Source: Lachnospiraceae bacterium
GTDB taxonomy: Bacteria > Bacillota > Clostridia > Lachnospirales > Lachnospiraceae
Assembly (NCBI GenBank): GCA_017474455.1
Contig: JAFVHP010000024.1
Location: 49,826 to 113,825, forward strand
DNA: 64,000 nucleotides
Direction of reading: 5' to 3'
The notes beneath the pieces were generated by a model. The model was not told where the DNA came from. It saw only the letters and a list, made by a program, of their open reading frames with translations, and did no database searches. Shown here piece by piece: positions 1-64,000 of this stretch (position 1 is the stretch's first letter; each line of letters begins with the position of its first letter). Both the position numbers and the translations under genes were made by a program.

Positions 1-77
1 AATATGTTCCGATCCAGTCGATGGAGAAAAACGTGGAGATCCTGCTGGAGCTGGTAAAGATATTTGCGGAAGGATGA
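1..77 (+). CDS. C-terminal end of a gene cut by the window edge (possible peptidase)
   Basis: The first 77 bases are an open frame ending in TGA at 75-77; it begins outside the window. The visible tail is about 24 residues, with an amphipathic helix reading SMEKNVEILLELVKIFAEG. Such an end (conserved region, then a helix labelled E-x-x-V-x-L-L) resembles the last helix of M20/M42 metallopeptidases, which would fit the neighbouring peptidase and peptide transporter, but so short a tail cannot prove the family. It converges on the M17 gene, the two stop codons being directly adjacent. Confidence 0.35.
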   Translation, partial: YVPIQSMEKNVEILLELVKIFAEG

Positions 78-96
78 TCAGTCCTTCCGCTTTTTC
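67..96. terminator. bidirectional hairpin terminator over two stop codons
   Basis: CGGAAGGA (67-74) pairs perfectly with TCCTTCCG (82-89) around a 7-base loop, and CTTTTTC follows. The loop holds the stop codons of both convergent genes (75-77 plus strand, 78-80 minus strand). The T run serves the plus-strand gene best. Confidence 0.7.
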
Positions 97-1585
97 GCGT
101 ACCAGTACAGTGTCTGCACGCCGAAGCCCGTGGCGCCGGCAGGATGTCCGTCGTAAACGCGGCTGTTGAAAGGCATCCGGCCTGTATCGATGCTGATCAT
201 GGGCACGTCTTCGGCAAACGAGCAGAGGAACTGCGCGGCACCGATCCCGGGTGAGGACTGGGGCGCGTTCGTCACGTCCGCATAAGGCGATTTCAGCAGC
301 TCCTTGTACTCGGGAAATTCCGGCATGCAGGCATATAATTCTCCGGTAATGTCTGCCAGGGAGGAGATGCGGTCGTACAGCCAGTGATGTGTGGGCAGGG
401 CGGCGGCGCAGGTATCGCCGTAGAAGCTGCAGACACTGCCGGTCAGGCCGGCCATTTCTATGATCTCCGACGGATCTTCATTTCGGACCAGGTAAGTGAT
501 GGCGTCAGCCATGGTCAGCCGCCCTTCTGCATCCGTATTCTGAACATAGACGGTCTTTCCGTTCATGGACCTTAACACGTCGCCGTTCCTGTAAGCGGCA
601 GAATCCACCATATTCTCGCAGGCGGCCACGACAGCTGTGACATTGACCGGAAGCGGCTTCCCGCGATGGCGCACATGGCGCCGATCACGCCGGCACCGCC
701 GTTCATGTCCATATACATGGATTCCATTCCCGAAGTCTTGATATGATATCCACCGCTGTCGTAGGTGATCCCCTTACCGACAAAGCCGATCGTTTCCACG
801 GTGTCCGGTGCGCCTTTATAGCGCATGATGATGAAAGCCGGTTCCAGGGAACTGCCTCTGGCTACGGCAAGGAAGAGGCCCATGCCCAGTTCTTCGCAGC
901 GGGCCCTGTCCAGGATCTCGGTCTCAAATCCGTATTTTTCTCCCAGTTCAGATGACTTGCGCGCCATTTCCGCAGGGGTAAGGGAAGCGGCCTGGTCGTT
1001 GACCAGGTCCCTGGCGATGCAGACACTTTCCGCAAGGAGGCTGCCTTCTTTCAAAGCCTTTTCCGCCAGTATTCTCCGGATGTCTGCCCCGGCCAGACCC
1101 GGCAACGGCATGCCGGCGTAAACCTGTACATCCCGGTATTCCGCTTTTTTTGAGTAGTACTTGTCAAAAGAATATTCACAGAGAGGGAGCGTCGAAGCGA
1201 TGACATACAGCATGGTCTCCAGATCTTCTTCAGAGGCTTCTGTGAACACTTCCGAATGATCGAGATATATACTGCGCAGAGCCGTCTCTTTCATTATCGT
1301 CCCGGCACGGCCCGAAAGCTTACGGAACTGCGCTGCCGGGGACGGCGCGGACGGATCATCGTCAGTCCCTGCGGTCAGGACAGTTATAAAGCGCCCGTCT
1401 ACAGGCAGGCGGAACAGTTTGATCCTGCCGGCCTCAGCCGTATAGTCGTCGCTTCCAAAGACCGCGTCGTAGGCCGCCTGCAGCACGGTATCGCCGAAAC
1501 GGATCCGGCTGCCTGCCTTCAGGAACAGGAGGACTGCCGTACAGTTATCTGCTTCATTCCATCCGTTCGTCAGTAAAAATCTCAT
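78..1585 (-). pseudogene. M17 leucyl aminopeptidase family protein, broken by a one-base frameshift
   Basis: M17 aminopeptidases are cytosolic di-metal exopeptidases that release N-terminal residues from peptides. Read in two frames this locus gives one protein of about 502 residues, the family length. The N-terminal part (from 1585) carries GKGITYDSGG (metal-binding Lys and Asp) and MDMNGGA; the C-terminal part (ending at 78) carries NTDAEGRL with the last Asp/Glu ligands. The frames meet at a GGG run (CCC at 660-662 on the plus strand): restoring one G gives the continuous family-like segment AIAGKPLPVNVTA. All metal ligands survive, so this may be a recent pseudogene or a sequencing error. 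It lies downstream of the opp genes on the same strand, fitting degradation of imported peptides. Confidence 0.85.
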
Positions 1586-1628
1586 CGTTATTCTCCGTTC
1601 TGATAAATGATATAAATGGCCGCGGCTG

Positions 1629-2036
1629 TTACCGGAGGCTCATCAGGATGTAGTCCGGGACGGCGCTGACAAGAATGATCCCCGCTCCCACGGCGACCAG
1701 GGAAACTCTCCGGGAAAGGACTCTGAAGATGGGCAGCGCCCCGCGGGGAGTAAGGTCTGTATCGTCATTGTGTTTTTTGAAAAAGGGAAGGCTGAAAGTA
1801 TCTTCGGGGAGATTTCCGCCTTTTAAGAACTGCAGCGCGCCTGTTATGAGCACCAGCGCCCCGGCGATCATCAGAGCGCTCCTCATCAGGGACAGACCCT
1901 TAAGGATGCCGCCGGCAAGCGCGCCCAGGGTAAGGAAAACGACGCCGAGGACAAGGCCTGCGGCCAGCCCGACAAGCAGGGCCAGCAGGATATCGCGAAG
2001 ATACAGCAGGATCTTGTTATTGTGTGGCTTCTTCAT
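1629..2036 (-). CDS. small membrane protein of unknown function
   Basis: A 135-residue protein with no recognised family. The N-terminus is positive (MKKPHNNK), followed by two long hydrophobic segments at about residues 12-45 and 50-70, a polar stretch of about 35 residues (GGNLPEDTFS to RGAL), then a third hydrophobic segment at about 108-130. It sits 12 bases downstream of oppF and 43 bases upstream of the M17 gene, all on one strand, so it is probably cotranscribed with the peptide transporter. Nothing visible shows a transport or enzymatic motif. The gene call itself is likely, from length, codon pattern and operon position. Confidence 0.7.
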   Translation of the reverse strand: MKKPHNNKILLYLRDILLALLVGLAAGLVLGVVFLTLGALAGGILKGLSLMRSALMIAGALVLITGALQFLKGGNLPEDTFSLPFFKKHNDDTDLTPRGALPIFRVLSRRVSLVAVGAGIILVSAVPDYILMSLR

Positions 2037-2048
2037 TTCTCGCAGCAG

Positions 2049-3014
2049 TTATACCAGATGGCAGGCGGCAAAATGACCGGGCTCGATCTCCCGCAGGGCG
2101 GGCGTTTCAGTCCTGCATTTATCGCATGCCTTCGAACAGCGGCCGGCAAAGCGGCAGCCCGGCGGCGGATCGATGGGGCTGGTAACCTCGCCCTTCAGTT
2201 CGATCCTTGTCCTTGAGAGTTCGACATCCGGATCCGGGATCGGGATCGCGGAGAGCAGGGCCCGTGTATAGGGATGCACGGGATTCTCATAAAGTCTTGT
2301 CGATTCCGTGAGCTCGACAAGGGAGCCCAGATACATGACCGCGATGCGGTCCGAAATATGCTTGACCATGGCCAGGTCGTGGGCTATGAAGAGATAAGTG
2401 AGCCCGCGTTCCTTCTGCAGGCGGATCAGGAGGTTGACGATCTGGGCCTGGATGGAAACGTCGAGGGCAGATATCGGTTCGTCGCACATGATGAATTCGG
2501 GGTCCACGGCAAGGGCCCTGGCAATGCCGATACGCTGGCGCTGGCCGCCGGAGAACTCATGGGCGAAGCGGTTGGCGTGTTCCGTATTTAACCCGACCTG
2601 GTCCAGCAGTTCATAGACACGTTTTGTGCGGTCGTTCCTGCCGGAGGCCAGCCCGTGGATATCGATGCCTTCGGCTATGATGTCGGCAACGGTCATGCGG
2701 GGGTCGAGGGACGCGTAGGGATCCTGGTAGATGATCTGGGCCCGGCTGGTGAACTTCAGCCTTGCAGCCCGGTCCATGGCATGCACGTCTTCCCCGTCGA
2801 ACAGGGAGAGACCGCCGGTCTTCGGATATACGCCCATGGCGGTGCGCCCGCAGGTCGTTTTGCCGCAGCCGGATTCGCCGACCATGCCCAGTGTCTCGCC
2901 TTTGTAGATGGTGAAGGAGACGCCGTCCACGGCTTTGAGTGTGCCGCCCGCCGACTTAAAGTATTTTTTCAGATCACGGACCTCAAGAAGAGGCTGTCTG
3001 TCCTGTGTATTCAA
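2049..3014 (-). CDS. oppF: oligopeptide ABC importer, ATPase subunit OppF
   Basis: This is the second ATPase of a peptide importer, working on the cytoplasmic face as a heterodimer with OppD. Of 321 residues, Walker A is GESGCGKT near residue 47, the ABC signature is FSGGQRQR, and Walker B is FIMCDEPISALD. The C-terminal oligopeptide-transporter extension includes PPGCRFAGRC followed by further Cys (CSKACDKC), the Cys pattern common in Opp/Dpp ATPases. Its start overlaps the end of oppD by four bases (ATGA type), indicating translational coupling. Opp and Dpp subfamilies cannot be told apart from this alone, so substrate specificity (oligopeptide or dipeptide) is inferred. Confidence 0.93.
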   Translation of the reverse strand: MNTQDRQPLLEVRDLKKYFKSAGGTLKAVDGVSFTIYKGETLGMVGESGCGKTTCGRTAMGVYPKTGGLSLFDGEDVHAMDRAARLKFTSRAQIIYQDPYASLDPRMTVADIIAEGIDIHGLASGRNDRTKRVYELLDQVGLNTEHANRFAHEFSGGQRQRIGIARALAVDPEFIMCDEPISALDVSIQAQIVNLLIRLQKERGLTYLFIAHDLAMVKHISDRIAVMYLGSLVELTESTRLYENPVHPYTRALLSAIPIPDPDVELSRTRIELKGEVTSPIDPPPGCRFAGRCSKACDKCRTETPALREIEPGHFAACHLV

Positions 3015-4045
3015 TCTTTATTCTCCTGTTTTTTCAGGTTGTGCATAAATTCCGCGTCTGTCCGGGGCGCCCGTTCATCCTGCAGCCAGCAGCTGGCTTC
3101 ATGACCGTCGCCGAAATCCGTTACAGGCGGTTCTTCCTCGCGGCATACGGGCATACAGTAGCGGCACCTGGTGCAGAAGGGACAGCCCTTCGGCGGGTCG
3201 AGCAGGTCCGGCGGCGTGCCTTCGATCGTCATCAGTGACTGTTTGTTCTCAAGATCGAGCCTGGGTACGGCGTTCAGGAGCGACCAGGTATACGGATGGT
3301 GCGGATGGTAGAAGATGTCGGCGGAGTTGCCGCGTTCCACGATCTTCCCGGAATACATGACACAGATCCTTTTGACAATGCCGGCCACGACGCCCAGGTC
3401 GTGAGTGATCAGGATAATGGCGGCGCCGGTATCCTTCTGCAGCTCTTTCATCAGGTCCATGATCTGGGCCTGGATGGTGACGTCGAGCGCGGTCGTGGGT
3501 TCATCCGCGATCAGGAGCTTCGGCCCGCAGACCAGCGCCGTCGCGATCATCGCGCGCTGGCGCATGCCGCCCGAGAACTGGTGGGGATACTCCCTGACGC
3601 GGATCTCGGGATTCGGGATGCCGACCCGGCGCAGGATCTCGACCGCTTTCCCGGCGGCTTCCGCCCTGGATGCCTTGCCGTGGACCAGCAGCACTTCTTC
3701 GATCTGTTTGCCTACCCGCATGGTGGGATCCAGGCTGGTCAGGGCATCCTGGAAGATCATGGCACACTCGTTGCCGCGGTAATCCCGCCACTGTTTCTTA
3801 GTGTTCTGAGTCAGGTCTTTTCCTTCGAACCAGATGTGGGAGCCTTCCTTCACCTCGCCGGGATCCATGATCAGTCCCATGATGGATTTGGCCGTGACGG
3901 ACTTGCCGCAGCCGGATTCGCCGACGATGGCGACGGTCTCGCCGCGCTTTACGTCGAAGCTGACGCCGCGGACGGACTGCACTTCACCGGCATATGTGTG
4001 ATAGGAGACTCTCAGGTCTTCGACCTTTAAAAGCAGATCGTCCAT
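3011..4045 (-). CDS. oppD: oligopeptide ABC importer, ATPase subunit OppD
   Basis: A 344-residue peptide-importer ATPase partnering OppF. Walker A is GESGCGKS near residue 41, the signature FSGGMRQR and Walker B LLIADEPTTALD. The C-terminal tail carries a dense Cys cluster, GCPFCTRCRYCMPVC, matching the iron-sulfur-like C-terminal motif described for DppD-type ATPases; cluster binding here is inferred. The gene is 26 bases downstream of oppC and overlaps oppF by four bases. Length and domain order are normal for the family. Confidence 0.93.
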   Translation of the reverse strand: MDDLLLKVEDLRVSYHTYAGEVQSVRGVSFDVKRGETVAIVGESGCGKSVTAKSIMGLIMDPGEVKEGSHIWFEGKDLTQNTKKQWRDYRGNECAMIFQDALTSLDPTMRVGKQIEEVLLVHGKASRAEAAGKAVEILRRVGIPNPEIRVREYPHQFSGGMRQRAMIATALVCGPKLLIADEPTTALDVTIQAQIMDLMKELQKDTGAAIILITHDLGVVAGIVKRICVMYSGKIVERGNSADIFYHPHHPYTWSLLNAVPRLDLENKQSLMTIEGTPPDLLDPPKGCPFCTRCRYCMPVCREEEPPVTDFGDGHEASCWLQDERAPRTDAEFMHNLKKQENKD

Positions 4046-4071
4046 ACTGCCTGTATCCTTTCAGATAACGG

Positions 4072-5034
4072 TTATTTGCGGAGCCTGGGATCGAGCGCGT
4101 CGCGCAGGCCGTCGCCCAGGAGATTAAACGAAAGAACGATAAGGACCAGCACCAGCGCGGGGAAGAGGAGCTGGAGCGGGTAGAATTCCATGGAAGCCTG
4201 TCCGAGGGAGATCAGTACGCCCAGGGAAGTATTGGGGCTCTCGAGGCCGATCCCGAGAAAGCCCAGGGTGGATTCCTGGAAGATATAATTCGGCAGCGAG
4301 GTCGCTATGTTCAGGATCAGGATGCCGATCGTATTCGGTATGAGGTGCCGGGAGATGATCCTGCCGGGCGAGGCGCCCAGTGTCCTGGCGGCCATGATAT
4401 ACTCGGCATTTTTCAGCTGCAGCACGACGCCGCGGATGGCCCTGGCCGTATTGCACCAGGAGGTGACGCACAGGGCGATCAGGAGGCTGGGGATATTGTT
4501 GCCTAGGACCATCATGACCAGGATGACGACGAGCAGGTAAGGGAGGGAGCGCATGATCTCGATGATGCGCATCATGATGTCGTCGACCCAGCCGCCGAAG
4601 AACGCCATGATGCCGCCGTAGGCGCTTCCGACGACGATCTGGACCAGCGTACAGACCACGGCGATCAGGAGGGAGACCCTGGCGCCGTAGCAGACCCTGG
4701 CGAACAGGTCCCTGCCCAGAAGGTCCGTGCCGAACCAGTGCTCCGCGCTGGGGGGCTGGTTCTTGTTGACGGGATCCATGGCGATGTAGTCCTGGCCGCA
4801 GAGCACGGGCCCCAGAAGGGCCATCAGCACCATCAGGACAAGGACAGCGAGGGAGATCATGGCGACAGGATTCTTTTTCAGCCTCCGCCAGGCATCCTGC
4901 GCATAGGTTATGGTGGGGCGCGCGATGGCTTCCTTATCGGAATCCAGGCAGCCTTCTATGGTAAAGCGCGGATCAGCAGCCGCGGCGTTTGTATTTATAT
5001 TCATATCCGTATCCGGAGTTTTTATCTTTTCCAT
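4072..5034 (-). CDS. oppC: oligopeptide ABC importer, permease subunit OppC
   Basis: A 320-residue inner-membrane permease. After a polar N-terminal tail of about 50 residues there is a first membrane helix (MISLAVLVLMVLMALLG), then the OppC-type N-terminal motif (NKNQPPSAEHWFGTDLLGRD) and the BPD_transp_1 domain with the coupling-helix region RTLGASPGRIISRHLIPN. It ends in GDGLRDALDPRLRK, the typical OppC C-terminus. It pairs with OppB to form the transmembrane pore and lies five bases downstream of oppB. Confidence 0.93.
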   Translation of the reverse strand: MEKIKTPDTDMNINTNAAAADPRFTIEGCLDSDKEAIARPTITYAQDAWRRLKKNPVAMISLAVLVLMVLMALLGPVLCGQDYIAMDPVNKNQPPSAEHWFGTDLLGRDLFARVCYGARVSLLIAVVCTLVQIVVGSAYGGIMAFFGGWVDDIMMRIIEIMRSLPYLLVVILVMMVLGNNIPSLLIALCVTSWCNTARAIRGVVLQLKNAEYIMAARTLGASPGRIISRHLIPNTIGILILNIATSLPNYIFQESTLGFLGIGLESPNTSLGVLISLGQASMEFYPLQLLFPALVLVLIVLSFNLLGDGLRDALDPRLRK

Positions 5035-5039
5035 ACTGC

Positions 5040-5993
5040 TTATTTGTGCAGGCGGATCCGGGGATCCACGAGGGTATAGAGAATATCGACAAGAAAGACG
5101 ACCACTACATAAAGGGCGGCCATCAGGACCGTCTGCCCCAGGACGATGGAAAGGTCGCGGGACTGCACGGATTCAACATAATAACGGCCGAAACCGGGTA
5201 TCGAGATGATCTTTTCGATGAAGAACGAACCGGTCAGGGCGAAGGCGACGCTCATGGGGAGCGAAGTGATGATCGGGATAAAGCTGTTGCGGAGCACGTG
5301 CCGCCGGATGACCTGGGCTTCGGACAGGCCCTTCGCCCTTGCCGCCAGGACGTAATCCTGGCCCACGACGTCCAGCATGGATGTCTTTAAAAGGCGCGAA
5401 TAGGTGGCGATATAGGAGAAACAGCCGGTCAGCGTAGGCAGGACCGTGTACTTCCATCCGCCCAGCCACAGGTCTTTCCCCTTCGGCCAGCCGATGATGG
5501 GGAACAGATGCAGCCTCCCGGCTACATATTTCTGCAGCAGGAGGCCGAAGATCAGCGTGGGTACGGAGATCATGAGTACCGAGAAAAAGATGACGAGATA
5601 GTCTATCCAGGTGCCGCGGAACATCGCGGCCAGAACGCCCAGCAGGAGCCCGACGGTGATGCCGATGATGACTGTCTGGAGCCCGAGCCTTGCGGACGGG
5701 GCCAGCGTTTCCTTCAGCAGGCGGCTGATATCGTAGCCGGGCATGGTGACGGATTCGCCGAAATCTCCCTTCAGCATGCCTTTCATCGTAATGACGTACC
5801 GTTCGAGGACAGGCTTGTCCAGCCCGTATTTGAGATACAGGTTATTGCGTACGGATTCGGGCAGGCGGTCAGCCCTGGATTCCAGGGGATCGCCGGGAAC
5901 TGCGGCCAGGAGGAAAAACGTCGCGGTGGCTATGATGAACAGGGTGATGAACATCTCGACCAGCCGTTTCAGGATATACTTCAGCGTCTGCAT
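5040..5993 (-). CDS. oppB: oligopeptide ABC importer, permease subunit OppB
   Basis: A 317-residue inner-membrane permease. It has an N-terminal helix (RLVEMFITLFIIATATFFLL) and the OppB/DppB hallmark AVPGDPLE, then membrane helices and the coupling motif AARAKGLSEAQVIRRHVLRN. The end DILYTLVDPRIRLHK is typical. It forms the channel with OppC. A stem-loop lies between this gene and oppA upstream, consistent with oppA being expressed at a higher level than the rest of the operon. Confidence 0.93.
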   Translation of the reverse strand: MQTLKYILKRLVEMFITLFIIATATFFLLAAVPGDPLESRADRLPESVRNNLYLKYGLDKPVLERYVITMKGMLKGDFGESVTMPGYDISRLLKETLAPSARLGLQTVIIGITVGLLLGVLAAMFRGTWIDYLVIFFSVLMISVPTLIFGLLLQKYVAGRLHLFPIIGWPKGKDLWLGGWKYTVLPTLTGCFSYIATYSRLLKTSMLDVVGQDYVLAARAKGLSEAQVIRRHVLRNSFIPIITSLPMSVAFALTGSFFIEKIISIPGFGRYYVESVQSRDLSIVLGQTVLMAALYVVVVFLVDILYTLVDPRIRLHK

Positions 5994-6042
5994 GGATTTT
6001 GCCCGTCGCTCCTTTGCTTGGATTGATAGATGGATGCAAACA

Positions 6043-6072
6043 CAGAGCCTGCAGCATGTGCCGCAGGCTCTG
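6043..6072 (-). terminator. intercistronic stem-loop between oppA and oppB
   Basis: CAGAGCCTGC (6043-6052) pairs perfectly with GCAGGCTCTG (6063-6072) around a 10-base loop. The base run after it on the minus strand is only weakly T-rich (TGTTTG), so partial termination or protection of the oppA mRNA 3' end is more likely than full termination. Such stems after binding-protein genes are common in ABC importer operons. Confidence 0.7.
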
Positions 6073-6092
6073 CATGGTCATCTGTTAAAAGA

Positions 6093-7877
6093 TCATTCGA
6101 TCACGTAAGCGCGTGAGAAGTCAAGCCTCGGGCCGACGAAAGGACATTCGATACCCTTGACCTTGTTGCTGATGCAGATGATGGTATCTGTGTACATATA
6201 AGGGATAGCGGCAACTTCATCCAGGACGACCCACTTCTCGGCGGCCGCGAAGATCTCTTCACGGGCCTTGTCGTCAGTGGTCGTTGCCAGGTCAGCCGTG
6301 ATCTCATCGAATACGGCTGCCAGTTCCTGTGTCCATCCGGAATAACGGATAGAAGTGCCGTGGCTGCTCCACATCTCAAGGAACGCGATGGGATCGTTGT
6401 AGTCGCCGTTCCAGCCGGCCTGTCCGATATCATATTCGCCGGCGTTCCTGGCTTCGCGGAACAGGGAGCTGTCGCCCTTGACATCAACATTGACAGTGAT
6501 GCCGAACGTGGTCTCCCATACGTTCTTCCAGTAATCCTGCTGCTGCTTTTTGATGACAGAGTCGCCTGTGCAGAGATAGGTCAGAGTTACTTCGGAAAGA
6601 TCCCTTGTATCGCCGAGCTCTTCCATGCCTTCCTTGAAGAGGGCCTGAAGCTTTTCGGTATCCAGCGCGTACTCATCGAAAACGGGCTTTAAGGGTTCGG
6701 CCACGTCATCGCGGAAGTTCAGGCTGCCGCCCATAACGCCGTAAGGAACGAAACCGTAAGCCGGATTGTTGCGGTCAAAGATGACCTTTGTGAACTCTTC
6801 ACGGTTGCAGGCAAGCGAGAGGGCAAGACGGATCTTCTGGGATTCCATAAGGCCGGAAGTGGAGTTGCCCTGGCGGTTGAAGTAGAAATAAGTGACGTTC
6901 GGGAAGTATCCGTTGACGGTGGTGTAATCGCCCGCGATCGTGCCGTCGCGGTAAGGAGCCACATAGTCGCCTGAAGGCTGGAGTGCAGCCAGCTCATTGT
7001 TCTGGAACATGGTGTTCTGTGTGGAGACTTCCTCTATGTTGATGAGGGTGACCTCGGTAAGCTTTACGTTCTCAGCATCCCAGAAGCTCTCGTTCTTTGT
7101 CAGGACGACCTGGTTGTCCTTGATGAATTCGGACACGACGAAAGGTCCGCACCAGACATGGGTGGAAGGATCCGTGTCATACATGTCGCCGGCGGCTTCG
7201 ATCACGTCCAGACGGACGGGATCCATGTAAGTCGTGCTGATCATGGACATGAACTGGGGAGCCGCGCTCTTTAATGTGACCTGGAGGGTAGTGTCGTCAA
7301 GCGCTTCTACGGCAAGCGCGTCCATGGCCGCTTCGATGTCGGCATCGGTCGCTTCTTCGGCATCCATTGTGTAGAGTTCGGTCCCTCCGACGATATCGCC
7401 GATGAAGGAAGCGAAGTCAAAAGCGTTCCTGGGATCGCCGATCCTCTTCCAGGAATCGACAAAGTTCTGGGCAGTGACCTGTACGCCGTCACTCCAGTAA
7501 TACTCCCTCAGATGGAAGGTATAAACAGTTCCGTCATCGCTGATATCCCAGCTTTCGGCACCCGCGGGACGAAGGACGTCATTACCGTTCTCGTCGACTC
7601 CGGGACGGACGAGGCCTTCCAGGACCATGGACTGGAGCTGGATCTCCTGCTCGGAATAGTTCGCGTTGTTGTCGAAAGAATAGAAGTTGGTGGCTGTCCA
7701 GGGGATCTGGATCGTCTGGTCGGCAGCCAGGACTTCTTCACCGGAAGCCTCCGCAGCGGCTTCACCTGCTTCTGCTGCCGGGGCCTCGGCGGTTCCCGCA
7801 CCGGCGGCAGCGCAGCCGGCCAGCATGGAAACAGCAAGGACAGAGGACAGCAGGATCGTCATCAGTCTCTTTTTCAT
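6093..7877 (-). CDS. oppA: oligopeptide-binding lipoprotein OppA (SBP family 5)
   Basis: A 594-residue extracellular peptide-binding lipoprotein that feeds OppBCDF. The signal peptide has a lipobox LAGC with the lipidated Cys at residue 22, then an Ala/Glu-rich linker of about 30 residues. The SBP_bac_5 body follows, with family-like stretches such as VYTFHLREYYWSDGVQVTAQNFVDSW broken over residues about 115-140 and a C-terminal part around AIPYMYTDTIICIS. The RBS GGAGGAAA sits just upstream of ATG. It is the first gene of the operon and has its own promoter-like sequence inside the end of the upstream gene. Confidence 0.93.
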   Translation of the reverse strand: MKKRLMTILLSSVLAVSMLAGCAAAGAGTAEAPAAEAGEAAAEASGEEVLAADQTIQIPWTATNFYSFDNNANYSEQEIQLQSMVLEGLVRPGVDENGNDVLRPAGAESWDISDDGTVYTFHLREYYWSDGVQVTAQNFVDSWKRIGDPRNAFDFASFIGDIVGGTELYTMDAEEATDADIEAAMDALAVEALDDTTLQVTLKSAAPQFMSMISTTYMDPVRLDVIEAAGDMYDTDPSTHVWCGPFVVSEFIKDNQVVLTKNESFWDAENVKLTEVTLINIEEVSTQNTMFQNNELAALQPSGDYVAPYRDGTIAGDYTTVNGYFPNVTYFYFNRQGNSTSGLMESQKIRLALSLACNREEFTKVIFDRNNPAYGFVPYGVMGGSLNFRDDVAEPLKPVFDEYALDTEKLQALFKEGMEELGDTRDLSEVTLTYLCTGDSVIKKQQQDYWKNVWETTFGITVNVDVKGDSSLFREARNAGEYDIGQAGWNGDYNDPIAFLEMWSSHGTSIRYSGWTQELAAVFDEITADLATTTDDKAREEIFAAAEKWVVLDEVAAIPYMYTDTIICISNKVKGIECPFVGPRLDFSRAYVIE

Positions 7878-7916
7878 TACATTTCCTCCGTGAAATTTAG
7901 AGTGTTAACTGCATAT

Positions 7917-9126
7917 TTAAACATTATAACAGCTTCCCAGTGCATCCAACAGCTTTTTCACGTCAGCAGCGGTCGTAAAGGGAGAAACAGATATCCGGAT
8001 AAAGCCTTCTTTCCCCTGGCTGACGAATACTTTCCGTTCGGCAAGCGCTCTGGTCAGGGCAGCGCAGCCGCCTTCACAGCTGCCGGTACAAAGAAGCAGG
8101 CTGTGGCAGCGGTGAGCCGGATCCGTGCAGCCGGCGGTCTTTATCCCGAGCCGGTCCAGCCCGGCCAGGATCTCGTCACAGCATTCGCCGATATGCGCAG
8201 AGATCTCATCCATACCGATCGAGAGCAGGCGTTTCAGTCCGGATCTTAAAACATATATCCCTTCGAAGGGGAGCGTACCGGCTTCCAGCATCCGGGCATC
8301 TGTCCTGTCGATCGTAAGCTCGCACTTATCCCTGTCGAAACGGGAAGCCTCATTGGGGCCCGCAAAGACCGGGTGCAGAGCCGGCAGCAGCCTGTCGCTG
8401 CAGTAAACGAAACCCGCGCCTTCGGTGGCGAGAAGACCTTTATAGCAGCAGGTGCAAAGACCGTCGACGCCAAGGTCCTGCACGTCTACCGGAATGAAGC
8501 CCAGGGCCTGGATCGCGTCGGTGATCACGAAGATGCCGCGCCTGTGCGCTTCTTCGCAGAGATACTTTAAGTCGGTCCTGTAACCGCTGGAAGACTGCAC
8601 ATAGCTTAAGGCAATGACCTTTGTATCCTCATCCGCGGCGTTAAGGAGGTCTTCAGCCGTGACATACAGACCGTTTTCGGCTTTTACGACGCGGACCTCG
8701 AAGCCTTTTTCGCGAAGGTGCAGGCAGGGCAGCAGGACAGCGACATGTTCTATATCGCAGACGACGATGTTTTCGGGCTTTTGACCGTCCGGGCCCCGGC
8801 CCCGCCATTCAAGGGACTGGAGCAGCAGGTTCATGCCCTGCGTGGTATTCAGTGTGAAAGCGAGATTTTTAACGGAAGGCGCGTTCAGGAACGAGACGGC
8901 CAGTGACCTGGTCTCGTTTGATCACGTCGATCGTACGGCCCTTGCCGGAACCTCCGGCTTTAACAATGCCGGGATAGATGTCGGATTTGTCCCTGAAGTA
9001 TTCAGCGGCGGCCTCCTCCTGGAAGCGGGCCCCGCAGTTCTCATAGGCAATATCAAAAAAAGCATATTCGTTCGCGGCCGGGAACTGGCTGCGGAGTTCA
9101 CCGACCCATGGTCTTTCCTTAATCAT
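7917..9126 (-). pseudogene. class V aminotransferase / cysteine-desulfurase-like PLP enzyme with a one-base frameshift
   Basis: The two-frame reading gives about 402 residues of a fold-type I PLP enzyme of the class V aminotransferase group. The first part (from ATG 9126) covers the N-terminal arm; the second includes AFTLNTTQGMN (PLP phosphate region), VITDAIQALG (cofactor Asp) and CYKGLLATEGAG with the likely Schiff-base Lys. The frames join at about 8912-8920: removing one base near 8915 gives the smooth reading IKETRSLAVSFLNAP. The ATG lies inside the 3' end of the upstream cyclodeaminase-like gene (8-base overlap), so the two are coupled. The substrate is unknown: Cys/selenocysteine or another amino acid. 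Real pseudogene and sequencing error are both possible. Confidence 0.8.
7923..7951 (-). promoter_or_regulatory. candidate promoter for the opp operon
   Basis: On the minus strand TGTTGG (plus 7946-7951) and a perfect TATAAT (plus 7923-7928) are 17 bases apart. The -10 overlaps the last codons of the upstream aminotransferase gene (stop at 7919-7917), and the transcript would start about 40 bases before the oppA ATG. The -10 is strong and the -35 weak. Confidence 0.55.
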
Positions 9127-10072
9127 TTTCCGTTACCCTGTCGTATAGATATTTGGCTGCGGCGATGTCTTCCACCGCCAGTCCCAGCGCTTCGAATACA
9201 GTGATCTGGTCATCGCTTTCGCGGCCGGGGATCTTCTTCAGAAGGATATCCCCGATGGTGCCGCGCAGGTGTTCCCTGGTGATAACGCCTTCCTTAAGCG
9301 GGAAGAGATAATCCCCGCTTTCATGTTCAACGGAATCGATACTGTCACCGAAAAATGCCGCCCTCCTGACCGCTTCGGAATCCAGTTCCCTTGCGTTCGG
9401 GGCGCACGCGCCGACAGCGTTTATGTGCGCGCCGCTCTTGAGCCAGCTTCCGCACAGGACGGGCAAGGCGGAGGGGGTCACGGTGCAGATGATATCCGCG
9501 TCCCTGACGGCTTCTTCGGCGGTATCGCAGACACGGATGTCGATGCCTCTGGCGGCACCTTCACCTGCCTTTGCGGCAAGTGCCCCTGCCGCCTCAGGGA
9601 AAGCATCCCATAAAGTGATCGTTTTTATGTCAAAGAAAGGGACGATGGCATCGATATGGCTTTCGCCCTGGGTGCCGCAGCCGAGGATGCAGAGCCGGGA
9701 ACTGTCCGGCCTTGCCAGAAGGCGTGTGGCTACGGCCGAGACGGCTCCGGTACGGATCTTTGTAACGCTGGTGGCATCAATACCCGCAAGAAGGGAACCG
9801 TGCTCCGATTCGAACAGGAGGATCTGTCCCTGGTGGGAAGGGTAGCCGCTCCCGCGGTTGGTGTGGTAAACGCTGATGGTCTTTACTCCGAAATATCCGT
9901 CGAACCAGCCCGGCATAAGGCCGAGTACATTGGTATTGGGCAGGTTGATGGCCGTCCGCAGATACTGGACACAGGAACCTTCGGCCAGTTCATACAGTGT
10001 CTTTTCCATCAGTTCGACGCAGTCGGTACTTTTTAAGTGTTCTTCCACACAGGCGCTGTCAAGAATGATCAT
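9119..10072 (-). CDS. ornithine cyclodeaminase / mu-crystallin family protein
   Basis: This family comprises NAD(P)-dependent enzymes such as ornithine cyclodeaminase, alanine dehydrogenase of the archaeal type and ketimine reductase. The protein shows the family's N-terminal region with Lys (GYFGVKTISV), SVTKIRTGAVSAVATRLLAR, the Rossmann nucleotide motif LGCGTQGESH and the INAVGACAPNARELD block. I prefer ATG at 10072 (MIILDSACVEE, 317 residues) because AAAGGA lies at good spacing before it; an in-frame ATG at 10093 adds seven residues. It is coupled to the class V aminotransferase, suggesting a two-step amino-acid pathway, but the substrate cannot be read from sequence. Confidence 0.85.
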   Translation of the reverse strand: MIILDSACVEEHLKSTDCVELMEKTLYELAEGSCVQYLRTAINLPNTNVLGLMPGWFDGYFGVKTISVYHTNRGSGYPSHQGQILLFESEHGSLLAGIDATSVTKIRTGAVSAVATRLLARPDSSRLCILGCGTQGESHIDAIVPFFDIKTITLWDAFPEAAGALAAKAGEGAARGIDIRVCDTAEEAVRDADIICTVTPSALPVLCGSWLKSGAHINAVGACAPNARELDSEAVRRAAFFGDSIDSVEHESGDYLFPLKEGVITREHLRGTIGDILLKKIPGRESDDQITVFEALGLAVEDIAAAKYLYDRVTEND

Positions 10073-10120
10073 AGTCTGCTGTCCTTTCTTCATTTATAAT
10101 GAATGATGACTTACATGCAG

Positions 10121-10148
10121 ATTTTATCAGAATGCCGTGCTTATTCAA
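10121..10148 (-). promoter_or_regulatory. candidate promoter for the cyclodeaminase-like gene
   Basis: On the minus strand TTGAAT (plus 10143-10148) and TAAAAT (plus 10121-10126) are 16 bases apart, in the gap between this gene and the divergent flavin-reductase-like gene. No dyad operator was seen. Confidence 0.45.
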
Positions 10149-10240
10149 AGCAACTGCAGGCATCGGCTGCACATCAGGAAACCGGATATAACGGCAGCCG
10201 GCAGGTAGGCTAAGGACGGCTGAAAAGGAAGGACAGTTCA

Positions 10241-10744
10241 ATGAAAGAAAAGATCAGGATCACAGAGTATGCGCAGCTGATAACGGAAAAGCTCTCCAAA
10301 GGGATACTGCTCAATACGAAGGCGGATAAGTTCAACAGTATGGTGATCGGCTGGGGCCATCTGGGCACGGTCTGGGGCAGGCAGACATTCATTGTCTATG
10401 TCCGGCAGAGCAGGTATACCAAAAAGCAGCTGGATGCCGCCGGTGAATTCACCGTCAGCGTCCCGCTTGGCGACACTGACATGCATATATGGGAAGTCTG
10501 CGGCAGGATGAGCGGCAGTGATACCGATAAGGTAAAAGAGGCAGGACTTACTCTTGAAGAACCTGAAGTGATCAGTACGCCCGGTGTAAAGGAATACCCG
10601 CTGACGATCGAATGCCGGGTCCTCTATTCACAGGACCAGGTCCTTGAGAAACTGCCGGAGGACATCCGGACCAGGACCTATGCCGACGGGGATTTCCACA
10701 CCATGTACGTCGGCGAGATCCTCGACGCGTATATCATCAAATAA
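10241..10744 (+). CDS. flavin reductase-like FMN-binding domain protein
   Basis: A 167-residue single-domain protein of the flavin reductase-like (split beta-barrel, FMN-binding) superfamily. Visible landmarks are the early GILLNTKADKFNSMVIGWG segment, the VWGRQTFIVYVRQSRYT strand pair, and GEFTVSVPLGD, the usual position of the FMN phosphate-contact region. Clostridial homologues are often annotated as flavoredoxin-like. The physiological electron partner is not evident. RBS GGAAGGAC lies just before the ATG. The gene stands alone, divergent from the cyclodeaminase-like gene and convergent with a MATE gene, and ends in a large structured repeat that includes its terminator. Confidence 0.8.
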   Translation: MKEKIRITEYAQLITEKLSKGILLNTKADKFNSMVIGWGHLGTVWGRQTFIVYVRQSRYTKKQLDAAGEFTVSVPLGDTDMHIWEVCGRMSGSDTDKVKEAGLTLEEPEVISTPGVKEYPLTIECRVLYSQDQVLEKLPEDIRTRTYADGDFHTMYVGEILDAYIIK

Positions 10745-10777
10745 TACTTTTTTCTGGTCCTTGCCGGCGCTGACCGG

Positions 10778-10955
10778 CAGACACTGTGGTCTTACAAAGC
10801 ATTCCGAAGGCGCTTTCGCTTGGATGTGCTTGCTCGCGTTACATAGGACACCAAAAAAGAGAAGCCGGTCAGCGCCGGCTTCTCTTTTTTATACGGTGTC
10901 CAAGTAACGAGCAGCACATACACTTCGGAATTGCTTCATATGACCACAGTGTCTG
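10778..10955. repeat. large imperfect palindrome, copy A of a structured repeat family
   Basis: The outer arms 10778-10791 and 10942-10955 are perfect 14-base complements. Inside, the left arm matches the complement of the right arm over about 60 bases, apart from a roughly 14-base bulge (GCGCTTTCGCTTGG). An apical stem (around 10833-10852 and 10895-10913) carries GCGTTACATAG opposite CAAGTAACG. The tip is a rho-independent terminator. Copy B at 52811-52944 shares the sequence of the bulge and the apical motif. The element fills the gap between convergent genes. Confidence 0.8.
10853..10890. terminator. perfect bidirectional terminator at the tip of repeat copy A
   Basis: AAAAAAGAGAAGCCGG (10853-10868) pairs perfectly over 16 bases with 10875-10890 around the loop TCAGCG. 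There is an A run on one side and a T run on the other, so it can stop transcripts from both convergent genes. Confidence 0.92.
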
Positions 10956-10966
10956 TTGTTTTTTCG

Positions 10967-12361
10967 TCATACCTTCGCCGCAGCCCCGTCAGGCATCTTC
11001 TTCAGCTTCATAAGGAGCGGGATCAGCATGGGCAGTGCGATCCCGACGCTGAGTACATCGGCGGCAGCCTGGGAAACGGCCAGGCCGGTGACACCGAACA
11101 GGGAAGAGAGAATGATGACGCAGGGGATCAGGCAGATGACCTGCCTGGAAAGGCCCAGCAGGCCGGCAGGTATCGCTTTGCCGAGGGCCTGGAAGATACC
11201 GTTGATGATCATGACCCAGACGTACAGGCCCATGGTCAGGCACTGCGAACGGAGCATGAGGCCGCCGATGGCCAGGATGTCGGCATCATCGGAAGCGAAT
11301 ATCGCGATCAGTTTGTCGCTGAAGATGAACATGGCGATGGCAAGGACGATACAGACGGAGATGCCTTCGACCGTGCAGGTCCAGAAAGCGTCCCGTACTC
11401 TTTTATACTTCTTGGCGCCGTAGCAGTAGCCGGCGACCGGCTGGAAGCCCTGGCCGAAGCCCATGATGGCGCCGCCCACCAGACGGCTGCATTTGTTCGC
11501 GACGGAAACGGCGGCCAGCGCGGAGTCGGAGAAGGAACCGGCTACATTGTTGGTCACCACGGAGGCAACGGTCATCATGCTCGAGCGCAGGAAAGTGGGG
11601 ATACCCATTTTGGCAACTTCCTTGTAGATCGAAGCCTTCGGCGTAAAGTAGCGGAATTTGATCTCCAGCAGTGTTTTGCTGCGCAAAAACGGAGTCAGCA
11701 GGACGATAAAACTGATGGCTTTTGAGATCGTGGTCGCGATCGCGGCGCCGGCGACCTGAAGGCCCAGTACATGGATAAAGATGGGGTCCAGGATGATGTT
11801 GATGCCGCAGCCGCAGAGCATGCCGATCATGGAATAGCGGGTGCTGCCTTCGGAACGAAGGAGCTGGCTGAGGGCGACCTCGCCTGCCGTAAACGGCGCG
11901 GAAAGCAGGATGAAGCGGCCGTAATCCATACTGTAGGGTTTTGCCGTTGCGGTAGCCCCCAGGAGCGTCATCAGGGGACTTAAGAAGATAAAGGCCAAAA
12001 GCGCGACAGAAGAAAGGACGATCATGGAGGTGAACATGGTCGTGGTGCCCACGCGGCAGGCCTCTTCTTCTTCCTTAGCGCCCATCAGGCGGGAGATATA
12101 ACTGGATGCGCCCATGCCGAAACCCAGCGCGATGGAACGCATGAAATGCAGCAGCGAATCGTTAACGCCCACCGCGGCCGTTGCGGCACGGCCCAGCTGG
12201 CTGACGAAATAGGTGTCGGCGATATTGTAGATGGAGTCGACGAGCATCGAGATGATCATCGGCAGGGCAATGACGGGAATGACTTTGTATAGAGGGTCTT
12301 CCAGCATCATCTTACGGCGTTTTGCCCTGTTTTCGGCAACGGCTGAATTGGTAGAAGCCAT
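10967..12361 (-). CDS. MATE family multidrug/cation antiporter
   Basis: A 464-residue integral membrane exporter of the multi-antimicrobial extrusion family, which expels cationic compounds in exchange for Na+ or H+. Landmarks are the early LPMIISMLVDSIYNIADTYF segment, GFGMGASSYISRLMGA, and the second-half counterpart GFGQGFQPVAGYCYGAK, showing the family's internal duplication. About 12 hydrophobic segments fit the usual fold, and length is normal. RBS AGGAG lies before the ATG. Substrate cannot be predicted. It converges on the flavin-reductase-like gene. Confidence 0.92.
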   Translation of the reverse strand: MASTNSAVAENRAKRRKMMLEDPLYKVIPVIALPMIISMLVDSIYNIADTYFVSQLGRAATAAVGVNDSLLHFMRSIALGFGMGASSYISRLMGAKEEEEACRVGTTTMFTSMIVLSSVALLAFIFLSPLMTLLGATATAKPYSMDYGRFILLSAPFTAGEVALSQLLRSEGSTRYSMIGMLCGCGINIILDPIFIHVLGLQVAGAAIATTISKAISFIVLLTPFLRSKTLLEIKFRYFTPKASIYKEVAKMGIPTFLRSSMMTVASVVTNNVAGSFSDSALAAVSVANKCSRLVGGAIMGFGQGFQPVAGYCYGAKKYKRVRDAFWTCTVEGISVCIVLAIAMFIFSDKLIAIFASDDADILAIGGLMLRSQCLTMGLYVWVMIINGIFQALGKAIPAGLLGLSRQVICLIPCVIILSSLFGVTGLAVSQAAADVLSVGIALPMLIPLLMKLKKMPDGAAAKV

Positions 12362-12458
12362 GGTGTTTCTCCTGTGGATAAAAAGCTAAAGTATCTTATT
12401 ATTTCAAGGTTAGGATACCAGTTTTTGATGAAGAGTTCCAGTATTAAAAAAAGATACC

Positions 12459-13892
12459 TTAGTAATTGACCGCGATGCCGAGGAAGATGAACGAAAGGAC
12501 CAGCACGAAATTGACGATGAACAGCGGCAGGCTTTTCTTTACCCATTTCAGGTAATCCACTTCGATCATGGAGAGCGCGATCAGAAGGACGGGGGACGTC
12601 GGGAATACGATGTTCGTATAACCGTCGGCAAATGTATAGATCAGTACGGACATGCTCTTCGAAAGACCGATATCGGCAACGGAGAGGATCCCCATGATAA
12701 AGATGGCCTTTGCGGTCGAGGAAGAAATGAAGAATTCCAGGACGAGGACGATCAGATAGACGATGAGGGCGACCGCGTAAATGCTCCTTTCCCGCGCCAG
12801 GCCGTTGATCCTGTGTACGATGGTCGGCATGATGGAGCCTTCGTCGAAAATGTATCGGATCGACGCGGCCATGCAGATGAACACCAGCGTCGGAAGGGCG
12901 CCTGTAAAGCCTTTGGCGAAGCTGGAAAAGACTGTCCGGGGCGATCCGGTGCTGATCATGCCGGCGGCAAGGCCGAAGAAAAGAAAATAGGCCAGCAGGA
13001 TGACGACCGTATAGCCGCGCAGTGAGGGCAGCGCCGAGCTTATGATGATCAGGGCAAGGGCGGCAAGGAGAAAGACGGCATAGGTGATCCTTGTCCTTTT
13101 CGGTGCGGGCTGGCCGGCAGGATCATGGAGGGAGGCACTCTCCTTCAGTTTCCTGTCATGTTCCGCGGTCAGGCCGGAAGCAGGATCTTTATGCAGCTTC
13201 CTGATATACAGGAAGATAAACCCGAGAAGGAGCAGGTACATGACGGCGAAGATGATGATGCGGTACCAGATATGGTGCATGGGGTTCACACCGATGATCC
13301 CGGAAGCCAGAAGGACCGTGAACGGGTTGGTAATGGCACTGGCAAAGCCGAATCCGCAGGATACGATGCTGATCAGGAAGCCGGTGAAAGAGTCAAAGCC
13401 GGTCAGAACGCAGAGGGCGCAGACGATGGGCAGCATGGTCAGCATCTCTTCGAAAAGGCCGAGGAAGGCGCCGAAGCACATAAAGGTAAAGGAGATCACG
13501 ATGATAAGGAGGCCTGCCCGGTCCCTGAACCGTTCGGACAGGCTGCCGATGAGAGCCCTGACGCCTCCGGCGTCGTTCATGACCTGGAAAGAGGCGGAGA
13601 TCACGAGCAGGAAGAGCGAGAGCATGATCAGGGAAAGCCCGTCGGCGGAAGTAAAGACGAGCAGCGGCGCGAAAATGCCCTTTGGCAGCGGAATCCCGCC
13701 GATATCGTTCCTGACGGTGTAAGAAGCGTAATCGGTGCTGCCGTCCGGAAGCGTCCCGAAAGAACCCTTCGGTACGATATAGGTCATGATGATGGCAGCC
13801 GCCATCAGGATTACCAGCAGCAAAGTGACCTGGATGAAGGTCTTTACCGAAATGTTGATCAGTGCCTTTTCGTTTTTCGTACCGTTATTCAT
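12459..13892 (-). CDS. YfcC / DcuC-superfamily membrane carrier
   Basis: A 477-residue membrane protein resembling the YfcC group of the C4-dicarboxylate anaerobic carrier superfamily (AbgT/DcuC/ArsB-like fold). It has about 12 hydrophobic segments. The N-terminal MTYIVPKGSFG is the family's typical first periplasmic loop, and GFGFASAITNPFTVLLASGIIG and SSSTAKAIFIMGILSVADI are hairpin-like motifs found in the two repeats. Members are proposed amino-acid, C4-acid or acetate-related transporters; the substrate here is unknown. The gene overlaps the end of the TMEM64-PlsC gene by eight bases, so it is coupled to it. Confidence 0.8.
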   Translation of the reverse strand: MNNGTKNEKALINISVKTFIQVTLLLVILMAAAIIMTYIVPKGSFGTLPDGSTDYASYTVRNDIGGIPLPKGIFAPLLVFTSADGLSLIMLSLFLLVISASFQVMNDAGGVRALIGSLSERFRDRAGLLIIVISFTFMCFGAFLGLFEEMLTMLPIVCALCVLTGFDSFTGFLISIVSCGFGFASAITNPFTVLLASGIIGVNPMHHIWYRIIIFAVMYLLLLGFIFLYIRKLHKDPASGLTAEHDRKLKESASLHDPAGQPAPKRTRITYAVFLLAALALIIISSALPSLRGYTVVILLAYFLFFGLAAGMISTGSPRTVFSSFAKGFTGALPTLVFICMAASIRYIFDEGSIMPTIVHRINGLARERSIYAVALIVYLIVLVLEFFISSSTAKAIFIMGILSVADIGLSKSMSVLIYTFADGYTNIVFPTSPVLLIALSMIEVDYLKWVKKSLPLFIVNFVLVLSFIFLGIAVNY

Positions 13893-15804
13893 CGTCTTTG
13901 CCCGTTCCTGCCCTTCTTTCCCTTAAAAGGTCCGCAGCCAGCGCCCAGCGCGCCGCCTGGATCCTGTCGGTGTCCGGATAAAAGTAATACAGTTCATTTT
14001 TGTAATACAGTTCAAACTCCTCCCCGCAGGAGAACGGGATGGCGGTGATCCTGTCCATATCGATCGAAAAGCCGTCCCCCGTGTCCGGTGTATAGGTAAA
14101 GACTTCAGGTGTCATCGCGCACGTGCCGTGTTCTCTTGCCCTTAAGGCGCCTTTTTCATCGAATATCTTTACGGATACGCCGGCGCGCAGGTCAAGACTG
14201 TCCAGGTCTTTCAGTTCCAGTTCCCGGATCCTGTCATAGTAATCCGCGATCGATGTGACCAAAGGCGCACCGCCGGCTGATGCCGCGCCCGGGGCGGCCG
14301 TCATGCGGGTATTCCCGGATACGGTTGAAAAACGGTACTGTCCGTCAAAACTGCGCTTTACGCCGCAGGCCGTGCAGATAAGATCATTCCCGGTCCCCCT
14401 GGTGGTGTACAGGGCTCCGCAGTCGGCGCAGCGGTATAGGACATTCTGCAGGCCTTCGGCCAGATTCCTGTGATGGTAGAGCTTTCCCGCCGGCATGACA
14501 GCGGCAGAATACAGGGTATCCTCGATCTGCCGGTCCAGCTCCTCATCCGGGATCGTTTTCGCTTCTTCAGCGGTGATAATGCGTTCAACGGAGACGGTTA
14601 TATCCGACCGGTAAAACGTCTTTCGCCATTTCGGTTTCGCATAATATGCGCCGGAGATCTTCACCAGGATGATATCGGCGTCGAGCTTTTTGTAAAGGCC
14701 GGCGCCTTTTTCGATAATGGGATTGGAGCGCCCGTCGGGCGACAGGCGCGCTTCCGGGAAGATCACGACCGGATGGCCGCCGCGTATCGTTTTGACGATC
14801 CCTCCGACAGTGGACATGTCCGGATTAAAAAGCTTTTTTGGAATGAACCCGGCTTTTTTTGTCAGTTTCCGGATGAGCGGCCGTGTCAGATAGTACTTGT
14901 TGACGACATAGGCAGGATTATGGTGCCGGTCCAGGCGGCTGACATAATAGAAATCGTAAAAGGATTCATGGTTGCAGAGCATGATATAGGGGGCGCGGAA
15001 ACCTTCTTCGGGAACGCCGCTTAAGTGCAGTCTCTGTTTCGGTCCGCGCAGCAGGTGGACAAAGCGGAAAAATGCGGTATAGATCGGCGAATCGGGCGTA
15101 CAGTCGTTCTCTTTGAACCAGACCCTGTCGAGGAACAGGAAGATCAGGACGAACAGGACGGCGGCCAGCAGGGCGATGATCAGTACCAGCAGCGGGATGG
15201 GGATGGAGTTCCTGATAAAGGCCTTTGCCGCTGCGCCCATCAGATTGGAAGTGACGATGGAAGGGATCACGCCGATGGCGACGGTCAGGATGTAGTCGCG
15301 GTAGCGGATCTTCGTACTGCTGCCGTAGTAGCAGATCGCGCCGAAGGGGATCAACGGCATCAGGAACAGGAAAAACATAAGGAAAGCCACGCTTTTTTCC
15401 TTCCTGGCGGCAGCGGAGAACTTGTCGATCTTTTCTCTGTTCTTTGCGTAGGCGGCGTTATCGAAGCGGAACGTGCGGACCAGGATGAATATGATCGTGG
15501 CGCCGAGGCATACGCCTAGGTCGCACAGAAGGACGGCGACAGGGAACGGATAGCTTAGGCCGCTGGAGATCTGGATAAATTCCGCGGGAATGAAGATGAC
15601 GACCATCTGCAGCGCTTCCACCAGCGTGACGGTAAAGAACCCAAGAACGCCTCTGGAGATGAGGAGCCGCCTGGCACCTTCCAGGTCGTTGTCGAGTTCC
15701 AATCGGATGAACGGTACCAGGATATCCCGCAAAAAGAAGGAAAACAGTACCAGTACAGTGACCAGCGATATGAGGATTATGGCTTTTTCAACTTTTTTCT
15801 TCAT
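13885..15804 (-). CDS. TMEM64/DedA-like membrane domain fused to PlsC-type acyltransferase with zinc ribbon
   Basis: A 639-residue multidomain protein. Residues about 5-230 are hydrophobic with the SNARE-associated/TMEM64 signature region (EFIQISSGLSYPFPVAVLLCDLGVCLG area). Residues about 265-430 form a glycerolipid acyltransferase domain: HESFYD at 279-284 is the catalytic HX4D motif and FPEARLS at 349-355 matches the FPEGTRS substrate motif. A four-Cys zinc ribbon follows (CADC and CTAC, residues about 459-480) and a C-terminal beta-rich region of unknown role. TMEM64/DedA proteins act in lipid scrambling or translocation and PlsC acylates lysophosphatidic acid, so a phospholipid remodelling role at the membrane is likely. 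Confidence 0.82.
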   Translation of the reverse strand: MKKKVEKAIILISLVTVLVLFSFFLRDILVPFIRLELDNDLEGARRLLISRGVLGFFTVTLVEALQMVVIFIPAEFIQISSGLSYPFPVAVLLCDLGVCLGATIIFILVRTFRFDNAAYAKNREKIDKFSAAARKEKSVAFLMFFLFLMPLIPFGAICYYGSSTKIRYRDYILTVAIGVIPSIVTSNLMGAAAKAFIRNSIPIPLLVLIIALLAAVLFVLIFLFLDRVWFKENDCTPDSPIYTAFFRFVHLLRGPKQRLHLSGVPEEGFRAPYIMLCNHESFYDFYYVSRLDRHHNPAYVVNKYYLTRPLIRKLTKKAGFIPKKLFNPDMSTVGGIVKTIRGGHPVVIFPEARLSPDGRSNPIIEKGAGLYKKLDADIILVKISGAYYAKPKWRKTFYRSDITVSVERIITAEEAKTIPDEELDRQIEDTLYSAAVMPAGKLYHHRNLAEGLQNVLYRCADCGALYTTRGTGNDLICTACGVKRSFDGQYRFSTVSGNTRMTAAPGAASAGGAPLVTSIADYYDRIRELELKDLDSLDLRAGVSVKIFDEKGALRAREHGTCAMTPEVFTYTPDTGDGFSIDMDRITAIPFSCGEEFELYYKNELYYFYPDTDRIQAARWALAADLLRERRAGTGKDDE

Positions 15805-15837
15805 AGCTGCAGACTATAATAGTAAGTAAGTTATTTC

Positions 15838-15866
15838 ATTTTACCGTTTTTGCTGATACGCAACAA
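15838..15866 (-). promoter_or_regulatory. candidate promoter for the TMEM64-PlsC gene
   Basis: On the minus strand TTGTTG (plus 15861-15866) and TAAAAT (plus 15838-15843) are 17 bases apart in the divergent gap. A TATAAT on the plus strand at 15815-15820 could serve the dipeptidase, but no convincing -35 accompanies it. Confidence 0.5.
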
Positions 15867-15890
15867 GATTAATGACAAAGGGGGAACATG

Positions 15891-16886
15891 ATGAACATTA
15901 TCGATATGCACTGCGATACGATCGCGGGGATCTACAGAAGTGAGAAGAACGGGGAAAAAGCGGATCTGTACGAAAACAGCATGCGCATCGATCTGAAAAA
16001 GCTCCGGAAGGGCGGCTGGCTTCTCCAGAATTTCGCCTGCTTCGTCTTCCTGAGGGAAGGGATCTCCCCGTTCGAAGAAGCGAACGGGATGATCGATACA
16101 TTCGAAAAACAGATGGCCCTGTATCCGGATATCATCCGGCCGGTGACGAACTGCGCCCAGATCGAAGAGAACAGGAAAGCGGGCATCATGAGCGCCATGC
16201 TTACCCTGGAAGAAGGCGGCATCTGCGAAGGCAGCATCGATAACCTGAAAGCGCTGTACGGCCGCGGGGCGAGGATGATGTCGCTCACCTGGAATTTCAA
16301 AAACGAGCTGGCCTGGCCGAACCGTGTGATGCTGAATGAAGACGGTTCGAGATATATGATCCCGGAAACGGAGAACGGACTGACCGGGACCGGCCGGGAA
16401 TTCGTCGAAGCCATGGAAGAAATGGGCATGATCGTGGATGTTTCCCATCTGGGGGATGCCGGTATCCTTGATGTCATCGACATGGCGAAGAAACCTTTCG
16501 TCGCCAGCCATTCCAATGCCAGGGCAGTCGCGTCGAATCCCCGCAACCTGACGGATGAAATGCTGAAGGCAATGGGAGAAAAGGGCTGCGTCGCCGGTCT
16601 GAACTATCTGCCTGATTTCCTGAGAGATTACGGTCCGGACGAGGACAAAACGGCCCGTATCGACGACTGTGTCAGGATGGCTCTGTACATGAAGAATGCA
16701 GGCGGGGCTGAACTGGTCGGGCTGGGATCCGATTTCGACGGTTTTGACGACGGAATGGAGTGGAAGGACGCTTCGGGCGTTCCGATGATCATAGACGCGC
16801 TGCAGAAGGCAGGATTCACTTCTTCCGAGATCGATAAGATCACCCATGAGAACGTGCTTCGTCTATACAAAGAGATACTGGGATGA
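15891..16886 (+). CDS. M19 family membrane-type dipeptidase
   Basis: A zinc dipeptidase of the renal dipeptidase family (331 residues), hydrolysing dipeptides, including in some members those with a D-residue at the C-terminus. Metal-site motifs are DMHCDT near the N-terminus, the Glu in MLTLEEGG, His in VDVSHLGD and HSNARAV, and the Asp in GSDFDGFDDG. No signal peptide is present, so it is cytosolic. I chose the second of two adjacent ATGs because the GGGGG ribosome-binding run is six bases before it. It is followed 51 bases later by an ABC exporter on the same strand. Confidence 0.93.
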   Translation: MNIIDMHCDTIAGIYRSEKNGEKADLYENSMRIDLKKLRKGGWLLQNFACFVFLREGISPFEEANGMIDTFEKQMALYPDIIRPVTNCAQIEENRKAGIMSAMLTLEEGGICEGSIDNLKALYGRGARMMSLTWNFKNELAWPNRVMLNEDGSRYMIPETENGLTGTGREFVEAMEEMGMIVDVSHLGDAGILDVIDMAKKPFVASHSNARAVASNPRNLTDEMLKAMGEKGCVAGLNYLPDFLRDYGPDEDKTARIDDCVRMALYMKNAGGAELVGLGSDFDGFDDGMEWKDASGVPMIIDALQKAGFTSSEIDKITHENVLRLYKEILG

Positions 16887-16937
16887 TAAGATATCTGACA
16901 ATATCACATCCAACATCTCCGGGAAGGACGAAAAACC

Positions 16938-18689
16938 ATGAAACTGCTGCTGAAACTGAGCCGTGAGGCTGTCCGCTACAAAGGGCTTTATATTGCCGCG
17001 ATCCTGGCCACGCTGTGTCTGACCATTGTCAACCTGGCCGCACCAAGGGTGCTGTCCGCCATGACGGGCATCGTCAGCCGCGGGGTCGACGCGCCTGCTT
17101 TTAAGGCTATTATCCGGCTCGCGATTATCCTGACGGTCCTTTATCTTTTCCGGCTCGTATTCCGGTTCATGAGCAATTACCTGGCGCACAAGGCTGCCTG
17201 GTACCTTGTGGGCGATCTGCGGACCAAGGTCTACGACAAGCTGGAACATATGCATCTGGGGTTTTTCCATGACAAGCAGACCGGCGACCTGATGAGCCGT
17301 GTCGTCAATGATACCCGTGATTTTGAACTTCTGTACGCTCACATGATCCCCGAAAGCATCACGAACATAGTGACCTTTGCCGGGGTCTTCACGGTCCTTA
17401 TGTTCATCAACTGGAAACTCGCGCTCATCACTTGCGCGCCGATCCCCTTCATCATGGCTTCCGGTGTTATCTATTCCAGGAAAGTGCGGCCTTTCTTCCG
17501 GGAGTCGCAGAAGAAGATGGGTGAGCTCAACGGAAAGCTCCAGGACAATCTGTCCGGCATTCATGAGATCCAGTCCTTCGGGCGTGAGGAATATGAGACC
17601 GGGCGGGTCGACGTTAAGAACTTCGAACATGTCCACGCCATGCTGAAAGCGCTGAAGTACAGCGCGGTCTTCCATCCGGTCGTGGAATTCATTTCCTCGA
17701 TAGGAACGGTCCTGGTCGTTTTCTTCGGCGGTTACCTGGCCTACAGGGAAGGCCTTGCCGTGGAGGACGTCGTAGCTTTCCTGCTGTACCTGAGCCTTTT
17801 CTACGTACCTGTGACAGGTCTTGCGAACCTGCTGGAAAGCATGCAGCAGTCGCTGGCCGGCGCGGAACGTGTCATGATGATCCTCGACGCGCCTTATGAG
17901 ATAAAAGATAAGGAAGGGGCCAGGGAACTGAAGGACGTAAAGGGTGATATCACCTTTGAAAACGTTACATTCTCGTACGGGGAGGACGTGCAGGTCTTAA
18001 AGGACGTTTCCTTCCACTGCGAAGCTGGTAAGATGCTGGCGCTCGTCGGCCCGACCGGCGTGGGAAAGACTACGCTCACACAGCTCATTTCCCGTTTTTA
18101 CGAACCTGATGCCGGCCGGATCCTGGTCGACGGGCAGGATCTGATGGACGTCACGATCGAAAGTCTGCGCAGGAATATTTCCCCTGTTCTGCAGGACACC
18201 TTCCTGTTCAACGGGACGATCGCGGAGAATATAGGCTATGCCAGCCCGGATTCCGATATGGACGCCATCATCGAGGCGGCTAAGGCGGCCAATATCCACG
18301 ACGATATCATGGCCATGACGGACGGTTATGATACACAGGTGGGAGAAAGAGGACTGCGCCTTTCCGGCGGACAGAAGCAGCGTGTCGCCATTGCGCGGGC
18401 GATCCTGCGCAGATCACCGATCATTATCCTGGATGAAGCGACGGCTTCGGTCGACGTTGAGACGGAGCAGCAGATCCAGAAGGCTATCGCCGGCATCGCG
18501 GGGAGCCGGACGATCATAGCGATCGCCCACCGCCTGTCCACGATCCGAAATGCCGACCAGATACTTGTTATTGAGAACGGTACTGTCGTTGAGAGCGGCA
18601 CCCACAGCGAACTTGTCGCAAAGGGCGGCAGCTACGCCAGGATGAACGAGATCCAGACCAATGCCGCCGCACAGGGCGGGATAGCGTAA
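16938..18689 (+). CDS. ABC exporter, fused membrane and ATPase domains
   Basis: A 583-residue half-transporter of the MsbA/LmrA type that works as a homo- or heterodimer in the cytoplasmic membrane. Residues 1-310 are the six-helix transmembrane domain (HLGFFHDKQTGDLMSRVVND is the typical intracellular loop 1). The nucleotide-binding domain follows, with Walker A GPTGVGKT, Q-loop SPVLQDTFLFNGTI, signature LSGGQKQR and Walker B IIILDEATASVD, then IAHRLSTI as the H-loop. Substrate is not predictable. The RBS GGGAAGGA lies before the ATG. No partner half-transporter lies next to it. Confidence 0.92.
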   Translation: MKLLLKLSREAVRYKGLYIAAILATLCLTIVNLAAPRVLSAMTGIVSRGVDAPAFKAIIRLAIILTVLYLFRLVFRFMSNYLAHKAAWYLVGDLRTKVYDKLEHMHLGFFHDKQTGDLMSRVVNDTRDFELLYAHMIPESITNIVTFAGVFTVLMFINWKLALITCAPIPFIMASGVIYSRKVRPFFRESQKKMGELNGKLQDNLSGIHEIQSFGREEYETGRVDVKNFEHVHAMLKALKYSAVFHPVVEFISSIGTVLVVFFGGYLAYREGLAVEDVVAFLLYLSLFYVPVTGLANLLESMQQSLAGAERVMMILDAPYEIKDKEGARELKDVKGDITFENVTFSYGEDVQVLKDVSFHCEAGKMLALVGPTGVGKTTLTQLISRFYEPDAGRILVDGQDLMDVTIESLRRNISPVLQDTFLFNGTIAENIGYASPDSDMDAIIEAAKAANIHDDIMAMTDGYDTQVGERGLRLSGGQKQRVAIARAILRRSPIIILDEATASVDVETEQQIQKAIAGIAGSRTIIAIAHRLSTIRNADQILVIENGTVVESGTHSELVAKGGSYARMNEIQTNAAAQGGIA

Positions 18690-18711
18690 AGAAACCGTAT
18701 AAAAAGAGCTC

Positions 18712-18761
18712 CCCTCCGCAGCTGAACTATGCAGGTAGCTTCAGCGGGATGCTGCGGAGGG
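18712..18761. terminator. two-storey palindrome after the ABC exporter
   Basis: CCCTCCGCAGC (18712-18722) pairs with GCTGCGGAGGG (18751-18761). A second palindrome inside (GCTGAACTA with TAG and TTCAGC) makes a nested hairpin. There is no T run after it, so it may terminate poorly or protect mRNA. The rest of 18762-18964 is AT-rich with a TATAAT at 18920-18925 as the likely -10 of the next gene. Confidence 0.55.
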
Positions 18762-18964
18762 AAATGCCAGGTAGGGAATGAATTGGATTTTCAGCGAGTG
18801 CTGTTATTCATTAACCGAAATTATAAGATATGCTACTATTCTAATCCATTCCGTTTTTTTTAATCGTTTTTCAACTTTTTGTCTCTGTTTTCAATAATCT
18901 GAAAATAGTAAATAAGTTCTATAATATCATTGTATAAATACATACCGGGCATGGAGGATCTGAA

Positions 18965-19909
18965 ATGGAACTTGCGGGGAACGGGTTTTCACTGACGGCA
19001 GAAGTTGTATTCATGGAATGGCTGCAGGCGCATATCGGGGAAGGTGCGATGCGGCTGGTATCGGCCTTTTCCATGTTCGGGGAAGAAATGCTTCTGGTAC
19101 TGCTCCTGGGATTTATATACTGGTGCTGGGATAAAAAAATGGGACGGTTCGTTGGGCTGAACATGCTTATGACAGTTGTATGGAACCCGATGATCAAAAA
19201 CATATTCATCCGCAGAAGGCCATACTTCGACCATGAGAATATCAGGATCCTGCGGCCGGTGGATCCAAAATCGGATATTTATGATATTTCGGCGCAGGGG
19301 TATTCATTCCCCAGCGGACATTCGGCAAACGCGGTCTCCGCATATGGTTCCATAGCGGTCTATGAGAAGCAGAGCAGCCGGCAGGGCGGCAGATCGTACC
19401 GGTATCCTGCGGCAGCAGCTGCTGTGCTCTCGTTTCTTGTCGGTTTTTCAAGGATCGCCGTAGGCGCGCACTATCCGACGGATGTCCTGGGCGGCTGGCT
19501 CCTGGGGCTCCTTATCATTTTTGCGGTACCGGCTCTTTGCAGAAAGGTAACGGACAGGAAACTTCTGACCGTCATCCTGCTGGCACTTACGCTCCCGGGA
19601 CTGATCTGGTGCAGGAGCGAAGACTATTTTTCCGGCCTGGGGCTATTCCTCGGGTTTCTGGCCGGCTCGGCTTTTGAAGACAGATATGTCCGTTTCGAGA
19701 ATACCCGGAGATTCCTGCCTTCCCTTCTGCGGCTGGTGCTGGGACTGGCGTTGTTCCTTGCTCTGAATGCGGTACTGAAATTGCCGTTCTCAAAAGAATT
19801 TCTGGACAGCGGCGTATACGCTGCCCTGCTGGTGAGATGTGCCCGTTACGCGGTCGTCTCCTTTATCGAATTCGGCGTGTACCCGTTCCTTTTCAGATGG
19901 ATAAAATAA
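18965..19909 (+). CDS. PAP2-superfamily membrane phosphatase
   Basis: A 314-residue membrane protein with the complete phosphatidic-acid-phosphatase type 2 catalytic triad of motifs: KNIFIRRRPYF (K-x6-RP), SFPSGHSAN (PSGH with catalytic His) and SRIAVGAHYPTD (SR-x5-H-x3-D with the nucleophilic His). Such enzymes dephosphorylate undecaprenyl pyrophosphate, phosphatidate or related lipid phosphates at the outer membrane face. Several hydrophobic segments follow the catalytic core (residues about 195-310). RBS GGAGG is eight bases before the ATG. Lipid substrate is unproven; an undecaprenyl recycling role is plausible. Confidence 0.88.
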   Translation: MELAGNGFSLTAEVVFMEWLQAHIGEGAMRLVSAFSMFGEEMLLVLLLGFIYWCWDKKMGRFVGLNMLMTVVWNPMIKNIFIRRRPYFDHENIRILRPVDPKSDIYDISAQGYSFPSGHSANAVSAYGSIAVYEKQSSRQGGRSYRYPAAAAAVLSFLVGFSRIAVGAHYPTDVLGGWLLGLLIIFAVPALCRKVTDRKLLTVILLALTLPGLIWCRSEDYFSGLGLFLGFLAGSAFEDRYVRFENTRRFLPSLLRLVLGLALFLALNAVLKLPFSKEFLDSGVYAALLVRCARYAVVSFIEFGVYPFLFRWIK

Positions 19910-20040
19910 CACGCGCGATAAGGAGAACAGGCAGGTAGACCAGCCCGTATCAAAACTGGTATCATTATAAATACAGTATATATTTACTCAACGATGTGCC
20001 CCGGGCGAAAGGAAGGGGCGATGCCAAAAAGGAGATGCCT

Positions 20041-20496
20041 ATGTTTGACAGTTATCTGATCCGCAAAGACTCTCTGGAGAACGTGACAGAGAACGGCAAA
20101 GTCGTGGGATTCCGCTTTGCAGTGCGTATCGCAGACTACAGGGGCTGCATGCTTTCACTGCACAACGGTTACTACATCGAAGTGGATGGTGAAGTCTATC
20201 CGAGAGAGGTGCAGAAATTCGAGATCAACGGAAAAGCACCGAGAGATTTCCAGGAGATCAAAAAAGCAGTCTGGGAACACTGGGACTTTGATGACGAAGG
20301 CTATGTTTATGTTGAGAAGGAAGGCGGGCTTGCGCCCGGCGTACACCATGTGGGGATCCAGCAGTCTATCCTGGTGGCCTACGGATATCTGCCGATGCTG
20401 CCCAAATGGGTAGAAGAACCGCCGGTACCGGGAACAGGGGCAGGAGCGGGCAAGAGCTCGTTCATCTGCTACTATGACCTGGAACTGCAGAGCTGA
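20041..20496 (+). CDS. C-glycoside deglycosidase beta subunit (DUF6379 family)
   Basis: A 151-residue protein matching, by recall, the small beta subunit of bacterial C-glycoside deglycosidases. Landmarks are NGKVVGFRFAVRIADYRG, an IEVDGEVYPREVQKFEING strand pair and GVHHVGIQQSI. In known systems the beta subunit packs on a TIM-barrel alpha subunit and the complex cleaves the C-C bond of 3-oxo C-glycosides such as oxidised puerarin. The ATG at 20041 follows AAAAAGGAG at ideal spacing; an upstream in-frame ATG at 19996 is less likely. The alpha-like gene starts 21 bases downstream. A similar domain recurs at the C-terminus of the protein at 21602-23017. Confidence 0.75.
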   Translation: MFDSYLIRKDSLENVTENGKVVGFRFAVRIADYRGCMLSLHNGYYIEVDGEVYPREVQKFEINGKAPRDFQEIKKAVWEHWDFDDEGYVYVEKEGGLAPGVHHVGIQQSILVAYGYLPMLPKWVEEPPVPGTGAGAGKSSFICYYDLELQS

Positions 20497-20516
20497 GGCA
20501 AAAAGGAGGACAGACG

Positions 20517-21569
20517 ATGGGGATTAAAAGAGGAGTATCCTTATACAGCTACCAGCAGGCGCAGTTTTTCAAACAGCTGGATTGGAAGGGACAGATAAAG
20601 GAAGTACATGACAATTTAAAGACAGACGGCATCGAGATCATCGACGAAGCGACGATCCACAGGTATCCTTTCCCTACGGAAGAGTTCATTGCGGACTGGA
20701 ACAACTATATGGCACAGTACGAGATGAAGGCCGTGACGATGGACGTATACTTGGATGCGCTTCAGTTCCGTGACCATGTCATGAACTACCATGAAGCGGC
20801 AGAACGCCTTAAAAGGGACCTGCGCATTGCGGCGTCCATGGGATTTGAAAACGTAAGATGCCTTTCAGGCGTCCCGATCCAGGTGATCGAACTGGCGCTG
20901 CCCACTGCGGAGAAGATAGGGGTCCGTATCGGCAAGGAGATCCATGCTCCGATGCCGATCAAGCCCAGGAGCAAACCGAAGAAGAACGCGATGGGCTTTG
21001 AGATCAGTTCCAAAGGTGTAGAAGAAGTCATGGAACTCAGAGACAGGACAGGCAGCCCGTTCGTGGGACTCGTCCCTGACTTCGGTATCTTCCTGCACGA
21101 GCCTTCGGATGTAACAGTGGACTATTTCCGCAGGAACGTTCCGAACCCCGATGCCGTAGATTTCATCCGTGAATTCGGCGGGGAATATGACCTGGATGAA
21201 CTGATCCGCCTTTTGAACGAGAAGTACCCGGGACACAGCATGGACGGCGGTTCGATCGAACAGCTCTCGCTCCATGAATCCTGCGCGGATCCGGAAGATA
21301 TCCGTGAGATCGTGCCTTACATCGTGAGTATCCACGGAAAGTTCTACCACATGACCGAGATCCCGGGCAGGCCCGGCGAATATGAGGACAAGGCGATCTA
21401 TTATGAAAGACCGATCGAGATCCTCAAGGAAGAAGGCTTTGACGGCTATATTGATTCAGAATATGAAGGCCAGAGGCACCAGCAGGACAGGGGAGAGGAA
21501 TACCTGCCTGACGAGGTGGAAGAAGTAAGGCGCCATCATGAGATGCTCGAGAGGCTGATCAATAAGTAA
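20517..21569 (+). CDS. C-glycoside deglycosidase alpha subunit-like TIM-barrel protein
   Basis: A 350-residue sugar-phosphate isomerase/epimerase-like (AP-endonuclease 2 fold) protein, the expected partner of the preceding beta subunit. Metal-site candidates in family order are Glu141 (GKEIHA), Asp188 (VPDFGIF), His273 (SIHGKFY) and Glu315 (DSEYEG), the Glu-Asp-His-Glu set seen in Mn-dependent C-deglycosidases and related isomerases. It likely performs beta-elimination-type cleavage of a 3-keto C- or O-glycoside. No Gfo/Idh/MocA-type oxidoreductase to make the 3-keto sugar is encoded nearby. RBS AAAAAGGAGG precedes the ATG. An ordinary sugar isomerase function is the main alternative. Confidence 0.75.
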   Translation: MGIKRGVSLYSYQQAQFFKQLDWKGQIKEVHDNLKTDGIEIIDEATIHRYPFPTEEFIADWNNYMAQYEMKAVTMDVYLDALQFRDHVMNYHEAAERLKRDLRIAASMGFENVRCLSGVPIQVIELALPTAEKIGVRIGKEIHAPMPIKPRSKPKKNAMGFEISSKGVEEVMELRDRTGSPFVGLVPDFGIFLHEPSDVTVDYFRRNVPNPDAVDFIREFGGEYDLDELIRLLNEKYPGHSMDGGSIEQLSLHESCADPEDIREIVPYIVSIHGKFYHMTEIPGRPGEYEDKAIYYERPIEILKEEGFDGYIDSEYEGQRHQQDRGEEYLPDEVEEVRRHHEMLERLINK

Positions 21570-21601
21570 AGAAGCAGACAACAAGGTTTACGGAGGTATT
21601 T

Positions 21602-23017
21602 ATGGGACATTTTATCAAAAGAGGCGTAACGATCTACAGTTTTAAGGAGATGGTCGCGACCGGCCAGATGACCTGGGGCGACTGCATCGCGAGGCTTACG
21701 GCCATGGGCGTGACCGGTATGGAACTTCTGGGCCAGCTTTTCTTCCGCAACTGCCCGGAAGTCAACCAGGAAGACCTGGCCAACTGGAAGGAAATGATGT
21801 GGCGTTACGGCACCAAGACGGTCGCGCATGATTTCTTCGTTGACAAGACCATGTTCAAGGGCAGGGACCTTACCCTGAGGGAATCTGTCGAAGTACTCAA
21901 GCGCCATGTACAGTTCGCGGCAGCGATCGACTGCCCGATCATCCGTATCGGCGGCACCTTCGACCCCGAACTTTTCAGGCAGGCGAAGCCGATCTGCGAG
22001 GAGTACGGCGTTACACTCGGCGTGGAGATCCACAACGGTTCTTCCTCCTGGATCCTTCCGTCCATCCAGAAGACGCTCGATATCATCGCGCAGGCCGATA
22101 CGCCGTATCTGGGCATCATTCCCGATATGAGCATGTTCGTCGAACGCATCGTGGACAGCACATATTTCGTCCAGGGCGCGCTCAGGCAGGGCGTTGACCG
22201 TGAATTCATCGAATTCATGAAGAAGATGTATCTGGAAGTCAGCAATGAAGAGTACCGTGACCGCTGCGACAAGCTGCTGGCCGAGGAAACAGATCCCGCG
22301 AAGAAGTCGTTCATCGTCCAGTGCCGCAGGACCGAGAACCATGATCCGAAAGAACTTGCCGAACTTATGCCCTATGTTCGTCATGTACACGGAAAATACT
22401 GGGAAATGGATGAAGACTGCAACGAGACGTCCATCAACTACGCCGGCGTCCTTCCCGTCCTCATCGAAGGCGGATACGAAGGATATATCTCAGCCGAGTA
22501 TGAAGGCCGCCCCGCTGACGGCGACGTCTTCAAGCCGCAGGAAAGATACCAGAAGATGCTCGACAAGTATCTCGGCAAATTCCCGAACTTCCCTGAGCCC
22601 GCAGAGCCTGTCAAAGTCACCGATACGGAAGTCCTTTCCAATGTCGGCTACAAGAACCGCTATGATGAGGACGGCAACTGCTGCGGATTTGAGATCTACA
22701 CGCGCTGCTTCTATTACAGAGGCATCCCGCTGTGCCTGATCGATGCCATGGAAGTCAGTGTCGACGGCGAGAAATTCGGTGAGGATAAGCTGACCATCGA
22801 AGTCGAGGACGCGAGCTTCAAGTTCAAGGATATGGCCACAGTGCAGGCATATTACTGGAACTACGGCCATCTGCTGACAGTAGTCGTGGACAAGCCGGGC
22901 GGACTGGACGAATCCGTCCCGCATAAGTTCGATTACATGCACCGTCTGCGCACCTACTACCTGCCGTTCAACCATACAGGCACGGCTTCAATGGAACTGA
23001 CGGCAATAAAGGAGTAA
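21602..23017 (+). CDS. natural fusion of C-glycoside deglycosidase alpha and beta subunits
   Basis: A 471-residue protein. Residues 1 to about 330 form a TIM barrel related to the preceding alpha-like protein, with the same candidate ligands: Glu142 (GVEIHNG), Asp175 (IIPDMSMF), His263 (HVHGKYW) and Glu299 (SAEYEG). Residues about 345-471 resemble the small beta protein: DEDGNCCGFEIYTRCFYYRG aligns with NGKVVGFRFAVRIADYRG, and the DASFKFKDM and later strands follow in the same order. It begins 32 bases after the alpha-like gene and a strong terminator follows, so all three probably form one transcript. Both active sites look complete, suggesting two deglycosidases with different specificity or one mixed assembly. 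Family assignment rests on recall of motifs. Confidence 0.72.
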   Translation: MGHFIKRGVTIYSFKEMVATGQMTWGDCIARLTAMGVTGMELLGQLFFRNCPEVNQEDLANWKEMMWRYGTKTVAHDFFVDKTMFKGRDLTLRESVEVLKRHVQFAAAIDCPIIRIGGTFDPELFRQAKPICEEYGVTLGVEIHNGSSSWILPSIQKTLDIIAQADTPYLGIIPDMSMFVERIVDSTYFVQGALRQGVDREFIEFMKKMYLEVSNEEYRDRCDKLLAEETDPAKKSFIVQCRRTENHDPKELAELMPYVRHVHGKYWEMDEDCNETSINYAGVLPVLIEGGYEGYISAEYEGRPADGDVFKPQERYQKMLDKYLGKFPNFPEPAEPVKVTDTEVLSNVGYKNRYDEDGNCCGFEIYTRCFYYRGIPLCLIDAMEVSVDGEKFGEDKLTIEVEDASFKFKDMATVQAYYWNYGHLLTVVVDKPGGLDESVPHKFDYMHRLRTYYLPFNHTGTASMELTAIKE

Positions 23018-23058
23018 ATAACTCTCCTGTTATCAAACAGTTCTGACGGTATAAAAGA

Positions 23059-23096
23059 GCCGCCGGCCCGGTCTGATCCGGACCGGCGGTTTTTTG
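23059..23096 (+). terminator. rho-independent terminator of the deglycosidase operon
   Basis: A GC-rich stem, CCGCCGG(C)CCGG with CCGG(A)CCGGCGG around a TCTGAT loop, is followed by six T residues. It closes the operon 40 bases after the fusion gene. Confidence 0.92.
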
Positions 23097-23153
23097 CTGT
23101 CCGCATGACTGACACGTCAAAAGAAAAATATAATTTATTTATGCAATATATAG

Positions 23154-23182
23154 TTGACAATATTGCAAATGCAATATATACT
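23154..23182 (+). promoter_or_regulatory. consensus promoter with a palindromic operator in its spacer
   Basis: TTGACA (23154-23159), a 17-base spacer and TATACT (23177-23182) form a near-perfect sigma-A promoter. The spacer is a perfect dyad, ATATTGCA-AA-TGCAATAT (23160-23177), ending at the -10. A second ATGCAATATATA lies just upstream (23141-23152). The layout suggests autorepression by the HTH protein encoded 44 bases downstream. Confidence 0.82.
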
Positions 23183-23225
23183 TTGCATCATACAGAACAT
23201 ACCATACAGGCCAAGGAGATCAAGA

Positions 23226-23444
23226 ATGAGAAATCTGAAGATGAAGTTCAGGCGGATCGAGCTGAATATGTCTCAGACAGAACTGGCCGAAAAGGCCGGC
23301 GTAACGAGGCAGACGATCGGCCTTATCGAAGCCGGGGAATTCAACCCGACGATCAAGCTCTGCTGCGCGATCTGCAGGGCGCTGGGCGTAACACTGAACG
23401 ATCTTTTCTGGGAGGAGGAAGACGATGAGCAAGGTAAAGAATAA
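23226..23444 (+). CDS. small XRE/Cro-type HTH transcriptional regulator
   Basis: A 72-residue DNA-binding protein that is almost entirely one helix-turn-helix: NMSQTELAEKAGVTRQTIGL covers helices 2 and 3 and IEAGEFNPTIKLCCAICRAL the rest. The acidic tail is EEEDDEQGKE. The start at 23226 was chosen because AAGGAGA lies eight bases upstream and the family begins with MRNLK-like residues; longer readings upstream run through the promoter. Its end overlaps the next gene by 20 bases, so the pair is coupled. It probably represses its own promoter through the spacer dyad. Such regulators paired with a small membrane protein are common in Firmicutes. Confidence 0.88.
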   Translation: MRNLKMKFRRIELNMSQTELAEKAGVTRQTIGLIEAGEFNPTIKLCCAICRALGVTLNDLFWEEEDDEQGKE

Positions 23445-23886
23445 TCTGGATGAAAGACAGGAGCAGGCACTGCTGCAGGTAGAACACAAAGGATGCTGGC
23501 TGGCATTCTGGGGCCTTTTGGCCGCCATAGTCGTGCAGCAGTTCATTTTCGGGTTCGAGTTCAGCCATATAGCAGGGGAATGGATCGTTTTCATGGTATT
23601 GTGCATTTATCTGCTGGAAGGCAGCCTGAAGAACGGTATCTGGGACAGGCACCTCAAGGCCGACTTAAAGACCAATATCCTCGTATCCCTTGTGGCGTCT
23701 GTTGCTGCCGGAACGATCCTGGGCCTGGTCATAGCCCATCGTTATCCCGGGCTGGAAAAGGCGGCGCTCCTTGCCGGTGTATTATCCTGTGCGGGCATAT
23801 TCGTTCTCTGCATCGTTTCTCTTATGATCCTTTCGGCAGCCTATAAAAAGAAAATTGAAAAACTGGAGAAAGAGCCGGAGGAATAA
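23425..23886 (+). CDS. membrane protein paired with the HTH regulator (DUF6773-like)
   Basis: A 153-residue protein with four hydrophobic segments at about residues 25-45, 52-68, 83-103 and 113-137 and a charged C-terminal helix (KKKIEKLEKEPEE). The N-terminal DERQEQALLQVEHKG is the recognisable feature of the DUF6773 group found beside small XRE regulators; the assignment is by recall. Function is unknown; the pairing suggests the regulator controls production of this protein. RBS GGAGGAGG lies inside the end of the regulator gene. Confidence 0.75.
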   Translation: MSKVKNNLDERQEQALLQVEHKGCWLAFWGLLAAIVVQQFIFGFEFSHIAGEWIVFMVLCIYLLEGSLKNGIWDRHLKADLKTNILVSLVASVAAGTILGLVIAHRYPGLEKAALLAGVLSCAGIFVLCIVSLMILSAAYKKKIEKLEKEPEE

Positions 23887-23939
23887 ACCGGAATACCGGG
23901 TCCGGGCATTGCTTTTTGGAAAAGGTGTGGTATAAATAG

Positions 23940-24176
23940 AAAGGTTCCGCTTCACTTCGGGACCCGACAGTTCATTAGTACCTTCCTGTCGTTAAGCAAA
24001 ACCGGGACTGAAAAACAGCAGCTGAAAACTGCTCTTTTATAGGCGGTCCTGTTCATGCGTTCACGCATGCGGGGTCGTCGTTCTGTTATGTAAGGTACAT
24101 TGCGCCATCGCGGCCAAAGCCGGCGGCCAGAAAAGCAGCCGCACAAGGCGGGCCATATACACGAAAGAAAGAGGAA
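23940..24176 (+). ncRNA. structured leader upstream of the queuosine-precursor transporter; possible preQ1-responsive RNA
   Basis: The 300-base gap before the yhhQ-like gene is rich in hairpins: GGTTCCG with CGGGACC at about 23942-23963, CGACAG with CTGTCG at about 23966-23992, AGCAG with CTGCT around 24018-24035, and CATGCG-TTCA-CGCATG inside a longer stem at about 24045-24085. Queuosine transporters are often controlled by preQ1 riboswitches, which makes such control plausible. I could not match the sequence to a preQ1 class I, II or III consensus, so the call is an inference from context and foldability. Confidence 0.35.
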
Positions 24177-24185
24177 ATGTATCTT

Positions 24186-24863
24186 ATGAAAGAAAAAAAG
24201 ACAGTGTCGCAGCTGTTCATGATCCTGTCGGCAGTCTATGTGACGTGCCTTCTGCTGTCCAACCTGACAGCGGGCAAGATGTGGGCCGTAACGGGAAGTA
24301 TCACGCTGCCGGCGGCGGTCATCCTGTTCCCTGTGACATATATCCTGGGGGACATATTTACCGAAGTCTACGGATTCAAGAGCGCCCGTTCGGTGATCTG
24401 GCTGGGATTTGCATGCAGTTTCTTCGCCGTCCTGGTCTATCTGATCACGATCGCCCTGCCCCATCCGGGCTTCTGGGAAGGCCAGGATGCGTACGCCCTT
24501 GTGCTGGGTACGACCCCGCGGGTGGCTCTGGCATCCTTTGCCGGCTATCTGTTCGGCGAGTTTTCAAACTCCATCGTCCTGTCAAAACTCAAAGTCGCGA
24601 CAGGAGGAAAAAAGCTGTGGATGCGTACGATCGGCTCGACCCTGATCGGCGAAGGGTTTGACTCGGTGATCTTTGTCATGATCTCTTTCTGGGGGACGAT
24701 GGATAACGCGACAGTGCTGAAGATGATCCTGTTCCAGTACCTGTTCAAGGTCTGCTATGAGATCATATTCACGCCGGTAACCTACGCTGTCATCGGCCGT
24801 GTCAAGAAAGCGGAAAACATGGACGTTTATGACCGCGGCATCAGCTACAATGTGATAAGATAA
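24186..24863 (+). CDS. queuosine precursor transporter, YhhQ family
   Basis: A 225-residue membrane protein of the YhhQ/DUF165 family of the VUT superfamily, which imports queuosine precursors (preQ0, preQ1 or queuine). Landmarks are LSNLTAGKMW, the ILFPVTYILGDIFTEVYGFKSAR block and GSTLIGEGFDSVIFV with the conserved acidic residues. Six hydrophobic segments fit. I chose ATG 24186 because AAGAGGAAA is at good distance; ATG 24177 is too close to that site. The next gene is queF, which makes preQ1, so uptake and synthesis of the same modification are linked. Confidence 0.9.
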   Translation: MKEKKTVSQLFMILSAVYVTCLLLSNLTAGKMWAVTGSITLPAAVILFPVTYILGDIFTEVYGFKSARSVIWLGFACSFFAVLVYLITIALPHPGFWEGQDAYALVLGTTPRVALASFAGYLFGEFSNSIVLSKLKVATGGKKLWMRTIGSTLIGEGFDSVIFVMISFWGTMDNATVLKMILFQYLFKVCYEIIFTPVTYAVIGRVKKAENMDVYDRGISYNVIR

Positions 24864-24903
24864 GTCCTGCGCGGCAGGCTCACGGATAAGGGGATAAGGA
24901 CAA

Positions 24904-25392
24904 ATGAGAGACAGGGAACAGGAAGGACTTACAAAACTCGGCAGCAACAATACGCAGTACAGCATGGATTATGATCCGGGAGTACTGGAGACGTTTGAGA
25001 ATAAGCATCCGGGAACGGATTATTTCGTGAAATTCAACTGTCCCGAATTCACGAGCCTGTGCCCGATCACGGGACAGCCGGATTTCGCGACGATCATCAT
25101 ATCCTATGTGCCGGACGGCCGGCTGGTGGAAAGCAAGTCGCTGAAGCTGTACCTCTTCTCGTTCAGGAACCACGGCGATTTCCACGAGGACGTCGTCAAT
25201 GTGATCATGAACGACCTTGTCGCCCTGATGGACCCCAAATATATCGAAGTATGGGGAAAATTCCTGCCCAGGGGCGGGCTTTCCATTGATCCGTACGTGA
25301 ATTACGGTAAGCCCGGTACGCGGTGGGAGCAGGTCGCGTGGGAAAGGCTGTCAAAGCATGATATGTATCCGGAGAAAGTGGATAATAGATAA
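24904..25392 (+). CDS. queF: NADPH-dependent 7-cyano-7-deazaguanine reductase
   Basis: QueF reduces preQ0 to preQ1 in queuosine tRNA biosynthesis, in the cytosol. The 162-residue protein is of the short unimodular type (like YkvM). It has the catalytic Cys in [10 protein letters not shown] with Asp following, and the QueF motif [20 protein letters not shown] that binds NADPH. Its C-terminal [12 protein letters not shown] is also typical. It lies 40 bases after the yhhQ-like gene and directly precedes a DMT permease (two bases between). The other queuosine genes (queC, queD, queE, tgt, queA) are not in the window. Confidence 0.95.
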
Positions 25393-25394
25393 TA

Positions 25395-26390
25395 ATGAGT
25401 GAGGTAAGAACAGGGACGGCAGCGTTCGGTAAACGAAAGGGAATCATCATGACCCTGGCAGGAGCTTCCTGCTGGGGTCTTTCAGGTTCTGTGGGCCAGT
25501 ACCTTTTCTCGGTGGAAAACATGGACAGCAGGTGGCTCGTTCCGGTCAGGCTCGGGGCGGCGGGCATCATACTCCTGCTGTTCTGCTTTATCCGTTTCGG
25601 AAAGGAACAGACACTGGCACCGTGGAAAGACAGGAAAAAAGCGAGGACCCTTCTGGTGTACGGCATAGCAGGCGTATCAGCCTGCCAGTTCCTCTATTTC
25701 CTGACAATCCAGCTCTCGAACGCGGCTATGGGGACGGTCCTGCAGGACCTGGCGCCGATCTTTATCCTGGGATACACCTGCCTTACCGACAGGCGAAGCC
25801 CCAGGGTCTTTGAAGTCATCAGTATCGGCCTGGCGCTCCTTGGCGTATTCCTTCTTACGACCCACGGCGCGGCCGGGACTCTTGCCATACCCCGCAGCGC
25901 CCTTGTATCCGGCATCCTCAGCGCAGTCTGCGTCATGGTCTACAATGTCGTATCCCCGAAACTGACCAGGTCAGTCCCGGTCGTGATCGTCCAGGGCTGG
26001 GCTTTTGTGATGGGCGGCGTTCTGTTTTCCCTTATCTTCAGGATATGGAGCATACGGTACGTTCCGGGGCCAAAAGGCATTCTCGGGATCATCTTTGTCG
26101 TCGTGATCGGCAATATCGCCGCTTTTTTGCTTTATATCACAGGGGTCTCGCTCATAGGTCCTTCAAAAGCCATACTTTACAGCTTTGCCGAACCTGTGAC
26201 TGCGGCGCTGGTATCCGCTTTTGTGCTCGGCACGAAATACACGGTCTTTGACCTGGCCGGGTTTTTGTGTATTTTTGCCATGTTGTGGATGATCACTTTT
26301 TCGTCTAAGATGGCAGATGGAGAAAGTTTAAGGCCTGGGATCGGCAGGGGGAAGCAGGAACATACGGCAGGCGCCGGCAGCAGGCCATAA
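25395..26390 (+). CDS. EamA/DMT-family permease
   Basis: A 331-residue drug/metabolite transporter with ten hydrophobic segments in two EamA halves. The start region LAGASCWGLSGSVGQYLF and SNAAMGTVLQDLAPIFILGYTC in the first half are answered by GVSLIGPSKAILYSFAEPVTAAL in the second. Typical members export metabolites such as amino acids. The C-terminus is polar (GIGRGKQEHTAGAG) and longer than usual. It begins two bases after queF stops, so the two may be cotranscribed, though a link to queuosine is not evident. Confidence 0.87.
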   Translation: MSEVRTGTAAFGKRKGIIMTLAGASCWGLSGSVGQYLFSVENMDSRWLVPVRLGAAGIILLLFCFIRFGKEQTLAPWKDRKKARTLLVYGIAGVSACQFLYFLTIQLSNAAMGTVLQDLAPIFILGYTCLTDRRSPRVFEVISIGLALLGVFLLTTHGAAGTLAIPRSALVSGILSAVCVMVYNVVSPKLTRSVPVVIVQGWAFVMGGVLFSLIFRIWSIRYVPGPKGILGIIFVVVIGNIAAFLLYITGVSLIGPSKAILYSFAEPVTAALVSAFVLGTKYTVFDLAGFLCIFAMLWMITFSSKMADGESLRPGIGRGKQEHTAGAGSRP

Positions 26391-26412
26391 TATATCATGT
26401 AGGAGGTTCTGC

Positions 26413-27141
26413 ATGCTTGAAATAAAAAATGTTTCATTTGAAGTCAATGCGGACGGTGACAATAAGGAGATCATCCACGATATCTCCCTGACCGTACCGG
26501 ACAGCCGGCTGACGGTCATCACCGGTCCGAACGGGGGCGGGAAGTCGACGCTCGCGAGACTGATCGCGGGGATCGAAAGACCGGATTCCGGATCGATCAT
26601 CTTTAACGGTACGGACATCACGCAGATGTCGGTCACCGACCGGGCGAAGATGGGCATCGGTTTTGCCTTCCAGCAGCCGGTGCGCTTCAAGGGGATCCAG
26701 GTCATGGATCTGATCCGGCTGGCGGCAGGCGGAAAGCTTTCTGTATCGGACGCCTGCGAATACCTGGCGTCCGTCGGGCTCTGTGCGCGGGATTATATCA
26801 ACAGAGAAGTCAACAGCTCCCTTTCCGGCGGCGAACTCAAGAGGATCGAGATCGCGACGGTACTTGCCAGGGGCTCGTCCCTGTCTGTTTTTGACGAACC
26901 GGAGGCGGGGATCGATCTCTGGAGTTTCCGGAACCTGATCGAAGTATTTGAAAATATGCGCAAAAGGATAGAGGGAAGTTCGATACTCATCATTTCACAC
27001 CAGGAAAGGATCCTCAACATCGCAGATGAGATCATCGTGCTCAAGGACGGCAGGCTGGAATACCAGGGGACCAGGGACGAGATCATGCCCCTTCTGACCG
27101 GGACGGATTCGGCTGTCAAAGGTTGTCTCAAAACGGAGTGA
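26413..27141 (+). CDS. sufC: Fe-S cluster assembly ATPase SufC
   Basis: A 242-residue soluble ABC ATPase of Fe-S assembly. It has Walker A GPNGGGKST, the SufC-type QQPVRFKGIQVMDLIRLA segment, signature SLSGGELKR and Walker B SLSVFDEPEAGIDLWS (the D/E-rich SufC form), then the H-loop ISHQ. It works in the cytosol with the SufB-like protein encoded next, driving conformational change of the scaffold. RBS AGGAGG is eight bases before the ATG. No sufS, sufU or sufD gene follows, unlike sufCDSUB operons. Confidence 0.92.
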   Translation: MLEIKNVSFEVNADGDNKEIIHDISLTVPDSRLTVITGPNGGGKSTLARLIAGIERPDSGSIIFNGTDITQMSVTDRAKMGIGFAFQQPVRFKGIQVMDLIRLAAGGKLSVSDACEYLASVGLCARDYINREVNSSLSGGELKRIEIATVLARGSSLSVFDEPEAGIDLWSFRNLIEVFENMRKRIEGSSILIISHQERILNIADEIIVLKDGRLEYQGTRDEIMPLLTGTDSAVKGCLKTE

Positions 27142-27155
27142 TTCTGGAGGGTAAA

Positions 27156-28091
27156 ATGATTAAACCTGTGAAACTGGACGAGATACAGAAAAGGCTGATC
27201 AGGGAAGTGGCGGATCTGCACGACGTTCCGGAAGGCGCCTATAATTTCCGAGTCAACGGCGAATCCGCGGGAAGGGCTTCCAGCGCGAATATCGAGATCG
27301 AACCGAAGGATAACGGGACAGGCCTGGATATCCGCATCAAACCCGGTACGAAAAGGGAAAGTGTGCACATCCCCGTGGTAATGACCCAGACCGGTCTGAC
27401 AGAAGTTGTCTACAACGACTTTTATATCGGAGAAGGTTCGGATGTGACGATCGTAGCCGGCTGCGGCATCGACAACTGCGGGCAGCAGGATTCCGAACAC
27501 GACGGGATCCACCGCTTTTTTGTGGGCAAAGGCGCAAAAGTACGCTACGTGGAGAAACATTACGGTTCCGGGACAGGTTCCGGCAAAAGGATACTGAACC
27601 CGGTGACCGAAGTATATATGGAAGAAGACAGTACGGCCGAAATGGAGATGGTGCAGATAAAGGGCGTAGATGACACGAAACGGGACACCATCGCCAAACT
27701 GGCGGCCGGCGCGAAGCTCGTCATCCGGGAAAGACTGATGACTCACGGCAGCCAGAACGCCGTCAGCCGGTACGAGATCGAGCTGAACGGGGAGAATGCC
27801 AGCGCCGATGTCGTCTCCAGATCCGTCGCGCGGGATACTTCCTTCCAGAAGTTCGACGCGAAGATCATCGGCAACGCGCCCTGCTCCGGACATACAGAGT
27901 GCGATTCCATCATCATGGACAAGGGCAGGATCCTTGCGGTACCCGGCCTGGAAGCCAATGATGTGGACGCGGCGCTCGTACATGAAGCCGCTATCGGCAA
28001 GATCGCCGGCGACCAGATCATCAAACTGATGACACTGGGCCTGACGGAGGCGGAAGCGGAAGAGCAGATCATCAACGGATTTTTGAAATAA
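27156..28091 (+). CDS. SufB/SufD-family scaffold of a minimal Fe-S assembly system
   Basis: A 311-residue SufBD-core protein, shorter than typical SufB (about 470) and lacking the long N-terminal region. The beta-helix core is visible (GLTEVVYNDFYIGEGSDVTIV, then HDGIHRFFVGKGAKVRYVEKHY) and the C-terminal family block (GHTECDSIIMD, ALVHEAAIGKIAGDQI, LGLTEAEAEEQIINGFL). Cys residues in GCGIDNCGQQ and in ECDS are ligand candidates. With sufC it makes a two-gene operon like the SufBC/SMS-type minimal systems reported in archaea and anaerobic Firmicutes. I place the start at 27156 after GGAGGG rather than at the in-frame ATG at 27123, which lies inside sufC. Confidence 0.87.
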   Translation: MIKPVKLDEIQKRLIREVADLHDVPEGAYNFRVNGESAGRASSANIEIEPKDNGTGLDIRIKPGTKRESVHIPVVMTQTGLTEVVYNDFYIGEGSDVTIVAGCGIDNCGQQDSEHDGIHRFFVGKGAKVRYVEKHYGSGTGSGKRILNPVTEVYMEEDSTAEMEMVQIKGVDDTKRDTIAKLAAGAKLVIRERLMTHGSQNAVSRYEIELNGENASADVVSRSVARDTSFQKFDAKIIGNAPCSGHTECDSIIMDKGRILAVPGLEANDVDAALVHEAAIGKIAGDQIIKLMTLGLTEAEAEEQIINGFLK

Positions 28092-28113
28092 CAGGCAGGA
28101 TACAGTATTACAG

Positions 28114-28167
28114 CACCAGCAGTACGCGGCACCAGCAGTACGCAGCATCAGCAGTACGCGGCACCAG
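28114..28167 (+). repeat. 16-base tandem repeat, 3.4 units
   Basis: Three units close to CACCAGCAGTACGCGG (28114-28129, 28130-28145, 28146-28161) and a partial fourth (28162-28167) lie between the suf pair and the DUF3990 gene. Unit 2 ends CGCAG and unit 3 begins CATCAG. The unit is not a multiple of three and lies outside coding sequence. It could vary in copy number and change spacing to the next RBS. Confidence 0.85.
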
Positions 28168-28178
28168 ACAGGAAGACC

Positions 28179-28739
28179 ATGGGCAGCATCGTATTATTTC
28201 ATACCGGTTTTGACACGATACGGGAACCGGATATCCGTTACGGCAGGAAAAACGCGGATTTCGGGCAGGGATTCTATCTCTGCCCGGACCGGGACTTTTC
28301 CGAAAGATGGGCCAGGAGCCGCAAGGGCAGGGACACCGTTATCAATACTTACCTGCTGGAGACGGACGGCCTGGACATCATGCGGTTCGAACGCGGCGAA
28401 GACTGGTTTTCCTATATCCGCGACAACCGCCGCGGACAGGCGGACAGCCTGGCCGGATATGACGTGATCACAGGCCCCATCGCAAATGATACGATCTACG
28501 ATACCTGGGGGATCTTTACGAGCGGCCTCATACCCGACAGCCGTGTCCTTGAACTGCTCGGGACCGGGCCGGCCTATGAGCAGACCGTGATCAAGACAGA
28601 AAAGGCCCTGGCGCAGCTTGTATGGCAGTCATCGGAGATCATCAGCCCGGAGAAACTGGCGGTCTGCAGGGAAAAGGTCCTTGCGGAACAGGAAGAATAC
28701 CAGGCGGCGCTGGCCGCGAAGATGCTGGAATCCGGCTGA
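28179..28739 (+). CDS. DUF3990 family protein, possible ADP-ribosyltransferase-like toxin
   Basis: A 186-residue soluble protein matching, by recall, DUF3990: LFHTGFDTIREPDIRYGRKNADFGQGFYLCPD at the N-terminus (read as two motifs, FHTG and DFGQGFY) followed by WA and later TYLLE and LVWQSSEIIS. The H-G ... G-x-G-F-Y pattern recalls ADP-ribosyltransferase-like folds, so a toxin or signalling role has been suggested for such proteins, but activity is unproven. No DUF3791-type small partner lies in front of it; the tandem repeat does. RBS AGGAAG is just before the ATG. Confidence 0.72.
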   Translation: MGSIVLFHTGFDTIREPDIRYGRKNADFGQGFYLCPDRDFSERWARSRKGRDTVINTYLLETDGLDIMRFERGEDWFSYIRDNRRGQADSLAGYDVITGPIANDTIYDTWGIFTSGLIPDSRVLELLGTGPAYEQTVIKTEKALAQLVWQSSEIISPEKLAVCREKVLAEQEEYQAALAAKMLESG

Positions 28740-28779
28740 AAAGAGCGGGCAGAATAAATCGGCAGAAAGAGAGACTGTG

Positions 28780-28820
28780 TATCTCCTGCGGAAAGACCGG
28801 ATGGCTTACTGCAGGAGATA
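28780..28820. terminator. hairpin between convergent genes
   Basis: TATCTCCTGC (28780-28789) pairs with GCAGGAGATA (28811-28820) around a 21-base loop. The right arm includes the stop codon of the minus-strand PD-(D/E)XK-like gene. Runs after the stem are mixed (TTTCTC on the plus side), so termination is plausible for the DUF3990 transcript. Confidence 0.55.
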
Positions 28821-29675
28821 TTTCTCTGTGATCCTGGCGATCAGTTTCAGGTTAAGCGGCTGGTCGGCAGTTTCGAAAGTCAGGATCAGATTATCTCCGG
28901 GAAAGTATCCGTTCATCTCATAATTATTGATCTTTTCAACAGCTCTTGCCGCATAATCAGGATCGTCCATCATCCCGAAGTGTTCCCAGACATATTCTTT
29001 TCTTCTTTTTATATTCAGGATCGTGAAATCGGGATATACAGTACCCAGTCCGTCCAGGTACAAAGGATGCTCATACCGATAGGGAATATTGTGCCTGTAC
29101 AGCAGATCTGCGATCAGGACTTCAGATTTTGAGCGGACTTTTTCCCCTTTTTCGGTATACAGATCGGATATGATGTCATAACCGGCTCCTTCCGCTTCAG
29201 GAGTATCATTCCATTTCTGAACGAACATTTCATCTGTTTCTGTTATCGGTCTGACGAGAGTCTGCCTGGCAGGGCTCAGGGTATCATACAGATCTTCAAT
29301 AACGGTATCGGGATAATTCTTAAGGAATCGTTCTATGGCGGATATTTCTCCTGAGACCAGGGCGGATGCCTTTTTGTTGTATGCCTTCTGTGCGAGCCGG
29401 AGGACAAGATCTTTTTGCTTTGCCGGGATATATGTACCGTTGTTTTCATCTGCTGATCTCCGGATATAGTATTGAAGGGTGTTCTTACAGCGGTTGATCC
29501 GCAGTGTTCCTTCGGGAGCCCTGCTCAGGGCTTTTTCAAGATCGTGTTCGAGACGGGTAAGATACGCATGCCTGTCTGTCAGGACCTGCAGTAAACCGGA
29601 ATACATGAACATATCGTATAGTTTCCGGGCGTTTTCGACAGTTGGCCTGGTTGATTGCTTGAGTGAATGTTTCAT
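28806..29675 (-). CDS. uncharacterised protein with a PD-(D/E)XK nuclease-like C-terminal domain
   Basis: A 289-residue protein recognised only as one of a family widespread in Clostridia. Residues 1 to about 150 are helical and charged. The C-terminal part has a nuclease-like order: RSKSEVLIADLLYRHNIPYR (Glu on helix 1), VYPDFTI (Asp on strand 2) and KEYVWEHFG (E-x-x-x near the expected (D/E)XK position), then an open beta-alpha region ending in LIARITEKYLLQ. Walker or HTH motifs are absent. The start at 29675 follows AGGAGGC at good spacing; a longer in-frame reading to 29807 lacks support. It stands alone beside an AT-rich intergenic region and its target is unknown. Confidence 0.75.
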   Translation of the reverse strand: MKHSLKQSTRPTVENARKLYDMFMYSGLLQVLTDRHAYLTRLEHDLEKALSRAPEGTLRINRCKNTLQYYIRRSADENNGTYIPAKQKDLVLRLAQKAYNKKASALVSGEISAIERFLKNYPDTVIEDLYDTLSPARQTLVRPITETDEMFVQKWNDTPEAEGAGYDIISDLYTEKGEKVRSKSEVLIADLLYRHNIPYRYEHPLYLDGLGTVYPDFTILNIKRRKEYVWEHFGMMDDPDYAARAVEKINNYEMNGYFPGDNLILTFETADQPLNLKLIARITEKYLLQ

Positions 29676-30450
29676 AGAAAAATGCCTCCTGAAATGCGGG
29701 AAAGAAATGATGATTACAGAAATGTGCTCAGACAGAAGACGCTGTCTGTATGTCAAATATAAGACATGGATGAGCCTGCGGCAATCGTTTGTTTTACATA
29801 AGAACACAGGAAGGATATTTTGCGGAGAAATACATATTTCTTACTGGGACTATTAGAAACGATCTGTGTCTCGAAATGAACGAATGTGCAAATACACATA
29901 TTGACATCCTTAAGCGGAGAATCTGTATGTGTTGTTTTGACGTTATGAACAAGAAAACACATATTAATTATCGGATCAGCAGACTACTGAGGGTACGGTG
30001 TGTCGGACAATTTTCCGTAAGTACATATTGGAGTCCGGAATTGAGAAGTCGGATATGTACAGAAGTTTATGTGAATTTCAGATGGTACCGATATAACAAG
30101 AAAATAAGTACAAATAATATGTAATCGCCAGATATACATCTCATATTGGTACATATTAGTAGTCAGATAAGATGAATCCGGTCGGCACCGGCAGACAGTG
30201 AGACATAACAGCCATATATACTAATAGCCAAATTCCAGGTATTCGGTCTGTACCGCCCGGCACGTCTTCGCAAGGCGTACATATCGGTGATCTATTAATA
30301 ATTCGGTCTGTACCGAATAATCCTGTCTGTACCGCCCAAACAGCCGCAGTCCGAAGGCAATAACAGAAACCTTGCTTTAAACAGAATGATTTTGTATAAT
30401 AGCCGGACTAGCTCAAATTCACGGTCTAAACTGTTCACAGGAGAAGATAA
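29676..30450. other. 775-base AT-rich non-coding region with periodic motif and dyads
   Basis: No convincing gene: a 111-codon open frame at 29789-30124 is Cys/Arg-rich with no RBS. ACATATT-like motifs start at 29832, 29896, 29959, 30023, 30151 and 30279 (weak forms near 30087 and 30214), i.e. about every 64 bases. GTACATAT (30021-30028) and ATATGTAC (30053-30060) form a dyad, and ATTCGGT-CTGT-ACCGAAT-like sequence forms another at 30301-30318, partly copied at 30241-30255. TCTGTACCGCCC occurs twice (30247, 30326). It may hold binding sites controlling the MATE gene, or be a decayed element. Confidence 0.6.
30372..30400 (+). promoter_or_regulatory. promoter of the second MATE gene
   Basis: TTGCTT (30372-30377), 17-base spacer, TATAAT (30395-30400), giving a leader of about 45 bases. 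The dyad ATTCGGT...ACCGAAT (30301-30318) lies about 55-70 bases upstream of the -35, a position suited to an activator. Confidence 0.75.
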
Positions 30451-31872
30451 ATGTTCAAAAAGCTCTTTGCACCCGTAGACATGACCACAGGGACGCCCTG
30501 GAAGAAGATCATTCTGTTCGCGATCCCGATGCTGATCGGCAATATTGCCCAGCAGCTCTATAATACGGTCGACTCCATTGTCGTAGGACGCTACGTCGGC
30601 GACAACGCTCTGGCGGCGGTAGGCAGTACCGGAGCCGTCCTGAACGTCATGATCATTCTTTTCGTCGGCATAGGCACCGGCGCCACGATCATGGTCTCGC
30701 AGTATCTGGGTGCAAAGAGGAGAGAAGAACTGGCCGGAACGGTGGGCAACTGCATTACCCTGATGTTCATCACCGCGATCGCCGTGACGATCCTGGGCAA
30801 TATTCTGACCAGGCCGCTGCTGGTGCTCCTGAAGACGCCGGCTGTCATCCTGGACGATGCGGTACTGTACCTGCGCATCATATTCCTGGGTATCATAGGG
30901 CTTTCCTTCTATAATGTCTTCAGCGGTATCCTGCGCGGACTGGGAGATTCCGTATCCGCACTTATCTACCTGCTGGTCTGCAGCGGGATCAATATCGTCG
31001 GCGACCTCTTCACAGTCATCGTCCTGCATATGGGCGTGGCCGGTGTGGCCGTTGCCACGATCGCAGCCCAGGTCGTTTCAGCGATCCTGTGCCTGCGCAA
31101 ACTCTTCAGTATGAAAGATCTGTTCGTCATCAATAAGAGCCATCTGAAGATGAAGAAAAAGTATGTCAGCCAGATCGCGAGACTCGGTATCCCGACCAGT
31201 ATTACGGAAGCGGTGTTCTCGATGTCAATGCTGGTCATCCAGCCGCTCACCAACAGCTTCGGCGAGACATTTATCGCGGCCAATACCATCCTGATGAGAG
31301 TGGACGCGCTGGCCATCATGCCGGCCTTCTCGTTCGTTACGGCCATGACGACCTATGCCGGCCAGAACATGGGCGCGGGCAACGTGAAGAGAGTCGAAGA
31401 AGGCACAAAGCAGGGGCTTACAGTCGCGCTCGTTGTGACGGCCGCCGTCACCGCACTGCTGGTCATTTTCAGCCATCCGATCCTCGGCCTTTTCACGAAG
31501 ACCGAAGTGATCATCGAGATGGCATCCCATTTTATAAAGATACTGTCAGTGGGCTATCTTTTCCTGACCGCCATGGAATGCCTGTCCGGCGTTATGCGCG
31601 GTACCGGCGACAGCGTAACGCCCATGTGGATCTCGCTGATCTCCACCGTTATCATCAGGATACCGCTCGTGTACTTTTTGGTTAACATAACAAAGACCGA
31701 AGAAATGCCGCTCGGCAACTACAATATGATGTTCATCTCCACACTGATCTGCTGGGGGATAGGCCTTGTCATCACGATCGTCCTTTTCGCCAGGGGCAAG
31801 TGGAAATCCAAAGGTATCGTCGACGGACCGGGATCCGGGGAGATGCCCCGGGCAGAGGGCAGTGCGGCCTGA
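30451..31872 (+). CDS. MATE family efflux transporter
   Basis: A 473-residue multidrug and toxic compound exporter with about 12 membrane segments. Family landmarks: IPMLIGNIAQQLYNTVDSIVVGRYVG, VGIGTGATIMVSQYLGAKRREE in the first half and TYAGQNMGAGNVKRVEEG in the second. It differs in detail from the MATE protein at 10967-12361 and belongs to a different subgroup. RBS AGGAGAAG precedes the ATG. The stop codon overlaps the start of the next gene (TGATG), so a radical SAM protein is translated from the same message. Substrate unknown. Confidence 0.92.
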   Translation: MFKKLFAPVDMTTGTPWKKIILFAIPMLIGNIAQQLYNTVDSIVVGRYVGDNALAAVGSTGAVLNVMIILFVGIGTGATIMVSQYLGAKRREELAGTVGNCITLMFITAIAVTILGNILTRPLLVLLKTPAVILDDAVLYLRIIFLGIIGLSFYNVFSGILRGLGDSVSALIYLLVCSGINIVGDLFTVIVLHMGVAGVAVATIAAQVVSAILCLRKLFSMKDLFVINKSHLKMKKKYVSQIARLGIPTSITEAVFSMSMLVIQPLTNSFGETFIAANTILMRVDALAIMPAFSFVTAMTTYAGQNMGAGNVKRVEEGTKQGLTVALVVTAAVTALLVIFSHPILGLFTKTEVIIEMASHFIKILSVGYLFLTAMECLSGVMRGTGDSVTPMWISLISTVIIRIPLVYFLVNITKTEEMPLGNYNMMFISTLICWGIGLVITIVLFARGKWKSKGIVDGPGSGEMPRAEGSAA

Positions 31873-32765
31873 TGCGCTGCAGGATGCTTTCGGATGAACT
31901 GACTGAGCGGTTCGGGACCAAGGTATACCGGCTTTCACTTTCGAGCGGATGTACCTGTCCGAACCGTGACGGGACGATAGGAACAGGCGGCTGCACATTC
32001 TGTCCGGATACGGGATCCGGGGAATTTGCAGCCTCTTTTTTATCTCTGGACGAGCAGATCCGCCTGGCCAGGCAGAAGGTCGACGCCAAATTTCCAAAGG
32101 ATATCGCGCCGGGAGACAGACGCTATATTGCGTATTTCCAGTCTTATACCAATACATACGGCGATCCCGCAAGGCTCAGGGAATTATATTTAAGCGCTGT
32201 CAGAAGACCCGAGATCGCGGCGCTTTCGGTAGCGACAAGACCGGACTGCCTGCCGGATGATATACTGGACATGCTGGGGGAAGTGTCGCGGATAAAGCCG
32301 GTATGGGTGGAACTCGGGCTGCAGACCGTTCATGAAAGGACGGCAGAGGAATTCCGCAGGGGCTATACGCTGCCGGTCTTTGAAAAAGCCTTCCGTGAAC
32401 TCAAGGAAAGAGGGATCGAAGTCATCGTGCATGTCATTTTCGGCCTGCCCGGGGAGACGGAGGAAGATATGCTTGATACCGTCCGGTACCTGGCGGCCCT
32501 TGCACCGCTTCCGGACGGAGTCAAATTCCACCAGCTCCAGATCCTGAAGGGTACAGAAATGGCTAAGCGGTATGAAAGGGAGCATTTCCCCGTCATGACG
32601 CTGGACGAATACGGCAGCCTTCTCAAAAAGGCGCTGGAGATACTGCCGGATCCCGTCGTGATCCACAGGCTGACCGGAGACGGGCCCAAGCCGCTGCTCA
32701 TAGAGCCGAAATGGTCTGCGGACAAGAAGAGGGTACTGAATACGTTAAGGAGGATCCTGCAATGA
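31872..32765 (+). CDS. TIGR01212-family radical SAM protein (YhcC-like)
   Basis: A 297-residue radical S-adenosylmethionine enzyme. The N-terminal cluster region has SSGCTCPNRDG followed by GGCTFCPDTGSGEF, the family's Cys set for the 4Fe-4S cluster. The conserved block YFQSYTNTYGDPARLRELY and the VELGLQTVHERTAEEFRRGY motif follow, typical of TIGR01212. The chemical role of the family is unknown. I start at 31872, where ATG overlaps the MATE stop; ATG at 31884 is possible. It overlaps the next gene by four bases, forming a three-gene coupled operon. Confidence 0.9.
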   Translation: MRCRMLSDELTERFGTKVYRLSLSSGCTCPNRDGTIGTGGCTFCPDTGSGEFAASFLSLDEQIRLARQKVDAKFPKDIAPGDRRYIAYFQSYTNTYGDPARLRELYLSAVRRPEIAALSVATRPDCLPDDILDMLGEVSRIKPVWVELGLQTVHERTAEEFRRGYTLPVFEKAFRELKERGIEVIVHVIFGLPGETEEDMLDTVRYLAALAPLPDGVKFHQLQILKGTEMAKRYEREHFPVMTLDEYGSLLKKALEILPDPVVIHRLTGDGPKPLLIEPKWSADKKRVLNTLRRILQ

Positions 32766-33226
32766 ACGACACAGATTACGCGCTTATCAGTGAGCAGATC
32801 AGGGCATTCGCGGAAACAGATCCGTGGTATGTGCCTTTCCTTTCCAATGTTTCCGCGCTCCTGTACGAGAACCTGCGGGATATCAACTGGGCAGGCTTTT
32901 ACCTGATGCGAAAAGGACGGCTCGTCCTTGGCCCTTTCCAGGGGAAGACCGCCTGCATCCATATTGAAGTCGGAAAAGGCGTCTGCGGTACGGCGGTCAG
33001 GGACAGGTGCGTGATCAGGGTCGAAGATGTCCATGAGTTTCCGGGCCACATCGCCTGCGATGCCGCATCGGCTTCGGAGATCGTAGTGCCTCTGTTCAAG
33101 GCGGATAAGGTGATCGGCGTGCTGGATATCGACAGCCCGCACAAAGGCCGGTTTGATGAAGCCGACGAAGAGGGACTCAAGCTTGCCGCGCGGACGGTAC
33201 AGGAACTGGTCAGCATGAACGGTTGA
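32762..33226 (+). CDS. msrC: free methionine-(R)-sulfoxide reductase (GAF domain)
   Basis: A 154-residue GAF-fold enzyme that reduces free L-methionine (R)-sulfoxide, repairing oxidised methionine. Landmarks: INWAGFYL, LVLGPFQGKTACIHIEVGKG, VCGTAVRD with the catalytic Cys, and IVVPLFKADKVIGVLDIDSP. Three Cys positions (TAC, GVC, IAC) match the family's active and resolving Cys. Start ATG at 32762 lies inside the preceding gene's stop (ATGA). It ends the operon; a clear terminator follows 38 bases later. Confidence 0.92.
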   Translation: MNDTDYALISEQIRAFAETDPWYVPFLSNVSALLYENLRDINWAGFYLMRKGRLVLGPFQGKTACIHIEVGKGVCGTAVRDRCVIRVEDVHEFPGHIACDAASASEIVVPLFKADKVIGVLDIDSPHKGRFDEADEEGLKLAARTVQELVSMNG

Positions 33227-33264
33227 CAAACAGGTCCCGAAGAGATTATTTTTATATACTATCC

Positions 33265-33297
33265 GGAACGCCCATCCCGGGCGTTCCTTTTCTTTTT
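33265..33297 (+). terminator. rho-independent terminator
   Basis: GGAACGCCC (33265-33273) pairs with GGGCGTTCC (33279-33287), followed by TTTTCTTTTT. Just beyond, ATTTTCAGTTTC occurs twice in tandem (about 33338-33360) in otherwise featureless sequence before the next gene. Confidence 0.9.
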
Positions 33298-33397
33298 CAG
33301 GCACCATGCCTGTCCTGACACTTCTAAATTCTTCATTTTCAGTTTCATTTTCAGTTTCTTATCAACACATCTTCATCATTCATTTCAGGAGGCAAAA

Positions 33398-34060
33398 ATG
33401 AACAGTACGATCGATATCAGTATGGCTCTGGACTATGGCCGTGCCCGTACCAGGCTCGGACTATCCCTTATTCCCGCTCGCGGACACGAAGAAATGCTTG
33501 CCAAAGTGCCCTATACTGCCATGGAGGACCTGGCCCTTATCTACAAAGTGGAAATGGGACCGGTGGATTCCATCATCATCAGCAACGATATGCTGGACGG
33601 ATACGGTATCAGTTTTGAAGAGCTGCGTGATGACGCCCTTTACGGCGTGCCGAAAAGGCACCCGTGCGTGATCAGGTCACTGGCGTCATGCCTTAAGGAT
33701 CTTGCGGATGATACCGCGGCAGGAGAAGGGGAGCCGGATCTTTTTTCCTGTCTTGATGAAGACTCCGTGGTACCGGTCCTGACGGCTTCAACGGCCGATA
33801 TGTTCATGGGAGCCTGTGTGATCGCCTATCCGGGCATGCTGGCTAAAGCATCGGATATGATGGGAGGAGATCTCTATATCCTGCCCTCCAGTGTCCATGA
33901 AGTACTGCTTGTCAAAGCCGAAGGACCCGACTGCCGATGGCTCCAGGAGATCGTATCCGAGGTGAACCGTACAATGGTCGACAGAAAAGACCGGCTCTCG
34001 GACAATGTGTATTATTATGACTCCAGGACAGGGGAGTTTATGACAGCCGCCGCGCTCTGA
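33398..34060 (+). CDS. DUF5688 family protein
   Basis: A 220-residue soluble protein of the DUF5688 type, by recall of the pattern ARTRLGLSLIPARGHEEMLAKVPYTAMEDLALIYKVEM split over the N-terminus, the ISNDMLDGYGISFEELRDDALYG block and the LYILPSSVHEVLLV strand. It has no signal peptide or membrane segment. Such proteins are abundant in Lachnospiraceae; function is unknown. RBS CAGGAGGC is six bases before the ATG. It stands alone between a terminator and the sdaA promoter. Confidence 0.75.
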   Translation: MNSTIDISMALDYGRARTRLGLSLIPARGHEEMLAKVPYTAMEDLALIYKVEMGPVDSIIISNDMLDGYGISFEELRDDALYGVPKRHPCVIRSLASCLKDLADDTAAGEGEPDLFSCLDEDSVVPVLTASTADMFMGACVIAYPGMLAKASDMMGGDLYILPSSVHEVLLVKAEGPDCRWLQEIVSEVNRTMVDRKDRLSDNVYYYDSRTGEFMTAAAL

Positions 34061-34137
34061 CATCCTGTTTCCGCCCTGCCCGTCTCTGATATAATGGACT
34101 AAGTATCAATCTTTATCCGGTATGAAAAGGATATGTC

Positions 34138-35370
34138 ATGAGAAGTATCAAGAGCGTATATAAGATCGGCCACGGCCCTTCGAGTTCACATACGGTCGGA
34201 CCCTACAGGGCGGCGAAAATATTCAGGGAACGCTGGCCCGATGCCGACAGTTACCAGGTGACGCTGTACGGTTCCCTGGCCTTCACAGGCGAGGGGCACG
34301 GTACTGAAAAGGCCGTCAGGTCGGGGCTCCCCGGGATCGAGGTCATATTCGACAGACAGACCAAAGACCTGCCGCACCCGAATACGATGCTGTTCAAGGC
34401 GTACAGGAACGGGCAGGAGATAGGCAGTGACCGGATCTTCAGTGTCGGCGGCGGTTCGATCCGGATCGAGAACGAACCTCCGCATGAAGAACGGGAAGTC
34501 TATCCCGAAAAGTATTTTTCTGATTTCCTTACTGTCTGCAGGGAAAGGAATATCAGCCTCACACAGCTGATCTACGAGGTGGAAGGCGATGAGCTGAAAG
34601 ACTACCTCGCCACGGTCTGGCACGCGATGGAAGATTCGGTGCGAAGGGGGCTGAAGGCGGAAGGTACGCTCCCCGGAGGCCTTAATCTGGCCAGAAAGGC
34701 GAAGCTCCTGTACGAGAAGCGCTGCTACAACGAGAACGGGGATGTGACGATGAACCGTGTCATCGCGGCGTATGCCTATGCCGTGAGCGAAGAGAACGCG
34801 GATGAGAATATCGTCGTGACCGCGCCTACCTGCGGCAGCTGCGGCGTACTTCCCGCGCTGATGTATTACATGCAGCACGACAGAGGATTCCCGGAGAACG
34901 AGATCCTGGATGCGCTGGCTGTCGCGGCACTGATCGGAAACGTGATCCGTACGAACGCAAGTATCTCCGGCGCGGAATGCGGCTGCCAGGCCGAGATCGG
35001 CAGCGCCTGTTCCATGGCTGCCGCGGCGCTGGCCTCGCTTTACGGGCTGAATATCGACCAGATCGAATATGCTGCCGAGATCGCCATGGAGCATAATCTC
35101 GGACTGACCTGCGACCCGGTGGGCGGCCTTGTGCAGATCCCCTGCATAGAGAGGAACGCGGTCGCCGCGATGCGCGCGATCAGTTCCGTGAACCTGTCCA
35201 GGTTCCTGTATGAAACGCGCAAGATCTCCTTTGACGATGTGGTCAAGACCATGTACCGCACCGGCAGGGATATGGACGAGAAGTACCGTGAGACCTCCCA
35301 CGGCGGCCTTGCAAGGATATATCAGAACAGGGACAGGGAGCCGGAAACGGCTGTGACCCATGAACCATAA
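34138..35370 (+). CDS. sdaA: iron-sulfur L-serine dehydratase, single-chain form
   Basis: An oxygen-sensitive [4Fe-4S] enzyme converting L-serine to pyruvate and ammonia. The 410-residue chain unites the beta domain (GPSSSHTVGPYRAA at residues about 14-27, the ACT-less beta fold, SVGGGSIR) with the alpha domain. Cluster Cys are in GAECGC, GSACSMAAA and LTCDPVGGLVQIPCIERN. RBS AAAAGGATATGTC precedes ATG. A TATAAT at 34090-34095 is the likely -10. Kynureninase starts 26 bases downstream, so both probably act in amino acid fermentation. Confidence 0.93.
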   Translation: MRSIKSVYKIGHGPSSSHTVGPYRAAKIFRERWPDADSYQVTLYGSLAFTGEGHGTEKAVRSGLPGIEVIFDRQTKDLPHPNTMLFKAYRNGQEIGSDRIFSVGGGSIRIENEPPHEEREVYPEKYFSDFLTVCRERNISLTQLIYEVEGDELKDYLATVWHAMEDSVRRGLKAEGTLPGGLNLARKAKLLYEKRCYNENGDVTMNRVIAAYAYAVSEENADENIVVTAPTCGSCGVLPALMYYMQHDRGFPENEILDALAVAALIGNVIRTNASISGAECGCQAEIGSACSMAAAALASLYGLNIDQIEYAAEIAMEHNLGLTCDPVGGLVQIPCIERNAVAAMRAISSVNLSRFLYETRKISFDDVVKTMYRTGRDMDEKYRETSHGGLARIYQNRDREPETAVTHEP

Positions 35371-35396
35371 AATATAGTATTGAAACGGAGGCAGTG

Positions 35397-36668
35397 ATGA
35401 ATAAGTATTTGCCGGGCAGGGACTTTGCGAAGAAAAAAGACGCGGAAGACCCGCTCCGTTCTTTTGCCGGACGATTTTACAAGCCGGCAGGCACGATCTA
35501 TATGGACGGCAACTCCCTCGGGCTGATGAGCAGGGACGCGGAAGAGACGCTGATGAACGCGGTCAGCGCCTGGAAGAACGATGCCATCGACATCTGGGGG
35601 AAAGACGGTTACCTTACCTATCACGACAGGCTCGGGGCACTCTGCGCGCCCCTCATCGGCGCGGATCCGGAGGAAGTGACGATCGGCGGCAGTACCACGG
35701 TCAACATCCATACTGCGATCGCCTCCTTCTATCATCCTGTGCCCGGAAGGAACAGGATCCTTGTGGACGACCTGAATTTCCCTACCGACAGATACGCCGT
35801 CTGCAGCGAGATCGCCATCCACGGCTATGATCCGGAGGAATGTCTGAAGACCGTGGCGAGCAGGGACGGCAGGTACATATACGAAGACGATATCATTGAA
35901 GCCATGACAGAGGATGTCTGCATGGTCCTTCTTCCCTCCGCCCTGTACCGCAGCGCCCAGCTGATCGATATGCAAAAGATCGCGGACGCGGCAAGACAAA
36001 GGGGCATCACCGTCGGCTTCGACCTCTGCCATTCCATCGGCGCGGTACCGCATGATTTTTCGAAGATACAGCCGGATTTCGCCGTCTGGTGCACGTACAA
36101 ATATCTGAATGCGGGCCCCGGGGCGGTAGCAGGCCTGTATATCAATAAAAAGCATTTCGGCAGGAGCGGAATGGCCGGATGGTGGGGCAATGACAAGGAG
36201 ACGCAGTTTGATCTAAGGCCTGACTTCGAACCGGCACAAAATGCCGGCGGCTGGCAGATCGGTACCGCGTCCATCCTGTCCATGGCGCCTCTGGAAGGCT
36301 CCCTGAAATTATATGCCGAAGCCGGTATCGACAGGCTCAGGGCAAAATCCCTGGACCTTACCGGCTACCTGATGGAACTGATCAATGAAAGGCTTTCCGG
36401 GTACGGCTTTTCCATCGGCAGTCCCCGCGAAGATGAACGAAGGACGGGCCATGTAGCTCTTGTGCATGAAGATGCCGTCAGGATCAATGCCGCCATGAAA
36501 GACTGCGGCATCCTCCCGGATTTCAGGTATCCGGATGTGATCAGGCTGGCGCCGGTGCCGCTGTACACTTCCTATACGGAAGTGTATGACATGGTCGAAA
36601 AGACAGTCCGTATCATGGAAGAAAAGCTTTACGAAAAATATGAGAACAAACGCGGAACAGTCGCGTGA
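35397..36668 (+). CDS. kynU: kynureninase
   Basis: A PLP enzyme cleaving L-kynurenine to anthranilate and L-alanine. The 423-residue protein shows MDGNSLGLM near the N-terminus, DDLNFPTDRY, FDLCHSIGAVP (cofactor Asp), the Schiff-base Lys in VWCTYKYLNAGPGA and the MAGWWGNDK and AGGWQIGT motifs typical of kynureninase. I start at ATG 35397 after GGAGG; a GTG three bases earlier is less likely. No tryptophan dioxygenase or formamidase is in the window, so the substrate would be kynurenine from diet or host, or a related aryl-ketone amino acid. It is followed by its own downstream nitroreductase gene. Confidence 0.9.
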   Translation: MNKYLPGRDFAKKKDAEDPLRSFAGRFYKPAGTIYMDGNSLGLMSRDAEETLMNAVSAWKNDAIDIWGKDGYLTYHDRLGALCAPLIGADPEEVTIGGSTTVNIHTAIASFYHPVPGRNRILVDDLNFPTDRYAVCSEIAIHGYDPEECLKTVASRDGRYIYEDDIIEAMTEDVCMVLLPSALYRSAQLIDMQKIADAARQRGITVGFDLCHSIGAVPHDFSKIQPDFAVWCTYKYLNAGPGAVAGLYINKKHFGRSGMAGWWGNDKETQFDLRPDFEPAQNAGGWQIGTASILSMAPLEGSLKLYAEAGIDRLRAKSLDLTGYLMELINERLSGYGFSIGSPREDERRTGHVALVHEDAVRINAAMKDCGILPDFRYPDVIRLAPVPLYTSYTEVYDMVEKTVRIMEEKLYEKYENKRGTVA

Positions 36669-36726
36669 CGCGTAAGGTATAATGCTTTATGGAACCGTTA
36701 ACCGGACAGGATGAAAAGGAGCAGCC

Positions 36727-37275
36727 ATGGAATTTACAGAATTGATCGTAAAACGCAGATCCTGCAGAAAATATGCCGATAAGCCGGTAGACCACGCGGT
36801 CATACTGGAAGCTTTGAAGCAGGCGCAGATGGCACCCTCGTGGAGGAATCATCAGTGTGCCAGGTGCTATGTCGTGGAAGCCGGAGATTTTCTGGACGGA
36901 TTCAGACAGAGGGCACTGCCGGGAGGCAATCCCAAAAACGCCGAGAACGCGGTCCTGATCATAACCACCTATGTCAGGGGCAAAGAAGGCTTCTGGGAGA
37001 ACGAAGCCGGGCAGTTCGAACCGGCCAACGAGCTGGGCGATAAATGGGGTGCCTATGACCTGGGCCTGCACGACGCCTATCTGATCCTCGCGCTGGAGAA
37101 CGCCGGCCTTTCCTCACTGATCATGGGGCTAAGGCACAGCGACGTGATCCGCAGGGAGCTGGAGATACCCGAAGAAGAGGACATCGTATCGGTCATAGCC
37201 GTCGGGCACAGGGATGCCGAGCCGGTACTCGGACCGAGGAAACCGCTGGAAGAGACGGTAAGGTTCATCAAATAA
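36727..37275 (+). CDS. nitroreductase family flavoprotein
   Basis: A 182-residue FMN-binding protein of the nitroreductase family. RRSCRKYADKPVD at the N-terminus is the usual FMN-phosphate-contact region, APSWRNHQCARCYVV the second, and ALENAGLSSLIMGLRHSDVIR the third. Length is typical of short-form members in anaerobes, which often use the quinone or enoate-type substrates; substrate is unknown. RBS AAAAGGAG lies before the ATG; TATAAT at 36678-36683 may be a separate -10. A strong terminator ends it. Confidence 0.88.
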   Translation: MEFTELIVKRRSCRKYADKPVDHAVILEALKQAQMAPSWRNHQCARCYVVEAGDFLDGFRQRALPGGNPKNAENAVLIITTYVRGKEGFWENEAGQFEPANELGDKWGAYDLGLHDAYLILALENAGLSSLIMGLRHSDVIRRELEIPEEEDIVSVIAVGHRDAEPVLGPRKPLEETVRFIK

Positions 37276-37285
37276 GTAAAGCCAA

Positions 37286-37309
37286 GAGCGGCGCATCAAG
37301 GCGCCGCTC
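37286..37309 (+). terminator. rho-independent terminator
   Basis: GAGCGGCGC (37286-37294) and GCGCCGCTC (37301-37309) form a perfect 9-base stem with an ATCAAG loop, followed by CTTTATT. It lies between convergent genes. Confidence 0.9.
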
Positions 37310-37349
37310 CTTTATTCACTGTGTCAGCCTGTAACGCCGCAGGGACCGT

Positions 37350-38759
37350 TCAGGGTTCTTCGGGATAGAATATGGGGCTGACCAGGTCCCAGATCATATC
37401 TCTCTGGGGAGACATATAGGTCCGGCTTCCGGTGACCATCATGACGCCGGTCAGCCTGTGCACGGCAGTGCCCAGTTCTTTTATCTCCTCCCCGGTGGCT
37501 GCGTCGTAGACGCCTGTGCGCATATAGGCATAATAGACCGTATGGCCGCCGCTTTCGTATGTATCCCCGTCCCAGGTGACACGGACCCGGATGATGTAGT
37601 CTGCTTCTTCAGGATCTTCCGGGATGTTCTTCGCCGGCAGGGCGGATTCCAGGAAAGGATCGTATCCGGTCAGCGTATCGCCGTCAGGCCAGATCTTTTC
37701 GACAACGAACAGATAGGTGGCGTCCGGATCGAGCTGCGTATCGGCGTATTCTGTCTCGGGCGCTTCATGGTTCTCGATCTGTTCGTCCAGGATGTTCGAG
37801 GATATATCAAAAAAGCTCGCGATGATATCCGCATCCTCCCCGCGGGATCCAAACAGGGGAAGGTAGTCTTCGGAGACTTTGGATGAAGCTTCAAGTCCTT
37901 TGTCCTTATTTGCATTCATATATCGGGAAATCGTATTGCCGCAGAGCTTCATGGGGATCCGGGGACTTCTGGCCATCTGCGGGAATAAAAGGTCCATGCA
38001 TTCCTGTGAACTGCTGGCCGTATCGCCGATCAGGCTGGCGCTGCCGGATGTATATCCCCATTCAATATAGGAAAGCCCTTCACCCGGTTCCTCCGCTTCA
38101 TCTTCTTCAGCAGGAGGGATAAAGAGTATATCCAGGTCTTCCGGAGTATAGGTCCGGACCGTGATCTCCTTTACATTCAGGTCGCCGGCGTCTTTTTCGA
38201 TAAAGGCGGCATCGAGTCCTCTGGAGGTCGACTGATCACTGATGATGAACGAGCTGCTGATCAAATCACCATATACGCTGGCGGCCATTATATGCTCTTT
38301 ATAAGGCAGCAGGATAAGGGTAAATGTCTCGGGCGCAGCCGATACCCGGCCTTCCGCGGCAAGGCCGCTGACGACTTCGTCATAGCGGGCGCCGAAATCG
38401 CCGAACTGCAGATTGATAAACGATGCCAGCGCAGGCGCGATATCCGCCAGCGTATCGGCACCCACCACATCGGCGGCGGCTTTCGCGTCTGCCGCCGGCA
38501 GCTCGGCAATGAAAGCATTGTAAGGAGAAGCAAAATCGATCTCCTTAAAGGTGTCGAGGATAGGGGCCAGGTCAGCGCTGATATCCATATCGGCTGCAGT
38601 CCCCATCATTTTCGCGGTCATGGCCATGCCCCAGCGGATCAGTTCCGCGTCGCGGACATACGTATCTGTTTCTTCGTCGGCCATGACAGGCAGGGAAGGG
38701 AAAAAGACAACGGAGAAGATCATTGAGAACGCAATGATCAGAGAAAGAAAACGCTTCAT
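37350..38759 (-). CDS. secreted protein of unknown function
   Basis: A 469-residue exported protein. MKRFLSLIIAFSMIFSVVFF with a cleavage-like VMADEE ending near residue 27 is a Sec signal peptide. The mature part is acidic, with Ala-rich helical sequence (residues about 45-140) and a C-terminal beta-rich region (YIIRVRVTWDGDTYESGGHTVYY area). Only two Cys appear in the mature part. I recognise no domain. It is not near an anchor gene and carries no LPXTG-like motif. The RBS AAAGGAGTACTC precedes ATG, and TATAAT on the minus strand (plus 38840-38845) is a likely -10. Confidence 0.8.
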   Translation of the reverse strand: MKRFLSLIIAFSMIFSVVFFPSLPVMADEETDTYVRDAELIRWGMAMTAKMMGTAADMDISADLAPILDTFKEIDFASPYNAFIAELPAADAKAAADVVGADTLADIAPALASFINLQFGDFGARYDEVVSGLAAEGRVSAAPETFTLILLPYKEHIMAASVYGDLISSSFIISDQSTSRGLDAAFIEKDAGDLNVKEITVRTYTPEDLDILFIPPAEEDEAEEPGEGLSYIEWGYTSGSASLIGDTASSSQECMDLLFPQMARSPRIPMKLCGNTISRYMNANKDKGLEASSKVSEDYLPLFGSRGEDADIIASFFDISSNILDEQIENHEAPETEYADTQLDPDATYLFVVEKIWPDGDTLTGYDPFLESALPAKNIPEDPEEADYIIRVRVTWDGDTYESGGHTVYYAYMRTGVYDAATGEEIKELGTAVHRLTGVMMVTGSRTYMSPQRDMIWDLVSPIFYPEEP

Positions 38760-38817
38760 GAGTACTCCTTTCCGGCTGAGTTTGGATGGTCAGCAGAATC
38801 ATATTGGATCAAAAAAG

Positions 38818-38836
38818 AGCAGATTTGGTTTCTGCT
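38818..38836. terminator. small hairpin in the divergent gap
   Basis: AGCAGA (38818-38823) pairs with TCTGCT (38831-38836), with A and T runs on the two sides. It lies at the expected transcription start of the minus-strand secreted protein, so it may be a chance structure or block antisense readthrough from the plus side. Confidence 0.35.
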
Positions 38837-38916
38837 TTTATTATATACCATCAGCACCCGGCGCGGATAAGGGAATGCCGCGGTGAAACCGAAGCTGAGG
38901 ATGTATAATCATTCAT

Positions 38917-39657
38917 ATGGCATACTACGCGAGACGAAAGAGAAAAAAGAAGAGATTCATAAAGAAGCTCCTGTTATTATGCGTAACGATCCTGGTCTTA
39001 TTTACCGCGTATAAGGGCAGGGAGTATTTCCTGCACTATAATGCCGCGAATGAAGCACCCGGAGATACGGAGCACTGGGACGGGCGGCCTGCCATACCGG
39101 TAGACGGCGGCATCCCGGGTTTTTCGAAGGAAGAAATTAGCACGGAGTGCTTCGTCAGGCTTTCCGGGCTGGATAGCCTCGGCCGGTGCGGTCCTGCGCT
39201 GGCCTGCATCGGTCCCGAATCCCTGGCAGAAGGAGAGCGCGGCGAGATCGGATCCGTGAGGCCGTCCGGATGGCAGCTCGAGAAATACAGCTTCATCGAT
39301 AACGGGGGATTTTTGTATAACCGCTGCCATCTGCTCGCGTGGAAGCTCACGGGGCTGAACGAGGAAGAGCGGAACCTGATCACCGGGACCAGGTACCTGA
39401 ATACGGAAGGAATGCTTCCCTACGAGAACGAAGTCATGAACTTCGTCTACAGGACCGGTAAGCATGTCATGTACAGGGTGACCCCTGTGTTCCGTGAAGA
39501 CGAGCTGGTCGCAAGAGGCGTAAAAATAGAGGCCATGTCCGCCGAAGACGGCGGAAGAGGCCTCTCGTTCAACGTATATTGTTTTAATGTGCAGCCGGGC
39601 GTGGATATCGATTACAGGACGGGCTTAAGCCGCATGAGCGTCCCGAAGGAAGAATGA
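38917..39657 (+). CDS. membrane-anchored DNA/RNA non-specific endonuclease
   Basis: A 246-residue nuclease of the NUC1/EndA family. The N-terminus is highly basic (RRKRKKKRFIKK) followed by one membrane helix (LLLLCVTILVLFTAY), so the catalytic domain faces outside. The active site has NRCHLLAW, the His-containing form (DRGH-like, with NRCH as in competence DNA-entry nucleases), with RNLITGTRYLN supplying the metal-binding Asn. Role: degradation of extracellular DNA for nutrients or DNA entry. The -10 TATAAT (38904-38909) ends seven bases before the ATG and no RBS is visible, so the message may be leaderless. Confidence 0.87.
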   Translation: MAYYARRKRKKKRFIKKLLLLCVTILVLFTAYKGREYFLHYNAANEAPGDTEHWDGRPAIPVDGGIPGFSKEEISTECFVRLSGLDSLGRCGPALACIGPESLAEGERGEIGSVRPSGWQLEKYSFIDNGGFLYNRCHLLAWKLTGLNEEERNLITGTRYLNTEGMLPYENEVMNFVYRTGKHVMYRVTPVFREDELVARGVKIEAMSAEDGGRGLSFNVYCFNVQPGVDIDYRTGLSRMSVPKEE

Positions 39658-39664
39658 CCGGCTG

Positions 39665-40864
39665 TTATTTCCTGTAGTATTCCACGATCTTTCTGACCGC
39701 GTGTATCGTGTCTTCGACATCCCGGTCGGTCATTTTGGGATAGAACGGGATGCTGAGTATGCCGCGGTAGATCTCCTCGCAGACGGGGCATTCCCCTTCC
39801 TTATGGCCGAGGCGTTTGTAATACGGCATCCAGTACACCGGCACATAGTGGATCTGACACTGCACGTTCTCCGCACTCATCGCGTCAAAGAATTCCCTGC
39901 GGGTACAGGCGAGCACATCAAAATCGAGACGGATCTCATACAGATGGCGGACGCTGTCGGTGTCCGGCAGTTCCTGCTGCAGGATGATGCCGGGCAGTTC
40001 GCCGAAAGCTTCATCGTAGCGGGCGGCGATCGCCTTGCGCCTTCCGGCGAACATGTCGATGCGTTTGAGCTGGCTGGAAAGGAGCGCGGACTGGAAGTCG
40101 GTGAGCCTGTAATTATAGCCCAGCATCTGCTGTTCATAATACCAGGGGCCTTCATGCGGGGCTTCCGTCATGAACTCTTCCTCATGTTCGATGCCGTGGG
40201 AGCGCAGGATCTGCAGCTTATGGTGATATTCCGCGTTGTTGGTAAGCACCGCGCCGCCTTCGCCTGCGGTGACCGTTTTGACCGGATGGAAGGAAAAACA
40301 GGTCATATCGGCAATACTGCCCACCATTTTGCCATGGTCGGAAGTGCCGATGGCATGGGCGGCATCCTCAATAAAGATAAGGCCGTGCCTGTCGCAGATA
40401 TCCCGGATGGCCGCGTGGTCGATGGAGCAGCCGGCATAGTCGACCGCGACGACGGCTTTGGTCTTATTGGTGATCCTGGCTTCGATGGAGGCGGGATCGA
40501 TGTTGTAAGTCTCCCGGTCGATATCGGCAAAAACGGGCACCGCGCCGCAGTAGAGGGCACAGTTCGCGCTGGCCATGAATGTCAGCGCCGTGGTGATGAC
40601 CTCATCGCCTTCCCCGATGCCGGCAGCCATGGCCGCGATGTGCAGCGCCGCCGTACCGTTCGCGCAGACAGTTGCATATGACGCGCCCGTATACGCGCAC
40701 AGTTCTGCTTCCAGCTGTGCTGCCCTGGGGCCGGTCGTCAGGTAATCGCTGGTCAGCACTTCGGACACGGCTTTTACATCGTCTTCATTTATCCACTGGC
40801 GTCCGTAATAGATCTTTTCGGATCTGACGGGCGTACCGCCGAATATAGCCAGCTGTTCTTTCAT
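39665..40864 (-). CDS. DegT/DnrJ/EryC1/StrS family sugar aminotransferase
   Basis: A 399-residue PLP aminotransferase that adds an amino group to nucleotide-linked keto-deoxy sugars. It has GTAALHIAAMAAGIGEGDEVI, the FIEDAAHAIG cofactor-Asp motif, FSFHPVKTVTAGEGG with the Schiff-base Lys, and LGYNYRLTDFQSAL. By family resemblance it is closest to PseC-like 4-aminotransferases, suggesting UDP-4-amino-4,6-dideoxy-GlcNAc-type products; the other pathway genes are not in the window. I use ATG 40864 (MKEQLAIFGG) after AAGGAG; the longer in-frame reading to 40936 lacks an RBS. TATACT on the minus strand (plus 40925-40930) is a likely -10. Confidence 0.9.
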   Translation of the reverse strand: MKEQLAIFGGTPVRSEKIYYGRQWINEDDVKAVSEVLTSDYLTTGPRAAQLEAELCAYTGASYATVCANGTAALHIAAMAAGIGEGDEVITTALTFMASANCALYCGAVPVFADIDRETYNIDPASIEARITNKTKAVVAVDYAGCSIDHAAIRDICDRHGLIFIEDAAHAIGTSDHGKMVGSIADMTCFSFHPVKTVTAGEGGAVLTNNAEYHHKLQILRSHGIEHEEEFMTEAPHEGPWYYEQQMLGYNYRLTDFQSALLSSQLKRIDMFAGRRKAIAARYDEAFGELPGIILQQELPDTDSVRHLYEIRLDFDVLACTRREFFDAMSAENVQCQIHYVPVYWMPYYKRLGHKEGECPVCEEIYRGILSIPFYPKMTDRDVEDTIHAVRKIVEYYRK

Positions 40865-40969
40865 ATGGTGAACGCTCCTTAATCTTTTGCATTTATTACT
40901 CATCCAAACAGTTTCCCGATCCATAGTATACCGCATTCGGACCGGTCTGGTATATCAGATGGCTTATTT

Positions 40970-41608
40970 TCACGTTAAAGCGGCATCGAACGGGGCAAGG
41001 TCCATCCCGGTCACAGCCATTTCCTTTAGTCCGTCGACCATATCCGGGGAAGAGGAGGGATCCAGCCAAAGGTCCAGTGCCTTTTCCGGCAGGATAAGCG
41101 GCATACGGTCGTGGATCGCGGAGAGTTTTTCGGTCGGCGGCCTTGTCAGAATGACAAAACAGGGCAGCGCGTTCTCAATCCGGTACAGGCCGCAGAGAAA
41201 GGTAAGGCTGCCGGCATCTTCCGGACGTATTAGATACTTGGTGCCGGTGAGTTTCCTGCCTTTCTCATCGGTCAGATGCTCCCATTCGATATAGGCGGAT
41301 GCCGGAATGATGCAGCGGTGCCGGCTCCATGCTTCTTTGAACATGGGTTTTTGCGGCGCCGTTTCCGACCGGGCATTGATCACGGGCCGGGAACCGTTCA
41401 GGGAAAATCCCCACAGCATCGGATAGACCGCCCTTTTGCCCGATCTGTCCGGCGCGATAACGGGAACGACATCCATGGGGCGGATCTCGCCTGATACGGC
41501 CAGGTCTTTCCCGAGCGTGTCACGGAATCTTGCCGAAAGAGGGGACGCCTTTGCCGCTTCGGTTATTTCGGGGAGTTCTTTTTCATTTATATAGAATCTG
41601 CCGCACAT
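40970..41608 (-). CDS. SOS response-associated peptidase (SRAP / YedK family)
   Basis: A 212-residue homologue of YedK/HMCES, which covalently captures abasic sites in single-stranded DNA through the N-terminal Cys2. The chain begins MCGRFYI, giving Cys2 after Met removal. Other conserved parts are INARSET, RCIIPASAYIEWE (catalytic Glu) and IHDRMP with the catalytic His. It lies 11 bases after the ABC exporter gene stop, on the same strand; no LexA box was identified. Length is normal. Confidence 0.92.
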   Translation of the reverse strand: MCGRFYINEKELPEITEAAKASPLSARFRDTLGKDLAVSGEIRPMDVVPVIAPDRSGKRAVYPMLWGFSLNGSRPVINARSETAPQKPMFKEAWSRHRCIIPASAYIEWEHLTDEKGRKLTGTKYLIRPEDAGSLTFLCGLYRIENALPCFVILTRPPTEKLSAIHDRMPLILPEKALDLWLDPSSSPDMVDGLKEMAVTGMDLAPFDAALT

Positions 41609-41619
41609 ACCAGCCCGCC

Positions 41620-43479
41620 TTATTTTTCACCGCGGCCGTCATCATCGTCCGGGATGTCGTCAGCCACAGAAAACTGCGTCTCGTACAGCTCCGTATAGAC
41701 ACCGCCGGCACCGACCAGTTCCCTGTGGGTGCCGCGCTCTGTGATCACGCCGTCCTTGAGGACCAGGATCTCGTCAGCCTTCAGGATCGTCGAGAGTCTG
41801 TGGGCGATCAGTATGCTGGTGGTGGCCGCGACCAGGGGATCGATCGCTGCCTGTATCCTGCTCTCCGAAATGGAATCCAGCGCGCTCGTCGCTTCATCAA
41901 AGATGATCAGGGAGGGCTTTTTCAAAAGGACTCTCGCGATGGAGATACGCTGTTTTTCACCGCCGGAGAGTTTGAGCCCGCGGTTGCCTACGACGGTGTC
42001 CAGTCCGAGTTCCTGATTCTTCACGAAGTCGTAGATGTTGGCCTTTTCCAGCGCGTCGATCAGTTCCGCCTCCGTGGCTTCGGGCCTTACGTACAGCAGA
42101 TTGTCGCGGATCGTGCCGTTGAAAAGATAGGTATCCTGGGTGACGATGCCAACGTTGGAGCGGAGCCATGTCAGGTCCAGCGAACGGACGTCTGTCCCGC
42201 AGAAGGCGACGCTTCCGCCGGTCACGTCGTACAGGCGGGGGATCAGATTGATCATGGTCGTCTTGCCGGAGCCGGAAGGGCCGACGATGGCGACGGAACG
42301 GCCGGGCTCCAGGTCAAAGGAGATATTATGCAGGATCTCGCGTTCAGGCTCGTAGGAGAAGGAGACGTTCCGGAAAGATACGGCACCGGAGGCTTCCTTT
42401 GGGATCACGGGATGCTCGCTGTTCTCGATCTCGATCTTCATGTCAAAGTAATCGAAGATCCTGGTGAACATGGCCATAGACCGGATCCAGTCCACCTGGA
42501 TGTTCAGAAGCGAATTGACAGGACCGTACATCCTGCCGAGCAGCGCGACCAGTACCGTAATGTCGCCGACCGTTAAGTCCGCGTCATAACGGATCATGAG
42601 CAGTCCGCCGACCAGGTACAGGACCATGGGGCCGACGCTGGTGATGGTATTGATCACGACCATGAACCATCGGCCGGCCATGGATTCACGGATATTCAAG
42701 CCGGTCATGCGCTCGTTTACTTTCTTATATCGGTCGTATTCGTAGTCTTCGCGGCAGAAGAGTTTGACCAGGGTCTGGCCGCTGACCGACATCGTTTCGT
42801 TCAGGATGCCGTTGATCTCGTCGCTGCATTCCTGGGATTCCCTGGTCAGGCTCCACCTGGTTTTTCCGGCCCGCCTGGTGGGTATGGTAAAGAGGGGGAC
42901 GAGGATGATGCCCGCGGTCGCCAGGATCCAGTTCTTGCGGTACATGGCGACGAGGGCGGTGATCAGCGTTATCGTATTCGACAGGATGCTGGTGAAGGTG
43001 TTGCTGATGACCATCCTGACGCCGTCGATGTCGCTGGTCATGCGGGTGATGATATCGCCCTGATTGTTGGTGGTGAAGAACCGCTGGGACATCTGCTGGA
43101 GATGGCGGAACATCTGGTTGCGCATATCGAAGGTGATATGCTGCGCGATCCATGCGTTCAGGTAGCTCTGCGCCACGCCGATCAGGTTGGACAGGGCAGT
43201 AACAGCCAGTGAGAGCACGATGAAGAAGATCAGCATCTTCAGGTTCCTGCCGATCAGGCCTTCGTCGATGATCCGTCCGGTCAGGATCGAAGGCAGTATG
43301 CCTGTCACGGATGAAAGCAGGATGCATAAGAAAGCTAAAAGGAGCTGCTTTTTATAGGGACTCAGATAGGAAAAAATACGGACAAGCAGGGCTTTTGTGA
43401 CCTTGGGCCGCTGTGCCTGTTCCTCTTCGGTAAGATAAGCGCCGCCTCTGCCGCCGCGCATTCCCGGACCCTGTGGCAT
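41620..43479 (-). CDS. ABC exporter, fused membrane and ATPase domains
   Basis: A 619-residue half-transporter of the multidrug type. A Gly-rich N-terminal tail (GPGMRGGRGGAY) precedes the six-helix domain, with QRFFTTNNQGDIITRMTSDID as loop 1. The ATPase part has Walker A GPSGSGKT, Q-loop VGIVTQDTYLFNGTI, signature LSGGEKQR and Walker B LIIFDEATSALD. Many clostridial exporters with this tail are one half of a heterodimer; no partner gene lies adjacent. The C-terminus is acidic (DDIPDDDDGRGEK). A TATACT on the minus strand (plus 43514-43519) is a candidate -10. Confidence 0.92.
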   Translation of the reverse strand: MPQGPGMRGGRGGAYLTEEEQAQRPKVTKALLVRIFSYLSPYKKQLLLAFLCILLSSVTGILPSILTGRIIDEGLIGRNLKMLIFFIVLSLAVTALSNLIGVAQSYLNAWIAQHITFDMRNQMFRHLQQMSQRFFTTNNQGDIITRMTSDIDGVRMVISNTFTSILSNTITLITALVAMYRKNWILATAGIILVPLFTIPTRRAGKTRWSLTRESQECSDEINGILNETMSVSGQTLVKLFCREDYEYDRYKKVNERMTGLNIRESMAGRWFMVVINTITSVGPMVLYLVGGLLMIRYDADLTVGDITVLVALLGRMYGPVNSLLNIQVDWIRSMAMFTRIFDYFDMKIEIENSEHPVIPKEASGAVSFRNVSFSYEPEREILHNISFDLEPGRSVAIVGPSGSGKTTMINLIPRLYDVTGGSVAFCGTDVRSLDLTWLRSNVGIVTQDTYLFNGTIRDNLLYVRPEATEAELIDALEKANIYDFVKNQELGLDTVVGNRGLKLSGGEKQRISIARVLLKKPSLIIFDEATSALDSISESRIQAAIDPLVAATTSILIAHRLSTILKADEILVLKDGVITERGTHRELVGAGGVYTELYETQFSVADDIPDDDDGRGEK

Positions 43480-43599
43480 GATATATGTCCTCCATTGGCT
43501 TATCCAGCTGTACAGTATAAAATATACGAAACGGGAAAACAGATGTCAAAACAGCCGGCGGCTGTGTTCTGCGGACATATAAAAATGAGGAAAAACGCG

Positions 43600-45296
43600 A
43601 TGAAATGGATAGCCTGCGCTGTGATACTGCCGGTCCTTGCCGGAACGTTCCTTGCCGGGTCGGGAAGACTGTCCGGGATATTCGGCAAAGCCGGATATGC
43701 CGCAGAACTGCAGGGTGTGTGGTATGAACAGTCGGAATACGCGGATGTACTGACCATTAACGGGAACCGGATGACGCTCGCCGGATGGAACGGTTATAAG
43801 GAGGAGACATCTTTCAAACTGGTAAAGGACCGGCAGAACGGGTATATGGAACTGGTGCCGGAAGATGAATACTTTGCCTATGTGGATCTCTGGTACGATG
43901 CCGCGGAAAACAGGCTGATCTTCCATACCCTCCCGCATATGGACGGGGACGGGGGATATCATACCGTGATCTTCCTCAGGACTGAATACACGCCGCCTCC
44001 GCCGCCCGTGTACGGCGAGAGAAAGGACAGGAGCGATCCGGATGCGCAGCATGTTTTCGAGGACCATAACGTCCGGCATCTGACCCTGCATATATATGAA
44101 CCCTACCGGGAAAGCTATGATATGGCACCGGAGCCGCCGACCCAGGGAGAGTACTCTTATGAACTGAAGACAGATGAGGAAGGAAACGCCCTTGTCACAT
44201 CCGATTTCTATCCGCCGGGAGTGGAATTCAGTCCGGAAAGGATGGAAGAACTGATCCGGATCCTCTCTGACGGAAGCATCGATATGATCAACGGGATCGA
44301 TATCTGGACGGAGGAGATGCCGGACGACACGGAATACTACGAGCTGGAGATTGAATACGGGGACGGTTCTATGCTCAGGTCCCGGGCTAACGGACCGGAC
44401 ATACCGTCGGCCTGGTATGCCGATGCGACAGGCAGGGAGATCCACAAGCTCCTGTACGATGCTTTCCCGGAAGCCGGCTACAATATATGGACAGGGGAAT
44501 TTCATTCCACAAAGCCGATGAAAAGGCTGATGGCGGATCCGGACCTGAAGCAGGACAGGGGATACAGCGTATCATCATCAGGCGCCAGGATAGAGATCAG
44601 CGGAAAAAAGTATGATTACACGGTCTATTCCGAATATCCGGTATTCACCATCGAAAAGGAAAAAGAAGAATTTCCGGAAGATACGGACCTGAAGGCACTG
44701 GAAAGGACACTGGACGGGATCTCCGCGTTCTATAAAGATCTTTCCGGGTCGGATGTCGTCGAAGAAGATGAGATCATGAAGGATGCCTCTGTCAACGCGA
44801 GGGCTCAAACGGACAGGCGGACTTCCTATTCGTTCTACAGTCCCCTGCGGTTCAAATACGGCAGGGGATGGATGAGCTTCTGGATCAGTGAAGGCCATTC
44901 CAATGCGTACGGACTGGGCCCGCACGGCTACGGGGATTACCGCTATATCAGGTACTGCATCGGTACCGCGGACGGGGAACTTATCAGCGCGTCGGATCTC
45001 TTCGTCAGTACGGATGCGCTCTGCGGGGCTGTCGGCGCGGCGCTGGATAAGAAATATGATATCCTGATTACAGTTACGGGGAATACTACCACTCCGCAGA
45101 TTACCGCAGGGCTCTTTCACGATCATTGGAAAAGCCCGAATCCGAAGGCGGAACGGGCTTTGAGATCGAGTATGACAGGATCACTCTTTACCTGAGGGGC
45201 GAATTGGGCACGAAAGACGGATACGAGATCGAACTGCCTCTGTATTATGACGAACTGCAGGATATACTGGATGACCGGTACATCTGCGTCTGGTGA
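43600..45296 (+). pseudogene. secreted DUF-like protein with a one-base frameshift near its end
   Basis: The repaired reading is about 565 residues: a signal peptide (MKWIACAVILPVLAGTFLAG), an N-terminal beta-rich module (LQGVWYEQSEYADVLTINGNRM, resembling lipocalin-like cell-surface modules), a PPPPP linker near residue 128, and a long C-terminal part. The open frame ends at 45195, but the family-like end (GFEIEYDRITLYLRGELG, then ELPLYYDELQDIL) continues in the next frame to TGA at 45294-45296. Adding one base near 45145-45155 (within AAGGCGG) restores it. The start at 43600 was chosen for GAGG spacing; in-frame ATGs exist at 43543 and 43585. Function unknown. An indel error is as likely as a real mutation. 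Confidence 0.72.
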
Positions 45297-45307
45297 TCCG
45301 GGCCGGA

Positions 45308-45808
45308 TCAGTAATTCCTGAGCGTTCCCTGTTCGTCTTCACCGGCGGATTCCACCCGGACGATCTCTACCATAAAAGAGGAAGCGCCCGTATTTACCTC
45401 CGCCTGCTCGCCTGCCCTGCGGCGGGATACCGCCCTGCCCAGGGGAGATTCCACACTGATGAGGCCCTGCAGTGAGTCTTCGCGCATGGTGGTGACGATC
45501 GTATAGGTCTCTTCGGAACCGTCGTCCAGGAAGCGTACAGTGACCTTTTTGCCTATGCCGGCTTCGTCGTCCGCCGCGTTGTCTTCAATGATATCCGCTG
45601 TTTTGATCATTCTTTCCAGGAAGCGGATGCGGGAATCGTTGCGGTTCTTTACGCGCTTCGCCTCATGGTATTCAAAATTCTCGGACAGATCGCCGTGCGC
45701 CCTGGTCTCCTTGACTTCCTCAAGGACCTGGGGGCGTACTACCGTCTTGCGGTAATCGATCTCCTTCTGCATTTCCTCAATATCTTTTTTCGTCAGCTTG
45801 TTATGCAT
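45308..45808 (-). CDS. greA: transcription elongation factor GreA/GreB family
   Basis: A 166-residue transcript-cleavage factor for paused RNA polymerase. The N-terminal coiled coil (LTKKDIEEMQKEIDYRKT) ends in the catalytic tip GDLSENFEYHEAK, with the Asp/Glu pair. The C-terminal FKBP-like domain contains VTVRFLDDGSEETYTIV, ISVESPLGRAVSRR and a shorter than usual end. It is a lone gene with its own promoter, convergent with the broken secreted-protein gene. The residue set in the tip fits functional GreA; GreB cannot be excluded by eye. Confidence 0.92.
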   Translation of the reverse strand: MHNKLTKKDIEEMQKEIDYRKTVVRPQVLEEVKETRAHGDLSENFEYHEAKRVKNRNDSRIRFLERMIKTADIIEDNAADDEAGIGKKVTVRFLDDGSEETYTIVTTMREDSLQGLISVESPLGRAVSRRRAGEQAEVNTGASSFMVEIVRVESAGEDEQGTLRNY

Positions 45809-45878
45809 ATTCCTGATCTTTATCTCCGTTTCTTATATGCAGGACAGCCTGCGTATTTCTGTCTCCGGGTCAAATCGT

Positions 45879-45907
45879 ATTTTAACAGCAATGCTTTTGG
45901 GCCGCAA
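45879..45907 (-). promoter_or_regulatory. promoter of greA
   Basis: On the minus strand TTGCGG (plus 45902-45907) and TAAAAT (plus 45879-45884) are 17 bases apart, about 70 bases before the greA ATG. Confidence 0.6.
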
Positions 45908-45946
45908 AAGAAAATGCTGATGAACACAGGTTATTTTAAATTGCAA

Positions 45947-45974
45947 TTGCCTGCGCATGCTTTTACAATATATA
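45947..45974 (+). promoter_or_regulatory. candidate promoter of the VanW gene
   Basis: TTGCCT (45947-45952), 16 bases, TATATA (45969-45974), about 50 bases before the ATG at 46024. RBS GAAAGGAT is close to the start. Confidence 0.5.
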
Positions 45975-46023
45975 GCACGTGATCAAGAAAGACTGGCCGC
46001 CGGGAGCGGTATGAAAGGATAGA

Positions 46024-47835
46024 ATGAAGCACAGGTTTTCCATTACTGTTTGTTTGGCTGTCTGCGCCGTGATGACTGCGGCAGCAGGCTTTTTATTCTC
46101 CGGATACGGGAAGCAGGCCGTTTTTGCGGAAGCGATCCCGTCGTATGAGAGCGCCGGCCAAGGCCAGGGCGCAGATGAGGACAGGATCACAGCCGGCATC
46201 ACGATCGGCGGCATGGATGTTTCCGGCCTTACCTATACCGAAGCGAGAAACGCCCTGGAAGAGACCGTGGCCGAGCGGAAAACGGCGCCGGTGACCCTGA
46301 TCGGGCCGGAAGAGAACGAGCAGATCAAACTGACGGCCGGCGAACTGGGATATACGGTCGATTTCAGTGAGGCGCTGGACAAAGCCATGTCCTTCGGCCA
46401 TGCGCAGAACATCATACAGCGTTACAAGGAACAGAAGGACCTGGAGCGGGAAGGCAGGAACTACGACTTTTCCGTTTCCGTTGACAGGAGCGTCCTGACG
46501 GCGGCTGTCAACGGCAGGTGCAGGGAATTTGACCAGCCGGCAAAGGAGCCCCTGCTCAGAAGGGAGAACGGCTCATTCATCGTAGAGATCGGACAGAAAG
46601 GATATATCCTGGATTCAGCCGTTACGGCGGATGCTATTGCCGAAGTCCTGGAAAACGGATTTTACGGCCAACCTGTATCGGTCAATATGACCTTTGTCGT
46701 GGACGAACCCAGGGGCAGGACGGAAGACCTCAGCGGGATCAAGGACCTGCTCGGCACATTTACGACCAGCTACACTTCCTCCGGTTCCGCCAGATGCGGG
46801 AATATTGAAAACGGCTGCCGCCTCCTGAACGGCAAGATCCTCTATCCCGGGGAAGAACTCTCCGTCCTGCAGAATATTACGCCGTTCACCGAAGAGAACG
46901 GATATTTCCTGGCCGGGTCATATCTTGGCAACAAGGTGGTGGACAGCCTGGGCGGCGGTATATGCCAGGTCTCGACTACACTGTACAACGCCGTTATCCG
47001 GGCGGAACTCAAAGTGACGGCCAGGTCCAACCATTCCCTGATCGTCGGATATGTACAGCCCTCGATGGATGCTGCCATAGCCGAGTCTGCCAATATGGAT
47101 TTCCGCTTTGTGAACTCTACGGACCATCCGATCTATGTGGAAGGCTATACGAGCAATAAATCGATCACATTCAATATCTACGGCACAGAGACCAGGGCGC
47201 GTTCCAGAAAGGTAAGCTTTGAGAGCGAGACCCTGGAAACGATACCGCCGGAAGGCCTGGACGTAGTCGAAGATCCCACACAGCCTGTAGGATATGTCAG
47301 CCTGGAGACAGGGCATACCGGCTATAAGGCGCAGCTGTGGAAGATCGTGTCGGAGAACGACCTGCAGCTGAGCAGGGATGTGTTCAACCGAAGCAACTAC
47401 AACATGACTCCGGATACGGTCACGGTAGGGACCGGCGGGACAGTAACGGCCGGACTGCGCGCGGCGATGGAGTCCAAAGACCTTGCTGCGATCAGGGCGG
47501 CTGCGCAGGTAGCTGCGTCCATGCAGTCGGGCGGACCTCTTGCGGAGCAGGCTTCCTATGCCGCACAGGCAGCTTATGAAGCCGCCCTGGCGGACGGAGC
47601 GGATACGGAAACCGCCATGAACAAGGCGCAGGATGCCGCCAACGCGGTAGTTGCCGCCGCCAATGGCGAAAGCTCCGGTTCCCAGGATCAGGGATCTTCG
47701 GACAGCAATGAGGCCGGTCAGAGTACCGATAATGAGGACTATACCGATAACAGTACCGACAGCACCGGATCCGCCGATGAAGGCTATGGTGACGACGGCT
47801 ATGAAGACGGGGAATCTGATGGTACAGTTAACTGA
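46024..47835 (+). CDS. VanW family exported protein with PG-binding-like domain
   Basis: A 603-residue envelope protein. It has a signal anchor at residues 6-26, peptidoglycan-binding-like YoaR-type domains (ITIGGMDVSGLTYTEARNALEE and a copy around residue 150-215), and the VanW domain with LGGGICQVSTTLYNAVIRAELKV and NHSLIVGYVQPSMDAAI. A beta domain follows, then an Ala-rich helical segment (residues about 475-545) and a Ser/Asp/Gly-rich tail of about 50 residues (DNEDYTDNSTDSTGS...), likely extended on the surface. VanW proteins are linked with cell-wall or antibiotic response, function unproven. It overlaps the next gene by 17 bases. Confidence 0.88.
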   Translation: MKHRFSITVCLAVCAVMTAAAGFLFSGYGKQAVFAEAIPSYESAGQGQGADEDRITAGITIGGMDVSGLTYTEARNALEETVAERKTAPVTLIGPEENEQIKLTAGELGYTVDFSEALDKAMSFGHAQNIIQRYKEQKDLEREGRNYDFSVSVDRSVLTAAVNGRCREFDQPAKEPLLRRENGSFIVEIGQKGYILDSAVTADAIAEVLENGFYGQPVSVNMTFVVDEPRGRTEDLSGIKDLLGTFTTSYTSSGSARCGNIENGCRLLNGKILYPGEELSVLQNITPFTEENGYFLAGSYLGNKVVDSLGGGICQVSTTLYNAVIRAELKVTARSNHSLIVGYVQPSMDAAIAESANMDFRFVNSTDHPIYVEGYTSNKSITFNIYGTETRARSRKVSFESETLETIPPEGLDVVEDPTQPVGYVSLETGHTGYKAQLWKIVSENDLQLSRDVFNRSNYNMTPDTVTVGTGGTVTAGLRAAMESKDLAAIRAAAQVAASMQSGGPLAEQASYAAQAAYEAALADGADTETAMNKAQDAANAVVAAANGESSGSQDQGSSDSNEAGQSTDNEDYTDNSTDSTGSADEGYGDDGYEDGESDGTVN

Positions 47836-48811
47836 TGACCATATGCTAAAACCCGGCAAGGCCGGGACGACAGTTCTGGACAGATCGGTAAAAAGGCTGA
47901 TAAGGGGCGTTTCCGGTATGGATGACGCCCTTTTTATTAATGCCGACCCGGTCACGATGCGTACGTCATATCCGGGAAAACTGGCAGTACACGCCGTCTG
48001 CAACGGGATGTATGCGAAAGGATATGCGCCCAGGCAGTGTACACTGACCGTACTTCTGCCGGAAGGAAGTACGGAAGAGGAGCTCAGGCGGATCATTGAC
48101 CAGGCGGCCAGGACAGCAGAGGAAGAGAATATAAAGATCTGCGGCGGGCATACGGAAGTTACCGGCGCGGTCACCCGGCCGGTCGTCTGCGCTTCGGCGG
48201 CAGGCGTCCCCATGCGGAAGACAGATGCGGAAAAAAGCCGTGAGATAACCGGAGCGGCTGCCGGGGACGGGCTGTCCCTTATCATGACCGGTTATGCCGG
48301 GATAGAAGGGAGTTTCCTGATGGCTTCGGAATGTACCGGCAGACTGCAGGAACACTTTTCCGCAGAGCTGACGGAGCAGGCAGCGCTTATGTTCAGCGGA
48401 ATGATGTCTGTCAGGGCAGCGGCAGAGGCACTGGCCGGGCTTTTGACCGGAGTGCCGCTTCATACGGTATCGCTGTCAGAGGGCGGCGTATATGCGGGAC
48501 TTTGGAAGATATGCGAGGAATTGTCCTGCGGTATGCGTGTGTATTTTGACCGGATACCCATCCTGCAGGAAACGGTGGAGATGAGCAATGCCCTGGCGGT
48601 GGATCCCTACGGCATGCAGTCTGCAGGATCTCTCCTGATCGCGGCAGCTGACCCAGGCCCGGTGCTGGAGTGCCTGGATAAGGCCGGTGTCCCGGCCGTA
48701 TGCATAGGGGAGCTTGTCCCCGGGAACGACCGTATCCTTATAAACGATGACGAAGAGAGATTCCTGGACCGCCCGAAGACGGATACACTTTATCCGGTAC
48801 TGGGATTTTAG
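47819..48811 (+). CDS. AIR synthase-related (HypE/PurM-like) protein
   Basis: A 330-residue protein of the PurM/HypE ATP-binding superfamily. The N-terminal half has DDALFINADPVTMRTSYPGKLAVHAVCNGMYAKGYAP, read as DP-T then AVH motifs, as in AIRS domains; GGHTEVTGAV is the usual glycine-rich segment, and VDPYGMQSAGSLLIAA is the C-terminal domain hallmark. In HypE the C-terminal Cys receives a carbamoyl; here the end is YPVLGF with no Cys, so it is not a hydrogenase maturation HypE. The start at 47819 overlaps the VanW stop; it is read from the same message. Biochemical role unknown. Confidence 0.8.
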   Translation: MVQLTDDHMLKPGKAGTTVLDRSVKRLIRGVSGMDDALFINADPVTMRTSYPGKLAVHAVCNGMYAKGYAPRQCTLTVLLPEGSTEEELRRIIDQAARTAEEENIKICGGHTEVTGAVTRPVVCASAAGVPMRKTDAEKSREITGAAAGDGLSLIMTGYAGIEGSFLMASECTGRLQEHFSAELTEQAALMFSGMMSVRAAAEALAGLLTGVPLHTVSLSEGGVYAGLWKICEELSCGMRVYFDRIPILQETVEMSNALAVDPYGMQSAGSLLIAAADPGPVLECLDKAGVPAVCIGELVPGNDRILINDDEERFLDRPKTDTLYPVLGF

Positions 48812-48871
48812 GGCATCCGGGCTTATAATGGTTCAGAAATTCAAATCACGCGATTGAGAATGGAGAATGAC

Positions 48872-49363
48872 ATGGATGAACTGCAGACCAGGATACTTAC
48901 AGTAATAGAGCGGAACAGCCGCGTGGACAGCGGGGAACTGGCCGTCCGGCTCGGCGTCAGTGAAGAAGAGATCAACAGCGCCCTCCTTGAAATGGAGGAG
49001 GAAGGAATCATCTGCGGCTACCATACGATGATCGACTGGGACAGGACCGGTGTGGAAAAGGTGACCGCGCTGATCGAGGTCCGCGTTACGCCCCAGAGGG
49101 GGAAAGGATTTGACGAGATCGCGGAGAGGATCTACCAGTATCCGGAAGTCGATTCGGTCTATCTGCTTTCGGGCGGTTACGACCTGATGGTCATCCTGGC
49201 GGGCAGGTCCCTGAAGGAAGTCTCGGGATTTGTCGCCCAGAAGCTTTCGACCCTGGATACCGTTATCAGTACGGCCACACACTTTATACTGAAAAAATAC
49301 AAGGACCACGGCACGATCATGGAGAAAAAACCCGAAGATCCCCGCGAGATCGTGACCGCGTAA
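48872..49363 (+). CDS. Lrp/AsnC-family transcriptional regulator
   Basis: A 163-residue feast/famine regulator. The N-terminal HTH is LQTRILTVIERNSRVDSGELAVRLGVSEEEINSALLEME and the C-terminal RAM effector-binding domain (VTALIEVRVTPQ to YDLMVILAG). The start MDELQ follows GGAGAATG; in-frame ATGs at 48854 and 48860 would add residues. A TATAAT (48824-48829) is the probable -10. It precedes a class I/II aminotransferase by 47 bases, a partner arrangement (like alaR-alaT in Bacillus) that suggests it controls that gene in response to an amino acid. Confidence 0.9.
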   Translation: MDELQTRILTVIERNSRVDSGELAVRLGVSEEEINSALLEMEEEGIICGYHTMIDWDRTGVEKVTALIEVRVTPQRGKGFDEIAERIYQYPEVDSVYLLSGGYDLMVILAGRSLKEVSGFVAQKLSTLDTVISTATHFILKKYKDHGTIMEKKPEDPREIVTA

Positions 49364-49410
49364 AAATAAGCGGCAGGAAATCAATTTGCGAACGATAAGG
49401 CAGTATTTTT

Positions 49411-50607
49411 ATGAATAATCCCGGCAGCAGCGATAATAAAAACAGTGTGCTCTCGGACAAGGCCCTCGGCCTTGCCCCCTCCGGCATAAGGAAATTCTTC
49501 GATATCGTCAGCGAGATGAAAGACGCAATCTCGCTGGGCGTGGGCGAACCGGATTTCGATACGCCCTGGCATATCCGTGAAGAAGGCATTTATTCCCTGG
49601 AAAGAGGGCGTACTTTCTATACGTCCAATTCCGGTCTTAAGGAACTGAGGGTAGAAATAGCCGAATATATGAAGAGGAGCATCGGCGTCAGTTATGAACC
49701 GCTGAAGGAAACGCTGATAACGGTCGGCGGTTCCGAAGCGATCGACCTGATGTTCCGCGCCATGATCAATGCGGGCGATGAAGTCATCATCCCGCAGCCA
49801 AGCTATGTATCTTACCTGCCCTGCGCGGTGCTGGCGGATGCGGTGCCTGTGATCGTCCCGCTCTCCGCGGAGCATGATTTCAGGCTGACGCCGCAGGAAC
49901 TTGAGAATGCCGTTACGGACAGGACCAAGATACTGGTGCTGCCGTATCCCAATAATCCCACGGGCGCCATTATGGAAAAAAGCGATCTCGAAGCGATAGC
50001 CGATATCATAATCAAAAACGATATCTACGTGCTGTCCGATGAGATCTACTGTGAGCTGACTTACAGCGGCCGGCATGTCTCCATCGCGCAGCTTCCGGGG
50101 ATGAAGGAACGTACTGTCGTCGTCAACGGGTTTTCAAAGGCCTATGCCATGACGGGCTGGAGGCTCGGCTATGCCTGCGGACCCGAATGGCTGATCGCCC
50201 AGATGACCAAGATCCACCAGTACGCGATCATGTGCGCGCCCACCACCAGCCAGTACGCGGCTGTCGAGGCCCTGAAAAACGGTGACGACGACGTCGCCAT
50301 GATGCGGGAATCCTATAATGAACGCAGACGCTTTGTACTGGACAGACTTCGTAAAATGGGCCTGCCGTGCTTCGAGCCCCTCGGCGCGTTCTATGTATTT
50401 CCCTGCATATCGGAATTCGGAATGAGCAGCGAAGAGTTCGCCACGACACTGCTGAAGGAAGAGAAAGTGGCGATCGTACCGGGAACAGCCTTCGGTGACT
50501 GCGGGGAAGGGTACTTAAGGATATCCTACGCTTATTCGATCAAGGCGTTGAAAAAGGCTCTGGACAGGCTGGAAGAATTTGTGGGACGGCTCAGGAATAA
50601 AGAATGA
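49411..50607 (+). CDS. class I/II PLP aminotransferase
   Basis: A 398-residue fold-type I aminotransferase. Markers: SLGVGEPDFDTPWHI at the N-terminus, GGSEAIDLMFRAMI, PYPNNPTGAIM, SDEIYCELTY (cofactor Asp/Tyr), NGFSKAYAMTGWRLGY with the Schiff-base Lys, and ISYAYSIKALKKALDRL at the C-terminus with the substrate-binding Arg. Members include alanine, aromatic and aspartate aminotransferases; the pairing with an Lrp/AsnC protein recalls the alanine aminotransferase of Bacillus, but the substrate is inferred. No RBS-optimal site, weak upstream. Confidence 0.9.
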   Translation: MNNPGSSDNKNSVLSDKALGLAPSGIRKFFDIVSEMKDAISLGVGEPDFDTPWHIREEGIYSLERGRTFYTSNSGLKELRVEIAEYMKRSIGVSYEPLKETLITVGGSEAIDLMFRAMINAGDEVIIPQPSYVSYLPCAVLADAVPVIVPLSAEHDFRLTPQELENAVTDRTKILVLPYPNNPTGAIMEKSDLEAIADIIIKNDIYVLSDEIYCELTYSGRHVSIAQLPGMKERTVVVNGFSKAYAMTGWRLGYACGPEWLIAQMTKIHQYAIMCAPTTSQYAAVEALKNGDDDVAMMRESYNERRRFVLDRLRKMGLPCFEPLGAFYVFPCISEFGMSSEEFATTLLKEEKVAIVPGTAFGDCGEGYLRISYAYSIKALKKALDRLEEFVGRLRNKE

Positions 50608-50619
50608 TATAAGATCAGA

Positions 50620-52047
50620 TCACAGCTCGTCGTTCAAGCCGGAGCGTTTCAGAGTGAAAACGAATTCGCTGCCGACATCAACAGTGCTGATCAGATTGAT
50701 CGTTTCCCCGTGAGCCTGGATGATCTCACGGACTATGGACAGGCCGAGGCCTGTCCCTTTTTTGTCCCTGCCGCGGGACTGGTCCGATTTATAGAAACGG
50801 GACCAGATCAGTTTCTGCTCGTCTGAAGGGATACCGACGCCATTGTCCTTGACGGACACAGTGATATCGCGCTGCCGTTCGGTGGTCTCCACACAGATCC
50901 TCGAAGAGGCAGGACTGAATTTGATAGCGTTGTCTATCAGATTGTAGAGGACCTGCTCGATCTTTTCCTTATCGGCGCTGCAGTACAGCTCATCCCCTGA
51001 CAGGAGCAGGTCGATCGAGATATTTTTTGCGCGGCAGGTCTGTTCAAAGGAGAGGGCAATGTCACGGATCACGCGGTTGATGTCGAAATCCGTATAGGTC
51101 AGCAGCATACCGGTGGAACCGAAGCTGTTGATGGACAGAAGACTGTTGGTCAGTTTGGTCAGACGTTCCGTTTCCTGCAGGACGACATTCAGGTACTTGT
51201 CGTGGCTTTCCGGAGGGATAGTCCCGTCCAGCATGGCTTCCAGAAAGCCCCTGATCGACGTCAGCGGGGAACGGAAATCATGGGAAACGTTGGCAATGAA
51301 TTTTTTCTGATCATCTTCGGCGCCCGCGATCTCGCCGGCCATGTAATTGAGCGTATCGGAAAGATAGCCCATCTCGTCGTCGCTGTCGACTCTCGTCCTG
51401 TAGTGCCAGTTGCCGGCAGCGTACTGTTCGGCACCGGTCGTGATCTTCCGCAGCGGGATATAGATGATCTCCGTGAAGAAGATCAGGATGATGAGGGAAA
51501 GGAGCAGGAGCATCAAAAGTTCAAGATAGGAAATGTTGAGCAGAGCGTTCGCCCGGGCGGCGATACGGGAAGTCTTCGTATGGACTACGACATAGCCCCG
51601 GATCTTGAAATCGCTGGTGATCGGAGCCAGTACGCTCAGGTATTCTTCATTAAAGGAACCGAAAAAATCCCCTGTGACATAATTCCTGCTTTCATCGAAA
51701 ACGGGGGAAAAGTTTTCAATGTATTCTTCGGACGACGGATCAGGGACCCGTTCATCCGAAGTGACGACAAGCCTGCCGGAAGGATTGACGATCCATATCT
51801 TTGAGTCCAGGTAGCTGGCCAGCATTGTGATCTGGTCCTGCACTGTATCCAGCGAGACTTCGGAATTGTACAGGTCGGCGGCATATGTGTTAGCCAGGGC
51901 CATTGCTTCCCTGTACATACCCGCGGCTTCTTCCCGCCGGCAGCGTTCCATTGTCATACGGGCAACAAAAGTAGCTACGACGATGAAGCCGAAGATACCG
52001 AACAGGATATAGGCTAACACGAATTTCAGGTAAAGAGTCTTGCGCAT
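50620..52047 (-). CDS. two-component sensor histidine kinase
   Basis: A 475-residue membrane kinase. Helix 1 (residues about 8-30), an extracytoplasmic sensor region to about residue 165, helix 2 (LLMLLLLSLIILIFFTEIIYI), a HAMP-like linker, then HisKA with the phospho-His in VSHDFRSPLTSIRGF, and the ATPase domain with N-box NLIDNAIKFSPA, G1 DNGVGIP and G2 GTGLGLSIV. It ends 22 bases before the response regulator gene stops upstream (the regulator comes first). The stimulus is unknown. Convergent with the aminotransferase gene. Confidence 0.93.
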   Translation of the reverse strand: MRKTLYLKFVLAYILFGIFGFIVVATFVARMTMERCRREEAAGMYREAMALANTYAADLYNSEVSLDTVQDQITMLASYLDSKIWIVNPSGRLVVTSDERVPDPSSEEYIENFSPVFDESRNYVTGDFFGSFNEEYLSVLAPITSDFKIRGYVVVHTKTSRIAARANALLNISYLELLMLLLLSLIILIFFTEIIYIPLRKITTGAEQYAAGNWHYRTRVDSDDEMGYLSDTLNYMAGEIAGAEDDQKKFIANVSHDFRSPLTSIRGFLEAMLDGTIPPESHDKYLNVVLQETERLTKLTNSLLSINSFGSTGMLLTYTDFDINRVIRDIALSFEQTCRAKNISIDLLLSGDELYCSADKEKIEQVLYNLIDNAIKFSPASSRICVETTERQRDITVSVKDNGVGIPSDEQKLIWSRFYKSDQSRGRDKKGTGLGLSIVREIIQAHGETINLISTVDVGSEFVFTLKRSGLNDEL

Positions 52048-52068
52048 CGGATGGCCATACTCCCGGGA

Positions 52069-52791
52069 TCAGGTGTTTGACGAGCTGACTTCGAATTTGT
52101 AGCCGACCCTCCAGATGGTCGCTATGCGCCATGAAGCATGGTCGTGGATCTTTTCCCGGATACGCTTGATGTGGACATCCACCGTACGTGTATCGCCGAG
52201 GTACTCATAACCCCAAAGCTGGTCCAGGAGCTGCTCCCTGGTGTATACGCGGTTCGGCGAAGAAGCCAGGAAATACAGAAGCTCCAGTTCCTTGGGAGGC
52301 ATTTCCACGATCCTGCCCATATACAGCACGGAATAATTCGTGAGGTTGATCTCCAGGTCTGGGAAACGGACGATCTGCTGGTCCGAAGGCGCCTGCGCCG
52401 CCGCATTCAGTTCGCCCGTCGCTTTTGAACGGCGGATCAGCGCTTTTACCCTGGCGACCAGTTCCCTGGAATCAAAGGGCTTTTCCATATAATCGTCAGC
52501 ACCGAGCTCCAGCCCCAGGACCTTGTCGAAGATCTCGCCCTTAGCCGAAAGCATGATGATCGGGATCCTTGTGAACGTCCTTACTTCACGGCAGACCTGA
52601 TAACCGTCGATGCCCGGAAGCATCAGATCCAGGATCATCAGGTCCGGCTCGTAGCTCCTGCAGGCGGCAATGGCGCTTTCGCCATCCGGCGCGACCTGGG
52701 TATCGAACATCTCTTTTGTGAGATAGAGGCTGATCAGTTCGGCTATATTGGCGTCGTCGTCGACGATCAGTATTTTTTGCTTAATGGACAT
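52069..52791 (-). CDS. OmpR/PhoB-type response regulator
   Basis: A 240-residue regulator with an N-terminal receiver (ILIVDDDANIAEL with the acidic pocket, phospho-Asp in LMILDLMLPG, Lys in YMEKPFDSREL) and a C-terminal winged helix (LELLYFLASSPNRVYTREQLLDQLWG to DVHIKRIREKI). It is the partner of the kinase that follows 21 bases later. I place the start at 52791 (MSIKQK) because GGAAAGG lies before it; the longer in-frame reading to 52839 includes part of the repeat region. Confidence 0.93.
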   Translation of the reverse strand: MSIKQKILIVDDDANIAELISLYLTKEMFDTQVAPDGESAIAACRSYEPDLMILDLMLPGIDGYQVCREVRTFTRIPIIMLSAKGEIFDKVLGLELGADDYMEKPFDSRELVARVKALIRRSKATGELNAAAQAPSDQQIVRFPDLEINLTNYSVLYMGRIVEMPPKELELLYFLASSPNRVYTREQLLDQLWGYEYLGDTRTVDVHIKRIREKIHDHASWRIATIWRVGYKFEVSSSNT

Positions 52792-52810
52792 AAAATGCCT
52801 TTCCTGTACG

Positions 52811-52944
52811 CGTGTCAGCAGTACAGGCATGCCTGACACGCTTCCGCTCGGACCTCGCTGGTCGCGTTACATAGCGTGCCACAATACGGCACGCAAGTAA
52901 CGACCGCTCGCTACGGTCAGTCATTGCCTGCACCGACTGACACG
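52811..52944. repeat. large imperfect palindrome, copy B of the structured repeat family
   Basis: CGTGTCAG (52811-52818) pairs with CTGACACG (52937-52944). The apical stem has GGTCGCGTTACATAGCGTGCC (about 52860-52880, described here as GGTCG, CG bulge, TTAC, ATA, GCGTGCC) and the complement GGCACGC, AA, GTAA, CGACC (52888-52905) around a 7-base loop ACAATAC. Copy A has GCTCG/CGAGC and GGACACC/GGTGTCC in the same places, so stem bases change in pairs while CG-TTAC-ATA and AA-GTAA stay. It lies between mutS2 and the response regulator, where it may end the mutS2 message. Confidence 0.75.
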
Positions 52945-52961
52945 CTCATGAACGGCATGTT

Positions 52962-55385
52962 TTATTTCTTTAAAGTGACTATCGTGACGCCGGCATCTCC
53001 TTCGCCGAAGTCTCCGGCGCGGTAGGAGACGATCCACTTCTGGCGGCGCAGATAGTTCTGAACGGCGTTCCTTAAGGCGCCGGTCCCCTTTCCGTGTACG
53101 ATACGTACGCTGGAAAGATGAGAAAGCCTGGCGTTATCGAGGTATTTGTCCAGCTCCATGATCGCTTCGTCGGTGGTCATACCAAGAAGGTTCAGCTCGG
53201 CGGATATGCCAGCCGAACGGGACAGATCCATATGGCCTTCCGAAGCTCCCTTCTGGAACGCCTTTTTCAGTGAACTGCCGGAGGAACTCTTCTGCGGGGC
53301 GGATCCCGTAATAGAGGGATCGTCGACCGGTTCCAGATCGGAAAGGCGGCACTTGGTCTGCATGATACCGCACTGGACGAAGAGATTCCCGTCTTTGTCG
53401 GGCTTTGTCTGCACGATGCCGGTCAGCCCCATGGAGATGACGCGGACACTGTCGCCGGGTTTTATCTCATCCGGTGCCGAAGATCTTTTTGCGGTGTTAT
53501 TCCTGCCGGAAGAAAACGCAAGTTTGCTGTCTTTTTCGGATACTTTTTCCCGCAGACCGGTCCGGATCCGCTCCATATCGGACAGGTCCGCACCCTTTCC
53601 GCTCCTGCGCATCGCGCTGATGGCGTTGTCGGCGGTCTCTTTGGCGCCGGCCAGGATATCCCTTGCATCTTCGTTAGCCCTGCGGATTATATCGTCGCGC
53701 TTTTTCTCCAGCTGTTTTTCGCGTACCTTCAGCTGCTGCTTTTCCTTATCAAAGGCGGCTCTTTCCCGGTCAAGTTCCTGCTGCTTCTGTTCCAGTTCCC
53801 TGCGGGCGATCTCCAGATCCGTCAGGATATCCTCGAAATTCTGCGTCTCCTGGGAAAGCTGTTCCTTCGCGGTCTCGATGATATAGCCCGGGAGGCCCAG
53901 ACGTTTGGAAATGGCGAAAGCGTTGCTCTTGCCGGGGATGCCGGTCAGCAGTCGGTATGTCGGACGCAGGGTCTCGACATTGAACTCGCAGCTGGCATTC
54001 TCGACACCTTCGGTCTGCATGGCGTAGACTTTCAGTTCACTGTAATGCGTCGTGGCCATAGTCGTGATCTTCCGCGTATGCAGGAAATTCAGTATGGAAA
54101 TGGCCAGGGCGGCGCCTTCAGTCGGATCGGTCCCGGCACCGAGTTCATCAAACAGGCACAGACAGTTCCTGTCGACACGTTTGAAAATGTCCACGATGGA
54201 AGTCATATGCGCGGAAAACGTGGAGAGGGACTGTTCGATGCTCTGTTCATCACCGATATCCGCGAAGATCTCGCGGAATATGGAGAGACGGCTGCCGTCC
54301 CCTGCCGGTATATGCAGGCCGGACATACCCATCAGGGTCAGTAGTCCGGTGGTCTTGAGTGATACGGTCTTGCCGCCGGTGTTGGGCCCGGTGACGACCA
54401 GCATGTCATAATCTATGCCCAGGACGACATCGATCGGGACGACCTTATCCTTTTCGATGAGGGGATGCCTTGCCTGTTTCAGATCAATGATGTGTTCATC
54501 GTTGAAAACAGGACGCATGGCTCCCTGTTCCAGGGCGAGCGACGCTTTCGCGAAGGCGAAATCAAGCGCCGTCATGGCGGAAGCGTCAGACTTCAGTTCG
54601 CTTAAGTGCGCAGCTGCCAGGGAGGAGATCCCCGCAAGGATCCGGTCGATCTCTTTCTTCTCCTCGTTGTCCAGTGTGCGCAGGGTATTATCCATCTCGA
54701 CGATGGCAGCCGGCTCGATGAAGAGAGTGGAACCTGAAGAGGACTGGTCCAGGATCAGGCCGGGGACCTGGGCTTTATGCTCGGCCCGGACCGGTATGCA
54801 GTACCGGTTGCCGCGGATCGTAATGACCGCGTCCTGCAGATAGGACGCATAGCTGGAACTGACCATCTTCGTAAGCTGGGTATGGATCCGGTCCTGGGTC
54901 TGCTGCATATTCTTCCGGATACGCTTGAGCTCAGGGGATGCGTCGTCCGCGATCTCCTCCTCCGAAAGGATGCAGTGCCTTATCTCCCGCAGCAGGTCAG
55001 GGACCGGGTATAGCGCGTCGAATACGTCCCGCAGGGCATCTTCTTCCGGCGCGTCTTTTTCAAAGACCCTGTAGCGCCTGACCCTGTCGACGTTTTCCAG
55101 AAAGGAAGCAAGGTGCAGCAGTTCGCCCGCTGTCAGCGCCGATTCTATGGAAAGCGCTCTGAAGCATGTGGAAAAATCCCTGTTGGAGCCAAAGCTTATA
55201 CTGCCTTTGCGCAAAAGGTACATCAGCGCGGAAGCAGTTTCATCCTGCGCTTTTTCGATGTCATAGAGTTCATCCATCGGGGCAAGTGCCGTGCACAGAG
55301 ATTTGCCCGGCGCGGAGGTAGCCCGGTCCGAGAGGGAAGCCAGTATTTTGTTGAATTCCAGTATTTTCAGGACTTTTTCATTCAT
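52962..55385 (-). CDS. mutS2: MutS2 / RqcU: Smr-domain MutS-family ATPase
   Basis: An 807-residue MutS2 protein. In Bacillus this acts in ribosome rescue by splitting collided ribosomes, and earlier was linked to suppressing recombination. Domains: N-terminal core (residues 1 to about 315), ATPase with Walker A GPNTGGKTVSLK and Walker B LFDELGAGTDPTEGA, a long coiled coil (residues about 500-610, QQELDRERAAFDKEKQQLK region), a KOW-like region (KPGDSVRVISMGLTG) and the C-terminal Smr domain (ELNLLGMTTDEAIMELDKYL, VRIVHGKGTGALR). An extended -10 (TG-C-TATACT) on the minus strand ends seven bases before the ATG, with no RBS. Confidence 0.94.
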   Translation of the reverse strand: MNEKVLKILEFNKILASLSDRATSAPGKSLCTALAPMDELYDIEKAQDETASALMYLLRKGSISFGSNRDFSTCFRALSIESALTAGELLHLASFLENVDRVRRYRVFEKDAPEEDALRDVFDALYPVPDLLREIRHCILSEEEIADDASPELKRIRKNMQQTQDRIHTQLTKMVSSSYASYLQDAVITIRGNRYCIPVRAEHKAQVPGLILDQSSSGSTLFIEPAAIVEMDNTLRTLDNEEKKEIDRILAGISSLAAAHLSELKSDASAMTALDFAFAKASLALEQGAMRPVFNDEHIIDLKQARHPLIEKDKVVPIDVVLGIDYDMLVVTGPNTGGKTVSLKTTGLLTLMGMSGLHIPAGDGSRLSIFREIFADIGDEQSIEQSLSTFSAHMTSIVDIFKRVDRNCLCLFDELGAGTDPTEGAALAISILNFLHTRKITTMATTHYSELKVYAMQTEGVENASCEFNVETLRPTYRLLTGIPGKSNAFAISKRLGLPGYIIETAKEQLSQETQNFEDILTDLEIARRELEQKQQELDRERAAFDKEKQQLKVREKQLEKKRDDIIRRANEDARDILAGAKETADNAISAMRRSGKGADLSDMERIRTGLREKVSEKDSKLAFSSGRNNTAKRSSAPDEIKPGDSVRVISMGLTGIVQTKPDKDGNLFVQCGIMQTKCRLSDLEPVDDPSITGSAPQKSSSGSSLKKAFQKGASEGHMDLSRSAGISAELNLLGMTTDEAIMELDKYLDNARLSHLSSVRIVHGKGTGALRNAVQNYLRRQKWIVSYRAGDFGEGDAGVTIVTLKK

Positions 55386-55433
55386 ATGATGAGTATAGCA
55401 CTTATGAAAGGCATGTGTGATATACTTATGGGC

Positions 55434-57008
55434 ATGGAAAACAGAGAAGATCCGGCTAAAAATGCCGTAAATACTGATTTTTTAACAGAGAAGATAAAGC
55501 GTCGGCCCATCAACCGCCGCAAGCTCCTGAGGCAGCTCCTAGTGACGGCGGCGCTGGCGGTCGTCTTCGGTATCGTTGCCTGTATCAGCTTCCTGGTCCT
55601 GGAGCCGAGAGTCAGCGCGCTTCTGTACGGAGAAGTGCCTGCGGAGAGCATACAGCTGCCGGAGGAGAGACCGGATGAGGAAATGTCTCCCCAGGACATG
55701 ATGACGGCTGCGGATGAGAAGCAGGAACTGCAGAACGAGATCCAGCAGGAACTGCAGCAGGGCCTTCAGGAAGAGATCCAGAAGACGGCGGCTTCGGCAG
55801 CGGAAACGGTCATTCCGGAAGTGACACAGAGCATAACAGCCAATGTAACGGAGAGTGTTACGGAATCCCTGACGGCAAAGATGAATGCCATGGTGGCGGA
55901 GGCGATCTCGGAATCTTCGTCCAACGAGGTGAACATCAAGCACTTAAGGGAGATCTATGATTCGCTCATGGACGTCGCCTCGCAGGCGGTCCGGAGTCTT
56001 GTCATCGTAACCGGTTCCAGGGAAAGCCGGAGCTGGCTGGACAGTTACGAGACCTATACTTCTGTCGCAGGGATCATCACACATATGACCTCGCAGGAGA
56101 TCCTTATCTTCTGTCAGGGAGAAGCTCTGGAAGATGCCGACAGGATCACGGTGACCTTCAGGGATGAGGAAGGGGCGGAAGTCAGGGAAGTAGAAGCTGC
56201 TGTCACCGGCAGTGAACCTGCTTCGGGCTATTGCATGCTGAGTGTGAAGCCGGAAGAACTGAGCGCGGATATGCTCAGATACATCCGGACATGCAGGCTC
56301 GGAGAATCCTCTTCTCCGTCACAGGCCGGATATCCCGTTATAGCGGCAGGCGCGCCGGCCGGTGGATTCGGATCGGTCAGCTACGGTGTGCTGAGCGGGG
56401 TGAACGGCAGGCTGGACCTTGCCGATTCGGATTATATCAAGCTTTCCACAGATATCTATACGAATACCGACGCTTCGGGTGTGGTCATAGATACGGCCGG
56501 CAGGATACTCGGCATCATTGATATGCGTTTTAATGAAAAAGGCCTGGAGAACCAGCTGTGCGCGATCGGGATAGATGAGCTGAAAACAACGATAAAGCGC
56601 TTTGCGGAAGGGTACCGGAAGCCGTACCTGGGGATCCACGGAACGGATTTCGTCCTGCCGGACCGCACCCAAAATGTTGCCGGTACGGCGGAAGATGATT
56701 CTGACAGGGTGCCGGAAGAAGAAAACGGGACAGACAGCGCGGCCGTCAAAGGCGTTTATGTCACGGCTGTGGATATGGACTCCCCGGCCATGGCTGCAGG
56801 TCTGCGCAATGCGGATGTGATCGTTGCCGTCAACAGCACACCCACAGCCAGTATGGAAGCGGTCATAGATGCATTCTGGGACTGGGACGGGAACGATCCT
56901 CTCCTGATCGAGGTGATGCGTTCATCAGGCTCCTCCTATGCCCCGGTGACGATCGAAGTAATGCCTGAAACAGCGGAAGAATATCTGGATCTGAAGGAAG
57001 AACAGTGA
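55434..57008 (+). CDS. HtrA-like membrane protein lacking the catalytic triad, with PDZ domain
   Basis: A 524-residue membrane-anchored protein with HtrA layout: a short cytoplasmic tail, one membrane helix (LLVTAALAVVFGIVACISFLVL), a Gln-rich coiled region (QNEIQQELQQGLQEEIQK), a trypsin-like domain and a C-terminal PDZ (GVYVTAVDMDSPAMAAGLRNADVIVAVNS). The protease site is not kept: the His-loop region reads SVAGIITHMTSQEILIFC without the NHVV-type His, and the serine loop reads STDIYTNTDASGVV rather than GNSGGP, so it should be inactive. A scaffold or sensor role is likely. The -10 TATACT (55421-55426) ends seven bases before ATG 55434, with no RBS, so the message may be leaderless. Confidence 0.83.
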   Translation: MENREDPAKNAVNTDFLTEKIKRRPINRRKLLRQLLVTAALAVVFGIVACISFLVLEPRVSALLYGEVPAESIQLPEERPDEEMSPQDMMTAADEKQELQNEIQQELQQGLQEEIQKTAASAAETVIPEVTQSITANVTESVTESLTAKMNAMVAEAISESSSNEVNIKHLREIYDSLMDVASQAVRSLVIVTGSRESRSWLDSYETYTSVAGIITHMTSQEILIFCQGEALEDADRITVTFRDEEGAEVREVEAAVTGSEPASGYCMLSVKPEELSADMLRYIRTCRLGESSSPSQAGYPVIAAGAPAGGFGSVSYGVLSGVNGRLDLADSDYIKLSTDIYTNTDASGVVIDTAGRILGIIDMRFNEKGLENQLCAIGIDELKTTIKRFAEGYRKPYLGIHGTDFVLPDRTQNVAGTAEDDSDRVPEEENGTDSAAVKGVYVTAVDMDSPAMAAGLRNADVIVAVNSTPTASMEAVIDAFWDWDGNDPLLIEVMRSSGSSYAPVTIEVMPETAEEYLDLKEEQ

Positions 57009-57051
57009 TCCGGAAAATGACGATATAAAGATTACGGAAAGGAAACAGAGG

Positions 57052-57996
57052 ATGAAGTGGATTCAGGAACTGAGGGAAGGAGACAATATCACCGAGATCT
57101 ATCTCTGCAAGAAAAAGCAGTCGCTGGTGACCAAAGCCGGAAAAGCGTACGAAAGCCTTACACTGCAGGATAAGACAGGCTCGCTGGATGCAAAGATATG
57201 GGAGCCGGACAGTATGGGGATCGATGAGTTCTCCGAACTGGATTACATTGAAGCGACCGGAAACATCACCTCTTACCAGGGACATCTCCAGTTCAACATC
57301 CGCAGGGTCAGGAGGTGCAGGGACGGCGAGTGCGATCCGGCGGATTACCTGCCTGTTTCCGGCTTGTCCGTCGATGACATGTACCAAAAGCTCCTGAATC
57401 TTGTGGATTCGGTCGGCGATCCGTACATGAAAAGGCTTTTGGAAATGTTCTTCAGGGAAGATGAAGACTTCATCAAAGCCTTTAAAAAGAGTTCCGCCGC
57501 AAAGGCGGTGCACCACGGTTTTGTCGGCGGCCTTCTGGAGCATACGCTGGGTGTGGCACAGCTCTGCGACTATTACAGCAGTGCGTATCCCATCATAAGA
57601 AGAGACCTTCTGGTACCGGCAGCACTTTTGCATGATATAGGCAAGACCAGGGAATTATCCCTGTTCCCGAAGAACGATTATACTGACGACGGTCAGCTGA
57701 TCGGCCATATCGTGCTGGGTGTTGAAATGATCAACGACAAGCTGAGAGAAATACCGGATTTTCCCCAGGCACTTTCCTCACAGTTAAGACACTGCATCCT
57801 TGCCCATCACGGCGAGCTGGAGTTCGGATCGCCGAAAAAGCCCGCCCTGGTCGAAGCAGCCGCCCTTTTCTTCGCGGACAATACGGATGCCAAATTCGAA
57901 ATATTCAAGGAAACTTTCGAGAATGCACTGCCGCAGGAAGCCTGGGTAGGCTACCAGAGTTTCCTGGGCAGCAACATCAGGAGGACGATATTCTGA
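57052..57996 (+). CDS. yhaM: 3'-5' exoribonuclease YhaM family
   Basis: A 314-residue protein with an N-terminal OB-fold (YESLTLQDKTGSLDAKIWEPD, GHLQFNIRRVRR) and a C-terminal HD hydrolase domain: HHGFVGGLLEHTLGVA (first His set), PAALLHDIGKTRELS (HD motif) and HCILAHHGELEFGSPK. YhaM acts as a Mn-dependent 3'-5' exonuclease on RNA and DNA in Firmicutes. RBS GAAAGG precedes ATG. Only one base separates it from the next gene, with which it is cotranscribed. Confidence 0.93.
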   Translation: MKWIQELREGDNITEIYLCKKKQSLVTKAGKAYESLTLQDKTGSLDAKIWEPDSMGIDEFSELDYIEATGNITSYQGHLQFNIRRVRRCRDGECDPADYLPVSGLSVDDMYQKLLNLVDSVGDPYMKRLLEMFFREDEDFIKAFKKSSAAKAVHHGFVGGLLEHTLGVAQLCDYYSSAYPIIRRDLLVPAALLHDIGKTRELSLFPKNDYTDDGQLIGHIVLGVEMINDKLREIPDFPQALSSQLRHCILAHHGELEFGSPKKPALVEAAALFFADNTDAKFEIFKETFENALPQEAWVGYQSFLGSNIRRTIF

Positions 57997-57997
57997 T

Positions 57998-59491
57998 ATG
58001 GCCGGGCAGAAGAAGCCGAAAGCCCCATTTCAGAAAAATGACCGGGTGAAGCTCACCATCACCGATATTTCCACTGACGGGTCCGGTATCGGAAAGACCG
58101 ATACCGGATATACTTTATTTGTCAAAAATGCCGTTCCCGGCGATACAGTCGTCGCACATATCACAAAACCCTTATCCGGATACGCTTTCGCGAGAACAGA
58201 ACAGATCCTTTCATTATCACAGGACCGTATCGAACCGGTCTGCCCTGTAAGCAGTACCTGCGGCGGCTGCCAGCTGCAGCAGGTGTCATATGAAAGACAG
58301 CTCCTGTTCAAGGAACAGCTGGTACGGAACAACATGATCCGTATCGGCGGCCTTTCGCCGGAAGAAGCAGATAGTATCATCCAGCCCATTGCCGGCGCGG
58401 ACAGGATCTACGGCTACAGGAATAAGCTGCAGATCCCTGTGCAGCAAGATCCCGTGACCGGCCTGGCTGTGGCCGGTTTTTATGCCGGAAGGTCCCACAG
58501 GATCATTCCTGTACAGGAATGCGCCGTAAGCATGCCCGCCCACAGCCGGATCGTATCCGTGATCCTTGATTTCATGAACAGGAAGGGTATCCCTGCTTAC
58601 AGTGAGGCTGACGGCAGCGGTATGATCAGGCATATCCTGGTCCGTGAGGGATACCATACCGGTGAAGTCAGTGTCTGTATCGTCAGCTCTGTGAAGAAAC
58701 TCCCGTGCGAAAAGGAACTGGCCGAAGAGATCGTCCGGAGCGGCTATGAAACGGACAGCGGAGACGGCAGATCCGGAAACAGGCCCGGCGTTGTCAGTAT
58801 CAGCCTAAATTATAATCCTGAAAAGACCAATGTGATCCTCGGAAAAGAACTGCGCCTTCTGTGGGGGAAAAATGAGATGGAAGACCTCATTTATCCCGAC
58901 CCGTCCATTCTCGGAGAGAGTAAGGCTTTATCTGTGCCGATGCGGTATGCTGTTTCACCCATGGCCTTTTACCAGGTCAATCCCCTTCAGACACAGAAAC
59001 TGTATTCCTATGCGTTGAAATTTGCCGGGCTGACGGGACAGGAGAATGTATGGGATCTGTACTGCGGCGCCGGCACTATTTCACTTTTCCTTGCCAGGGC
59101 AGCCAAAAAGGTGACCGGGATCGAGATCGTTCCGGAAGCGATCGAAGACGCAAAAAAGAATGCGTCCCTCAACAACATTTCCAATGCGGATTTTTATTGC
59201 GGGGCGGCGGAAGAACTGCTGCCGCAGGTGGCGGACGACGCGGCAGAAGCAGCCGATGTCGTTGTTGTGGATCCGCCGCGGAAAGGCCTTGATCCTGTCT
59301 GCATCGAGACTATCATAAAAGCACAGCCGGAGCGCATAGTATATGTGAGCTGTGATTCTTCTACCCTTTCAAGAGATATTGCCCTTTTCAGGGAAGGCGG
59401 ATATACGCCCGGGATCGTACAGCCGGTCGATATGTTCCCTCAGACGGTGCACGTCGAGACGGTAGTATTGATGTCACGGAAAGACACATAA
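57998..59491 (+). CDS. RlmD/RumA-family 23S rRNA (uracil-5-)-methyltransferase
   Basis: A 497-residue SAM-dependent RNA uracil-C5 methyltransferase. The N-terminal TRAM domain (RVKLTITDISTDGSGIGKTDTGYTLFV as two blocks) is followed by the 4Fe-4S motif CPVSSTCGGCQLQ with the last Cys nearby, the SAM-binding motif VWDLYCGAGTISLFLA and the catalytic VVVDPPRKGLDPVCI and YVSCDSSTLSRDIA with the nucleophile Cys. Several paralogues with different target uridines exist in Clostridia, so the modified site is not certain. A 22-residue polar insertion (about residues 243-265) occurs before the motif. Starts one base after yhaM. Confidence 0.9.
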   Translation: MAGQKKPKAPFQKNDRVKLTITDISTDGSGIGKTDTGYTLFVKNAVPGDTVVAHITKPLSGYAFARTEQILSLSQDRIEPVCPVSSTCGGCQLQQVSYERQLLFKEQLVRNNMIRIGGLSPEEADSIIQPIAGADRIYGYRNKLQIPVQQDPVTGLAVAGFYAGRSHRIIPVQECAVSMPAHSRIVSVILDFMNRKGIPAYSEADGSGMIRHILVREGYHTGEVSVCIVSSVKKLPCEKELAEEIVRSGYETDSGDGRSGNRPGVVSISLNYNPEKTNVILGKELRLLWGKNEMEDLIYPDPSILGESKALSVPMRYAVSPMAFYQVNPLQTQKLYSYALKFAGLTGQENVWDLYCGAGTISLFLARAAKKVTGIEIVPEAIEDAKKNASLNNISNADFYCGAAEELLPQVADDAAEAADVVVVDPPRKGLDPVCIETIIKAQPERIVYVSCDSSTLSRDIALFREGGYTPGIVQPVDMFPQTVHVETVVLMSRKDT

Positions 59492-59606
59492 GGCCGCCTA
59501 AAGTGCTGTATTTGCGGGCTTTTCGGGCAATAGGCTGTCAGCGATGAAAAGCGAAAATGGTCGAGATAATCCCTCCGTGGAAACATATCAAAGGAATTGT
59601 TCGGAG

Positions 59607-59691
59607 GGTTGAGTAGGCGGTTTAGATGTCACAAGGTTGAGTGGCCGGTTTAGATGTTTTTGTGGTAGGGTTGAGTTAGTGATTTAGATGT
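59607..59691 (+). repeat. three direct repeats resembling a transposon end
   Basis: Units at 59607-59629, 59635-59657 and 59669-59691 share GGTTGAGT-N4-GGTTTAGATGT (third: GATTTAGATGT), spaced 28 and 34 bases. Multiple ordered terminal repeats are typical of IS21-family and some other transposon ends, where the transposase binds each copy. No transposase gene lies beside them, so this would be a remnant. Confidence 0.55.
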
Positions 59692-59697
59692 CGGAAA

Positions 59698-59734
59698 CAA
59701 GGCTCCCTCACTGCCATCAGCGGCGACGGGGAAC
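59698..59734 (+). repeat. left copy of a 37-base direct repeat flanking nadE
   Basis: From CAAGGCTCCCTCACTGCCAT onward, this matches 62587-62623 at about 32 of 37 positions, in the same orientation. The right copy is the terminator next to a broken recombinase. It may be a duplicated recombinase 3' end or a former attachment site. Confidence 0.6.
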
Positions 59735-59788
59735 GGAGATGATCTCAGAGTTCATTGACTTTTCAGCTATCGTGATTACAATTACAAG

Positions 59789-59832
59789 AAAGCAGACAAT
59801 GGTGCCTGACGACGCCGAAGTCTGCTTTTTTT
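59789..59832 (+). terminator. rho-independent terminator upstream of nadE
   Basis: AAAGCAGAC (59789-59797) and GTCTGCTTT (59820-59828) pair around an inner GGTG/CGCC stem, followed by a T run. It isolates the nadE cassette from readthrough, and a nearby promoter was not found beyond it. Confidence 0.75.
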
Positions 59833-59907
59833 GTTACATGCGAGCCTGAGAGTAGCATGTCGAAGCAGGAGATAAAATGGTCATTTCAAAAAAAGGAAGA
59901 CGTCATC

Positions 59908-61866
59908 ATGAAAAATCAACTGATTCTCGCAGCTGCAGCAGTACCGGACCTTAAAGTTGCAGATGTGGATTATAACACGGATCAGATCGTTCGTCTGATC
60001 AAAGAAAATTCTGAATGCGGTCTGATCGTTTTCCCGGAATTGTCTGTGACCGGATATACTTGTGCTGACCTGTTTGGAAGCGGACTGCTTCTGGAGAAAG
60101 CCCAGGACGGCATGATCAGGATTGCCGAGGCAACAAAGGAATATTCGGGCCTTACTGCGATCATCGGGGTGCCGATCCGGTTTGAAAACAATCTGTATAA
60201 CTGCGCGGCCGTTATATCCGGAGGCAATATCTGCGCCATCATTCCAAAACAATACATCCCTTCTTATTCCGAGTTCTATGAGGGCAGATGGTTCTCCTCG
60301 GGGAAAGGTTTGACAAAACGCTCCGTACGGATTCATGGGAAGGATATTCCTTTTGGAACGGATATTCTTGCAGAGGATCCTGAAAGCGGGGCAGTCCTGG
60401 GTATAGAGATCTGTGAGGATCTCTGGGTGCCTGATAAACCGAGTACACACATGTGCCTTGCAGGGGCAAACATCATCGCCAATCTGTCCGCCTCGGATGA
60501 GTTGATCGGCAAGGAGGAATACCGCAGACGGCTTGTAGAATATCAGAGCGGGTCATGCTACTGCGCGTATGTCTATGCCTCTGCAGGTGTGGGTGAAAGC
60601 AGCACGGATCTTGTTTTTTCGGGCCATACGCTTATTGACCAATCCGGAACGGTTCTTCAGGAAGATATTTTTCCGCGGTGTCCTTCCGTAAGCACCGGTG
60701 TCATTGATCTGGTGCGTATTATGTACGACAGAAGACATCAGAATACATTTGAGAACGCTGACGAGAACATGTATCGAAGGGTGATCGTAAATATTCGGGC
60801 TTTCCGTACCGGCAAGGCTTCGATCAGTGAAATGGCAGATATATTAAAGGAACTCCCTGTCGTACTGAGCAAAAATCCTTTTGTACCGTCGGACGACCGG
60901 GAGCGGGGAGAAAGATGCAGAAAGATCATGCGCATTCAGGCAAACGGTCTGGCAACAAGGATAAAGGCAACCGGGATCTATAATCTTGTGATCGGAATAT
61001 CCGGCGGACTGGATTCCACACTGGCTCTGCTTGTCTGCGCCGAGGCGAGGAAGATCGTTCCGAATATTCGGATAATAGCTTATACAATGCCAAAGGAGGG
61101 AAACACATCCGGTATGACCTATGAAAACGCCGGAGAACTGATGAGGCTGATTGCCGATGAGGTCCATGAAGTGCCGATCAGCGAAAGCGTTCAGATGCAC
61201 CTGAAAGAGATCGGGCACAGCCCGGATTATCAGGGAGAAGGAGATTCTGCATACGAGAACGCGCAGGCAAGAATGCGCACTTACATACTGATGGATGTGG
61301 CCAACATGAGAAACGGGATGGTTGTAGGAACGGGAGATCTCTCCGAGCTTGCGCTTGGATGGTGCACTTACAACGGGGATCATATGTCCATGTATGCAGT
61401 AAATGCTTCCGTACCGAAAACGCTCGTGAGGTATATCTGCCACACATATGCGGAGACATGCGGCAGCGAAGAACTGAGAAAGGTGATTTTCGCAATATGT
61501 GATACACCTATCACACCGGAGCTTACTCCAAGCCTTGAAGGAAAAATCAGTCAGATGACGGAGGAAAAGATCGGAAAATATGATCTGAACGATTTTTTGC
61601 TGTATTATACGCTCCGGTATGGATTCGAGCCTTCCCGTTCTGCAGCTTACGCGATGTGTGCTTATCCGGAATTGGAAGGGAAAGAGATAATTAAAACAGC
61701 TGAACGTTTTTATATCAGATTTTTTACCCAACAGTTTAAAAGAAGCTGTCTGCCGGATGGGCCTAAAGTAGGAAGCGTTTCTCTGTCGCCGAGAGGGGAC
61801 TGGCGGATGCCAAGCGATGCTTCAATGCGCTTGTGGCTGGACGATTTAAAGGATGTGATGAAATGA
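59908..61866 (+). CDS. nadE: glutamine-dependent NAD+ synthetase
   Basis: A 652-residue enzyme that amidates nicotinic acid adenine dinucleotide to NAD+ using glutamine. The nitrilase-type domain has catalytic Glu (VFPELSVTGY), Lys (PKQYIPSYSEFYEG) and Cys (LGIEICEDLWVP). The synthetase domain has the P-loop VIGISGGLDSTLALL and VGTGDLSELALGW. I start at 59908 (MKNQLILAAAA) after AAGGAAG; an in-frame ATG at 59857 is less suitable. Codons are more AT-rich at third positions than in genes to the left, which with the flanking repeats suggests acquisition by transfer. Its end overlaps the next gene by four bases. Confidence 0.93.
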   Translation: MKNQLILAAAAVPDLKVADVDYNTDQIVRLIKENSECGLIVFPELSVTGYTCADLFGSGLLLEKAQDGMIRIAEATKEYSGLTAIIGVPIRFENNLYNCAAVISGGNICAIIPKQYIPSYSEFYEGRWFSSGKGLTKRSVRIHGKDIPFGTDILAEDPESGAVLGIEICEDLWVPDKPSTHMCLAGANIIANLSASDELIGKEEYRRRLVEYQSGSCYCAYVYASAGVGESSTDLVFSGHTLIDQSGTVLQEDIFPRCPSVSTGVIDLVRIMYDRRHQNTFENADENMYRRVIVNIRAFRTGKASISEMADILKELPVVLSKNPFVPSDDRERGERCRKIMRIQANGLATRIKATGIYNLVIGISGGLDSTLALLVCAEARKIVPNIRIIAYTMPKEGNTSGMTYENAGELMRLIADEVHEVPISESVQMHLKEIGHSPDYQGEGDSAYENAQARMRTYILMDVANMRNGMVVGTGDLSELALGWCTYNGDHMSMYAVNASVPKTLVRYICHTYAETCGSEELRKVIFAICDTPITPELTPSLEGKISQMTEEKIGKYDLNDFLLYYTLRYGFEPSRSAAYAMCAYPELEGKEIIKTAERFYIRFFTQQFKRSCLPDGPKVGSVSLSPRGDWRMPSDASMRLWLDDLKDVMK

Positions 61867-62573
61867 AACCGATTGTAGGAGTTATGCCTCTGTGGGATGA
61901 CGAGAAAGAAAGCATATGGATGCTTCCGGGGTATATGGACGGAATACATCATGCGGGAGGTATTCCCATCATATTACCGTTCTCAACTGATGAAACGGAG
62001 ATTAAAGGGCTGGCCGGACTGTGTGACGGATTCCTGTTTACCGGAGGACATGATGTTTCTCCAAAACTGTACAATGAGGAACCGTTGGATGGACTGGTAT
62101 CTTATTGTGAAGAACGTGATCGCATGGAAATGGTCTATTTGAATGAAGCGATCAGCGCAAATAAGCCAGTGCTCGGTATTTGCAGAGGGATTCAGTTTAT
62201 CAATGCTGCTTTGGGCGGGACGCTGTATCAGGATCTGTCACTTCAGCACCCTTCGGATATAGAACACCACCAGAGTCCGCCATATGATGTCCCGATCCAT
62301 GATGTAATGATCGCAAAGTTATCGCCACTATACAGTTGCCTTGAAACAGAAAAACTCTCGGTAAACAGTTATCACCATCAGGCGGTAAAAATGCTGGCAG
62401 ATGGTCTCAAAATAATGGCCAAAGCATCGGATGGAATTATCGAGGCAGTCTATATGCCCGGACATCGCTTCCTATGGGCAGTACAGTGGCATCCGGAATT
62501 TTCATGGAAGACAGACGAGAACAGCAGGAAGATATTCAAAGCATTTATTGAAGCCGCTGCAAATGCAAAATGA
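61863..62573 (+). CDS. class I glutamine amidotransferase, gamma-glutamyl-GABA hydrolase (PuuD) family
   Basis: A 236-residue peptidase C26-type hydrolase. The nucleophile Cys is in PVLGICRGIQFINAALGG, and the His/Glu pair is in AVQWHPEFSW. FLFTGGHDVSP is the typical family segment. Members hydrolyse gamma-glutamyl amides such as gamma-glutamyl-GABA or gamma-glutamyl peptides. It is coupled to nadE through a four-base overlap (ATGA); whether it supplies ammonia or only shares transcription is unknown. Same AT-rich codon style as nadE. Confidence 0.9.
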   Translation: MKPIVGVMPLWDDEKESIWMLPGYMDGIHHAGGIPIILPFSTDETEIKGLAGLCDGFLFTGGHDVSPKLYNEEPLDGLVSYCEERDRMEMVYLNEAISANKPVLGICRGIQFINAALGGTLYQDLSLQHPSDIEHHQSPPYDVPIHDVMIAKLSPLYSCLETEKLSVNSYHHQAVKMLADGLKIMAKASDGIIEAVYMPGHRFLWAVQWHPEFSWKTDENSRKIFKAFIEAAANAK

Positions 62574-62586
62574 CCGTAAAACAGAT

Positions 62587-62623
62587 CAAGACTCCCACAC
62601 TGCCATCATCGGCGGCGGGGAGC
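62587..62623 (+). terminator. right copy of the 37-base repeat, hairpin terminator
   Basis: CTCCC and GGGAG arms flank an inner GCC/GGC pairing; TTCTTTT follows on the plus strand, so it can end the nadE cassette. On the minus strand it lies just beyond the recombinase fragment. About 32 of 37 positions match 59698-59734. Confidence 0.6.
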
Positions 62624-62629
62624 CTTCTT

Positions 62630-63259
62630 TTATGCTTTGATGTCGATTGTGACTCCGGACTTGAAGTCGATGGTGAAGTGGTCTTCGAAAACCGTAATCT
62701 TCGTGATTAGGCGCTTGACCAGCGTCTCGTCAAAGTCCGTGATGGTGGTGGGCTGCTGCCGGATGAAATCCTGAAGGTCTCTGATCAGCCGCATCTGCTC
62801 GTCTCGGACAACGCTATCAACTTCGGCCTGCTTTCGCATGTCCCGGAGCCGGAGGATCTCGTCCGCGATGGCGTCATAGTCGTCCTTCTGGTTGGCTTTC
62901 TTTAGGAGTTCCTTCTGCAGTTCCCGGAGGCGTTCGTCGATGACCTCTGGCGACAGGGTGTCTCCCTGTTTGATTACCGTGGCGATGTTGGTCTGCAGGG
63001 CTTTCAGAAAGTCGTCTTTTTTGCAGAGCACCTGATTGATGGCCTGAATGACTACCTCCTGCAGGTATTCCTCATTGACCGTCCGCGCTCGGCAAACATG
63101 ACCGGTATTCTCTAATCGGCTGACGCACCGCCAGACGACGGATTTGCAGCCACGGTTGTTCCAGTGGACGCGCCGGAAGAATTCTCCGCAGTCGCCGCAG
63201 AAAACCATCTGGGCAAAACAGTGCTTGTATAGATTATTAGCGACTATTCCTTGTTTCAT
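62630..63259 (-). pseudogene. truncated large serine recombinase, C-terminal part only
   Basis: A 209-residue open frame corresponding to the C-terminal part of a large serine integrase: the zinc beta-ribbon (FCGDCGEFF, later WRCVSRLENTGHVC) and the coiled-coil region (LRELQKELLKKANQKDDYDAIADEILRL), ending in ITVFEDHFTIDFKSGVTIDI as in recombinase tails. The N-terminal resolvase catalytic domain (with its Ser) and the recombinase domain are missing. The frame begins at the point where it overlaps the end of a LysR gene. It is a decayed or deleted element and would not be an active integrase. Confidence 0.87.
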
Positions 63260-64000
63260 GTCTCAGCGTATAGCTGCGTACCGCGTTAAAGATCGCCATA
63301 TACTTGTTCTGGTCGGAGGTCCGGCAGGCCGCCCAATAGGTGGCGTGAGCGTCTTCGCCGTTGATCGGAATGGACACTCTCCCAGGTGTCTGATAGCCCA
63401 TCTCGATCATGCGGTCAGAGTTGAAAAACGGGAGGGTCGATGCTTCTATCAGTTCCCCCAGCGCCTCCGAACTGGTCTGAATAAGCAGGTCGGACTCGGA
63501 AAGATGCTTTTTGCAGATGTCCATCCAGAAACCGATCCTTCCGGAAACCAGAATTCGCATTCCGCGCATCTCCGCAAAGGAGATGCTTTTCTTATTTGTG
63601 AAGGGGTGGTTTTCGTCCACGGTAAGATAGATCTGCTCATCCATGTAGCGCTGGCAGTAAAGCGCTTTGTCTTCCGGAAGGGAATGCAGGATGATAATGT
63701 CATACCTTCGGTTCTTCAGCCCCGTAAGCAGATGCTCGTCCGTATCGACCAGCTCCGTCAGGATCGTTTTCTCGGTAAGATATTCCTGCAGGGAGGGCAT
63801 CAGCTCGTTGATTGGGAACGGGGAACTCGATCCGATACTGACGGTCCTGAGGCTCCGGTCGTGTGCCAGTACATGGTCGATCAGATCCTGATTGGCCTGA
63901 AGGGCTTTCTCCGCATATTCGGCAGCCACCTTGCCGGTCTCATTCAGGGAGAGCTTGCTGTTTTCCCGGTGAAAGATCGATACGCCCAGTTCTTCCTCCA
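63237..64000 (-). CDS. LysR-family transcriptional regulator, cut by the window edge
   Basis: Visible are 254 C-terminal residues of a LysR regulator. The window end gives the end of the HTH wing and linker (EEELGVSIFHRENSKLSLNETGKVAAEYAE), then the effector domain (TVSIGSSSPFPINELMPSLQEYL, through GRVSIPINGEDAHATYWAACR). The N-terminal HTH lies outside the window. Its last residues (RHETRNSR) come from sequence shared with the recombinase fragment, which overlaps by 23 bases, so the original 3' end may have been replaced. Target genes are not visible here. Confidence 0.85.
   Translation of the reverse strand, partial: EEELGVSIFHRENSKLSLNETGKVAAEYAEKALQANQDLIDHVLAHDRSLRTVSIGSSSPFPINELMPSLQEYLTEKTILTELVDTDEHLLTGLKNRRYDIIILHSLPEDKALYCQRYMDEQIYLTVDENHPFTNKKSISFAEMRGMRILVSGRIGFWMDICKKHLSESDLLIQTSSEALGELIEASTLPFFNSDRMIEMGYQTPGRVSIPINGEDAHATYWAACRTSDQNKYMAIFNAVRSYTLRHETRNSR

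Follow-up and report, generated by a model that had tools for sequence, protein, structure and literature searches.

A putative split and a putative single-chain C-glycoside deglycosidase in one operon-like run of a Lachnospiraceae genome rich in this family

Whether puerarin and the like become active aglycones depends on gut bacteria that break down C-glycosides, and the Lachnospiraceae are a gut-dwelling family. Solved C-glycoside deglycosidases (CGDs) of the gut are alpha4beta4 assemblies (PMC8563793). In PuCGE, the beta-subunit substitution Y39F abolishes >99% of C-glycoside cleavage and lowers O-glycoside cleavage only 2.4-fold (PMC10628242). One solved single chain, 8qrz, holds both CGD parts in the order beta-alpha; a fused CGD as such is thus already known.

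The locus considered here lies in a window of 64,000 nucleotides from a Lachnospiraceae bacterium. Open reading frames and profile searches place on its plus strand, at 20041-23017 and in this order, genes for a CGD beta subunit (20041..20496, 151 aa), an alpha subunit (20517..21569, 350 aa) and an alpha-beta fusion (21602..23017, 471 aa). In the last, an alpha domain (21614..22573, residues 5-324) and a beta domain (22625..22960, residues 342-453) share one open frame. The genes are separated by 20 bases (beta/alpha) and 32 bases (alpha/fusion), and each is preceded by a good ribosome-binding site; that of the beta gene, AGGAG at 20030..20034 on the same strand, stands six bases before the ATG at 20041, which was taken as the start with this site in view, the longest frame beginning at GTG 19996. 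An intrinsic plus-strand terminator follows at 23060..23095, with a hairpin (23060-23089) of 12 pairs, 11 of them G-C, and then T6. The first-pass annotation had described a small protein, a TIM barrel and a TIM barrel joined to a copy of the small protein, in an operon closed by a strong terminator; frames, profiles and hairpin confirm such an operon-like run. No convincing promoter was found 5' of 20041 (seven sigma-70-like sites in 19850-23250, with 3.0 +/- 1.9 expected by chance), and the three-gene operon holds no recognisable gene for a transporter or regulator. Composition says nothing notable for a foreign origin (GC 0.532 in the island, 0.542 in the window).

In Pfam, PF19906 (CGDB), which we take to be the former DUF6379, matches the small protein (E 8e-38) and residues 342-453 of the fusion (E 4e-23); solved chains that match in a PDB sequence search carry the name DUF6379, and 9m3a_B matches the split beta at E 2e-15. 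AP_endonuc_2 (PF01261) matches the split alpha (E 3e-11) and the N-terminus of the fusion (E 1e-16). The closest solved sequence to both alphas is 8qvc_A (fusion E 4e-54, split alpha E 6e-46), and the puerarin CGD chain 7bvr_A matches them at E 1e-37 and E 7e-22, respectively. Each enzyme therefore has a TIM-barrel alpha part homologous to solved CGD alphas and a PF19906 beta part adjoining it or joined to it. Matches so far beyond chance confirm, at the level of sequence, the CGD-family identity first proposed for the locus, including the DUF6379-type character of both small protein and fusion tail.

Alignment shows that both enzymes retain all seven alpha residues of the CGD set (the metal ligands Glu, Asp, His, Lys and Glu, the base His and a second Glu) plus the beta tyrosine tied to C-C cleavage. 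These are E141, H143, D188, H273, K275, E315 and E317 with Y33 in the split pair, and E142, H144, D175, H263, K265, E299 and E301 with Y372 in the fusion; Y33 aligns with residue 39 of 9m3a_B, in a conserved column. The Glu-Asp-His-Glu metal motif named by the first-pass annotation is among them. The seven residues recur in all 34 alphas of the host genome, and the tyrosine in all 33 of its betas and in 77/77 betas aligned overall. Six TIM barrels of the same stretches that are not CGDs served as controls; none holds all seven, although four share five or six residues or residue types at loosely aligned places. The split alpha carries a lid insert, with 84 residues separating D188 from H273. 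Across the host genome the lid-insert region measures 31-40 residues in nine alphas and 79-102 in the other 25; both window alphas belong to the long kind.

The explanation that we favor, and hold to be probable, is that the window encodes two CGD-type enzymes, each a complete, metal-dependent beta-eliminase of 3-keto-glycosides, one a split alpha/beta complex and the other a single chain. From homology, residue conservation, phylogeny, copy number and the oxidase genes found beside some relatives, we infer activity, substrates, assembly and physiology as follows. In a first step, the glucosyl C3-OH would be oxidised by a Gfo/Idh/MocA 3-oxidase from elsewhere (the DgpA homologue of contig 30). 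The resulting 3-keto sugar would bind to the metal, itself coordinated by Glu-Asp-His-(Lys)-Glu, and the E-x-H histidine would abstract H-2. The beta part would form the pocket for the aglycone, and its conserved Tyr would polarise the phenol; breakage of the C-C (or C-O) bond would then yield a 3-keto-glycal and the free aglycone. Having alpha and beta parts of its own, the fusion would be self-contained. The split and fused enzymes would most likely differ in aglycone range, and both would be counted among the genome's roughly 33 lyases of this type, which would serve to strip sugar from plant glycosides.

A second perspective supposes that the eliminases serve mainly for 3-keto-O-glycosides (ordinary aryl glucosides), with C-glycoside cleavage minor or absent. 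The residue set would suit an O-glycoside eliminase too; Tyr303 of PuCGE is replaced by Arg in the fusion and by Gln in the split alpha, so that the aglycone is probably not puerarin; and the breadth of the family (median pairwise alpha identity 29% in the host genome) suggests more than C-flavonoids. For PuCGE itself, 3-keto-phlorizin is a further substrate, on which the alpha subunit alone retains about 1.4% of the activity (PMC10628242). Against this stands the beta Tyr, kept in all 33 host betas, which is far more important for C- than for O-glycosides (PMC10628242); the residue may, however, be a family constant, given its presence in every aligned beta, and so carry little information on single members. 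An O-glycoside role of this kind has some chance, but is unlikely.

The first-pass annotation had left a choice between two enzymes, one of them a single chain, and a mixed assembly. The split pair and the fusion share only 25% identity in alpha and 23% in beta, and the two parts of the fusion fall in matching clades of the alpha and beta trees, apart from the adjoining pair; the trees themselves agree (Mantel r 0.79, with 0/999 permutations as high). Pair and fusion thus appear to be distant paralogs, which makes two separate enzymes the likelier alternative and rules out origin of the fusion by tandem duplication of its neighbor. In a mixed assembly, hybrid oligomers would form in which the fusion's beta tail or the split beta also serves the other enzyme's alpha. 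Of the host genome's four fusions, three directly adjoin a split pair, one locus (C41) has one beta for two alphas, and solved gut CGDs have an alpha4beta4 architecture; but the fusion is complete in both parts with the full residue set, those parts keep to their own matching clades, and the three adjoining split pairs are spread over two clades. The hybrid is accordingly unsupported, and we think it improbable.

The fusion is probably a member of a separate, old subfamily of alpha-beta single chains. A single clade takes in all 15 of the alpha-beta fusions examined, those of Catenibacillus scindens and Schaedlerella arabinosiphila among them; the three beta-alpha fusions placed in the trees, whose sampling did not extend to 8qrz, all lie outside it. 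The beta domain, N-terminal to alpha in 8qrz, is C-terminal in the window fusion. That a fused form is unusual, as first supposed, is only partly right: a beta-alpha chain has been solved, and the alpha-beta form recurs beyond the window.

The oxidase partner, as the first-pass annotation had noted, is not next door: no DgpA-type or Gfo/Idh/MocA gene lies beside the window CGD genes, and the nearest Gfo/Idh/MocA match on the contig is about 33 kb off. The genome does have one clear DgpA homologue, on contig 30 (C30:82016-83083, E 2e-85 to 7xr9), so a partner for completing the pathway elsewhere is available. Proximity of Gfo/Idh/MocA genes to CGD genes in the host genome is not significant (1/15 within 5 kb, 5/15 within 10 kb). 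Among 11 other fusion loci, four have a DgpA-type gene near the fusion: two match solved DgpA (E 9e-202 in S. arabinosiphila, E 6e-101 in L041), and those of L042 and L037 are 39-41% identical to the host's own homologue. In the remaining seven none was found; two of these have another Gfo/Idh/MocA gene and three are cut by contig ends. These neighbors, the CGD residues and beta domain, and the wide margin by which CGD chains are the best solved relatives make it very improbable that the proteins are ordinary sugar isomerases or epimerases that bear an accessory domain and have nothing to do with glycoside cleavage, even though the TIM-barrel superfamily includes many isomerases and NCBIfam gave, for all three proteins, only matches below model cut-off, some to epimerases.

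The larger surprise, which the first-pass annotation had missed, is that the window fusion sits inside an extreme expansion of the family. The 2.6 Mb host genome has 33 CGD beta domains and 34 alphas; no other genome searched exceeds 16 beta domains. Recent amplification is ruled out as the main cause, as the alphas have a median pairwise identity of 29% (nearest-paralog median 58%), only 2/561 pairs exceed 70%, and many copies are interleaved in the trees with sequences from other genomes. The host also has the most DUF3502 matches (21) among 61 genomes; a co-expansion of CGDs and binding proteins across the genus is weak, as genomes G058 and G050, with 10 and 14 such matches, lack any CGDB match. 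It is conceivable, and we suggest tentatively, that the host is a glycoside specialist by oxidation-elimination. Its 3-oxidases, one or a few in number and broad in range, would supply more than 30 CGD lyases tuned to their aglycones, and lipoprotein binding proteins nearby would see to uptake; the alpha-beta chains would be a distinct CGD class from one fusion event, now replacing the split pair and in some species lying in a dgpA operon.

A natural single-chain CGD might be simpler to express and engineer than two-part complexes, and 33 diverged CGDs with catalytic residues kept, in one genome, offer a ready panel for mapping residues of aglycone range. A tally of 'DgpBC' pairs may overlook some family members, including fused ones, even in a cultured, characterised strain.

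Compared with known systems, the window enzymes resemble DgpBC/PuCGD (7bvr) and AgCGD2 (7dnm) in the TIM-barrel alpha with E-x-H, D, H-x-K and E-x-E, the key beta Tyr and the lid insert; they differ in that the fusion is one chain and the operon lacks dgpA, and from PuCGE in the Arg or Gln at Tyr303. EuCGD (DfgAB, 7bvs) shares the family, but its alpha is lidless (PMC8563793), whereas both window alphas are long. The nearest solved match of both alphas, the alpha with DUF6379 beta (depositors' names) of 8qvc/8qvd/8umc, is a split complex, unlike the fusion. A literature search on the codes 8qvc, 8qrz, 8umc, 8un2, 9m3a and 9m3b returned unrelated papers only. The 435-aa 'Sugar phosphate isomerase' of 8qrz/8un2 is, like the window fusion, a natural joining of both CGD parts, with beta at 6-115 and alpha from about 142, the reverse of the window order. 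The fusions of C. scindens DSM 106146 (L044/L061) and S. arabinosiphila (L039) share the clade and order of the window fusion at 46-49% identity to it, but belong to another subclade; that of Schaedlerella adjoins dgpA.

The three genes read on the forward strand between 20041 and 23017 lie where the first-pass annotation placed them, and in the order it gave: a small beta gene (20041-20496), a TIM-barrel alpha gene (20517-21569) and a gene for a single alpha-beta chain (21602-23017). The gaps are of 20 and 32 bases, a good ribosome-binding site precedes each gene, and a forward-strand terminator (23060-23095; a 12-pair G+C-rich hairpin, then T6) follows at the 3' end of the run. Both the small protein (E 8e-38) and the tail of the fusion (residues 342-453, E 4e-23) match Pfam family PF19906 (CGDB), the beta subunit of C-glycoside deglycosidase (CGD), as had been proposed from the sequence; PF01261 matches the split alpha and the N-terminus of the fusion. 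The top solved relative is 8qvc_A (E 4e-54 for the fusion, 6e-46 for the split alpha), followed by other solved CGD chains: 7bvr, 9m3b, 7bvs and others. There is good support for two CGD-type lyases in the window, and their predicted action on C-glycosides is likely. The window also carries, on the reverse strand at 2049-10093, parts of an oligopeptide-type ABC transporter, a class-V aminotransferase and an ornithine cyclodeaminase-like gene.

The pair and the fusion belong to a large complement. Profile search finds 33 PF19906 domains in the 2.62 Mb of this genome, and the stretches around them hold 34 alphas, a count that would miss alphas located at a distance from every beta. Four chains are fused: three alpha-beta (in the window, at C19:141571 and at C26:193016, C-numbers denoting contigs) and one beta-alpha (C19:133439); a split pair directly adjoins three of the four. 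In overlapping surveys that each include the window's genome, PF19906 was matched in 7 of 61 genomes of the genus (next highest count 9), 16 of 200 of the family (next highest 14), 35 of 397 in a second family sample, 16 of 392 of the order and 4 of 398 of the phylum. The best 21 candidates per genome were scored in the 200-genome survey, where only genome G000 had more; the best 11 were scored in the 392-, 398- and 397-genome surveys, in which the G000 count reads as ‘at least’, as does that of Catenibacillus scindens DSM 106146 (G127) in the last, where genome G106 had one further candidate. Contamination is an unlikely cause of the high count: contigs longer than 90 kb carry 26 of the 33 domains, and the listed values for the assembly are 96.55% completeness and 1.3% contamination.

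Some loci depart from the simple pair. At C19:99137-99666 (7638-8167 of locus stretch L025) a beta gene, adjoining an intact alpha, runs across two overlapping frames, one matching model positions 3-66 and the other 71-104, through either a frameshift or a sequencing error. At C41:49458-52209 (L014 6459-9210) the order is alpha-beta-alpha, one beta being common to two alphas, which both group closely with the window alpha in the tree. At C19:132920-135982 (L022 7921-10983) the beta-alpha fusion interrupts a split pair from another clade, with the beta gene on one side and the alpha gene on the other.

The fused form had been called unusual; this can stand at most for the alpha-beta order, as a beta-alpha chain has been solved (8qrz) and the alpha-beta order itself recurs. 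A profile built from three aligned fusions, scanned against genome contigs from which records of the window's genome were possibly excluded, found 11 alpha-beta loci in six assemblies: three each in uncultured Eubacteriales CO.O101 bin 251 and a horse-faeces MAG, two in a yak-abomasum MAG, and one each in MAG AlinenLipids bin-6025, Schaedlerella arabinosiphila DSM 106076 and C. scindens. The six genomes so reached carry 16, 7, 8, 3, 9 and 14 CGDB domains. C. scindens, one of the genomes surveyed for the window's own family, is classed by NCBI under Lachnospiraceae; the window's genome very likely belongs there as well, although family boundaries may differ between the two schemes. C. scindens has 14 CGDB domains by profile, two of them within alpha-beta fusions; the 2024 genome paper, in the text available, names four DgpBC in this species, and its main text does not contain the word ‘fusion’ (PMC11170127). 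The same text calls the number of DgpA in C. decagia exceptional, with six dgpBC clusters and 11 dgpA. The available text of PMC12141560 and PMC10628242 describes no fused CGD, and DUF6379 was not found in literature on ‘C-glycoside deglycosidase’, both within a coverage that leaves out most subscription papers; such absence is no proof of novelty.

Trees were built from 78 alpha and 77 beta domains of the window's genome, of other genus and family genomes (part of their CGD loci) and of the fusion-scan loci. Left out were the C. scindens locus L044, which repeats L061 (G127) identically across 10,283 bases, the beta fragment C19_99301 of the frameshifted gene, and the weak match L066_13853. 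Both are quick trees in which many forks stay open (26 of 75 inner branches for alpha, 33 of 74 for beta), the beta tree having 113 columns only. All 15 alpha-beta fusions form a single clade (SH-aLRT 100 for alpha, 98 for beta) that contains no split member in either tree and divides into a window type (the window, L036, L037 and L038) and the remainder. The split pair groups outside this clade, alongside genome G038 and the alpha-beta-alpha locus of contig 41; its identity to the fusion is 25% in alpha (81/319 columns) and 23% in beta (26/112 columns). Over 76 pairs the alpha and beta trees agree with each other (Mantel r 0.79, a value reached in 0 of 999 permutations). The beta-alpha fusions have split pairs as closest relatives, at differing places: C19:133439 is sister to G025 (99 and 83), as is L060:6441 (100 and 98); L067, absent from the trees, is nearest L062 and C6:6311 by BLAST; L059 falls at an open fork. 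With one clade on the one side and scattered split-pair sisters on the other, the alpha-beta order looks, from sequence, like the product of one event, and the beta-alpha order of at least two.

The remark that no 3-OH oxidase gene is adjacent holds: the nearest Gfo/Idh/MocA match on the window contig (C6:36609-36815) is 33 kb off the split pair. The genome search suggested at the same time yields one clear homologue of the oxidase DgpA, at C30:82016-83083 (290 bits to the solved 7xr9), 3 kb from a different CGD pair; the remaining 12 matches are 26-36% identical. Gfo/Idh/MocA genes are not enriched by the CGD loci of this genome (of 15, one is within 5 kb and five are within 10 kb; p 0.12). 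Four of the 11 relative loci have a DgpA-type gene at most about 1.3 kb from the fusion: 22 bases away in L039 (673 bits to solved DgpA), 20 in L041 (341 bits to DgpA, 368 to DgpA1), 79 in L042 (39% to C30:82016) and about 1.2 kb in L037 (41% to the same). Near the fusions of L043 and L046 lies a different Gfo/Idh/MocA gene; comparison with the gene set of the window's genome found none in L036, L038, L040, L044 and L045, of which L038, L040 and L045 end at a contig edge on one side.

Other neighbours recur. DUF3502 lipoprotein binding proteins lie within 5 kb of CGD loci in 11 of 21 cases, against 10% of the genome (binomial 2e-6), and within 10 kb in 13 of 21 (1e-5), statistics that ignore clustering. 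Against the 21 DUF3502 matches, only two genes for LplB-type permeases were found at ≥59% identity, the query among them; a single permease may serve many of the binding proteins. An AraC-type regulator whose helix-turn-helix is fused to a GH39-like domain (L031 8981-11431) clusters with five others in the stretches around the CGD loci, one of the six being checked by Pfam, and relatives adjoin fusions in L039, L040 and L044. The window operon has no DUF3502, Gfo/Idh/MocA, AraC/GH39-like or LplB-type gene.

In AgCGD2, according to the available text, the Mn ligands are E147, D179, H269, K271 and E305, the base is H149, and E307 assists (Mori et al. 2021, PMC8563793). Aligned counterparts are E142, D175, H263, K265, E299, H144 and E301 in the fusion, and E141, D188, H273, K275, E315, H143 and E317 in the split alpha. 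All seven are present in 34 of 34 alphas of the window's genome; among the 78 aligned alphas one deviates (L043_3369, base His to Asp). Six non-CGD barrels taken from the stretches around the CGD loci, loosely aligned, all lack the full set of seven; several share most, as expected for one superfamily. Two TIM-barrel proteins in L029 (1517-2446 and 4202-5068) carry an H-N-H motif where E-x-H would stand, which recalls the metal His and the base His of AtOGE, an eliminase of O-glycosides.

For PuCGE, the accessible text names His143, Glu301, Tyr303 and beta Tyr39; beta Y39F lowers C-glycoside cleavage by >99% and O-glycoside cleavage only about 2.4-fold, and alpha by itself retains about 1.4% of the activity on O-glycosides (Bitter et al. 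2023, PMC10628242). In alignment, Y33 of the split beta stands opposite residue 39 of 9m3a_B, fusion Y372 occupies the same column, and the Tyr is kept in 33 of 33 betas of the genome. With metal ligands, catalytic residues and beta Tyr all present by alignment, the pair and the fusion each look complete. The fusion was also aligned with 7bvr_A, whose equation with PuCGD rests on the chain name DgpB and matching residue numbers: H144 stands opposite H143, and R303 opposite Y303. Where PuCGE has Tyr303, the fusion has Arg and the split alpha Gln, a difference that points to aglycones other than puerarin for the window enzymes.
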